Made by a program: the position numbers and the translations under genes. Shown in pieces: positions 1 through 43,618 of a stretch of DNA of 43,618 bases (its first letter is position 1; every line of letters starts with the position of its first letter). The DNA comes from Candidatus Woesebacteria bacterium (GTDB lineage Bacteria; Patescibacteriota; Microgenomatia; Woykebacterales; 2-01-FULL-43-14): assembly GCA_020060105.1 (NCBI GenBank), contig JAGVAV010000022.1, forward strand, positions 1-43,618, in the 5' to 3' direction. Below the pieces are notes generated by a model. The model saw only the letters and a list, made by a program, of their open reading frames with translations. It was not told the DNA's origin and ran no database searches.

Positions 1-129
1 ATACAGTATTAGAATATTTTGGTCTAGAGTAAACAATCTTGTTAAAATCGGACGGCAATTTAACTTAATTGTCTCAAATGTGTTTGATCTTTTTCAGGGT
101 AATTAAACCTTTAGTGGTTGGTAAAAAAG

Positions 130-1335
130 CTATTCATAACGAAGCGCTTCAAGCGGAGACAGCTTTACAGCCCTTTTGGCGGGATAAATACCCGTTAAAA
201 GACCAACCGTAAAAGCAAAAAATAGCACGCCAACGGCAAATTCCGGAGGGGTAAAAAATAAGCTAACTGATTGTCCTCCTGCGGTGTTGGCCAAAATATT
301 CACAACAAAATTTATCAGCGCACCTAAAACCCAAGCTAAAGCTATTCCCAAGGCCCCACCTAAAGTACTAATTAGCGCCGCTTCGGATAGAAATAATTTA
401 CGAACATCGTTATTTGTCGCACCTAAAGCTTTCATAATCCCAATCTCGTGTGTCCTTTCTAGTAAAGAAATCGTCATGGTGTTAAGCATGCCTAAAGAAG
501 CAACGAAAAGGGCAATAATACCAAATCCGGCTAAAATTATTTGAATAATCCTAAAAATTTGGTCTATTTGATTGAGCGTATCTACTACTGTAGTCACCGA
601 AAAGCCCATCTCCTCAATTCTTCTCCGCACATCATTAATTTTATCCTTATCTTTAACTTTAACTTTAAGCGAGCTGTACGTCTCCACTCCTAATTGTTTT
701 AATACTCCTATGTTAACGTAAACGCCGCCAGCGTTTTCTTCAGTGGTAATAGAAGCAATTTTAAAATTTAAACTCTCTTTTCTTAACGAAGCCTCCCCGC
801 TGGTTTGGCCCAAAGTATTGTCTGAAATAAAAACATTAGCCATTAAGGGCTTTTCTAGCACAGAGTGATAATCTTTTATCCCGTAAAGCTTCTCTAGTAC
901 GCTGGAGGAAATAATCGCCTCGTCTTCTTTTTCAGTCATTTCTCTCCCTAAATTAGCCTTGATACCTTCAATCCTTAAGTTCTCCTTTTCAACACCATAA
1001 ATAACCACGTCCGTCGTTGTTTCGTTTAGGGTTAGTTGAGAGGGTAAACTAATCGTCGGACTAACCGCAGTTACATTTTCTATATCACCCAACCGTCGAA
1101 CCGTTTCGTCGTTTAGTTTTAAGATTGTTGAACGACCAGTGTTGACAGTTAACGTAGTTAAAGCGTCTAAATTTAGAAGTCTGTTCTTAGTTAATCTTTC
1201 TAACCCATACCCTAGAGAAACAAGGAAAAGAATCGCCCCTATCCCAATTGAGACGCCACAAATGGTTAAAAGAGTTCTTAGCTTATTCACTCGAAAATTT
1301 GATATGGCAATTCTAATAACGTCAAGCATCTTCAT
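130..1335 (-). CDS. ABC transporter permease, MacB/FtsX-like
   Basis: 401 aa; N-terminal TM then periplasmic-type region then three C-terminal TMs; typical motifs KLRTLLTICGVSIGIGAI and LLERTHEIGIMKALGAT; directly downstream of a LolD-like ATPase. Confidence 0.9.
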   Translation of the reverse strand: MKMLDVIRIAISNFRVNKLRTLLTICGVSIGIGAILFLVSLGYGLERLTKNRLLNLDALTTLTVNTGRSTILKLNDETVRRLGDIENVTAVSPTISLPSQLTLNETTTDVVIYGVEKENLRIEGIKANLGREMTEKEDEAIISSSVLEKLYGIKDYHSVLEKPLMANVFISDNTLGQTSGEASLRKESLNFKIASITTEENAGGVYVNIGVLKQLGVETYSSLKVKVKDKDKINDVRRRIEEMGFSVTTVVDTLNQIDQIFRIIQIILAGFGIIALFVASLGMLNTMTISLLERTHEIGIMKALGATNNDVRKLFLSEAALISTLGGALGIALAWVLGALINFVVNILANTAGGQSVSLFFTPPEFAVGVLFFAFTVGLLTGIYPAKRAVKLSPLEALRYE

Positions 1336-1337
1336 CG

Positions 1338-2111
1338 TTAAAGTTTCTCCAAAGCTTCTTCTGATAATTCATCTCCTGTAGCCTTCTTATCTTTTACTTC
1401 CGTTTGAGACGCGGTCGCCGGTCTTCCCCCTTCAATCGAAAGTATTTTTCCATCTTTCATGTACATTATTCGTTGAGCGTACCGGCAATAGTCTGGATTG
1501 TGAGTAACTAAAAGTATCGTTCTTTTAGATTTTTCGTTCAGCTGTTTGATAAACTCCATCACCTCATTAGCTGAAACAGAATCTAGATTCCCGGTAGGCT
1601 CGTCAATTAAAAGAATCCAAGGGTTATTCATTAAGGAACGCACAATAGCAACTTTTTGCTGTTGCCCTCCGGAAAGTTGGGTGGGAAGATGGTGAGCGTA
1701 CTTTTCCATATGAACCAGCTCCAGTAATTTCATGGCTCGTTTTTTTCTTGCGCCTAAAGACATTCCTGCAAAAACATACGGAAGAGCAACATTTTCCCAA
1801 ACAGTCATTGAGCGGATTAAATTAAACTGCTGGAAAATCATACCAATTTTCTTGTTGCGATGTTTCGCTAATTGGTCCACGGAAAGACCAGAAAGGTCCT
1901 CTCCCCTTACGTACACCTTACCTGAAGTTGGGACATCCAGTCCAGCTACCAAAGACAAAAGAGTAGATTTACCGCAGCCAGAAGGGCCTAATAAAAGAGT
2001 GTATGTTCCTGCATACAATTCAAAACTCGCTCCCCGAAGAGCCTGAACATTAACTTCCCCTAATTTATAAATTTTACATAAATTTTCGCACTTAATGACT
2101 GGCATTCTCAT
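1338..2111 (-). CDS. ABC transporter ATP-binding protein, LolD/MacB-like
   Basis: Walker A GPSGCGKST, signature LSGGQQQKVAIVRSL, Walker B ILLIDEPTGNLD. Confidence 0.95.
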   Translation of the reverse strand: MRMPVIKCENLCKIYKLGEVNVQALRGASFELYAGTYTLLLGPSGCGKSTLLSLVAGLDVPTSGKVYVRGEDLSGLSVDQLAKHRNKKIGMIFQQFNLIRSMTVWENVALPYVFAGMSLGARKKRAMKLLELVHMEKYAHHLPTQLSGGQQQKVAIVRSLMNNPWILLIDEPTGNLDSVSANEVMEFIKQLNEKSKRTILLVTHNPDYCRYAQRIMYMKDGKILSIEGGRPATASQTEVKDKKATGDELSEEALEKL

Positions 2112-2134
2112 AGGCAGGTAAAAATTCTTACAAA

Positions 2135-2944
2135 TTAATTTTCCGACTTCTCTTCTTCTAGCTCATGTGCCCCTTCGCGTAAAATTTCACCAATTTCTTC
2201 TTCAGTCTTTTTTTCAAAATCATCGACCATCTTAATCACGCTTTCATTACTTGTATAAATTCTTCTTAGGTATTCCCCCTGTTTTTCATTTAGCTTACCA
2301 AGTTTTCCTTCTAACATCCAAGAGGCGTAGTGTTTTACCACAGACAAAGGCCCTCTTAGCTGAAAGGCGGACCAAGCCTTAAAGTCATCCTGAATTTTCT
2401 CTAATTCAGAGCTGTAGTTCTTTCTCTGGATGTGGCAAAATCGAATTTTCTCTTCTTGTTCTTGGACCTTAAGATATTCCTTGGCGAAAAACATTGAAAG
2501 TGGTGTCACCATTACCAACGAAAGGAGTTTCACCAAGCTGGAGCCAGAATCGAGCCTTGTTACTTCCGGGTAGTAAAAAGCAATCAAAGCAACGATTAGA
2601 ATTACCGAAACAGATGGTTTAAGCAGCAGCGCCACACCAATAGTTAAGAAGTAAATCAAAAAGTAAAAGTCACTTTTTATTCCTCCGGTCACTCCCACAA
2701 AGAGAACGACAATTGACGTGAACACAAGAGTTTCGATTACCAAGGCCCTCTTCTCATGTTTAACCACTAAGTAAGATGAAAAAAAGAAGTAGTAAAGAAA
2801 ATAGGCTAACGCTATCCCCCCAATTAGTTGGAGGGTGTACTGAAAGGTGGTCAAATTGTTTAACCAGTAATAGCAAAATGCCACCACCGATAAAACGGTG
2901 ATACTAGAGGTAAAAGAATTAAGATGGAAGTCCCTTCTCGTCAT
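2135..2944 (-). CDS. Membrane protein with degenerate histidine-kinase DHp-like domain (no HATPase domain)
   Basis: Several N-terminal TM segments, coiled coil, then SAFQLRGPLSVVKHYASWMLEGKLGKLNEKQGEYLRRIYTSNESVIKMVDDF, resembling a HisKA box SHQLRTPL; ends shortly afterwards. Confidence 0.7.
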   Translation of the reverse strand: MTRRDFHLNSFTSSITVLSVVAFCYYWLNNLTTFQYTLQLIGGIALAYFLYYFFFSSYLVVKHEKRALVIETLVFTSIVVLFVGVTGGIKSDFYFLIYFLTIGVALLLKPSVSVILIVALIAFYYPEVTRLDSGSSLVKLLSLVMVTPLSMFFAKEYLKVQEQEEKIRFCHIQRKNYSSELEKIQDDFKAWSAFQLRGPLSVVKHYASWMLEGKLGKLNEKQGEYLRRIYTSNESVIKMVDDFEKKTEEEIGEILREGAHELEEEKSEN

Positions 2945-3029
2945 TTTGCCTCAACCCAAGTAACTTAAACACTAGTGACATAGTAGCTCATTGAAACTAA
3001 CCAGTCAAGGCGAAGTTTGATTAAGAGCC

Positions 3030-3518
3030 TTACTTTCTCTTTTTTCCTTTACCGCTCTTCGGGAGATACTTTTGTTTTAAAAGCCAAGACTCATATCGAT
3101 TAACTTCTTCAGGAAATCTAAACCAGCGATAGTAACCTAAGTACCCTAGCCAAATAAGTGACAGGGAAAAAAACCCTAAAGGAATCAAGCGTGAGGAGAG
3201 GGGAAAGATTCCTTCATAACGAAAAAACAATAAGGCGAGTATTGATAACCCCATTATCTCGCTAGTCAAGAAAACTTTTTTAAAGAACTTATTTTTAGGT
3301 GGGTACTTGCCTAACTTCCGACGATTATACCAAGAAACTATTACCCCAGAAATAATAAATAAAACACTTAAAATGATAGCCGGAAAATAAAAGTTGAAGT
3401 TAGGACCCGGCGCGGCAGTCAGGTAATTCCAGTCTAAAAGTTTTTCAAAATTAATGATGTAGTCTGATAGACTAAATCGTATTTGACTAGTGTGATTTAC
3501 TATATCACTAAGATTCAT
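3030..3518 (-). CDS. Hypothetical membrane protein
   Basis: 162 aa ORF with about three hydrophobic segments; GGAGG upstream of ATG. Confidence 0.6.
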   Translation of the reverse strand: MNLSDIVNHTSQIRFSLSDYIINFEKLLDWNYLTAAPGPNFNFYFPAIILSVLFIISGVIVSWYNRRKLGKYPPKNKFFKKVFLTSEIMGLSILALLFFRYEGIFPLSSRLIPLGFFSLSLIWLGYLGYYRWFRFPEEVNRYESWLLKQKYLPKSGKGKKRK

Positions 3519-3548
3519 ACAACCTCCATCAATAACAAGGAGTCTAAA

Positions 3549-4664
3549 TTAACTACCTCCGGCGATCACCCCACCGCCTAGTAACTGACTACCTGAATAG
3601 AAAACAGCTGATTGGCCAGGAGTTACATAACGGCTAGGTTCACTTAAATTTACCACCGTTTCCTTGCCGCCACACTCTATCCTGCCCTCTATCAAATCTC
3701 CTCTATACCTTGTTTGGATCTGACAAAATAAAGGAAAATCCGGAGCCTTTCCACTTAACCAATTAACCCCCCTAACCTTGAAAGAAACCTTTTCAGACTC
3801 CTCTCCCCTCCCAACAACAAGCTGATTTCTCCTTGGTTTATAACCAATAGTATACATCGGTATAGTTGATTTTACGTCAAACCCTTTCCTTTGTCCAATG
3901 GTGTATAAAGGAAGGCCTTGGTGTTCACCGATAACTTCTCCCCGACTATTCACCACCTCTCCTGGTTTGATTTTATCCCCTAGGTGCTGGCAAAGAAAGT
4001 CCCGATGATCCTTACTAGAAACAAAGCAAATCTCTTGACTATCCTTCTTTTCTGAAACCGGAAGCGACATTTCCTTTGCTAATTCCCTTACCTCCCCTTT
4101 AGTCATTTGGCCCAACGGAAACATCAGGTGAGATAGCTGCTTTTGAGATAAAGTCCAGAGCATATAGGACTGATCCTTACCCAAGTCAACACCCCGGTAA
4201 ATCCTGCAGCTACTTCCAACTTTCTTTAACCTCACGTAATGACCTGTTGCCAAATAAGAAGCTCCAATCTGGAGGGAATAATTTAGTAAGTAGCCAAACT
4301 TAACCTTTTGATTGCATACTATGCAGGGATTTGGTGTAAAACATTTGGTATGTTCGGCCAGAAAATAATCCACCACTGCACTCTTAAACCTCTCCTCGTA
4401 ATTAAGGGCGTAAAAAGGTATTTTCAAAAGTTGGGCGACTCTCCGAGCATCCTCCAAAGCCTCTACCGAACAGCAGCGGTTTTGGCGCGGTAAACAAAAA
4501 CCATCCGCCGGTTGAGGTTCTACCCACAAATTCAAGTAAACACCTATCACCTCATGACCTTGCCTCTTCAGTAAAGCAGCCGCCACACTACTGTCCACAC
4601 CACCGCTCATAGCCACAACAATCAGCTTGTTAATCATAGGAATAACTACTCTTTTCATAGCCAC
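3549..4664 (-). CDS. mnmA: tRNA-specific 2-thiouridylase
   Basis: SGGVDSSVAAALLKRQGHEVIGVYLNLW PP-loop; CNQKVKFG; KDQSYMLW; C...SQEICFV; start may be an internal Met (MINKLIVV). Confidence 0.95.
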   Translation of the reverse strand: MAMKRVVIPMINKLIVVAMSGGVDSSVAAALLKRQGHEVIGVYLNLWVEPQPADGFCLPRQNRCCSVEALEDARRVAQLLKIPFYALNYEERFKSAVVDYFLAEHTKCFTPNPCIVCNQKVKFGYLLNYSLQIGASYLATGHYVRLKKVGSSCRIYRGVDLGKDQSYMLWTLSQKQLSHLMFPLGQMTKGEVRELAKEMSLPVSEKKDSQEICFVSSKDHRDFLCQHLGDKIKPGEVVNSRGEVIGEHQGLPLYTIGQRKGFDVKSTIPMYTIGYKPRRNQLVVGRGEESEKVSFKVRGVNWLSGKAPDFPLFCQIQTRYRGDLIEGRIECGGKETVVNLSEPSRYVTPGQSAVFYSGSQLLGGGVIAGGS

Positions 4665-4692
4665 TTATTTTATCATAAATTCGCTCACTAGG

Positions 4693-5700
4693 TTATTTTG
4701 GAAAAAAGTTGCGCAAGAATTCCGCGCAACTCTCAGGAAGAGTGGTATTAATAATCACTCCAGACCCCAATTCAAAACCTCCAAAAGTCGCTAGTCTAGG
4801 GTATATCTCAAGGTGCCAGTGAAATAAACCGTTATAGTGATCCTTGTACGGAGTGGTATGAATATAAAAGTTAAACGGAGGATCATTCAAGCCTTCGTCC
4901 AGCTTAAATAAAACCGTCTTTAAAGCATCCGCCAAATCATTTTGCTCGCTTTGATCTAACGACTCAAAGAAAGGTTGGTGCCGCTTCGGTAAAATCCAAG
5001 ATTCGAAAGGAGCCCTTGAAGCGTAAGGGGCAAAAACTAGAAACCGTTCATTTTCGTATATTATTCTTTCCTTCTGCTCTTTTTCATAGCGAATCAAGTC
5101 GCAATAAACGCAGCTCTTTGTTTTTTGATGATACTTTCGAACCCCAATTAGCTCCTCTACCACGTTCGACGGCACAAGCGGTAAGCCAAAAAGCTGAGCG
5201 TGAGGATGCTCCTTTGACATTCCCGCTTCCCGCCCGTGATTAACCATTATTAACATATACTCTAAAAAAGAATTCCTCTTGTGGGTCAGATACCGATCAA
5301 GATAAGCTTCTATCACCAAACAAACCTCCTGTTGAGAGAGCAAGCCCAACTCCTTTTCATGATCACGATTGGTCACCAACACCTCATGAACGCCAACACC
5401 ACTAAGAGAAGTGTAAGGACCCGCCTGGTTTAGCCCTGATATTTTTTCCTTTAAAGTTAAGGCCGGATAAAGATTTGGCACCACCCTTACTACCCAATTC
5501 GGATCATCAACTGCTTTACTCTTTCCCTTTTCTGTAAAAGAGGCTAAGGGAGGCTCTTTTTCCTGCTCAGGACAAAAAGGACAATCGCTTTCTTTAGCTG
5601 TGGAGCGAAAACTACGCTTAAAATCAACCGGTCTTTTAGCTCGCTCGGTGGCAATTACCACCCAACGGTTGGTAACAGGATCACGTCTTAATTCACTCAT
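4693..5700 (-). CDS. galT: Galactose-1-phosphate uridylyltransferase
   Basis: CPFCPEQE and CVYCDLI metal-site motifs, EHPHAQLFGLPLVP, NGLFHWHLEIYPR; SD GAGGAG before ATG. Confidence 0.9.
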   Translation of the reverse strand: MSELRRDPVTNRWVVIATERAKRPVDFKRSFRSTAKESDCPFCPEQEKEPPLASFTEKGKSKAVDDPNWVVRVVPNLYPALTLKEKISGLNQAGPYTSLSGVGVHEVLVTNRDHEKELGLLSQQEVCLVIEAYLDRYLTHKRNSFLEYMLIMVNHGREAGMSKEHPHAQLFGLPLVPSNVVEELIGVRKYHQKTKSCVYCDLIRYEKEQKERIIYENERFLVFAPYASRAPFESWILPKRHQPFFESLDQSEQNDLADALKTVLFKLDEGLNDPPFNFYIHTTPYKDHYNGLFHWHLEIYPRLATFGGFELGSGVIINTTLPESCAEFLRNFFPK

Positions 5701-5741
5701 AGTCTCCTCAAAGCAAACAAATTCCCACTATAAAGTTTGTT

Positions 5742-6317
5742 TTAAACATCCTTAGAGACAAAACGATTCCCTTTAAGATAGAACCGCCAAGGTTTAAAAG
5801 CGTAAGAGCCGGCGTAATTTACCCCTATTCTAGCGCCAGCGAGAATTTCCTCTCCAGTTAGAATTCCCACGGTTTCTTCAAAATACAAACCCTTCGATTC
5901 AATTAGATCAGTTTCGTTCAAACTCCTATCAATCATCAACCAACGGCAAAGCTTTCCCGGACCGTTAGCTATCTTGTAAATATTCTGGCCCTTGTCGAAA
6001 CCTTCCAAAGGTTCTACGGATCTTACTAGCACGGCCGCAGGAAAACCTTCTCTTTCCGTAACGACATTAAAACAATGATACATTCCGTAGATAAAATAAA
6101 CATAAGCAAAACCTGCTTGGCCAAACATAACCGCAGTGCGTTGAGTTTTTCCCCGAGAAGCGTGCGAAGCCAAGTCGTCACCCCCAACATACGCCTCTGT
6201 TTCCACAATTAAACCTACCTTCCTTTGACCCCCACTCACCCTTACCAAAGCCTTTCCCAAAAGTCTTTGGGCCACCTCAACGGTTGGTCTTTCAAAAAAA
6301 TCTCTCGTTAATCTCAT
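5742..6317 (-). CDS. mpg: 3-methyladenine DNA glycosylase (AAG/MPG family)
   Basis: LARxLLGK-like N-terminus, VETEAYVGGDDLASHA, GQAGFAYVYFIYGMYHCFNVV, ANGPGKLC. Confidence 0.9.
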   Translation of the reverse strand: MRLTRDFFERPTVEVAQRLLGKALVRVSGGQRKVGLIVETEAYVGGDDLASHASRGKTQRTAVMFGQAGFAYVYFIYGMYHCFNVVTEREGFPAAVLVRSVEPLEGFDKGQNIYKIANGPGKLCRWLMIDRSLNETDLIESKGLYFEETVGILTGEEILAGARIGVNYAGSYAFKPWRFYLKGNRFVSKDV

Positions 6318-6349
6318 AACTTCTTAACCACAAGGTAAAACAACTATTA

Positions 6350-6796
6350 TTAACGACTACTTACAATTGCCCAAACGGAAAGTACCCCAACTGCTGCCTG
6401 GGCCGCAACACCTGGGATAAACCGTAAATCTTTATCCCAGTGAAACTTCCCATGAGCCCGACTATACTTTTTAAACTTTTCCGGGCCAAAGAGAACGTGG
6501 AGTATATGGTGCACATCAGGCAAACCAGCGCACAAAGCCCCTAGCCACATCAACTCCCAGTTTTGGGTGCCCCGGGCTAAAAGATAAACTAAACCTAAGG
6601 CAATAAGAATATCCGCGATAATGACGAGGATGCTCTTTTTGTTTAAATCTTCCACCTCCACCTCCACAACCCAATCTTCGTGGGGAAACATGTCAATAAT
6701 AAAGTGAGAGGCGGCAGCCAATGGAGCCACTAACCACACCTGGTTTATTTGACTGCCAATTGCTGCTCCTAGGAGCATATGCGGCGTCAGAAGCAC
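6350..6796 (-). CDS. Hypothetical membrane protein (possible metal-dependent hydrolase-like)
   Basis: 148 aa; HMLLGAAIGS, SHFIIDMFPHEDW, LPDVHHILH His/Asp motifs. Confidence 0.5.
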   Translation of the reverse strand: MLLTPHMLLGAAIGSQINQVWLVAPLAAASHFIIDMFPHEDWVVEVEVEDLNKKSILVIIADILIALGLVYLLARGTQNWELMWLGALCAGLPDVHHILHVLFGPEKFKKYSRAHGKFHWDKDLRFIPGVAAQAAVGVLSVWAIVSSR

Positions 6797-6811
6797 TTTA
6801 CCTCCTTACAG

Positions 6812-7456
6812 CTAAAGGTAATTAAATAGCCTAAAGACTACTAAAAACACACCGATTGAGATAAATATTCCCCCAGTTACCTGAGAAAAGGTGTGTTTTC
6901 CTAATTCCCAACGAGCCCAGCCCACTAATGGCACTAGCAACAGGCTAAACGAATACACAGGCCCATAAAGAAAAATTAGAATCAACGTAAAGGTGGTAAT
7001 CGAGTTTGTGTGAACACTCACTTTCCAATACAAGGTAATCAGACTGATTAATAAACTGATAAAGAAGGAGACCAAGCTAAAAGCCAACAGCAATCTTGGA
7101 CCTTGAAGAAGAGAAATAATAACCACCAGCGTTAAAGCCGAAACCAAAGTTACTAAGGAAATAGCTTTTCTCTCTACCCGATTAGTAATAAACCAGTCTT
7201 GGATCTTTCCACTTCTAATCCGATAAATTAAAAAGCCTACTGGCGGGGCTATTCCGATGACTACAACAAGTAAAAACCAAGAAACAAACTCAATCGGAGA
7301 ACTGATTTCGCTTGTCTTTTGCAATATCAATAATAAACTAACTAACGCCAAGACAAGTGGGTCAAAGATGCTAGAAATAATCTCAGCTACCCCCGACAAT
7401 CGGCCACTCACTTTTTTTCTGTCTAAAAACTCAGGACTGAGTAAATTTAAGCCCAT
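6812..7456 (-). CDS. Integral membrane protein, possibly PAP2-like
   Basis: ~214 aa polytopic protein; start refined to ATG at 7456, 7 nt downstream of an extended -10 (TGCTATAAT). Confidence 0.55.
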   Translation of the reverse strand: MGLNLLSPEFLDRKKVSGRLSGVAEIISSIFDPLVLALVSLLLILQKTSEISSPIEFVSWFLLVVVIGIAPPVGFLIYRIRSGKIQDWFITNRVERKAISLVTLVSALTLVVIISLLQGPRLLLAFSLVSFFISLLISLITLYWKVSVHTNSITTFTLILIFLYGPVYSFSLLLVPLVGWARWELGKHTFSQVTGGIFISIGVFLVVFRLFNYL

Positions 7457-7482
7457 CAGCACTATTATAGCAAAAACCAGGA

Positions 7483-7857
7483 CTACTTTTGCTTTTCTTG
7501 ATAGTTTTCAATTGCCTTATGGACCGCATCCGCGGCAAGATTAGAACAATGCATTTTTACTGGCGGCAGCCCCCCTAGAGCCTCGGCAACAGCCGCATTG
7601 GTTATTGCCATTGCTTCCTCAAGGGTTTTGCCTTTAACCATTTCTGTAACCATTGAAGAAGTTGCAATGGCCGCCCCACAGCCTAACGTTTTAAATTTAA
7701 TATCTTCAATCCGATTATCCTGAACCTTAATCCACATTTTCATAATATCTCCACAAACGGGATTACCCACCTGACCTACTCCTACGGATGGGTCTTCTGG
7801 AATCTCGCCTAAATTTCGGGGATTTTGGAAATGATCCATAACTAAATCACTGTACAT
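7483..7857 (-). CDS. iscU: Fe-S cluster assembly scaffold, IscU/NifU-N-like
   Basis: DHFQNPRNLG, GNPVCGD, TLGCGAAIATSS, MHCSNLA with three canonical Cys; start refined because SD GGAGG precedes the second ATG (MYSDLVMDHF). Confidence 0.9.
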   Translation of the reverse strand: MYSDLVMDHFQNPRNLGEIPEDPSVGVGQVGNPVCGDIMKMWIKVQDNRIEDIKFKTLGCGAAIATSSMVTEMVKGKTLEEAMAITNAAVAEALGGLPPVKMHCSNLAADAVHKAIENYQEKQK

Positions 7858-7872
7858 ATTTTCCTCCATAAA

Positions 7873-8625
7873 CTAATCGTTCAGATCGATAAAACGTTTA
7901 AACATCTGAGCATTTTTGGGAGCATACGCCTTCACATCATTGTTAAAGTAAGCAAATAACCCCAGCTTTTGCTCCCCCCACTGCTTAACTCTTCTCGCCC
8001 AACTTTTTAATTCCTCTTCGGAATAGTCGTAATTATACAAAGACTTTAGCCCGTGAAAGCGAAGGTATATAAAAGAGGCGGTCAATACCTTCGAAATCGG
8101 CCAAATTGGCGAATCTTGAACCACCAAAGCACTGTTATATTTGTGTAGTGTATCATAAACCTCTTGGCTTAACCAACTAGCGTGCCGGAACTCGAAAGCA
8201 TTTTTCACGAGCGGCCTTTCTAACTTAGCCAGTAACTCTAAAAAGTAACCTAAGCGTTCATTATCCACCTTAAAGTTCGGTGGTAATTGCCACAAAATCA
8301 CAGCCAGCTTTTCCCTCAGCTCTTCTGTTGGTGATAACAATCTCTTGACTGACTCTTTTAGATTTTGACTCGAGTCTAACCTCAAAATGTGAGTAATATA
8401 TCTACTCGCCTTTACAGAAAAACGAAAACCTAACGGGGTCTCCTCATACCATTTCTTAAACGTTTCTCTTCTCACGGTTCGGTAAAAGGAGGCGTTCACC
8501 TCAACACTGTTAAAATACTGAGCGTAAAAATTTAATCTTTCCCCTGGCTTAAGGTTCTTAGGATAAAACCGCTCCCACCAATCCTCGTAAACCCAGCCAG
8601 AAGTGCCAATGTAACTCGCAGTCAT
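7873..8625 (-). CDS. DUF72 family protein
   Basis: IGTSGWVYEDWWERFYP, YFNSVEVNASFYR, YAYF-like FAYFNNDVKAYAPKNA motifs of DUF72. Confidence 0.9.
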   Translation of the reverse strand: MTASYIGTSGWVYEDWWERFYPKNLKPGERLNFYAQYFNSVEVNASFYRTVRRETFKKWYEETPLGFRFSVKASRYITHILRLDSSQNLKESVKRLLSPTEELREKLAVILWQLPPNFKVDNERLGYFLELLAKLERPLVKNAFEFRHASWLSQEVYDTLHKYNSALVVQDSPIWPISKVLTASFIYLRFHGLKSLYNYDYSEEELKSWARRVKQWGEQKLGLFAYFNNDVKAYAPKNAQMFKRFIDLND

Positions 8626-8696
8626 GGTAAAATAAATTAAATTTTTACCTCGCTAAAACTTTCTTTATCTGCTTATCAAACATCTCATTCCCACTA

Positions 8697-10433
8697 TCAC
8701 CTTCTCTTTCCTTGTTCCTTATACAGGGAAATAATCTCCTTAACCGTGGTAACGTCCTCCGGCTTTTTATCTTCCCGAAATTTTATCAGCCTTGGAAAAC
8801 GAAGGGCGTAACCAGGAATCTCGCCTTCTTTACCCGCGGTATGAATCGGAGAACGGGTAATCTCATCGGCCAAAACTTCGATCACAATTTCAGGCTTAAC
8901 CCAAACGGAAGGGACAATTAAAGACTCAACCCGAGGAGGTTTAGTTTCAGTAGTTATACCCTTGGCGAGATCTTTAATCCTAGCCCATTCCTCATCGGTT
9001 AGACCAGTGCCAATCTTACTTACAGTCACAAAAGTGTCTTTTTGATCATCGTAAACAGCAACCAATAAAGCCCCCGCCCCAAAGGCGGTTCTTTTACCCT
9101 TACCGAAGATGTAGCCTAAAATAACGCAATCTACAGTATCGGTAAGCTGGCCAGAGGTCGCCCTCTTTAACTTAACCCAGTTAAAACTTCTCTTCCCAGC
9201 TTCGTAAACTGTATCTAACCTCTTAACCACCACTCCTTCCAGCCCTTTTTGAATAGCGTCGTCTAAAAAACTACTTAATTCTTTCACGTCCGAAACTACT
9301 TTTTGGGGAGTTGGGAAGAGAATATCGTTTTTCTGTAAAGTATTTTCGACTAAACGTTGCCGATCCTCATAAATCCTGCCGGTCAAATCCTTTCCATCTA
9401 AAAACAAAACATCAAAGATAAAAGCCCGCAGAGGGAGTTTTTCCGCCATCTCCGTAATCCCATACTTACGACGTCTTTTAGTTGTCTCTTGAAAAGGATA
9501 AAATTCCTCTGACTCCGGGTGATAAGCTAAAGCCTCGGCATCTAAAATCGCCTGATCAGCTTTAACCTGCTCTTTCACCCCCTGAATCAATTCCGGAAAC
9601 ATCGTCGTCATGTTTTCTAGGTTACGGGAATAGATATAAACCTTCTCACCATCTTTATGGAGCTGAACCCGAAAGCCGTCAAATTTTGGCTGGACAGCCA
9701 CGGTATTAAGTTTGTCAATTACCGCTTGGGGCGAAGGCATCCTCTCAGCCAGCTGAGGACGGATTGGCTTGCCTACTTGAACATTGATTTTTTTAACCTC
9801 ATCAAGCCCTTTTTCCCAAAAAACTCTCGCCACAAGGCCGAGATCTGAAGTTTTATTGTAAGCTTCCTCAAGCGGTCCCCTCAGAGACTTGTCACCAGCC
9901 TTGGCAAAAGATAAAGCATCTAACACCGTTGGATCCCCAATTCCTAAGCGCAAGGTTCCAAGAGGAATTCTTACCAAATACTTTGACGCTAGTGGCTCCA
10001 TATGCTCCAACAGCTCTCCTAAAATTCCCACTCTTTTTTCCACCGACCCTACTCCTGTCGTAGTAGCAATATTATTTAGCGCTTCAAAAACCCCTACAAT
10101 TGTCATTTCCCTTGCTTTTTCTTTCCTTCTTTTCTTCTGCCCTAGTTCCTGGGAAACTAAGCCTAAATCCCCCAAAGCATCAAACTCAATTAATACCTCT
10201 TCTCTGTTTAATCCGTAGGCCTCAGCAATTGCCGCCGCCACCATTTTCTCCCCCATCCCTATCTCTAATGGAACAAAGGAAGGCGTCACTCGTCCTTGGG
10301 AGAGATAAATCACTTTTTCTATCTCTTCCGCAGTCAGCTTGGAGAAAAGTTCCGCTAAGATTTTAACCATTTCATTACGGCTGGATGTCTGATCCAGTTT
10401 TTCAAAATATCGGGCCAGATCCAAAAAAAGCAT
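8697..10433 (-). CDS. ATP-dependent DNA ligase, archaeal/LigB type
   Basis: VQPKFDGFRVQLHK (motif I KFDG), YSRNLENMT, ILDAEALAY, EGVVVKRL, SFNWVKLKR; start refined to second Met of ORF 8697..10439. Confidence 0.92.
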   Translation of the reverse strand: MLFLDLARYFEKLDQTSSRNEMVKILAELFSKLTAEEIEKVIYLSQGRVTPSFVPLEIGMGEKMVAAAIAEAYGLNREEVLIEFDALGDLGLVSQELGQKKRRKEKAREMTIVGVFEALNNIATTTGVGSVEKRVGILGELLEHMEPLASKYLVRIPLGTLRLGIGDPTVLDALSFAKAGDKSLRGPLEEAYNKTSDLGLVARVFWEKGLDEVKKINVQVGKPIRPQLAERMPSPQAVIDKLNTVAVQPKFDGFRVQLHKDGEKVYIYSRNLENMTTMFPELIQGVKEQVKADQAILDAEALAYHPESEEFYPFQETTKRRRKYGITEMAEKLPLRAFIFDVLFLDGKDLTGRIYEDRQRLVENTLQKNDILFPTPQKVVSDVKELSSFLDDAIQKGLEGVVVKRLDTVYEAGKRSFNWVKLKRATSGQLTDTVDCVILGYIFGKGKRTAFGAGALLVAVYDDQKDTFVTVSKIGTGLTDEEWARIKDLAKGITTETKPPRVESLIVPSVWVKPEIVIEVLADEITRSPIHTAGKEGEIPGYALRFPRLIKFREDKKPEDVTTVKEIISLYKEQGKRR

Positions 10434-10449
10434 AAGCACCTACCTAATA

Positions 10450-11505
10450 CTAATGCACCAACTCATAATAAGCGTTTTTCGTTTTTCCTTTCTTCCTTAC
10501 TAACTTCTTAGAAACTAAATCCTTCAAGTCCCTCAATATTGTATCATCGGAAACCATCGGGAACAAAGTCCGAAACTCGGAATTACTAATCCTAGTGTTA
10601 CCTTCCATAAATTCAACGAGTTGAAGTTGGCGCTCGTTTAGCGCCACCTGACCAACCTTACCTTTTAGCTTTAAATCAACGCTTAAACGCTGAACTTTTT
10701 CTTTAACCCTTTGTAATTCGATTGCTAAACCTTCGGTAAAATATTCTAACCAAGGAGTTAGATCTCTTTCCTTCAAGTTTAATCCCTGATTGGAAACTTT
10801 CTGCAAAGTAGCATAATATTGGGCGGGATTCCGATCGTAATACTCCTCCAAAGAAAAGAACCTCTTGATATCATAACCTTCTTTATAAAGGATCAGAATC
10901 GCCACCGCCCGAGCAGTTCGACCATTACCCTCGATAAACGGGTGGATCGCGTTCAGCACATAATTAGCAACCGCCGCCTTCAAAATCGGAGAGAGATCTT
11001 CATTGGTAGTGTGATTTAACCAAAAAACAAAATCGTGCATTAGAACAGGAACCTCTTCTGCCGAAGGCGGTAGAAAAGTAATTTCTCCCGTAGCCCGATT
11101 TTTTAAAGCCACCTGGGTCACCCGATAACAACCACACTGATCCTCAAAAATGACTTTTGTTGTGGTCAACCTATGAATGTGTAGAATTGTCTTTTCTTCA
11201 ATCGGATCTTTAGGTTTAAAACTATCAACAAAATGCACGACATTCCGGTAGTTAATAATCTCTTGAATATCTCGTTCCCGAGCTGTGACCGACTTTCCCT
11301 CTAAAACTTCCTTAACCTCATTAAGATTCAACGGATTGCCTTCAATACGATTGCCGTGATGAACCGTTCGGATCAAAGCTTCTTGCCGAAATCTCGCTTC
11401 CCAAGTAGGGACCAACGGGGCATTCATCACAACTTCCCTCGCCGCTTCCACTCTCGCAATATTCATTAAAATCTTGTTAGTAATAGTAAACTTTGGCTGA
11501 TACAT
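10450..11505 (-). CDS. Fic family protein with C-terminal winged-helix-like region
   Basis: Canonical HPFIEGNGRTARA; N-terminal FTITNKIL and HHGNRIEGN; C-terminal RQLQLVEFMEGNTRISNSEFRTLFPMVSDDTILRDLKDLVSKKLVRKKG. Confidence 0.93.
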   Translation of the reverse strand: MYQPKFTITNKILMNIARVEAAREVVMNAPLVPTWEARFRQEALIRTVHHGNRIEGNPLNLNEVKEVLEGKSVTARERDIQEIINYRNVVHFVDSFKPKDPIEEKTILHIHRLTTTKVIFEDQCGCYRVTQVALKNRATGEITFLPPSAEEVPVLMHDFVFWLNHTTNEDLSPILKAAVANYVLNAIHPFIEGNGRTARAVAILILYKEGYDIKRFFSLEEYYDRNPAQYYATLQKVSNQGLNLKERDLTPWLEYFTEGLAIELQRVKEKVQRLSVDLKLKGKVGQVALNERQLQLVEFMEGNTRISNSEFRTLFPMVSDDTILRDLKDLVSKKLVRKKGKTKNAYYELVH

Positions 11506-11514
11506 CCTCCTTAG

Positions 11515-11537
11515 TTTACCGCATAATTTGCGGTAAA
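11515..11537. promoter_or_regulatory. Perfect inverted repeat, candidate operator of the fic gene
   Basis: TTTACCGCA-TAATT-TGCGGTAAA, 9-bp arms; on the minus strand it fills the spacer between TTGCAT and TAAACT upstream of fic. Confidence 0.6.
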
Positions 11538-11565
11538 TGCAACTAGGCTTTAGGTGGGCCCATAA

Positions 11566-11592
11566 CTAGCACTTAGGTCTTGTCAGTGCTAA
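11566..11592 (+). promoter_or_regulatory. CIRCE-like HrcA operator
   Basis: CTAGCACTT-N9-CAGTGCTAA against consensus TTAGCACTC-N9-GAGTGCTAA (15/18 arm positions, exact N9 spacer). Confidence 0.85.
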
Positions 11593-11609
11593 AATTAATG
11601 TTGTATAAT
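11580..11609 (+). promoter_or_regulatory. clpB promoter
   Basis: TTGTCA (11580-11585), 18-nt spacer, TATAAT (11604-11609); 9 nt before ATG at 11619. Confidence 0.85.
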
Positions 11610-11618
11610 TATTTTCAT

Positions 11619-14204
11619 ATGGAAACACCAAGGTTCACCCTTAAAGCGCAGGAAGCTATTCAAAGATCTCAAGATATAGCCCAAGAAAAAGGCCAACAAA
11701 GCCTCGATCCTCTTCATCTTCTGGCTGCTCTGCTTGGCCAGGACGAAACTGTTATCGGGCCCGTTTTGCAGAAATTAAACGTTAGTCTCAGCGCTCTTAA
11801 GGCTGAGGCGGAAAAAGAAATCGCCAAACTACCCCAAGTCTCAGGAGCAGTTGAAGAAAAAATGTCTCTATCGCCAGAACTAAAGAGGGTCCTTGACTAC
11901 GCTAGTAAAGAGGCAGACCGATATAAAGATGGGTATATCAGCGTCGAGCATTTTCTTTTAGCCTTAATTAGCGTTCGCTCCCAAGCTCAAGAAATTCTCC
12001 TTAATTTCAACGTTAGTTATGACCAAACCCAAAAAGCGCTAACCCAAATCCGAGGAAATCAAAAAGTTACAGACGATTTTCCAGAAAGTAAGTACCAAGC
12101 CTTAGAAAAGTATAGTCGGGACTTAACAATCTTGGCCAAGCAGGGAAAACTCGATCCTGTTATTGGGCGTGACGAGGAAGTCCGTCGAGTCATGCAAGTT
12201 CTTTCTCGGCGAACGAAAAATAACCCCGTTCTAATTGGCGAGCCTGGAGTTGGAAAGACGGCAATCGTGGAAGGCTTAGCGCAACGAATTCTTAGCGGCG
12301 ACGTCCCGGAAACCTTAAAAAACAAACGTCTTTTGGCTCTAGACATCGGCGCCGTATTAGCCGGCGCTAAGTATCGAGGGGAGTTTGAAGATCGGTTTAA
12401 AGCAATCCTTCGAGAAGTTATCGAGTCTGCAGGGAAGATAATTCTTTTTATTGACGAGCTTCATACCGTGGTCGGCGCCGGGGCGGCCGAAGGCGCAGTG
12501 GACGCTTCAAATTTGTTAAAACCCGCCTTAGCTCGGGGAGAAATTCATTGTATCGGAGCAACCACTCTCAAAGAGTATCGTGAATCTATTGAAAAGGATG
12601 CTGCTTTAGAACGCCGCTTCCAACCTGTCTACGTAGGGGAACCAAGTGTTGAAGACACTGTCGCCATCTTAAGAGGACTAAAGGAAAAATACGAGCTTCA
12701 CCACGGGGTCCGAATTACTGATTCCGCTATCGTCGCTGCCGCCAACCTATCTAAGCGCTATATCCCCGCTCGTTTTTTGCCAGATAAAGCCGTGGATCTA
12801 ATTGACGAAGCTACCTCGGCGTTAAAAATGGAAGTTGAGAGTATACCTGCAGAGTTAGACCAGATGAAACGTAAAGTCGTTCAACTAGAAGTTGAAAAAC
12901 AAGCACTCCAGAAAGAAAAAGACCCGGGTTCCCAAAAACGCCGGGGGGAAATAGAAAAAGATTTAGCTAATCTGAAAGAAAAAGCCGCAGAATTTGAAAT
13001 GCGTTGGCAGGGCGAAAAAGAAATCTTAACTAAAGTTAGAGTGCTTAATGAAAAACTTGACGATCTAAAATTACAGCTCGAACATGCGGAACGTGAGGCA
13101 GACCTTAACAAGGCAGCGGAAATTAAATATGGACTTATCCCCCAGTTAGAAAAAGAGGCCCTCATTGAAAGTCAAAAACTAGCCGAGATCACTAAAAAGG
13201 ACCGAATTCTGCGCGAAGAGGTTAGTGAAGAGGACATTGCCAAGGTAGTCTCTCGTTGGACGGGCATCCCGGTGACTCGGCTAGTCGAATCGGAGTCCGC
13301 CAAGTTAGGGGGTATGGAAGAAGAATTACACAAAAGGGTGGTTGATCAAAATGAAGCGATCAAGGCTGTCTCTAACGCCATTCGACGCCACCGGGCCGGA
13401 ATTTCTGAAGAAAATAGACCAATCGGTTCCTTTATTTTCTTAGGGCCAACGGGAGTGGGAAAGACCGAGCTGGCCAAAGCCCTCGCTTCCTTTTTGTTCA
13501 ATGATGATAACGCAATGGTCCGAATCGATATGAGCGAATACATGGAACGCCATTCTGTCGCTCGATTAATTGGCGCTCCCCCCGGATATGTGGGTTTTGA
13601 AGAAGGAGGGCAATTAACTGAATTGATAAGGCGCCGTCCTTATGCTGTTGTTTTATTTGATGAGATTGAAAAGGCTCATCCAGAGATCTTTAACACCTTA
13701 TTACAACTTCTAGATGAAGGTCGACTCACTGATGGCCGCGGCCGAACGGTTGATTTCAAAAACACGGTGATAATCATGACCTCAAATCTAGGTAGTCAGA
13801 TCATTCAAGAGTACGCGGGAAAAAATGCCGCGATTATGGAAACAGAAGTAATGCAACTGGTAAGAAAAACTTTTAAACCTGAATTTTTAAATCGTCTTGA
13901 CGACGTGATTATCTTCCACCCTCTAAGTGAAAAACAAATCACTCAAATCGTGGCTCTACAGCTAGAAAAAGTCAAGGAAAGACTAATGGATAAAGAAATC
14001 ACCCTTAAAATTGATAAGGATGTTGAAGAACTAGTGGCCAAAGAAGGTTTTGACCCTGTTTTTGGAGCCAGGCCGCTAAAAAGAACCATTCAAGAAAAAA
14101 TTTTAGACGAAATTGCTTTACGCATTATCGAAGGAAAAATTAAGGCTAAACAAACCGTAGAAGCCACATTAAATGAAGGAAAGATTGTTTTCAAAGTGAG
14201 ATAA
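11619..14204 (+). CDS. clpB: ATP-dependent chaperone ClpB
   Basis: Two AAA+ modules ([30 protein letters not shown]), ClpN repeats, middle coiled coil, WTGIPV; start refined from the track's TTG to METPRFTL. Confidence 0.97.
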
Positions 14205-14207
14205 AAG

Positions 14208-14233
14208 AAACCACCCGCAAAAACAGGTGGTTT
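14208..14233 (+). terminator. Rho-independent terminator after clpB
   Basis: AAACCACC-cgcaaaaaca-GGTGGTTT followed by agttgtttt. Confidence 0.75.
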
Positions 14234-14268
14234 AGTTGTTTTCTCCCCAGTCTCAAGCGACACCTCTT

Positions 14269-14391
14269 CTAAAAACCCTTCATAATTTTGTCTATCTCCC
14301 TCTCTTCTTCCTTTCGTCGGCGAGCTTGTAGGAATAAACCTAGAATAATCAGTAACATGATGACCAACACAATGCCCACCCCTAAATCCAT
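14269..14391 (-). CDS. 40-aa single-TM small membrane protein (not in ORF track)
   Basis: MDLGVGIVLVIMLLIILGLFLQARRRKEEREIDKIMKGF; SD GGAGGG 7 nt before ATG; hydrophobic helix then basic stop-transfer. Confidence 0.65.
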   Translation of the reverse strand: MDLGVGIVLVIMLLIILGLFLQARRRKEEEREIDKIMKGF

Positions 14392-14493
14392 CTTTTGTCC
14401 CTCCCCGCTGGTTTAATTCTCCTTTGACCCTCAACCTAAAGCGAAGTTCCTCCTTAACCTCTACTGAAAGAATAGTAAAACTTCTCCAATATA

Positions 14494-15321
14494 TCAAGCC
14501 CTTTTCTTCTCTTGAGCGGCTCTAACCAAGTTTTGGACAAGAACAGCTACCGTAATTGGCCCAACCCCTCCAGGAACTGGGGTAAAGAGGCGGGCCTTGG
14601 GAAGAACTGACTGACGATTGACATCGCCTCGAGTTTTGAGCCAATCGCCTTCCTTGTAGGCAGTGGTACCGATATCAACTATGACTACCTCCTCTTTCAC
14701 CATCTCCCCGGTAATCAGGTCTCTCACACCTGTCGAGGTTATTAGAACATCGGCTTCTTTCGTATAAGAAGAAAGGTCTTTTTCTCGACCATCCAGCAAA
14801 ATTGGCTTCCCTCCCCCTTCTTTTAACGCCAAGGCGATTGATTGACCTCCCAAAAGGCCTTTCCCAACCACAACTATTTTCTGGCCTTCTAAAGAAACTT
14901 GGAAACGATCTAGAACTTCTAAAACTGCCTCTGCCACCGCTGTGTGGGGATTTGGTAAAACCCGAAGGTGATCAACATCCTTTTCCAAAGGGATATTCCT
15001 CAAAATCACTTCTGTTCGAAGGTTTTTTGGTAAAGGCAGTTGAACTAAAATCCCGCTTATTTCTTGATCGTGACTTAAGGTGTGAATAATGCTGATCAAC
15101 TCGGTCTCGGAAACGGTTTCTGGAAAATGGTAAACCCTAACTTTTGCCCCCACCTCTTCTGCCGCCATCTTCTTTTCATTAATGTAAACTTTAGAGGCCT
15201 CGTCTTTGCCAACGAAAATGACCGCCAAGACCGGCTTGATCTGACATTCTCTAACTTCTTCTTTTAGTCGCGCTAAAATTTCCGTTTTTATCGCGTGGCC
15301 GTTGACAACTAGTGTTTTCAT
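14494..15321 (-). CDS. folD: Bifunctional methylenetetrahydrofolate dehydrogenase/cyclohydrolase
   Basis: SKVYINEKKMAAEEVG, GILVQLPLP, DVDHL, TPVPGGVGPITVAVL. Confidence 0.95.
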   Translation of the reverse strand: MKTLVVNGHAIKTEILARLKEEVRECQIKPVLAVIFVGKDEASKVYINEKKMAAEEVGAKVRVYHFPETVSETELISIIHTLSHDQEISGILVQLPLPKNLRTEVILRNIPLEKDVDHLRVLPNPHTAVAEAVLEVLDRFQVSLEGQKIVVVGKGLLGGQSIALALKEGGGKPILLDGREKDLSSYTKEADVLITSTGVRDLITGEMVKEEVVIVDIGTTAYKEGDWLKTRGDVNRQSVLPKARLFTPVPGGVGPITVAVLVQNLVRAAQEKKRA

Positions 15322-16514
15322 ATTTGTTTCGTCGGTGACATTTCTCGCAGCCGTTGGATAATCGGAGGCAAAACCTCCAAAACATAATCCATGTCCTCTG
15401 GGCTTGTGTGCCTACCAAGGCTAAAACGTAAAGAGCCGTGGGCAGTTTCTGGAGATAAACCAAGCGCCGTCAACACGTGCGAAGGCTCTAAAGTGCCTGA
15501 ACTACAAGCGCTGCCTGTGGAAACATAAATTCCTTGCCGATCTAACATTAAAAGGACTGACTCTCCCTCAACCCCTTCAATCGAAAAACTGGCTATGTTG
15601 GGAACTCTGTTTTCCCGTGACCCGTTAAGATGAGAATTCGGAACATTTCTTAAAACACCGTCGACTAATTTATCCCTTAATTGAGTAATCTTTTTACCCA
15701 ATTCTTCTTGGTCCTTTTTCAATAATTCAACGGCCTTAGCTAAACCAATAATGTAGGGTACGTTTTCGGTTCCCGCTCTTGAGCGATATTCCTGACCACC
15801 TCCATCTTGCTGGGGAATCCAAGGCGTTCTAGAACGAACGTATAAAACCCCAATTCCTTTCGGGGCGTAAATTTTATGTCCCGCCAAAGCCAACATATCC
15901 ACTCCCAAACTATCTACCTGACAATCCAAATATCCTGCTCCTTGAACAGCGTCGGTAAAAAAGACGACATTTTTGTTTTTCTCCTTTACTGCCTTACTAA
16001 TTTCCGAAATGGGTTGGATCGTTCCAATCTCATTATTCACATACATAATCGCCACTAGAATCGTCTGTTCTTTAATTGCCGACTCAACATCACACGCCTT
16101 GATAATTCCATCTGAATTGACCGGTAGATAGGTGACCTCAAAACCCAATCTCTGAAGATGCTGGCAAGTATGCAAAACAGCATGATGTTCAAAAGCACTG
16201 GTAATAATGTGGGGAGGCTGACCATTAATTAATTTTAGTCGACCTCCTTCTCGGCCTTTAGCCTCAGCGACTCCTTTTATCGCACTGTTAATACTTTCCG
16301 TCGCGCACGAAGTGAAAAGTATTTCCTTTGATTTAGCGCCTAAAAAATCAGCGACCACCCGACGGGACTGATCAACTGCTGCTCGAATCTCCTGGCCTAA
16401 AGTATAAACACTTGAAGGGTTTCCAAATTTCTCGGTAAAATATGGCCGCATCGCCTCGACTACCTCTGGTTCAACTGGAGTCGTCGCGGCATAATCTAGA
16501 TATACAAAACGCAT
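15318..16514 (-). CDS. iscS: Cysteine desulfurase, IscS/NifS-like
   Basis: YLDYAATTPVEPEV, AGHKIYAPKGIGVLYVR, RAGTENVP, STGSACSSG; SD AAGGAGG. Confidence 0.95.
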   Translation of the reverse strand: MRFVYLDYAATTPVEPEVVEAMRPYFTEKFGNPSSVYTLGQEIRAAVDQSRRVVADFLGAKSKEILFTSCATESINSAIKGVAEAKGREGGRLKLINGQPPHIITSAFEHHAVLHTCQHLQRLGFEVTYLPVNSDGIIKACDVESAIKEQTILVAIMYVNNEIGTIQPISEISKAVKEKNKNVVFFTDAVQGAGYLDCQVDSLGVDMLALAGHKIYAPKGIGVLYVRSRTPWIPQQDGGGQEYRSRAGTENVPYIIGLAKAVELLKKDQEELGKKITQLRDKLVDGVLRNVPNSHLNGSRENRVPNIASFSIEGVEGESVLLMLDRQGIYVSTGSACSSGTLEPSHVLTALGLSPETAHGSLRFSLGRHTSPEDMDYVLEVLPPIIQRLREMSPTKQI

Positions 16515-16541
16515 GAAAAGCCTCCTTAAAATAATGTCCTC

Positions 16542-16570
16542 ATTATATTTACTCTCCCCTAGTTATGCAA
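16542..16570 (-). promoter_or_regulatory. Promoter of iscS-folD
   Basis: Minus strand TTGCAT-17-TATAAT; ~27 nt leader containing AAGGAGG. Confidence 0.7.
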
Positions 16571-16608
16571 GCTTCAACTTAAGGTTTGAACTTGGATTTG
16601 GGCTTTAC

Positions 16609-17805
16609 TTATGATACCTGCTTCATCGCTTGTTTTTCGCCTTGATTTTTTCTCACGCATTCTGAATAAATCGCTTCATAATTTTTGATTGTTTGAGACA
16701 GGTCGTGTCGGCGAACAGACTCCAAAGCCCCTTTTCTTAATTCTTCCTGAAGACCCTTACTAGATAAAATTTTGAGTAACTTTTCCGCTAAGTCTGTCTC
16801 GCTTTCTGGATTAAATAAATAGCCGTTGACACCATCTTTGATCAACTCTGGTAAAGCAACGCTTTTAGCCCCAATGAGAGGCACTCCGTAAGCCGCGGCT
16901 TCCAGGCAAACTAATCCTTGAAGCTCTGATTTTGAAGGCAAAACAAAAACGTCGGCCGCCTGATAATAATCCTTCAACTTTTCCTCTGAGACAAAACCGG
17001 AAAAGAACACCTCTTTTAACCTCAACCTTTTAGTTAAGTTTCGTAACGCCAATTCCTCTGGTCCAGTCCCCACTATCAACAGTCCAGTTTTTAGTTTCTT
17101 TTCTAATAGAACGAAAGCTTTTAACAAAAAATCGACTCTCTTTTCTTTAGCTAACCGGCCCACAAATAAAATCCAAGGTAAGTCTTCTAACCCTAACCTT
17201 CTTCTTGCCTCCTCCTTCGAAAAAACCCGCGGACCAAATTTGGAAAGGTCAATCCCATTAGAGACTGCCGCCGCGTTCTTAAGCGGAACATGTTTCTTCA
17301 GAACATCTAAAGCGGTTTGAGTAGGAGCGGTAACATAAGCGCAACGTTGGTAGAAAAAACGGTTGTAGCGCCAAAGCTGAGCGCTAATCAACCCTTCAAA
17401 TAAACCCCCAAAAGGCAAAAAACCAACCACGTTACCAGGCAAGATATGGTTCGTCGCGACAACGGGAATCTTAACTTTTTTGGCGGCGAAATATCCCGCT
17501 ATCCCCAAACCAAAAAAGGTGTGAATATGAACTACTTCCGGAGCCTCTTTTTGGATGATCTTTAGAACCCTCATTAAAGCCAGGGGTGAAACGATCATCT
17601 CTTTTCTTAAGGGAATGAAAACCGAAGGTAATCGAACCACTTTCAAAAACCCGTTAAATTCAATTTTGGATCTTAAGCCTCCTCCTACCGTTAAAACAAC
17701 AACTTGATGGCCTAACTTGGCTAAACCAGTAGCTAGGTTAAAAGTGACTGTAGATACCCCCGAAGCATAAGGGGGGTAGACATCGGAAATAATTAAAATC
17801 TTCAT
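16609..17805 (-). CDS. Glycosyltransferase, GT4 family
   Basis: DVYPPYASGVSTVTFNLA; LFVGRLAKEKRVDFLL; SELQGLVCLEAAAYGVPLIGAKSVALPELI. Confidence 0.92.
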   Translation of the reverse strand: MKILIISDVYPPYASGVSTVTFNLATGLAKLGHQVVVLTVGGGLRSKIEFNGFLKVVRLPSVFIPLRKEMIVSPLALMRVLKIIQKEAPEVVHIHTFFGLGIAGYFAAKKVKIPVVATNHILPGNVVGFLPFGGLFEGLISAQLWRYNRFFYQRCAYVTAPTQTALDVLKKHVPLKNAAAVSNGIDLSKFGPRVFSKEEARRRLGLEDLPWILFVGRLAKEKRVDFLLKAFVLLEKKLKTGLLIVGTGPEELALRNLTKRLRLKEVFFSGFVSEEKLKDYYQAADVFVLPSKSELQGLVCLEAAAYGVPLIGAKSVALPELIKDGVNGYLFNPESETDLAEKLLKILSSKGLQEELRKGALESVRRHDLSQTIKNYEAIYSECVRKNQGEKQAMKQVS

Positions 17806-18902
17806 GTTCTTTCCTTAAGACTTTGATAAATTTCCACCAACCGACTCACGTTATTTTCTAATGAGTAAAACCTTTTTACTCTTTCTCGAGCCGCCTCTCC
17901 TAAAGCTTTCCTTTTCTGAGGATTTTCGATCAAGCTCTGAAGAGCCCTCTTAAGTTCTTCTTTTAAGTTACTTAAATTAACGTGTATACCAGCCTCGCCA
18001 GTTACCGTCGTATTGGCCTCGATATTCGAAGTAACCGGAGCCAAGCCACAAGACATCGCTTCAAGCAAGGAGATTGACATTCCCTCCACCTCTGAGGGAA
18101 GAACAAAGATATCCCCACTTTGAATAATTTGAAGTTTTTGCTTCTGATCTTTGATAAAACCGGTAAAAACGATATTTTCATCCCCCAAAGCTTTTTTCCT
18201 CAAACTTCTTTCCGCCAAACCCCCACCCATGATAACTAGTTTTATCTCCTTCGGCAAACCCATTTCTTGAAAGGCTTCAACCAAGCTTTCTACATTCTTA
18301 CCTGTTTCTACCCGACCGAAGTAAAGAACAATCAGCTTAGCTCCTAGAGCCTGCTTAAAACTTTGCTCGCCCGGCCTGTACTTCTCAACGTCCACCCCGT
18401 TGAAAACCACCCGAACTTGTTCTTCCGCCAAACCGTGCCGAACAAAAAAATCCTTCTGTCTTTGAGAAAATGTAATCACCCGACTAACTGAAGTAAAGAT
18501 TTTGCTGTAGAAAAGATATGACGTCTGCGTCAAGATTCCCCACAAGCTATGATTCGGATTAAAAGGGGCATGAAAGGTAACTACTAAGGGAACCTTAAAC
18601 TGACGGCAAATTTTGATTAAGGCAAAATCATCCGTGGAAAAAGCTAAATTTGCGTGAACCACATCCGGCTTTAACTCTTTTAGGGTCTGACGGATCCTCG
18701 AAGAGCCGTAGCCAATCGAAAAAAGAGGATGGAGAAAACGGCTTGGTAGTTGGACAATCCTAAGGGCAGGCAAATCAACTTTTGCGGCGTAACCCAACCA
18801 ATAAACTTCGTGGCCTAAGGCGCGAAGCGTCTTAACTACTTCCTGAGAATAGATAAAATCACCGCCAATTGCGTGGTTTTTAGCGTACCAAAGAATTTTC
18901 AT
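17802..18902 (-). CDS. Glycosyltransferase, GT4 family
   Basis: YFGRVETGKNVESLVEAF; LPSEVEGMSISLLEAMSCGLAPV; 4-nt overlap with downstream gene. Confidence 0.92.
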   Translation of the reverse strand: MKILWYAKNHAIGGDFIYSQEVVKTLRALGHEVYWLGYAAKVDLPALRIVQLPSRFLHPLFSIGYGSSRIRQTLKELKPDVVHANLAFSTDDFALIKICRQFKVPLVVTFHAPFNPNHSLWGILTQTSYLFYSKIFTSVSRVITFSQRQKDFFVRHGLAEEQVRVVFNGVDVEKYRPGEQSFKQALGAKLIVLYFGRVETGKNVESLVEAFQEMGLPKEIKLVIMGGGLAERSLRKKALGDENIVFTGFIKDQKQKLQIIQSGDIFVLPSEVEGMSISLLEAMSCGLAPVTSNIEANTTVTGEAGIHVNLSNLKEELKRALQSLIENPQKRKALGEAARERVKRFYSLENNVSRLVEIYQSLKERT

Positions 18903-19659
18903 TTAAGTTTTCGAAGATAATTTCTTTAACCTTCTTGGTCCCTTCTTTCACTTTCAGCAAGCTACTCTTGAGGTGGATATCCCAGCCAACTGCTTTAAAC
19001 TCATGGTAGTAACGTTTTAAGCCATCTTTTATCGGTTCGTTATGGCCATGATAAACCAACGATTCTGGCTCATAAATGATTTTGTACCCTTGACGTTGGA
19101 AATGCCTAGCCCAATCGTAATCTTCACAAATCGAAATTTTTTCATTATACGGATACTCCTCCCAGAGGTCACGGCGAACAACCGCCGACTGACCAGCTAA
19201 AATGTGAAAACGGGAATGAACTCGTCTTTTAGAGCCTAGGAGCCCCCAATAAACCGGCATCATGGCTTTCTCCAAAAGATTAACTTTCTCCGGCAACACC
19301 CAACGGCTATAAACCCCGGCGACGGTCTCATCATCCAAATCCTTAACCAGGTTTTCTAGCCAAAATTGATTGGCCGGTATCACGTCCCCCGAAAGGCGCA
19401 CCAAATACTTTCCAGAGGAAGCCTTAATCCCAGTATTGTGGGCAAAAGCGTAGCCAAACTCTTCAGGCTTAATCTTAATAACTTTGACGGGAAATTTTTT
19501 CGCCAGCTCTAAGGCCCCGTCGGTTGAGCCAGAGTCGACAATAATAACCTCAAAATCCCTGAACGATTGATTAAAGATAGCGGGAAGGGACTTCTCCAAA
19601 AACTTTTTTTGGTTCTTAGTGATAATGATAATCGAAACTAAAGGCTCTCGTCTGCTCAT
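18880..19659 (-). CDS. Glycosyltransferase, GT2 family
   Basis: VSIIIITKNQKKFLEKSLPAIFNQSFRDFEVIIVDSGSTDG; ATGA overlap with the mutM stop supports start at 19659. Confidence 0.92.
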   Translation of the reverse strand: MSRREPLVSIIIITKNQKKFLEKSLPAIFNQSFRDFEVIIVDSGSTDGALELAKKFPVKVIKIKPEEFGYAFAHNTGIKASSGKYLVRLSGDVIPANQFWLENLVKDLDDETVAGVYSRWVLPEKVNLLEKAMMPVYWGLLGSKRRVHSRFHILAGQSAVVRRDLWEEYPYNEKISICEDYDWARHFQRQGYKIIYEPESLVYHGHNEPIKDGLKRYYHEFKAVGWDIHLKSSLLKVKEGTKKVKEIIFENLNENSLVR

Positions 19660-20522
19660 CTTTGACAACTTGGGCAGTAAAAAGTCCCCCGTCCTCCAAT
19701 TTCAACCCTCTTTATTTTTCCAAAGCACTCCGGGCAAGGTTGGTCAACCTTGCCATAAACCTTAGCCGTTTCCATAAAACGGCCTCTCTCCCCAAAGGCA
19801 TTAACGTAAGTCTGATCGGAAGCCCCACCCATTTTCAGACCTCGCTCTAGAACTTCTTTAACCGCCTTGTAAAGCCTTTCTACCTCCTCTGCGGACAATT
19901 CAACCGCTAAACGTAAGGGGCTGATTCTTGCTTCATAAAGAGCCTCGTTAGCATAAATGTTCCCAATTCCAGCAACAAAGTTCTGATCAAGCAGTAAAGT
20001 TTTTATCTTCATTCGGCCTCGCTTTCTTAGACTGTCGTGAAAGTAGTCAAGACTAAACTCCGAAGAAAATGGTTCGGGGCCAAATTCTTTCATAACCTTT
20101 AAGGTCTCAACTTCTGAGGTTGGAACCAACTTTACATAACCAAATTTCCGTAAATCGTTGAAGTAAAGAAAAGCTCCATTATCAAAGGTAAAGGTGATAT
20201 GAGTAGTCTCATTCGGAATAGGCTTATTTAAAGGCGGAATCGGGTGCCCCCCGATTATCTTCCCCCCAGACTTATCCTGGTAGATAAGTTGTCCAGTTAA
20301 TTTAAGGTGAATTAAAAGGCTTTTATCATTTTCCAAATCAAGGATAAGAATCTTGGCCCGCCGGCGAATGTCCTTAACTTTGGTTCTTACTACTGCTCCT
20401 AACCCGCGATCGCCTAATTGAAGCATTTTTGGAACATTAGTCTGAATGTCTGTTATTATTAAACCGACGATTCTTGAAGCCAAACCTCTTCGAATCGTTT
20501 CCACTTCCGGCAACTCAGGCAT
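19656..20522 (-). CDS. mutM: Formamidopyrimidine-DNA glycosylase
   Basis: MPELPEVETIRRGL N-terminus; NFVAGIGNIYANEALYEA; C-terminal zinc finger CPECFGKIKRVEIGGRGTFYCPSC. Confidence 0.97.
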   Translation of the reverse strand: MPELPEVETIRRGLASRIVGLIITDIQTNVPKMLQLGDRGLGAVVRTKVKDIRRRAKILILDLENDKSLLIHLKLTGQLIYQDKSGGKIIGGHPIPPLNKPIPNETTHITFTFDNGAFLYFNDLRKFGYVKLVPTSEVETLKVMKEFGPEPFSSEFSLDYFHDSLRKRGRMKIKTLLLDQNFVAGIGNIYANEALYEARISPLRLAVELSAEEVERLYKAVKEVLERGLKMGGASDQTYVNAFGERGRFMETAKVYGKVDQPCPECFGKIKRVEIGGRGTFYCPSCQR

Positions 20523-20529
20523 AATAAAC

Positions 20530-21693
20530 CTATTTTAACACTTCTTGGTAAACTTCTAAATACTTGTTTGCTGTTACTTCTAAGGAATGTTCTCTTAAAA
20601 CAATCTCCCGGCTTCTTTTGCCGAATCGAGCTAGAAGTCTTTTGTCTTTCAAAACCCTCACTATTGCTTCGGCCATCTTGGAAAAATCGTTAGGAGGGAA
20701 AAGAAAGCCGTTTTCTTCGTTCTTAATCAGTTCCGGCAGGGCCCCCGCCTTCACTCCGACGACAGGTAAACCCGAAGCCATCGCCTCCAAAACAACAATA
20801 CTTTGTAATTCTACCGGGGAAGAAATTGCAAAGACACTCGCCAGATTGTATATCAAGGGAAATTCTTCATCCTTCAAAAAACCAGTAAAGGTAACGTTTT
20901 TAGATACCCCCAACTTTTTAGTTAGCTTTTTTAAATTATTTTTCTCTGTCCCTTCCCCTGCAATCACAAAATGCGCCTTAATCTCCTTAAGAACTAAGGG
21001 AATGGCTCTAACCCAGATTTCCAGTTCCTTTTCCTTGTCTAACCGCCCAGTATAAAGAACCACTAATCCTTTGGGAACTTTCAACTTTTGGCGGAGGCGA
21101 CGACCATCCTGGCCAGGTCTAAAACTTTCCGTATCTAACCCATTGGAAATTGCCTTTATGGGTCGCGTGATGCAGTTTTTAACGTTAAGCATCTTTACCG
21201 CTGTAGGCGTCGGGGCCGTAACAAAATCAGACTGATTATAAAACCAGCGGAAGTACTGCCATAAAAAGGCATTAACGGTGTTGATGGTCGGACCCATAAA
21301 TTTAAAATTCGCCGAGATGTTTCCCGGAACCGTGTGGCAAGTTGCCACAACCGGAATCTTTTGCCGTCTAGCCACTCGTAAAGCGGACAGCCCAACGCTG
21401 AAAGGTAGATTTATGTGAACTACATCCGGAGAAAATTTCTTGATGGTAAAATAAACCCCCACGTAAGGAAAGGGAGAAAAAAACCAGGCCTTAGTTTTCA
21501 GAGGTTTAATCGCTCCTTGGCGAAAAATAACCACGTCCCCGTCAACTTCCGTAAAGCTTCGGTGGTCAAAGCTAGGAGCAACTACCCCAACTTCGTGACC
21601 TTTGGACGCCAATTGCTTTGTTAAACGGTCTAGGAAAACAGAAACACCGTCAACGTTAGGTTTGTAAGAGTCGGTGACCATTAGTATTCGCAT
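20530..21693 (-). CDS. Glycosyltransferase, GT4 family
   Basis: TDSYKPNVDGVSVFL; LYTGRLDKEKELEI; SSPVELQSIVVLEAMASGLPVVGVKAGALPELI. Confidence 0.92.
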   Translation of the reverse strand: MRILMVTDSYKPNVDGVSVFLDRLTKQLASKGHEVGVVAPSFDHRSFTEVDGDVVIFRQGAIKPLKTKAWFFSPFPYVGVYFTIKKFSPDVVHINLPFSVGLSALRVARRQKIPVVATCHTVPGNISANFKFMGPTINTVNAFLWQYFRWFYNQSDFVTAPTPTAVKMLNVKNCITRPIKAISNGLDTESFRPGQDGRRLRQKLKVPKGLVVLYTGRLDKEKELEIWVRAIPLVLKEIKAHFVIAGEGTEKNNLKKLTKKLGVSKNVTFTGFLKDEEFPLIYNLASVFAISSPVELQSIVVLEAMASGLPVVGVKAGALPELIKNEENGFLFPPNDFSKMAEAIVRVLKDKRLLARFGKRSREIVLREHSLEVTANKYLEVYQEVLK

Positions 21694-21700
21694 TTTACCC

Positions 21701-23827
21701 TCAAGATTGGTGTGGTTTAGTCTCCGCCCAATTTTCCCCCGATTTCAACTCTACCACTACTGGGACGGAGAGTTTAATTGATTTCTCCATTTTCTCTCTA
21801 ACCATCGGCGCCACCAACGCCAATTCTGTTCTTGGCGTTTCCAAAACTAACTCATCGTGAACCTGCATTGTCAACTTAGCCTCCCAACTCCTTTCTTTAA
21901 TCTCTGAGGCAATTTGAATCATCGCCTCCTTGATAATGTCTGCCGCCGTCCCTTGGACCGGCATATTTATGGCCATCCTTTCTCCCTGGGCCCGAATTCG
22001 AGGGTTAGGAGACTTCAACTCTAAAATATAGCGCCGAAAACCTGAGATAGTTTCTAAATAGCCCTTTTCGTAGGCCTCCTTAAGTATCTGAACTTGATAC
22101 TGCTTAACCTTTGAAAATCGTTGGTAATATTTCTCGATAAACTTTGCCGCCGTTTTAGGATCAATCCGAAGCTCTTGACTTAAGCCAAAGGCACTCATTC
22201 CATATAACACCCCAAAATTCACCGTTTTTGCCACCCTTCTTTCATCTTTGGTAACTTGTTCAGCAGATTTATTAAAAATCCAAGAGGCCGTCGTGCTATG
22301 AATATCCTTTCCGCAGCGAAAAATCTCTAGAAGGTTGGGGTCTTGAGAGAGATGAGCCATTACCCGGAGTTCGATTTGATTATAGTCCCCCGTCAAAATA
22401 ACATGATCTGGCGGGGCAATAAAGGCTTGGCGAATTTTTGACCCCCACTCTCCCTTAACGGGAATATTTTGAAGATTTGGGTTACTACAGGAGAGCCTTC
22501 CGGTCCGGGTAACGTCTGAATGCCATTGGGGGTGAATTCTGCCGTCCCCAGGGTCAACCAGCTTGGGTAAAGCGTCGACGTAAGTAGACTTTAGTTTAAA
22601 GAGTTCCCGATACTGTAAAATAGACTCAACCGCTGGATGGGCTTCCCGAAGAGCCGTTAAAGCCATCACGTCAGTTGAAAGATGGTTCTTCCCCTTCTTG
22701 CCGGGAGTCAAACGAAGCTCTCCATATAAAACCTCCGCTAACTGCTTAGGTGAATTAAGGTTAAACTCATGTCCAACTTCCGAGTAAATTTTATTTTCTA
22801 TCTCTTTAATTCTGACCTCTAAATCAGCCCCAAACCCCTCAAGTATTTGGCAGTCAATCAAAACTCCGGTTCTTTCCATTCCCTTTAAGACCTCCTCTAG
22901 GGCCGGTTTGCTGGAAAGATCTGGTTCCGGGGCTTTCTCTATCTTAGGCTGAAAACCGCCGTTAGGTAATCTGGGAATCAAGCTTTTAAACTCAAGCTCT
23001 TGGAAAAGCTTTAAGGCTTTTTGACGATTATAATTGCCCAATCGACAGCAAGTTAAGTCAAGTTTTAGCGGCGCTTCCATATCGATCGTCGCAAGCTGTT
23101 TAGATAAAACGGCTTCTTCCGCACCTTCCTCCAACATTTTCTTTACTCTCTCAGGCAGCTCAAATAAATGTCGGTAAAGGTTTTCAATAGACTCGTACTG
23201 CTGTAAAAGCTTCGTCGCGCTTACTTCTCCAATCCCTCTCACCCCCGGAATGTTATCAGAAGGATCTCCCGCCAGAGCCTTAAAGTCAATTAATTGTCGA
23301 GGGGCTAGACCGTACTTTTGTTTTATCTTTACTTCATCATAAATAACTACGTCTGAGTAAGACTTTCCCGGCGCGTAAACTTTTACTCTTGGTCTAACTA
23401 ACTGAAAAGTATCCCGATCACCGGTGACTATATAGATTTCTAAGTTTTCAATGCCGTTTTCAGTTGCTTGTTTCACCAAAGTTCCAATTAAATCATCAGC
23501 CTCGTACCCATCCATCTCGAAAACAGGAATGCTCAAAGCGTCCACAACTTCCTTTACCTTTTCTAATTGAGCGTAAAGTTCATCCGGGGCCTTAATCCGG
23601 TGGGATTTGTAACCGGTGTATTGGGCGTGACGAAAAGTTGGAGCTGCTCGATCAAAGGTGACCGCCACATAATCAGGTTTAATATCCTCCAACACCCGAA
23701 GCAACATCATTGAAAAACCATAAACCGCGTTAACCAATTCTCCTCTTGAAGTGGTCAAAGGAGGTAAGGCGTGAAAAGCCCGGTGCAGCAGCGCATGGCC
23801 ATCAACCAAGACAAAAGTCTCTTTCAT
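21701..23827 (-). CDS. polA: DNA polymerase I, compact form (5' nuclease plus polymerase)
   Basis: 5' nuclease motifs (DGYEADDLIGTL, ALAGDPSDNIPGVRGIG); polymerase motifs DYNQIELRVMAHLS, RRVAKTVNFGVLYGMS, MQVHDELVLE; only 708 aa. Confidence 0.96.
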   Translation of the reverse strand: MKETFVLVDGHALLHRAFHALPPLTTSRGELVNAVYGFSMMLLRVLEDIKPDYVAVTFDRAAPTFRHAQYTGYKSHRIKAPDELYAQLEKVKEVVDALSIPVFEMDGYEADDLIGTLVKQATENGIENLEIYIVTGDRDTFQLVRPRVKVYAPGKSYSDVVIYDEVKIKQKYGLAPRQLIDFKALAGDPSDNIPGVRGIGEVSATKLLQQYESIENLYRHLFELPERVKKMLEEGAEEAVLSKQLATIDMEAPLKLDLTCCRLGNYNRQKALKLFQELEFKSLIPRLPNGGFQPKIEKAPEPDLSSKPALEEVLKGMERTGVLIDCQILEGFGADLEVRIKEIENKIYSEVGHEFNLNSPKQLAEVLYGELRLTPGKKGKNHLSTDVMALTALREAHPAVESILQYRELFKLKSTYVDALPKLVDPGDGRIHPQWHSDVTRTGRLSCSNPNLQNIPVKGEWGSKIRQAFIAPPDHVILTGDYNQIELRVMAHLSQDPNLLEIFRCGKDIHSTTASWIFNKSAEQVTKDERRVAKTVNFGVLYGMSAFGLSQELRIDPKTAAKFIEKYYQRFSKVKQYQVQILKEAYEKGYLETISGFRRYILELKSPNPRIRAQGERMAINMPVQGTAADIIKEAMIQIASEIKERSWEAKLTMQVHDELVLETPRTELALVAPMVREKMEKSIKLSVPVVVELKSGENWAETKPHQS

Positions 23828-23833
23828 AACTTT

Positions 23834-23862
23834 ATTTTACTTTATACCTAAGTTGGGAGCAA
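23834..23862 (-). promoter_or_regulatory. polA promoter, leaderless geometry
   Basis: Minus strand TTGCTC-17-TAAAAT, then 6 nt to ATG. Confidence 0.5.
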
Positions 23863-23864
23863 GA

Positions 23865-25709
23865 TTAGTTTGCGGTTTTTGCGGGAGCAGTCTCTAATAA
23901 AGCCTCAAAATCAGGACCCTCAAGGGTTTCTTTTTTCATTAATTCCTCAGCGATCATATCAAGTTTATCCTTATTTTCTCTTAAAATCGTTTTCGCCCGC
24001 TCAAAACAGGTGTCAATAATCTTTTTGACTTGATTATCAACTTTTGAAGCTAATTCTTCGGAATAACCTTTTACTTCACCCAGCTCTCTTGCAACCCAAG
24101 GCGCTTCTTCTTTAAATCCAATTGCCACCGGACCTAGGTCGCTCATGCCGTAATCAGTAACCATCTTTCGGGCAATTTGAGTGGCTTTTTCAATGTCTGA
24201 GGAAGCTCCAACGGTAAACTCTTTAAACTCAATCTCCTCTGCCGCTCGACCTCCTAATAAAGAGGCGATCATTTCTTCAAGACGGGTTTTGGTTTCGTTG
24301 TAACGATCGACCGCCGGAGGAATCATGGTAAAACCGAGAGCCATACCCCGAGAAACAATCGAAACTCGATGAACTGGATCCATATGGGGAAGCATTTTGG
24401 TTACTAACGCGTGCCCAGCTTCATGATAAGCTGTTAACTTACGATCTTCCTCGGATTGCAAACGTTTCTTTTCTGGTCCTAGTTTTACTTTTAACGCCGC
24501 TTCTTCCAGATCTTTTCCATCAATGGCTCCTTTTCCTTGCCGGGCGGCAAAAATTGCCGCCTCGTTTAACATATTTTCAATATCCGCACCCGAAAAACCT
24601 ACCGTCCGGCGGGCAAGCCTTTCAAGATCCACATCGGAAGTTAACGGTTTATTGCGGGCGTGGATTCCCAATATTGATTTTCGCCCTTCTATGTCGGGCA
24701 GATCAATTGCCACCCGTCGATCGAATCGTCCTGGGCGAACTAAGGCTGGATCCAGCATATCAGGACGGTTTGTCGCGGCCATAACGATTACGTTGGCATT
24801 AGGCTCAAACCCATCCATTTCCACTAAAATTTGATTTAGCGTCTGCTCTCTCTCATCATGCCCTCCGCCCAAACCCAAACCTCTCTGCCGACCGATACTA
24901 TCAACTTCGTCAATAAATATTATTGAAGGAGCCGCCTTTTTTGCTGTATCGAATAGATCTCTTACTCTACTAGCCCCCACCCCCACTAACATCTCCATAA
25001 ACTCGGAGCCGGCAATAGAAAAGAAAGCCACGCCAGCCTCTCCAGCGACTGCTCTAGCTAGAAGAGTCTTCCCCACTCCCGCGGGGCCGACAAGAAGAAC
25101 TCCCTTGGGAATCTTTGCCCCGAGAGTCCGAAACTTGTCAGGAGTCTTGAGAAACTGAACTACTTCTTGAAGTTCTTGTTTGGCCTCATCTACTCCGGCG
25201 ACATCAGTAAATTTAATTTGGGGTAAGTTTTTGGAAAACGTTTTTGCTTTTGATTTCGTAAACGAGAAGAGGGAGTCCCCGGCAACTCTTGCCTGGCGAA
25301 TCAAGAAGTAAAAAATTAAAATCATAACCACAATGGGTAAAAATAAGTTTAGTAAACCAAGCCAGGCTTCACCAGCAGAGTTATCCTTAACTGTTAAGGG
25401 AATATCTTGAGGACTAATACCAGCGGCTTCAAGGGTCTTGACGAAACTTTCTCCTTTCTCCTTTCGGGAGACAATCGTGCTGCCATCGTTTAGCTCAATC
25501 CGAATCGTATCTCCGTCTACCACCACCTTTTTTTCTTCCCCTTCTTTAATTATGGTTAAGGCTTCGGAAAGGGGTTTCTCGTTTTCCTTTTGGTTAGAGC
25601 CAAAAATCCCAAAAAACAAAGTAAAACCAACAATGACGATCAGAGCGTAAAAAAGAAAACTTTTGACCCATTCTCTTGGTTTCAATTTTTTATTTTTATT
25701 AGTTGCCAT
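23865..25709 (-). CDS. ftsH: ATP-dependent zinc metalloprotease FtsH
   Basis: [22 protein letters not shown] region, HEAGHALV zinc site; start refined to MATNKN. Confidence 0.97.
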
Positions 25710-25824
25710 TACACTCAATCCTTTTTAAAACCAGACTACTTCTAGTAAGAATTTACTGGGAAATTATACCAAAGGATAAATCCAAAGTAAAGCAAGGAAC
25801 AGCACTTACGCCTCTTCTCTACAA

Positions 25825-26835
25825 TCACTTCTTTCTAAAGTCAGCCAAACTTTGTAGTCCCATCGCCTCTTTGGCTAAATCCAATGTTTTTTGTGCTTCC
25901 TGACGTGCCCTCTCAGAACCATCTAAAATTATCTTTTCCACCAAATCGGGTGTTTCCTCGAACTTCCCCCTTCTTGTTCGAATAGGGTTAAGAAAGTTTT
26001 CTAACGCTTCTATGAGCCTCTCTTTAACCTCCACATCCCCAACTTTACCTTTCCGATAACGTTCCTTTAAGTCTTTTACTTCCTCCTCATTTTTATTAAA
26101 CGCTTCATGGTAGATAAAGACAGGGTTTCCTTCGACATGTCCTGGGTCCGTTGAACGGAGACGGGTTGGATCAGTATACATCCTCATTACTTTTTCCCTT
26201 ACTTCCTTTGGGGCGTCACTAAGGTAGATTGCGTTATCTAAGCTTTTGCTCATTTTCGCTTTCCCGTCAATTCCTGGCAGGGTTGGAATTTCTCCAATCA
26301 GCGCCTCGGGAAGAGGAAATACCTCCTTGTAAAGGCTGTTAAAGCGCATCGCCACCTCTCGAGTTAATTCCACATGAGAGGCTTGGTCTTTGCCGACTGG
26401 AACAAGATTTGCCCGAACCATCAAGATATCGGCCGCCTGAAGAACAGGATAGCTTAGCAGACCCAAAGAAGCCGTTTCAATTTTTAAATCCCCCATTACT
26501 TCCTTTAAGGTTGGTACTCTTTGTAAGCGCGGAACGCTAACTAGCATGCTAAAGATTGTAAAGAGTTCCGTCACTTGAGGGACTAAAGATTGTAGGTAAA
26601 TTACACATTTTCTAGGATCTATGCCCACGCTGAGATAGTCAAGCACTAAATCACGAATGTTGGGCTTAACTTGCTTCAAATCCTGATACTTTGTCGTCAG
26701 CATGTGAAGATCAGCAATAATGAAAAAACAATCAAACTCCTCTTGCAATCTGACCCGATTCTTCAGCGTTCCGACATAGTGGCCCAGATGAAGTTTCCCC
26801 GTCGGCCGATCTCCAGTTAAAATTCGTTTCTTCAT
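25825..26835 (-). CDS. trpS: Tryptophanyl-tRNA synthetase
   Basis: TGDRPTGKLHLGHYVGTL (HIGH-like) and KMSKSLDNAIYLSD (KMSKS); AGGAGGG SD. Confidence 0.96.
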   Translation of the reverse strand: MKKRILTGDRPTGKLHLGHYVGTLKNRVRLQEEFDCFFIIADLHMLTTKYQDLKQVKPNIRDLVLDYLSVGIDPRKCVIYLQSLVPQVTELFTIFSMLVSVPRLQRVPTLKEVMGDLKIETASLGLLSYPVLQAADILMVRANLVPVGKDQASHVELTREVAMRFNSLYKEVFPLPEALIGEIPTLPGIDGKAKMSKSLDNAIYLSDAPKEVREKVMRMYTDPTRLRSTDPGHVEGNPVFIYHEAFNKNEEEVKDLKERYRKGKVGDVEVKERLIEALENFLNPIRTRRGKFEETPDLVEKIILDGSERARQEAQKTLDLAKEAMGLQSLADFRKK

Positions 26836-26884
26836 AAACCCTCCTAAAGGTTATCTTAATTTAAGATTATACGCTAATAAATAG

Positions 26885-26918
26885 GGCAGGAGAAGTTGTT
26901 CTCATGTTCTCCTGCCCC
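26885..26918 (-). terminator. Terminator-like hairpin between small ORFs and trpS
   Basis: 11-bp perfect stem GGGCAGGAGAA...TTCTCCTGCCC, 12-nt loop, followed on minus strand by TATTTATTA. Confidence 0.65.
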
Positions 26919-26942
26919 CACCGGCTTTGTCCTGACCAGATC

Positions 26943-27122
26943 TTAAGAATGTTCTTCTGAATTTACCCCCGAATACGGTTCATCCTCCACAATCCTCTCC
27001 TGCTCCTTAACTGTTCTTGATTGATCTCTGCTTCCCTCACTCTCATTTTTCCTCCTCCTCCCTTGTTTATTCAGTAGACCAAATCTCTTCTCCAATTCGT
27101 CTCGGTCCGGGCCCCAGGTCAT
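26943..27122 (-). CDS. 59-aa ORF downstream of Trp T-box
   Basis: MTWGPDRDELEKRFGLLNKQGRRRKNESEGSRDQSRTVKEQERIVEDEPYSGVNSEEHS; strong SD AGGAGGAGGAG just before ATG; Trp is codon 3; not in ORF track. Confidence 0.55.
   Translation of the reverse strand: MTWGPDRDELEKRFGLLNKQGRRRKNESEGSRDQSRTVKEQERIVEDEPYSGVNSEEHS
26963..27046 (-). CDS. 27-aa ORF overlapping the 59-aa ORF in another frame
   Basis: MRVREAEINQEQLRSRRGLWRMNRIRG; SD GGAGGAGGAGG before ATG; one Trp codon. Confidence 0.35.
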   Translation of the reverse strand: MRVREAEINQEQLRSRRGLWRMNRIRG

Positions 27123-27144
27123 CTCCTCCTCCTACTTGTAAATG

Positions 27145-27431
27145 AAAAACCTCGTCTGTGTCTATCCAGGCCTAACCTGAATAAACAAGGACGAGGTTTC
27201 ACTCGTGTTGCCACCTTGCTTTCGTTTTGAACAAAAAACGCCCGACTTATAGACGGACGCTGACATCGACGCTCAAAACGCTCCTTAAACTGACTCCGAT
27301 ATCCGACATCAGCTGACCTTTTGATTACGGAAGGTTTCCGAAGAAGACTACTTTCTCCATTTTGGAGATGATTCACCTTCTCAGCTCGCTGGGCCCATTC
27401 TCCCAGCTCAAATGCTTTTAAAATATTTAAT
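27145..27431 (-). promoter_or_regulatory. T-box riboswitch, probably tRNA-Trp responsive
   Basis: Antiterminator CAAGG[TGGCAACA]CGAG..CTCGTCCTTG; bulge UGGC complements a GCCA 3' end (discriminator G, as in bacterial tRNA-Trp); competing terminator AACCTCGTC...GACGAGGTTTTT; apical-type AGCGAGCTGAGAAGGTGAATCATCTC; candidate UGG specifier in AAAATGGAGA; trpS downstream. Confidence 0.85.
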
Positions 27432-27438
27432 TAAGTCC

Positions 27439-27467
27439 TTTATATCACACTTAAGTCTGCCTGTCAA
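27439..27467 (-). promoter_or_regulatory. Promoter of the T-box transcript
   Basis: TTGACA-17-TATAAA on minus strand. Confidence 0.85.
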
Positions 27468-27477
27468 ACTCTCTACA

Positions 27478-27807
27478 CTAACGCACTCTTGTTCCGGGGA
27501 GAACCTCGGAAAGAACAGTTAGGCAAACCGGCTTTTCCGAAGTATCCGCGCATAGCAGCATCCCCTGAGACTCCAGGCCCATTATTTTCCGCGGCTCTAG
27601 ATTGGCCACAATGATGACGCTTTGGCCAACCAGCTCTTCTGCCGCATAAGAAACGGCTAAGCCAGCTAAGATTTGTCTTCTTTCTTCACCTAAGTCAATC
27701 TCCAAACGCAGTAGTTTTTCGGAACCTGCCACTCCTTCGGCCCGTAAGACTTTCCCAACTCTTAAATCCACTTTTTGAAACTGTTCAAAAGAGATTTTCT
27801 CTAACAT
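27478..27807 (-). CDS. Stand-alone tRNA-binding domain protein (MetRS C-terminal/Trbp111-like)
   Basis: FQKVDLRVGKVLRAEGVAGSEKLLRLEIDLGEERRQILAGL...VIIVANLEPRKIMGLESQGMLLCA. Confidence 0.9.
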   Translation of the reverse strand: MLEKISFEQFQKVDLRVGKVLRAEGVAGSEKLLRLEIDLGEERRQILAGLAVSYAAEELVGQSVIIVANLEPRKIMGLESQGMLLCADTSEKPVCLTVLSEVLPGTRVR

Positions 27808-27874
27808 CCGTTATCCTAAAAAATAATGTCTAAAGTTTGGCCAAACCGGAAAATTGAGCTAGGCAACTTTAGTT

Positions 27875-27949
27875 TGGTGACAGGGGGGAGATTCGAACTC
27901 CCGGCCAAGAGCTTATGAGTCTCCTGCTCTACCACTGAGCTACCCTGTC
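27875..27949 (-). tRNA. tRNA-Met (CAU), probably elongator; CCA encoded
   Basis: GACAGGG-TA-GCTCAGTGGTAGAGC-A-GGAGA-CTCATAA-GCTCT-TGGCC-GGGAGTTCGAATCTCCC-CCCTGTC-A-CCA; full 7-bp acceptor; one A31xG39 mismatch. Confidence 0.9.
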
Positions 27950-28029
27950 CCAGGAAGTAATAGGTAATTATGCAAAGCAGGTACTAGGGGAAATTCCAAA
28001 ACTTTGTCCTGACTACAAACTTTAGAAAT

Positions 28030-28086
28030 TAGAAAGTAGTAAGTAGAAAATAGAAAATAGTTAAGACTACTAATTTCTACTTTCTA
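28030..28086. repeat. AT-rich imperfect inverted repeat between two tRNAs
   Basis: TAGAAAGTAG (28030-28039) against CTACTTTCTA (28077-28086), embedded in AGAAA/TAG-rich sequence. Confidence 0.5.
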
Positions 28087-28107
28087 GATTCTATTTTCTC
28101 CGAATCT

Positions 28108-28182
28108 TGGTTGCGGGTGCCGGACTCGAACCGGCTTAAGCGAGATTATGAGCCTCGCGGGATGCCTAACCCCCCACCCGCG
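28108..28182 (-). tRNA. Initiator tRNA-fMet (CAU), atypical core; CCA encoded
   Basis: C1xA72 unpaired acceptor start (CGCGGGT...ACCCGCA), loop CTCATAA, TTCGAGT T-loop, ACCA end. Confidence 0.85.
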
Positions 28183-28216
28183 TCGATACTGCCATATTCT
28201 ACCATCTCAAAGTTCT

Positions 28217-28570
28217 TTAGTCAAACGAACTCAAAAAAAGATCAAACCACTTTTTCCAATTAGGCATTTCCACTACCTCGGGACTTATTTCTTTATCCTT
28301 AACAGTAATTTTTGGCATTACTACCACCGTTTCTTCTGGTCGACCTAAATTAAGTTTCTCTCGAGCTTCTTTTTCGACAAAATAATCACTTTGGCGAAAA
28401 GCCAGTTCTTCTTCCAACCTTTTATTCTCAGCCTTCACCTCCCTTAATCTGTTCTCAGATTCTTCCAACCGCGAGCTACTCTGATAAGAATCCCACACCC
28501 CTCGAGCCAAACTTACTACAAGGTAAAGACCTAAAATGATTAGTAAAATCCGCAAAAGAGTTTGTTTCAT
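28217..28570 (-). CDS. Septum formation initiator-like (FtsB/DivIC) protein
   Basis: N-terminal TM, coiled coil, FVEKEAREKLNLGRPEETVVVMP motif. Confidence 0.85.
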   Translation of the reverse strand: MKQTLLRILLIILGLYLVVSLARGVWDSYQSSSRLEESENRLREVKAENKRLEEELAFRQSDYFVEKEAREKLNLGRPEETVVVMPKITVKDKEISPEVVEMPNWKKWFDLFLSSFD

Positions 28571-28579
28571 CGCCTTTCG

Positions 28580-28609
28580 ATTATATACTCATTTAGCCTG
28601 CGGGTGCAA
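28580..28609 (-). promoter_or_regulatory. Promoter of FtsB-like gene
   Basis: TTGCAC-18-TATAAT, 9 nt to ATG. Confidence 0.65.
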
Positions 28610-28690
28610 CTCTGGTCAATTGTTTGAGGGCCGCACTTTAGTCACATTAGATTAACCACAAGTAAGAAATTTAAAAGCCCCATAGTAGTG

Positions 28691-28719
28691 TTGACAAGTA
28701 TTTTTTGTTATGTTATAAT
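28691..28719 (+). promoter_or_regulatory. Promoter of recombinase gene
   Basis: TTGACA-17-TATAAT (full consensus), 9 nt to ATG at 28729. Confidence 0.9.
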
Positions 28720-28728
28720 TGCGCTTGT

Positions 28729-29601
28729 ATGATTTCGGTTGAAGAAGCCCACCAAAAATTTGTTGAACACCTTAAGAGTCAGTCGCGTTCCAGCGCGACT
28801 GTTTTAGCCTATGGAAAAGATATTGAACAACTTAAAGAGTTTGTCAGCCAAATAAATAAATATCACGTTCATGAAGTAGAAGTAAAAGACCTTCGCAGCT
28901 TTATGAATAAACTTTCTAAGGAAGGTTATACCCCCAAAAGTATTTCTCGCAAGACCAATTCAACTAAAACCTTTTTTAGATTTTTAAAAATTAACGAGTT
29001 TATCACTGATGACCCCGCTCTTCTTTTAGAACACCCGAAATTTGAAGTCAAACCTCCTCGAATTTTAACTAAAACCGAGTACCGCGCCCTTAGAGATGCC
29101 GCAAGAAACGACGTGAGAACCTCGGCAATTCTGGAAATCCTTCTTCAGACGGGAATAAGAATCGGGGAGGTTGCCAATCTTACTTTAGTGGACATCAAGT
29201 GGGGCCAGGGTAATAAACCAGGCGAACTATATATTAAACCGCAAGAATCCCACGGCGAAAGATCCGTCCCACTAAACAAAGCCGCGGAAATGTCTCTGAA
29301 AAAATACTTAGAGGTGAGACCAAGCAGCGAAAATCCCCAGGTATTTATTACTAAAACCGGACGCTCTCTACTCGTTAGAAACATCCGCACGGCCATTGAC
29401 CGCTATTTTAGAATTGCCGGTATTAAAGATGCAAAGGTAAATGATCTTCGCCATACTTTCGTCGCGCACCATTTAATGATGGGAGCTTCTTTGGTAGTGG
29501 TTTCAAAACTTGCCGGGCATAAAAGACTCGCAACTACCGAAAAGTACCTTGATCTCATCAAAGAAAGGCCCGAAGAACCAGTCAAGTTAGAAGAACTTTA
29601 A
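28729..29601 (+). CDS. Tyrosine recombinase, XerC/XerD-like
   Basis: TGIRIGEVANL (Arg I), DLRHTFVAHHLMMG (HxxR-type box), GHKRLATTEKYL (His and Tyr); start refined from 28705 because of promoter position. Confidence 0.92.
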   Translation: MISVEEAHQKFVEHLKSQSRSSATVLAYGKDIEQLKEFVSQINKYHVHEVEVKDLRSFMNKLSKEGYTPKSISRKTNSTKTFFRFLKINEFITDDPALLLEHPKFEVKPPRILTKTEYRALRDAARNDVRTSAILEILLQTGIRIGEVANLTLVDIKWGQGNKPGELYIKPQESHGERSVPLNKAAEMSLKKYLEVRPSSENPQVFITKTGRSLLVRNIRTAIDRYFRIAGIKDAKVNDLRHTFVAHHLMMGASLVVVSKLAGHKRLATTEKYLDLIKERPEEPVKLEEL

Positions 29602-29742
29602 ATAAATTACTCAGCCCCCCCCAAATAACTTTCAAAAAACCAACCTCCAGCAGCAAACTGATAACCAAATTAATGGTTAAGTGTAAGTCCCACCTTCTAA
29701 GCACAAGAGTGCACCTTCCACATTATCTTAATCTTGTACCTA

Positions 29743-29818
29743 TGGTGGGACCGGGTGGATTCGAACCACCGAACCTTCACTTTATAAGAGTGCTGCTCTA
29801 CCGCTGAGCTACGATCCC
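29743..29818 (-). tRNA. tRNA-Ile with anticodon UAU; CCA encoded
   Basis: GGGATCG-TA-GCTCAGCGGTAGAGC-A-GCACT-CTTATAA-AGTGA-AGGTTC-GGTGGTTCGAATCCACC-CGGTCCC-A-CCA; anticodon TAT at the normal position. Confidence 0.88.
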
Positions 29819-29879
29819 ATTTTCGCCAGATATAAGAACATAAACTTCTTTTTGCTCCTCAGCTTCGCTGAGTCACAAA

Positions 29880-29914
29880 ATAAGAGTGCTGCTCTACCGC
29901 TGAGCTACGATCCC
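29880..29914 (-). repeat. Exact 35-nt copy of the 5' half of tRNA-Ile(UAU), ending at the anticodon
   Basis: GGGATCGTAGCTCAGCGGTAGAGCAGCACTCTTAT identical to 29784-29818, 96 bp apart, same strand, upstream of the full tRNA. Confidence 0.95.
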
Positions 29915-29956
29915 TTGTAACAAAAGAGAACTAAAAGTATTCCTCTATCGCTGCAA

Positions 29957-29985
29957 ATTATATCATTCAACGGTTTCTCCCGCAA
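29957..29985 (-). promoter_or_regulatory. Promoter upstream of tRNA half and tRNA-Ile
   Basis: TTGCGG-17-TATAAT on minus strand. Confidence 0.7.
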
Positions 29986-30023
29986 GAAATAGCCATAAAA
30001 ACTCATCTTATCGTTATTCAAAC

Positions 30024-30056
30024 ACGAAACTCGCTCCTTTAAGGAGCGAGTTTCGT
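30024..30056. terminator. Strong palindromic hairpin, possible bidirectional terminator
   Basis: 16-nt perfect arms ACGAAACTCGCTCCTT/AAGGAGCGAGTTTCGT around one nt; T-tract weak on both sides. Confidence 0.6.
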
Positions 30057-30201
30057 AAAGGCGTTATTAATCCCCTAAGAGATTGTAACCATAACCTAGA
30101 GGGCGAAGGTTATTGGTGTGGCGCTCTTAGTTTCCGTCCACCGGAAATCAAGCTAAGCTTGATGGATTTCGTTTTCTAAATCTACATGCATGCATGCATG
30201 A
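30024..30201 (-). ncRNA. Candidate structured small RNA
   Basis: No convincing ORF; nested inverted repeats CTAAGAG...CTCTTAG, ACCATAACCT/AGGTTATTGGT, ATCAAGCT-A-AGCTTGAT; promoter TTGCAA-17-TATGGT at 30236-30208 on minus; ends in hairpin 30024-30056. Confidence 0.45.
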
Positions 30202-30261
30202 TGTGTCACCATAGCACCATTTTAAAAACATTGCAACAATCAAACCTTCGTCTCTTAATTC

Positions 30262-31239
30262 TTAATTAGCAAAGTTTTGAGTAAACATTATGCCGCTACT
30301 TCCTCCATCGATCACCCCGATCCCTAACCGACCAAACTCGCTCCTCAAAATATTCTCTCGATGTCCAGGGCTATTCATCAAACCTTGATGAGCAACTTCT
30401 AGCGTCGGGGCGTAGGCCAGGTTTTCCCCCGCAACTTCAAAGGTCACCCCTCCCTCAAGCATCCGATCAAAAGGAGAAAGGTTATCAGGATTATAATGGG
30501 AAAAGTAACCCCGCTCAAACATATCTCGGCTATGCTTTCTCGCCACTTCCGTCAATCCGGGATCCCATTCCAAAGGCGCTAATCCCTCCTTAGCCCTCTC
30601 TTCATTAACCAAAGTAAGCATTCCTCTTTCAATTTCCTCATTAACCGATAACTGTAGGCTTGGCGGAAAATTTAACGCAACTGTTTCCCCAGAAATCGGC
30701 TTGGGATTAAAAAGATGGGCTAGATTCTTCGTCGGTAGTTGATGAATAAAACGCTCTAACGCCGGCTCCATCGTGTGTGTTTGGGAAAGAACGTTTTTTC
30801 CCCACCAAGAGGCTTCGACCGGCTTTCTAATTCCAAGGCCAAAAGGAAGGATTAAGGGCAAAAGAGTGAATACAACAACGAGAAATAAACCAATTACCAA
30901 GGAAGGAAAAACGCCCAACATTCGATCAAAAAACCTTAAAGGCGTTAGCGATAAAAAAAGTTTAGAAAACAACTTATAAAGAAAAGAAAGAAAATAACCT
31001 CCCAAAAAACCAGTAAGAATTAGTAAACCAAAAAAACTGACTAGCTGGCTTAAGTTTTGCCCTAAACGTAAATAGTTTGCGAAGAAGTCCCCTAAAGCCG
31101 GGTAATACAAAAGGGAAACAAAAAGGGAAATAACCGTACTAATAAAATTCAAAAGACCGCCAAAAAAACCCGTTTCTAACCCCTGCCAAATGAAGTAGAT
31201 CAAAACCAAGCCAATCAGTAAGTCAATAAAATTAAACAT
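30262..31239 (-). CDS. CvpA-like membrane domain fused to CAP/SCP domain
   Basis: N-terminal four-TM CvpA-like segment (NFIDLLIGLVLIYFIWQGLETGFFGG); C-terminal VNEERAKEGLAPLEWDPGLTEVARKHSRDM...GENLAY...MNSPGHRENIL. Confidence 0.9.
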   Translation of the reverse strand: MFNFIDLLIGLVLIYFIWQGLETGFFGGLLNFISTVISLFVSLLYYPALGDFFANYLRLGQNLSQLVSFFGLLILTGFLGGYFLSFLYKLFSKLFLSLTPLRFFDRMLGVFPSLVIGLFLVVVFTLLPLILPFGLGIRKPVEASWWGKNVLSQTHTMEPALERFIHQLPTKNLAHLFNPKPISGETVALNFPPSLQLSVNEEIERGMLTLVNEERAKEGLAPLEWDPGLTEVARKHSRDMFERGYFSHYNPDNLSPFDRMLEGGVTFEVAGENLAYAPTLEVAHQGLMNSPGHRENILRSEFGRLGIGVIDGGSSGIMFTQNFAN

Positions 31240-31315
31240 AATCTTACCTCTTGAAACGCTTCACATCGACAACTTAGACTAAACTAGGTTTTGCTCAAAC
31301 CACCCTAAAGAAATA

Positions 31316-31340
31316 GGCTCAAGACTAAAAAACTTGAGCC
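31316..31340 (-). terminator. Terminator overlapping the 3' end of the HD-domain gene
   Basis: GGCTCAAG-N9-CTTGAGCC, followed on minus strand by TATTTCTTT. Confidence 0.7.
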
Positions 31341-31960
31341 CTCAGTATATTGTTCCCCTGATGCGTTTCGTTAAACAGATCTCGAAGAAGAGCCTTCGCA
31401 CCCGCGACCACCGAACTAGAAAACCCCTCCTCTTGGATCTCTTTCTCCATCTCCTTGAAAGTCTTGGGGTCGTTGTCCAGATACGGTCTCTCCTTTCCAT
31501 TGAGGAAGACGTCAATTAGATCTGCCGCCCCAACAATTTGAGCATAGATTGTCGGCTCCTCAGAGCCCTCAGGATACCCCTTTCCGCCCAAACGTTTGTG
31601 ATGAAAACGGATCGCCTTAACTACTTCCTCAAGGCTTAGGGGATCTAGACAGCCTTCCAACAAACCTCTTACAGCGTCTGCGCCCAAACCCGGATGTAAA
31701 CGCACCGCCTTCATCTGCGAAGAAGTTAGCTCTCCTGATTTCTGAAAGACACTAAGATCCTGCCACTTTCCCAAATCGTGATAATTGCCAGCAAATAAGG
31801 CAATTATTTGATCTTCTCCAACCAGGTCAGCAACTTCTGCCGCAAACATACCCACACGTCGCATGTGATTTGTCAACCAGGTTAATCCACCAACAGTCTG
31901 AACTTGATCGAGTCCTCCCAGCCTTGGAAGCGCCGATTCCCTCCTCAAAGGTCCCAACAC
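31325..31960 (-). CDS. HD domain (degenerate HD-GYP-like) protein
   Basis: GNYHDLGKW, LHPGLGADAV, IRFHHKRLGGKGYPEG; TTG start with GGAGG upstream. Confidence 0.8.
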   Translation of the reverse strand: MLGPLRRESALPRLGGLDQVQTVGGLTWLTNHMRRVGMFAAEVADLVGEDQIIALFAGNYHDLGKWQDLSVFQKSGELTSSQMKAVRLHPGLGADAVRGLLEGCLDPLSLEEVVKAIRFHHKRLGGKGYPEGSEEPTIYAQIVGAADLIDVFLNGKERPYLDNDPKTFKEMEKEIQEEGFSSSVVAGAKALLRDLFNETHQGNNILRAQVF

Positions 31961-31993
31961 CTTCCTCCCCAGAATTAAAATCTCTACAACAAG

Positions 31994-32023
31994 ATTGTAT
32001 CAATACTTGATAGTATTAGTCAA
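31994..32023 (-). promoter_or_regulatory. Promoter with palindromic spacer upstream of HD gene
   Basis: TTGACT-18-TACAAT; palindrome AATACT-TGAT-AGTATT at 32002-32017 occupies the spacer. Confidence 0.65.
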
Positions 32024-32037
32024 GGTTTTTTTATCCG

Positions 32038-32367
32038 TCAGTTTGCTGGCAAAAGAATCTTGGAAAAAACGTCCAGAGGAAATAAGGAGGACCAAATACT
32101 TTGCTGGGAAAAAAACAACCACCAAAACACGTTCAAAATGATGATTAAGTTAAACCAGGCCAAAAGTTGAATCACCGCCATAAGAAAGGGGGGCTTATGA
32201 ACCATTAGCTGAAACCAAAACTTATTTTCCTTGTGGTGCAAGTAGTTAGGCAAGTAACGATAGGTAAACCACCAGGAAAGATAGCAGCTTGATAAGACCA
32301 AAGACCAAGAAAGGAAAAAGTTAGTTAGGGTCAAAAACAACTTAGCCGGTAGAAAAAACTCACTCAA
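32038..32367 (-). CDS. Hypothetical membrane protein
   Basis: 109 aa, three hydrophobic segments. Confidence 0.45.
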   Translation of the reverse strand: MSEFFLPAKLFLTLTNFFLSWSLVLSSCYLSWWFTYRYLPNYLHHKENKFWFQLMVHKPPFLMAVIQLLAWFNLIIILNVFWWLFFSQQSIWSSLFPLDVFSKILLPAN

Positions 32368-32383
32368 AGGATTCTCTCAAGTG

Positions 32384-33022
32384 TTATGAAGCCGATTCTT
32401 TACTGAGTAAAGAATCGATTTCCCTCTTAAACGCTTCAAAAGGACGGCCCCCCTCGTATTTTTTCCCGTTAATGAAAAAAGTCGGGGTTGCTCTTACTCC
32501 TGCTTTATCCCCATCTTCATAGTCTCTGTTGATTTTATCCTTAAACTTACCAGAATTTAGGGAATCCCTAAACTTGGCCAGATCTAACCCTAGTTCTTGA
32601 GCCAAATTCTCGAAAACAGCCTCATTTAAATTTGTCTGATTAGCAAAAATCAAACTCTTCATTTCCCAAAACTTCCCTTGTTCCCCGGCCGCTTCTGCTG
32701 CCTCCGCAGCTTTAAAGGCGTATTGATGTTGCTTCAAAGGAAAGTGCCGGTAAACAAACTTAATCCTCTCTCCATATTGACTAATCAACTGAGAAACTGT
32801 CCCTTCTACCGTGGCGCAGGCGGGGCACTCAAAATCGGAAAACTCAACTATCACCACCTTGGCCTCCTGGCTACCTTTAAACCAACTATCTTCCCGGACA
32901 AGCACTTCTTCGCTTGGTAAATTTTCCGTTTCGTTACTGCAACCTGCCAGCAGTAACCCGCTTAAAATTAGCAAACTAACTGTTAAAAAAACCTTTGTGT
33001 TTAAATAACGTCTTATATCCAT
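32384..33022 (-). CDS. DsbA-like thioredoxin-fold lipoprotein
   Basis: Lipobox LLAGC; VVIVEFSDFECPACATVEGTVSQL (CPAC); GVRATPTFFINGKKYEG. Confidence 0.93.
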   Translation of the reverse strand: MDIRRYLNTKVFLTVSLLILSGLLLAGCSNETENLPSEEVLVREDSWFKGSQEAKVVIVEFSDFECPACATVEGTVSQLISQYGERIKFVYRHFPLKQHQYAFKAAEAAEAAGEQGKFWEMKSLIFANQTNLNEAVFENLAQELGLDLAKFRDSLNSGKFKDKINRDYEDGDKAGVRATPTFFINGKKYEGGRPFEAFKREIDSLLSKESAS

Positions 33023-33065
33023 ATTCTTCTCATTTTAACATAGGTTGTAATAATTGGAAACAAAA

Positions 33066-33635
33066 TTATGACTGCCCCGCTTCCTCCAAAGCCTTTCGAA
33101 ACCCATTTGGATTAGGAACCTTTTCAAAAGTAATCGGTTCCACCCTGGAAGAAGTCTCAAAGGTTACCGTCACGTCGCCGTAACCAAGATATCGGCCAGG
33201 TAGAGGAACTTTAACCTCAATGCTGGTTTCCTTCGCCGAGTCGGTGATCACCTCCCTCTCCCACTCAATATCCGAACCCGCCAGGTTGACAACGGCAATC
33301 TTTTTGTTGGTAACAACGTACAGATAGTCTTTCCAATCCTGGTAGGATTTATAGCCATAAGCAATTAGGACAACTACAACAAGGAGGAAAGAAACTAACA
33401 GCAAGATGAAAGAAAACAAACCAAAGGTTAAAGAAAAAATAAGTAAAATTAAAAAAAATATAACGAGACCCAAAGTCAAAAGAGCTTGAGGCAAAAGAAC
33501 GACCCAGTGCTGTCTTCTCACACTGACAATTTCTTCCCCCTTCAAGGCCAAAATTAAAGACTTTAATTTTTCTGGAATCTTCTCGGAAAATTTATCTTTC
33601 AGATTAAGGCCAAAGTTTTTCGTTGGTATTTTCAT
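33066..33635 (-). CDS. Membrane protein with bacterial PH-like domain
   Basis: Two TM segments followed by DYLYVVTNKKIAVVNLAGSDIEWEREVI...GYGDVTVTF. Confidence 0.7.
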   Translation of the reverse strand: MKIPTKNFGLNLKDKFSEKIPEKLKSLILALKGEEIVSVRRQHWVVLLPQALLTLGLVIFFLILLIFSLTFGLFSFILLLVSFLLVVVVLIAYGYKSYQDWKDYLYVVTNKKIAVVNLAGSDIEWEREVITDSAKETSIEVKVPLPGRYLGYGDVTVTFETSSRVEPITFEKVPNPNGFRKALEEAGQS

Positions 33636-33816
33636 CTTCGAGGCTAATAGCTAAAACAGGACACGCTTTCGCGGCGGCTAAAATTGTTTGATCATCGTTT
33701 CCGGAAGGGTTAAGCACTACCGCTTTTCCTTCTTCATCTAATTGAAAGGTCTCCGGAGCAACACCGATACAACTCGCATTTCCAATACAAATGTTTCGAT
33801 CAACAGTTACTTTCAT
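33604..33816 (-). CDS. Small ferredoxin, [3Fe-4S]-like cysteine pattern
   Basis: VDRNICIGNASCIGVAPETFQLDEEGKAVV...AAKACPVLAI; second Cys of CxxCxxC is Asn. Confidence 0.85.
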   Translation of the reverse strand: MKVTVDRNICIGNASCIGVAPETFQLDEEGKAVVLNPSGNDDQTILAAAKACPVLAISLEDENTNEKLWP

Positions 33817-33879
33817 AAGCCCTCCTAAAACAGCTTCCTTCTTCCTAAACGCCCGTTTTGGTTATCAATCTATAACTTT

Positions 33880-34593
33880 CTAATATTTACTATTCTTAAA
33901 CCAATCAATTAGTTGGGTAATAAATTGAAAATAATGATCCCCCATTTCCACATCAAAGCTTAACTCAACTCTTTCTAACCCCCAATCGATTAGTCCCCCA
34001 GACCAGTGAGAGTTTAGATCCATGGCCAGAGCCGCCACGTTCCCCCGGCCGTAGCTTCCAGTCACCAAAAGAGGAATGCTTTCAGCACGAGTAATGTAAT
34101 TACTACCATTATACACAACTTTGCTCCCTGATAAAACCACCAGGCTACCCGTTTTAGGGCTAAAGTCGTTATAACCACAAATAATCGGGGGTTTAGCTAA
34201 ATTTAGACGCTGAATAATAGGATGATCTGTTTCCTTTCTCAAAAAAACTCCCTGATAGCAGCAAATTCGATCATCTTTCTTTCTTAGGGTCACCGGCAAA
34301 ATCTCTTCTAATAGGGAGCCTTGATAAAAACCGTCCTTACCCGTAAAGGAGCTCTTGCCTCCAGTCATAAGTAAACCTGACCCCTCCTCAACACTTTTCT
34401 TAATAAAGTCAAGGCTACTTAAGCTTAGATTTTCATGAGGGTATCCGTTAAAGATGTATAGATCGTACCTTTCATCTAAATTTTTTAGGGTGTCCTTCGC
34501 GCTCACTTGCTGAAAATCGTAGCGTTGAAAATCAAATATCCTCTTAAGGTAAGAAGAATTATTGGCGTGGTCTGTAAGAAACAATATTTTCAT
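33880..34593 (-). CDS. Glutamine amidotransferase-like fold protein (uncharacterised)
   Basis: MKILFLTDHANNSSYLKRIF...LLMTGGKSSF...LLVTGSYGRGNVAALAMDLNSHWSGGLIDW. Confidence 0.55.
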   Translation of the reverse strand: MKILFLTDHANNSSYLKRIFDFQRYDFQQVSAKDTLKNLDERYDLYIFNGYPHENLSLSSLDFIKKSVEEGSGLLMTGGKSSFTGKDGFYQGSLLEEILPVTLRKKDDRICCYQGVFLRKETDHPIIQRLNLAKPPIICGYNDFSPKTGSLVVLSGSKVVYNGSNYITRAESIPLLVTGSYGRGNVAALAMDLNSHWSGGLIDWGLERVELSFDVEMGDHYFQFITQLIDWFKNSKY

Positions 34594-34714
34594 AAGCAGC
34601 TGATAAAAAGTTAAGGACTAGTGACTAACTATCTAATTAATTATTATAATATTAATATCATCTTTTGTTATAATATAAATAACACACTGAAAGAAAAATT
34701 GCAAGGGGTTAATC

Positions 34715-35458
34715 TTAATCCCACTCTCCCTTAATCAGCGGTTTAATTGGGTAGTCGGCTCGATCTATCTTCAGATCATTAAAAACTTCCGCCGAATTGA
34801 GGTTTTCCTCTTCCCGGTCCAATTCTCTTTCCAACCCTTCGCTTTCTAGCTTTTTAGGCGTTGTTTTAAGAACAAACGTCACGTTTGGGTAATTAAAAAA
34901 ATCGGGGTTGTCCGGACTGATAAAGTCCTGGCGATCAAACTTGCTAGCTAAATATCCCGGCAGCGGAGGTTTATCTTTGATTTCTAGAAACCCTTCGGAA
35001 AGGGAACCGGGATTTTTCACCCGCAACCTAAAGGCGCCTTGAGAAAATAAATTAAAATCGCGTTGAACGGACTCAACTCTTTTCGGTAATTCTAAAAGAT
35101 AAATCAGCCAAGTCTCCTCTTTCTTCCTAATTAAACCGTAGCGCCCCTCACCAACCGGACGGGCCTCTTCGACTGTAACCACCCTTCTCTCTTGCTGAAG
35201 CTCCAATATTTTAGATTCCAAATGGCGTTTGATCTCCTCCGCATTTCGGGTAACCATTTCCGTAAACACCTCGACCGCTTCTCCCCCTTTTCTGGGAAGA
35301 GACTTCTGCCAACTGATTAATAGACGGTAAATTTCCTGGTCTTGCGGCTTCAAAACTAAATAAAAATGGTCTATTTCCTCCAAACCGCCCACCTCCCAAA
35401 CCCCCTCCTTCGGACGGACAAAAAAATAAATATCTCCCTTTTCCAAAATTTGATACAC
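34715..35458 (-). CDS. Conserved hypothetical protein
   Basis: 247 aa; GDIYFFVRPKEGVWEVGGLEEIDHFYLVLKP...GRYGLIRKKEETWLIYLLELP; precisely adjacent to the glucosidase gene. Confidence 0.6.
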   Translation of the reverse strand: MYQILEKGDIYFFVRPKEGVWEVGGLEEIDHFYLVLKPQDQEIYRLLISWQKSLPRKGGEAVEVFTEMVTRNAEEIKRHLESKILELQQERRVVTVEEARPVGEGRYGLIRKKEETWLIYLLELPKRVESVQRDFNLFSQGAFRLRVKNPGSLSEGFLEIKDKPPLPGYLASKFDRQDFISPDNPDFFNYPNVTFVLKTTPKKLESEGLERELDREEENLNSAEVFNDLKIDRADYPIKPLIKGEWD

Positions 35459-37609
35459 CTAAGTCTCCTTTTGGACAACCTCTACTTCTCCGGAGGATTT
35501 AATAACTTCAAAACGGCTCTGGCCGTTTTCTTGAAAAAACATCAGATCTACTTTTTCTTCGCCAACCTTTAGACTCCTTAGGGTTACGTCGGGCAACCAA
35601 TCAGGAAGAGAGGGATCAACAACTAATTTCTTATTTTCCGCGTCCGGCTCCAATCCTAAAATAGCTCGAAGCAGTAAAAAAATACTTCCCGCCGCCCAAG
35701 CTTGTGGTAAATTAGCCTCGATATAAAGGACGGGGAAACTGTAGCTTTCCCGTTCCACCCCGGCAAAAAGCTCCGGCATCATCGAACTTTCCAAGCGGTC
35801 GGAAGCGGCAAAAATACCCTCGGCAATTTTATTTACCTCCTCCCAGTAACCATATTTTTTGAAACCGTAGGCAATGAGAGCGTTGTCATGAGGCCAAACC
35901 GAGCCTCGGTGATAAGAAACCGGGTTAAAGGCCGGATTCTTATTGCTCAAAGTCCGAATTCCCCAGCCGGAAAAGATATCTTTTTTCATCAAGCGCCTCA
36001 CCACCGCCTCAGCTCGATCTCCCGGAACGATTCCAGACCAAAGTAAGTGGCCCGGATTCGAGGCGACAGTGGTAATAGGCAACTTTTTGTTATTCAGGCC
36101 AAAGGCGTAATATCCCTCACTTTCAACCCAAAAACTCTCATTAAACCGGTCGCGGAGATTAATCGCGTGGTTGACTAACCCACCTACTTTCTCCGAATAT
36201 CCCAAAATTTTATAAATCTCGGCCATTTTCATTAACGCGTCGTAGTAGTATCCCTGGACTTCAGATAAAGTAATGGGCGTATCAACAACTATCCCGCTTG
36301 GATAAACGATCGCGTCCCAAGAATCCTTCCAGCCTTGATTGCGGTAACCCTGAGGAGAGCGTGTTTGATATTCGATAAAACCGTCTCCATCAAAATCTCC
36401 CCAATTCGCCGCCCATTCCAAACATCTTTCAGCCACAGGCAAATGTTTTTCTAAAATACTTTTTTCCCCACAAAACCTGTAGGCTTCAAATAAAGCAATA
36501 ACGTAAAGTAAAGAGCCGTCCACCGAGCCATAGTAGGGATCGTAAGGAATAGTCCTTAGCGCTGTCAGCTCCCCCACTCTAATTTCATGAGGAATCTTTC
36601 CCGGCTCCTCGTCTCGCCAATTATCAACCACCTTCCCTTGGAGTTTGCCTAATTCTTCCAAAACGCTTAGGGCAAAGGGCGGATATAGAGTAAGAATCTC
36701 AAACGAAGTAATTAAAGAATCACGACCGAACAGGGTGGCAAACCAAGGCACTCCTGCCGCGGGAACCCAAGGAGACTGATAAGAGGTTAGGCGAAGAGAA
36801 CCCAGATCGGTCACCGCTTGATTATAAGCATTCTCCACTGTTCGATTGGAAGAGTTGATTTTCGTAATCTCCCCCTGCCAGGTTTTGAATTGTTTATCCA
36901 TAATCTCAAAGGTTTTCTCTCGAACTTCTTCGCAGGGATAAAAAGTCTGAGTTGCTTCCTCAAAGGTCGCCTCCATACAAGAATGCCACCTTTCCTTTGG
37001 CCGAAGAGTAATATTAAAGGTAATTTCCCCATTATTGTAGTGGGGCGGCGTTTCGCTACTTCTCGCGTAAAAATTTAAGCGTCGATGAAAGCCTTGATTT
37101 TCATAATTTAAAACTAACCTTTGCTCCTTATCTTCCCAATAACTGTCAATAATTCTCTTTCGAATCTTTTCCCCTCGAACTTCAAAAATATCGGCAAAAT
37201 CTGCTCTCACCTCAAGGCTCAGCTGGATAGTTAACTCCTCTCCGCTGTAATTATTTAAGTCGTAATCCTCGTGCAGCCCCCCTCCGACAAAACGAGACAG
37301 CCGAAGCATAATCACATCTTCAGGAATTTCTCCCTCGTAAGTCACTATTCTGGGATTAGTGAAATAGTATAAAGAAGAATAGTAGTCAATCCAGCTAGAA
37401 TTAAGCAGTTTAAATTCTCGACCGTTAATAAGAAATTGATAAAAGGAAATGTAGCGAGTATCTTTCTCAAATAAACCCGTTTGTCTTAGAGTACCAATCT
37501 TTCCATTTTTGTCTGTAATTAAAAAGTTAGTGCCGTTGTTGATAGTCACTAACTGAGGACTTACGCTTATTTTTTTCATTTTTCGCAACCCAACTCGTTT
37601 AACTGACAA
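35459..37609 (-). CDS. Amylo-alpha-1,6-glucosidase/glycogen debranching-type protein
   Basis: N-terminal TDKNGKIGTLRQTGLFEKDTRYISFY; VPWFATLFGRDSLITSFEIL; NQGWKDSWDAI; HRGSVWPHDNALIAYG. Confidence 0.93.
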   Translation of the reverse strand: MSVKRVGLRKMKKISVSPQLVTINNGTNFLITDKNGKIGTLRQTGLFEKDTRYISFYQFLINGREFKLLNSSWIDYYSSLYYFTNPRIVTYEGEIPEDVIMLRLSRFVGGGLHEDYDLNNYSGEELTIQLSLEVRADFADIFEVRGEKIRKRIIDSYWEDKEQRLVLNYENQGFHRRLNFYARSSETPPHYNNGEITFNITLRPKERWHSCMEATFEEATQTFYPCEEVREKTFEIMDKQFKTWQGEITKINSSNRTVENAYNQAVTDLGSLRLTSYQSPWVPAAGVPWFATLFGRDSLITSFEILTLYPPFALSVLEELGKLQGKVVDNWRDEEPGKIPHEIRVGELTALRTIPYDPYYGSVDGSLLYVIALFEAYRFCGEKSILEKHLPVAERCLEWAANWGDFDGDGFIEYQTRSPQGYRNQGWKDSWDAIVYPSGIVVDTPITLSEVQGYYYDALMKMAEIYKILGYSEKVGGLVNHAINLRDRFNESFWVESEGYYAFGLNNKKLPITTVASNPGHLLWSGIVPGDRAEAVVRRLMKKDIFSGWGIRTLSNKNPAFNPVSYHRGSVWPHDNALIAYGFKKYGYWEEVNKIAEGIFAASDRLESSMMPELFAGVERESYSFPVLYIEANLPQAWAAGSIFLLLRAILGLEPDAENKKLVVDPSLPDWLPDVTLRSLKVGEEKVDLMFFQENGQSRFEVIKSSGEVEVVQKET

Positions 37610-37630
37610 AACCTGCCGGAAGTTCGCTTT

Positions 37631-37912
37631 TTACCCGGAACGTTTTTTCTTACGTTTTTTCGCCACGACCACCTCATCCTTCAAACCCTTCGGCACGTCC
37701 TTTTTATCTCCTTTGGAAACAACCGTAACATTTTCGCCAAGTCTTTGTCCCGTCATCCCCACTCCCGCGCGACCAGCCTCTAAATCACCCACTTGTTCAG
37801 GGGTAGAAGGCACCTTTTTTACTTTTTCCTTACCGGTCAAAGGCGTGCCTTTTTCCTTCAAAGATTCGCTCTCTTCGTTAGAAAAAAGGGCTGAGCCTTT
37901 CTTTACCATCAA
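37631..37912 (-). CDS. Short Lys-rich hypothetical protein
   Basis: 93 aa, basic tail KKRKKKRSG; AGGAGG SD. Confidence 0.5.
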   Translation of the reverse strand: MMVKKGSALFSNEESESLKEKGTPLTGKEKVKKVPSTPEQVGDLEAGRAGVGMTGQRLGENVTVVSKGDKKDVPKGLKDEVVVAKKRKKKRSG

Positions 37913-38085
37913 AACCTCCTAAATAGTTGTAAAATAAATGTTAATTCGTCAAACTCAAAACTTAGTTTATAAAAGCGGCACCTATACTTAGGGAAATAAA
38001 AACAAAAGTGGAATCAAGTGCTGTTTCGTTAATTTAGCACAGGTAAAAACAAGCTGTAAATAAACGACCACTTTGCGAGAGGAAC

Positions 38086-39279
38086 TTAATCTTGGATAGC
38101 CGCCGCGACCACCTTAACCACCTCAGGATTAAACATGGAAGGAATAATTTCCTCTGGGGTGGGCTGTTTTATCAAGTTGGCCAAAGCGTGACTAACCTTT
38201 ATTTTCATTTCTTCGGTGATCCGAGACACACGCTGATCCAACGCTCCTCGGAAAACACCAGGAAAAACTAAAGAGTTATTTATTTGGTTTGGAAAATCGC
38301 TTCTCCCCGTGGCTACCACCGCCGCGCCGCTCTGATAGGCTAATTCGGGCATTATCTCCGGAACGGGATTAGCCAAAGCGAAGATTATTGAACGCTTAGC
38401 CATCGCTTGGATATGAAGGGGGAAAAGGGTGTTCGAACGCGACACGCCGATAAAAACATCAGCCCCTTTTACCGCTTCGGCCAAAGATCCTGATAATTGC
38501 TCCTGATTGGTAACTTTGGCTAACTCCTCTTTATAGGATTCTAGCCCCACTCTCTCCTTTGAAATAATTCCCTTGCTGTCTAAAACAATTATTTTCCTCG
38601 CCCCGGCTTTGAGTAAAAGCTTTACTGTCGCAACTCCCGCGGGGCCAGCCCCACTGACCACGATTTTAATCTCTGAGATTTTTTTCTCCACCACCCTCAA
38701 AGCGTTTAACAAAGCCGCCAGGACGACCATGGCCGTTCCGTGCTGGTCATCATGCATCACTGGAATAGTTAATTCATTTTTTAGTCTTTCTTCAATTTCA
38801 AAGCAACGAGGAGCGGAAATGTCTTCCAAGTTTATCCCGCCGAAAGTCGGAGCAATCGCCTCGACCACTCTAATAATTTCTTCCGAATCTTGAGTCGCTA
38901 AAACAATCGGAAAAGCGTCCAAACCTCCAAACTTTTTAAATATTAGGCATTTACCTTCCATTACCGGCAAAGCCCCTTCCGGTCCAAGATTACCCAGACC
39001 TAAAACCGCCGAACCATCCGAAACCACGGCCACACTATTCCCTTTCATGGTCAGATTCCAAGCTTCCTCTGGTTTTTCTGCCACCACCTTACTAACCGCA
39101 CCCACCCCGGGGGTGTATAAAAGGGACAAGTCTTTTCTGGTTTGGAGAGGCACCTTACTGGAAACGGCTAGCTTCCCCCGATGCAAGCGATGAACTTCTA
39201 CCGCCTCTTCTTGAAGCTCCTGGAAGTCAACTGTCTTGACTTTGAAACACTGTTCTAATGATTTGTTCCTCTTTCTCAT
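38086..39279 (-). CDS. NAD(P)-dependent malic enzyme (short form)
   Basis: LLYTPGVGAVSKVV, DGSAVLGLGNLGPEGALPVMEGK, HDDQHGTA, SGAGPAGVATVKLL; start refined to ATG 6 nt after TATAAT. Confidence 0.93.
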   Translation of the reverse strand: MRKRNKSLEQCFKVKTVDFQELQEEAVEVHRLHRGKLAVSSKVPLQTRKDLSLLYTPGVGAVSKVVAEKPEEAWNLTMKGNSVAVVSDGSAVLGLGNLGPEGALPVMEGKCLIFKKFGGLDAFPIVLATQDSEEIIRVVEAIAPTFGGINLEDISAPRCFEIEERLKNELTIPVMHDDQHGTAMVVLAALLNALRVVEKKISEIKIVVSGAGPAGVATVKLLLKAGARKIIVLDSKGIISKERVGLESYKEELAKVTNQEQLSGSLAEAVKGADVFIGVSRSNTLFPLHIQAMAKRSIIFALANPVPEIMPELAYQSGAAVVATGRSDFPNQINNSLVFPGVFRGALDQRVSRITEEMKIKVSHALANLIKQPTPEEIIPSMFNPEVVKVVAAAIQD

Positions 39280-39285
39280 AAAGGC

Positions 39286-39315
39286 ATTATACCCAGGATT
39301 AAAAATGAAAGGCAA
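39286..39315 (-). promoter_or_regulatory. Malic enzyme promoter, overlapping upstream terminator
   Basis: TTGCCT-18-TATAAT; TTGCCT lies inside the stem of the 39308-39334 hairpin. Confidence 0.65.
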
Positions 39316-39334
39316 GCTAACAGAGCTTGCCTTT
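39308..39334 (-). terminator. Terminator after the 39335-39742 gene
   Basis: AAAGGCAAGCT-N5-AGCTTGCCTTT, then CATTTTT on minus strand. Confidence 0.75.
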
Positions 39335-39742
39335 TCAAAAAGCTGATCTTTCTTTTTCAATCAAGTGCGGCGTCGTCCGAATAATTTCTTGGGCCACTTC
39401 CCATAAAGCCTCTTTTCCCGAACAGACCCGATCAATCTCTTTACCTAGCTTCTGATGGGCTTCTAAACGACTTATCCTCTGAGAAAAGCCAACGAATCTA
39501 CCCTCACCTACCTCAATCACTAAATAACCTTCTGCTTCACAGCCGCAGTCTCGATAAGGACCCACTAGATACAGGCCGTCACCTAGACTATGGGGAAGTA
39601 AATTCCCAGGAGAAAAAATCTCTGGTCTCAAACTTCCATTAGAAGGAAACCACTTCACCGCCACGTCAGTAAAAGGATGCGGACTGCGGCGGCCAATTAT
39701 TTTCCCGCAACCTGGACAAGGACCCCTAAAGTACGTATACAT
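39335..39742 (-). CDS. Hypothetical protein with CPGCG zinc-ribbon-like N-terminus
   Basis: YFRGPCPGCGKIIGRRSPHPF...YRDCGCEAEGYLVIEVGEG. Confidence 0.65.
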   Translation of the reverse strand: MYTYFRGPCPGCGKIIGRRSPHPFTDVAVKWFPSNGSLRPEIFSPGNLLPHSLGDGLYLVGPYRDCGCEAEGYLVIEVGEGRFVGFSQRISRLEAHQKLGKEIDRVCSGKEALWEVAQEIIRTTPHLIEKERSAF

Positions 39743-39819
39743 CTCGCCCCCTTTCCAATGTCTCTCCTCTAATATTTTGTCCTAACATAAAAACCTTAGG
39801 ACCTAGAAGCGAAATTTAG

Positions 39820-40137
39820 TTAAAAACGGATCAGAATCAACATTAGGATTATTAGATATGATAAACTCCAACCAATGGTCCAGGCTAGTAGACTAAAGGC
39901 TTCTCGATATCGCTTCTCCCAGAAGAGATACCCCGAACGGCCTAAAACAAGCAAAGCGGAAATCGCCGCCGAGGTCACAAACAGTAAGAGGAAAAAGAGC
40001 GGGCCATAGAAATTGTTCATTCGGCCAAAAAGAATGTTTCCTTGACTTATTAAGAGTGAAACCAGCCCGATGTAAACTGTCAAGGCGGTAGCTTGAAGAA
40101 AGGCTAACAAAGGTATCGATAGGTCAAATATTCTCAT
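39820..40137 (-). CDS. Hypothetical three-TM membrane protein
   Basis: 105 aa, strongly hydrophobic. Confidence 0.55.
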   Translation of the reverse strand: MRIFDLSIPLLAFLQATALTVYIGLVSLLISQGNILFGRMNNFYGPLFFLLLFVTSAAISALLVLGRSGYLFWEKRYREAFSLLAWTIGWSLSYLIILMLILIRF

Positions 40138-40286
40138 ACTCTTAATATAACATGTAACTTTAAATTTTGCTTGGTTATTGATAAAAACCTTTGCGGTAAA
40201 TACAATATCCTCTACTTAACACTAAAGAACCAAATTCTTTACCCGTTCCTTTAACTTATCTTTAAATCATCTTTCTTAAACAACTT

Positions 40287-41090
40287 ATGGATAAACATTC
40301 AACCGTCCAATTACGCACTGGAAATAAAATGCCTGTCATAGGCTTAGGCACTTGGCAGTTAACCCTTGATACAGCCGAGACAGTTCTTTACGCCCTTGAG
40401 CTTGGCTATCGTCTAATTGACACCTCCAGCGATTATGGCACTCAACCAAGAATAGGCGAGGCGATTGAAAAAAGTCAAATTGATCGTAATCGCATTTATA
40501 TCACCACCAAGGCGGAAGAAACCGACGACACTTATGAAAGAACGAAATCTAATTTGAAAGAACTCGGGCTTGATTATATCGACCTAATGCTTATCCACCG
40601 TCCTCCCCCAATCGGAGCGGGTGAAGATTTGTGGGAAGGTTTAATTAAGGCTAAAAAGGAAGGGCTTACCAGAGATATCGGGGTTAGCAACTACTCCAGT
40701 GAGCTCATTGACCAACTCATTAAAGCAAGTGGGGAAATTCCGGCGGTAAACCAAATTGAATGGAGTCCCTTCGGTTACAGCGAGCCAATGTTGAAATACT
40801 GCGCCCAACACCAAATCATTATCCAAGCATACAGCCCGTTAACAAGAACAAAGAGATTAGACGACGAAACCCTCCTCCAACTTGCTCAAAAGTACGCCAA
40901 AAGTCCAGCTCAAATCTTAACTCGCTGGAATTTACAACTCGGCACTGTCCCCATTCCCAAAGCCAACCAAAAGAAGCATCTGGAAGAAAATATTGATGTC
41001 TTTGATTTTGAAATAAGCGCTGAGGACATGAAAACCTTAAATAGCCTGAATGAACACTATTCCTCCCTCGGCTTCCTGCCTTACGTCTAA
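40287..41090 (+). CDS. Aldo/keto reductase
   Basis: MPVIGLGTWQ, YRLIDTSSDYG, DYIDLMLIHRP, GVSNYSSELI, PIPKANQKKHLEENI. Confidence 0.95.
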   Translation: MDKHSTVQLRTGNKMPVIGLGTWQLTLDTAETVLYALELGYRLIDTSSDYGTQPRIGEAIEKSQIDRNRIYITTKAEETDDTYERTKSNLKELGLDYIDLMLIHRPPPIGAGEDLWEGLIKAKKEGLTRDIGVSNYSSELIDQLIKASGEIPAVNQIEWSPFGYSEPMLKYCAQHQIIIQAYSPLTRTKRLDDETLLQLAQKYAKSPAQILTRWNLQLGTVPIPKANQKKHLEENIDVFDFEISAEDMKTLNSLNEHYSSLGFLPYV

Positions 41091-41199
41091 TGTCTTTACC
41101 CAAAAGAAAGGTTCAATCTCTTTTTACCTCCCTTACGTGCTTTCTTTAACTATGTCAAATTTAAGTGATTTCTTGAGAGAAGCTGAAGCGGTCGAAGTC

Positions 41200-41610
41200 T
41201 TAAGCACTTTTGCGGAAAGCATCGAGAGTGCTTTTAAATTTATATTCCACATTATCCCCTTCTGGGTCCTGATAGCATTTGGTAACCCAGGAAAGCAGGT
41301 TAATCAAGTTATTAGCCTTGTCTTTTAATTGAATCTCCTCAACAACCGAGTCTCCCTTAAGCAAAACCTGAAAATTAAAGTTTGGGAGTTGCTTTACTAA
41401 TAAATCTCCTATGTAAACGGCTAAGCCTATCATTGCCCTGGACTTATACTCGTCGAATAACTTTTCTGCCGAGCCCTCGTCGTGCAAAGACTCAATCCAA
41501 GCTTGAACATTTTTCATACTCGCTTCTGTGCCATCAAGGCCAAGTACCGGATCATTTTTGATAAACTCAATGTATTGCCTACCGACATTTAGAACTTCTT
41601 GCTCTTTCAT
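41200..41610 (-). CDS. Hypothetical protein
   Basis: 136 aa ORF, plausible composition. Confidence 0.45.
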   Translation of the reverse strand: MKEQEVLNVGRQYIEFIKNDPVLGLDGTEASMKNVQAWIESLHDEGSAEKLFDEYKSRAMIGLAVYIGDLLVKQLPNFNFQVLLKGDSVVEEIQLKDKANNLINLLSWVTKCYQDPEGDNVEYKFKSTLDAFRKSA

Positions 41611-41701
41611 GGCTTTAATTATAAACTTGTTTAACTTAGGTTTTCAACCCTCACTAACCGGTCATTTAGTTAAAACACAAGGTTTTCATCACCCTGACAA
41701 C

Positions 41702-41730
41702 TTGAGTGCCTCTCCCAGATCTGTCATAAT
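41702..41730 (+). promoter_or_regulatory. Promoter of the beta-propeller gene
   Basis: TTGAGT-17-CATAAT, 9 nt to ATG at 41740. Confidence 0.6.
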
Positions 41731-41739
41731 TAAAGGGCA

Positions 41740-43618
41740 ATGAGAACACTAAAATCAATCGTACTCTTGTCAATTCTTTCTGCCTTTGCTTTTCAAAGCC
41801 CAGTTTTCGCTAATCAGAAGACCGGGCTAGCCGACTCCCCCTGGCCGGTTTTTCACGGCAACTTAAGGCTGACCGGCCAATCCCCGTATGACACCAGTAA
41901 GGTAGACGGTACAATCAAGTGGAAATTCAAAGCCGAAAGCGGCCTGGAAACGTCTCCCGTTATCGGCCAAGACGGCACTATCTATATCCTCGATCACAAA
42001 TGCAACCTTTACGCCATTGATCCAGAAGGCAAGGAAAAATGGCGGTTTAAAGCCGGAGAGCCGGTTCTCTCAAAAGAATGGGGCGGTTTGGCCTGTGCTC
42101 AGTCAACCCCCGCCATCAGCCAAGACGGCACGATTTACTTCCTGCCTATGTCTGGTCATTTCTATGCCGTCACGCCCGCAGGTAAGGAGAAATGGAAATA
42201 CCCTATTTTTACTTTTAAAAACGCTTGGCCTTCGCCTACAGTCGGTTCGGACGGCACGATTTATGTCGGTAGCGAAGTTTATCCACCGACCGAATGGAAT
42301 AAGCCTGAGGAGAAACCGGCCCACTTCTACGCCCTCAAGCCTGACGGAACACTTAAATGGTCCTTTGATCCGGGCGGTTCCAACTGGGTTAACTCCGCCC
42401 CCGCTATCAGCGACGACGGCACGATTTACGTGTCGGCAAACGATTGTCGAAACAACTGTAATAATACTCTTTTCGCCTTTAACACCGATGGTAAGGTCAA
42501 ATGGAAATTTGCCCCGCCAAACGGAGTAATGGAAGGATCGCCAGCGATTGACAAGGAAGGAATTTTATACTTTAGCGCTAAAGGTAGGAACGATCCTCGA
42601 AAAGCCCATTTCTACGCCCTTAATTCCGATGGTAGTCTGAAATGGAAGTTTCCGCTTACAAATGGCGCCAGCATAACCCCAGGATTATCAAATGACGGAA
42701 AAATTTATTTTGGTGATTGGGGCGGAATCTTTTACGCCCTCGACCTAAACGGTAAAGAACTGTGGCGAGGGCAAACATCCAAGGCCTTCGAGGCCCTAAG
42801 CTCCTCACCAGCCATCGGCGCTGACGGCACGATTTATTTTGGCACCATTGCCAATGCTTTTTTTGCCTATACTCCTGAGGGTAAGGAAAAGTGGCGGGTC
42901 GAGGTTCCGGAGGGCGGAGTCAACGCCGGGCCGGCCATTGGCGCTGACGGCACGGTCTATTTCACTTCGGTGCCGGGAGAACTCTACGCCGTTGGAAGCA
43001 GAGTCGAATTGAAAACTTCTTCTGCTAGTGCCAATACTGCAACAACCTCTCCTACTGTAACACCCCCTTCCACTCCAAAAGAGCCCGATGTGGTCTGGAT
43101 TATTTTCGCTATCGCAGCCTTAATGACAACCGGCAGTGCTGCAACTATCTGGGTTTTGAAGAAAAGGAAAGTCATTTCCATCGCTTTGTTTGGCCTGGGG
43201 GTAATATCGGTTACCCTCTCTGCCTACTTTTATCTAAAGCCTAAAGAGAATGTTTTAGAAACTAGTATGACCAAACGGATTTCTACAGAAAGTTATAATT
43301 GTCCGGAAAACATTTACGTTGAAGGCGCTGACCTACCCTACGTAACCGACGATTCCGGCCAAAAAAGTTATTTGGAGGAAGAAGAAATCGCCTGGGTAGA
43401 GACAAACTGCAAAGATGCCAAATGGCCGGGCTCGGAAAATGAAAAAGGTAAGGAAGCAGACCAGAGTACGGGCAGTGGTAAACCAAGCAATACCACTAAT
43501 ACTGATAAAAGCGGTTGTCCTCGCCGAGTTTACGGACATGAAAGCTCCGGCTATTACGGCGTGTATGGAATGCAGCAGATCGACATGACAATCAAGGAGT
43601 ATAATTGGGCCCGAAAAA
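41740..43618 (+). CDS. Secreted/membrane-anchored PQQ-like beta-propeller repeat protein, truncated by window end
   Basis: MRTLKSIVLLSILSAFAFQSPVFA signal peptide; repeated SPAIGxDGTIYF...FYALxxDGxxKWxF units; TM VVWIIFAIAALMTTGSAATIWVLKKRK and a second TM; Ser/Thr-rich linker; no stop before 43618; absent from ORF track. Confidence 0.9.
   Translation, partial: MRTLKSIVLLSILSAFAFQSPVFANQKTGLADSPWPVFHGNLRLTGQSPYDTSKVDGTIKWKFKAESGLETSPVIGQDGTIYILDHKCNLYAIDPEGKEKWRFKAGEPVLSKEWGGLACAQSTPAISQDGTIYFLPMSGHFYAVTPAGKEKWKYPIFTFKNAWPSPTVGSDGTIYVGSEVYPPTEWNKPEEKPAHFYALKPDGTLKWSFDPGGSNWVNSAPAISDDGTIYVSANDCRNNCNNTLFAFNTDGKVKWKFAPPNGVMEGSPAIDKEGILYFSAKGRNDPRKAHFYALNSDGSLKWKFPLTNGASITPGLSNDGKIYFGDWGGIFYALDLNGKELWRGQTSKAFEALSSSPAIGADGTIYFGTIANAFFAYTPEGKEKWRVEVPEGGVNAGPAIGADGTVYFTSVPGELYAVGSRVELKTSSASANTATTSPTVTPPSTPKEPDVVWIIFAIAALMTTGSAATIWVLKKRKVISIALFGLGVISVTLSAYFYLKPKENVLETSMTKRISTESYNCPENIYVEGADLPYVTDDSGQKSYLEEEEIAWVETNCKDAKWPGSENEKGKEADQSTGSGKPSNTTNTDKSGCPRRVYGHESSGYYGVYGMQQIDMTIKEYNWARK

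Follow-up and report, generated by a model that had tools for sequence, protein, structure and literature searches.

A tryptophan T-box with an ultrashort Stem I and a nested Stem III hairpin precedes trpS in a Candidatus Woesebacteria genome

The elbow-binding module of the distal Stem I of T-box riboswitches is formed by AGAGA and UGxRA T-loops. In Bacillus subtilis, the anti-TRAP (rtpA/yczA) operon combines a Trp T-box with a Trp-rich leader peptide (rtpLP), whose run of Trp codons abuts the regulated gene; anti-TRAP itself is a Cys-rich zinc protein. T-boxes that control transcription are described as needing, in general, a long Stem I that carries the elbow module (PMC7583486, section 6.2), whose grip on the tRNA elbow is required since polymerase leaves such elements little time (PMC7583486). 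An ultrashort Stem I is instead typical of translational T-boxes (PMC7583486), of which an ileS element has been studied for the specifier and apical loop of its Stem I (PMC10651847). TBDB mentions class I matches with truncated Stem I (PMC7778990), so an ultrashort transcriptional shape is not wholly unseen. Our literature search, limited in extent, found no paper on T-boxes in Patescibacteria.

The locus described here lies in a window (the whole stretch of DNA analysed, 43,618 nt) that constitutes contig C13 of a 1.09 Mb genome in 40 contigs. All of its elements are on the minus strand, in the order 109-aa ORF, promoter, T-box, 59-aa ORF with an overlapping 27-aa ORF, hairpin, and trpS. The 109-aa ORF, which by eye encodes a tRNA-binding domain, ends at 27478, upstream of the promoter of the T-box transcript (27439..27467; TTGACA at 27467-27462, a 17-nt spacer, and TATAAA at 27444-27439). 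The regulated gene (25825..26835) is assigned to trpS, tryptophan--tRNA ligase, by a TIGR00233 match of 326 bits against a cut-off of 177. The nearest relative among the genome collections compared is a Patescibacteria MAG of a sister genus (G002, record JAMCZT010000033.1), whose trpS is 79% identical and whose order of T-box, 59-codon ORF, hairpin, and trpS is the same, with a promoter, TTGACT-17-TATAAA, in the equivalent position. A search for further relatives returned this sister record and distant trpS genes only, and no T-box was found upstream of trpS in the order-level relatives G003-G009; the full arrangement is common to the two genera only.

The T-box before trpS (27184..27421) is real, and its anatomy is overwhelmingly more than chance. 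A covariance search with an E-value threshold matched RF00230 across the full model (positions 1-219 of 219) with 57 bits and E 1.1e-11; the curated gathering score of this family is 93 bits, and a default Rfam scan at that threshold therefore reports no match at the trpS leader. The leader folds with a z of -5.2 relative to shuffles. A T-box also precedes trpS in the sister genus (RF00230, 47.5 bits), and between the two loci pairs have changed on both sides in Stem I (one), Stem II (two), and helix A2 of the antiterminator (two). The conserved elements of class I transcriptional T-boxes are present—Stem II, the Stem IIA/B pseudoknot, Stem III, and the UGGN bulge—as are the antiterminator/terminator switch and an aminoacyl-tRNA synthetase as target. 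That these hairpins were assembled by chance and constitute no T-box is scarcely credible. The score below the gathering threshold would fit such an accident, but an E-value of 1e-11, a matching tRNA-Trp discriminator, and the correct downstream gene do not, and the conservation of the element in the sister genus, with compensatory changes, already contradicts it.

The differences from class I lie in Stem I, in a U6 hairpin nested in Stem III, and in the low RF00230 score. Stem I (27388..27407) is one 6-bp hairpin, GCUGGG-AGAAUGGG-CCCAGC, whose apical loop holds the specifier and whose base has conserved flanks (GC AUUUGA ... GAGC). Its extent follows from the RF00230 alignment, in which six Stem I positions are filled where the model expects 72, and from folding, and a C-G pair is replaced by U-A in the sister genus. 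The elbow-binding module that marks the long Stem I of canonical class I is absent, with no AGAGA in the first 110 nt of the T-box. An ultrashort Stem I that lacks this module is a likeness to the translational class II ileS T-boxes of Actinobacteria (PMC7583486). In contrast to those, the trpS element has a terminator with a U-tract (U5) and no sequestrator of the ribosome-binding site, the trpS start lying 309 nt further on, and its counterparts in this group serve many amino acids (Trp, Ile, Asp, Val, Pro, Arg, Gly, and others). The published view of the elbow module (PMC7583486) counts against an ultrashort transcriptional T-box at trpS.

The T-box is Trp-specific. The specifier UGG (27395..27397), followed by G, is kept in four Trp T-boxes of the class: those before trpS in this genome and the sister genus, with Stem I loops AGAAUGGG and AGUAUGGG, and two before trpE, in G176 (AAGGAUGGG) and G064 (AUGGUUGGG). 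The antiterminator bulge UGGC fits G73 of the only tRNA-Trp found in the source genome (contig C24, ending GGGCCT-G-CCA), and in G064 and G176, too, a tRNA-Trp with G73 before CCA accompanies a UGGC bulge. The bulge of the sister genus is UGGU; its tRNA-Trp was searched for in its sequence and not found. The two trpE T-boxes (L054 in G064:C4; L170 in G176:C6) resemble the trpS element in their ultrashort Stem I, whose apical loop carries UGG, in a hairpin and U-run within Stem III, and in the UGGC bulge, but their gene, confirmed by family in G176, begins about 40 nt after the T-box match with no small ORF between. In both genomes trpS follows some 7 kb downstream, and Trp synthesis in these Patescibacteria appears, as read from sequence, to be under T-box control.

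The antiterminator (27186..27218), delimited by the RF00230 alignment, comprises helices A1 (CAAGG/CCUUG) and A2 (ACGAG/CUCGU) and the bulge UGGCAAC (27213-27207), of which UGGC fits G73-CCA. The terminator (27145..27199; -32.2 kcal/mol, z -9.5) is followed by U5. Its 5' arm consists of the 3' strands of A2 and A1, and by this shared strand (27195-27186), as well as by folding, the two structures are mutually exclusive. Sequence, covariation, and the tRNA match establish the parts, and as a member of the T-box family the element very probably acts as a transcriptional Trp riboswitch of ultrashort-Stem-I type that controls trpS. Uncharged tRNA-Trp would pair at two sites, through its anticodon CCA with UGG in the apical loop of Stem I and through its GCCA end with the UGGC bulge, stabilising the antiterminator and letting RNA polymerase read into trpS; with charged tRNA the bulge would not be engaged, the terminator at 27199-27145 would form, and transcription would stop. 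A sequence-only reading of this DNA had proposed much of this: the promoter, a Trp T-box controlling trpS, the antiterminator/terminator pair, and the fit of the bulge to G73 all agree with the present results. The RF00230 search and leader folding that it recommended both bear it out, the former under the gathering score, and the specifier, for which it had accepted UGG only, is UGG. It overlooked two features, the extreme shortness of Stem I and the U6 hairpin within Stem III.

A survey of 119 readable T-box loci of this Patescibacteria class shows that the shape is common there. An ultrashort Stem I, recognized by a simple sequence pattern, occurs at 34 of the 119 loci (pattern errors are likely among them, as L089, L151, and L163 look wrong), compared with none of 31 in Clostridia and one of 12 in Chloroflexota. 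The loop codons match the downstream genes: AUC with ileS (four), GAC with aspartate--tRNA ligase (aspS) and PEP carboxylase (ppc), CCC or CCU with proS, CCU with proB, GUC with valS (two), GGC with glyS, CGC with argH, and UGG with trpE and trpS; the families were confirmed in one example each for aspS, ileS, ppc, proS, argH, valS, proB, glyS, and trpE, and the remaining genes were assigned by eye. T-runs of at least five follow 108 of the 119 T-boxes, which argues that T-boxes of this class act by termination. At L085 (G001:C28), the T-box has CCU in the loop of a short Stem I, and the ProB-like kinase encoded after it has a predicted N-terminus, MSGPYDYWWWWDARPKELL, with four consecutive Trp.

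Stem III (27223..27280; -22.2 kcal/mol, z -4.6) carries an insertion at its tip, within which a terminator-like hairpin followed by U6 is nested (27233..27260; -12.1 kcal/mol, z -4.6). At the equivalent place the sister genus has a different stem, again with U6 (-12.4 kcal/mol, z -3.7). The nested hairpin may be a pause site or a leaky, partial terminator, which polymerase would meet before the antiterminator decision. Counted by a fixed rule (a hairpin with U5 or more), such Stem III hairpins occur in 52 of the 119 class T-boxes where shuffles predict 2.1, and in the controls in 1/31 from Clostridia and 0/12 from Chloroflexota. A Tyr-like specifier is present in 38 of the 52; most of the hairpins thus belong to related Tyr T-boxes, are not independent events, and are in large part explained by common descent. 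The idea that the hairpin compensates for an ultrashort Stem I was rejected, as it occurs in 7 of 33 ultrashort elements versus 45 of 86 others, mostly Tyr. The T-box before pheS in the source genome (L001, G000:C34:19080-19364, minus strand) also has a Stem III hairpin with U6. A T-box leader from Chloroflexota (L171, G375:C56) has a tRNA-Ala(GGC) gene embedded in its Stem III region (1671-1744); the gene downstream of this leader encodes, by eye, an aminoacyl-tRNA synthetase.

The more unusual content of the locus is this combination of an ultrashort transcriptional T-box with a nested Stem III hairpin. Tentatively, and with the balance still somewhat against it, Patescibacteria may possess a separate branch of transcriptional T-boxes, in which a minimal Stem I decodes tRNA without elbow contact and the aromatic members add a Stem III pause or terminator so that polymerase would pass two checkpoints in succession, and to which trpS would add a translated spacer ORF. 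Ultrashort T-boxes with terminators offer minimal natural systems for studying decoding speed without elbow contact, and they raise the question of whether the Stem III hairpin and its U-run buy time by pausing. Patescibacteria are often regarded as poorly regulated; the presence of T-boxes in 191 of 374 genomes sampled, about half, suggests that they sense amino-acid starvation through tRNA.

The region between the T-box and trpS is less readily interpreted. Both ORFs that the sequence-only reading had placed there, of 59 and 27 codons, exist and have strong Shine-Dalgarno (SD) sites. The 59-codon ORF (26943..27122; SD AGGAGGAGGAG) is possibly translated and is the longest SD-led ORF in its T-box-trpS gap. 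An SD-led ORF of the same length fills the equivalent slot in the sister genus, and both are longer than expected by chance, shuffles reaching 59 codons in 0.95% of cases for the own gap (p 0.0095) and 0.55% for the sister ORF (p 0.0055). Both also start near W-G. The shared slot, together with the Trp-rich sister ORF, is what stands of the second, small-ORF layer of control inferred in the earlier reading; the frames, for whose conservation that reading had proposed a check, are not conserved. The ORF bodies align no better than shuffles (p 0.12), and the whole gap aligns above shuffles (z 4.0) because its ends are conserved. In codon usage, neither the 59-aa ORF (LLR -9.6) nor the sister ORF nor the 27-aa ORF (LLR -10.5, below shuffles) rises above background, and no small ORF has a Pfam match. 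A conserved frame with a constrained protein is therefore not what the comparison of the 59-codon ORFs yields. Apart from its SD, no evidence supports the 27-aa ORF (26963..27046), which has no counterpart in the sister genus. Two further candidates were rejected: the derivation of the pair from a single ancestral ORF by frameshift or decay, for which no significant alignment was found, and anti-TRAP or another known protein, for which there was no Pfam match.

It is possible, though we would not put it at even chances, that the 59-codon ORF encodes a genuine small orphan protein, which the T-box would regulate together with trpS. Where more than about 340 nt separate a T-box of the class from its gene, an SD-led small ORF usually occupies the gap, and in 12 of 26 such gaps it is longer than chance (p <0.05; Fisher p 5e-7); this makes a co-expressed small ORF credible. 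Two SD-led small ORFs, of 40 and 67 aa, precede pheS after the T-box of the source genome, and Cys-rich proteins of 71-98 aa (C-x8-C ... C-x11-C like), alike by eye, follow Tyr T-boxes at L169 (G171:C22), L126 (G203:C41), and L121 (G104:C16). The sister ORF product is also Cys-rich, with the pattern C-x8-C-x4-C-x7-C. However, the own product lacks Cys and is of low complexity, it has no homologue in 187 relatives, and the sister product has two marginal matches only among the relatives searched; the background codon usage and lack of a Pfam match likewise weigh against a gene.

Some 50-56 nt upstream of trpS in both genera lies a second hairpin. In the window it has 12 bp (26883..26918; -23 kcal/mol, z -4.5; none of 200 shuffles as good) and a tail, UAUUUAUU, that is U-rich and interrupted, with no clean U-tract; in the sister genus (-17.7 kcal/mol, z -4.5) there is no U-tract. 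It is thus conserved in position, a weak terminator at best, and a hairpin rather than a proven terminator. The earlier description of an 11-bp terminator-like hairpin was correct as to a stem of 11-12 bp; its terminator-like character is not borne out by the weak U-tract. That reading had further proposed two-layer control, with tRNA-Trp charging first and translation of the small ORFs second, and had named unconserved small-ORF frames beside conserved hairpins as evidence to the contrary. The comparison with the sister genus gives that outcome in part, and the two-layer model is not supported.

In its most specific form, a T-box followed by a Trp-codon leader peptide, on which a stalled ribosome would block the second hairpin as in the anti-TRAP operon, this model is improbable. 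A Trp T-box followed by a small ORF is indeed common to both systems, the SD-led 59-codon slot is shared by the two genera, both ORFs starting near W-G, and the sister product contains five Trp in 59 residues (p 2.5e-4 by amino-acid use, 0.011 by base composition). But the own ORF has a single Trp, the UGG at codon 3, about 200 nt upstream of the hairpin; the frames are not conserved, the sister hairpin lacks a U-tract, and we found no antiterminator that could compete with the second hairpin. Further, in contrast to rtpLP/rtpA, the regulated gene is trpS, no run of Trp codons abuts it (the stop codon lies 107 nt before trpS), and the own product lacks an anti-TRAP-like Cys pattern; that it is no anti-TRAP homologue, as the sequence-only reading held, is consistent with the absence of Cys and of a Pfam match. 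An upstream GCAGGAGA repeat could pair with the 3' arm of the second hairpin; attenuation by ribosomes through this repeat was rejected, since such pairing is far weaker than the local 12-bp hairpin, and no such repeat was found in the sister genus. The trpS of G003, in the same order, has no T-box (L010, trpS starting at 1501); there an SD-led 29-aa ORF, MEKRPYSHGRASWGPHSYGSAPWALHCNR, with two Trp precedes hairpins, an arrangement that would favour a leader-peptide reading and is a possible ribosome-mediated attenuator in its own right.

On balance, the 59-codon ORF is most likely peculiar to its lineage, a small ORF or a translated spacer that is expressed together with trpS and does not sense Trp a second time. 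The last hairpin probably serves to insulate the trpS messenger or to stabilise it, and trpS may also have a basal promoter 3' of that hairpin. A TATAAT at 26862..26867 is a candidate -10 box; TATAAT or TATACT also lies no more than about 30 nt from the start codon in other trpS genes of the order and class. It may be, although we consider it rather unlikely, that trpS relies on such a promoter of its own, that the T-box only adds read-through during Trp starvation, and that the ORFs are by-products of a purine-rich spacer. The ORF region is 71% purine and the 27-aa ORF is unsupported, as this would predict; yet a -35 box for the TATAAT was looked for and not found, the TATA boxes of the two genera do not align, and ORFs of this length are unlikely by chance in both.

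Elsewhere among the genomes compared, some T-boxes are immediately followed by a tRNA gene for their own amino acid (L121, G104:C16; L117, G132:C35; L041, G070:C19; L100, G216:C4; L144, G023:C9). In four of these, all Tyr T-boxes, the gene is tRNA-Tyr(GTA); in the other it is tRNA-Phe(GAA), after which come an 82-aa ORF and pheS. Were a T-box to drive expression of the very tRNA that it senses, the result would be positive feedback.
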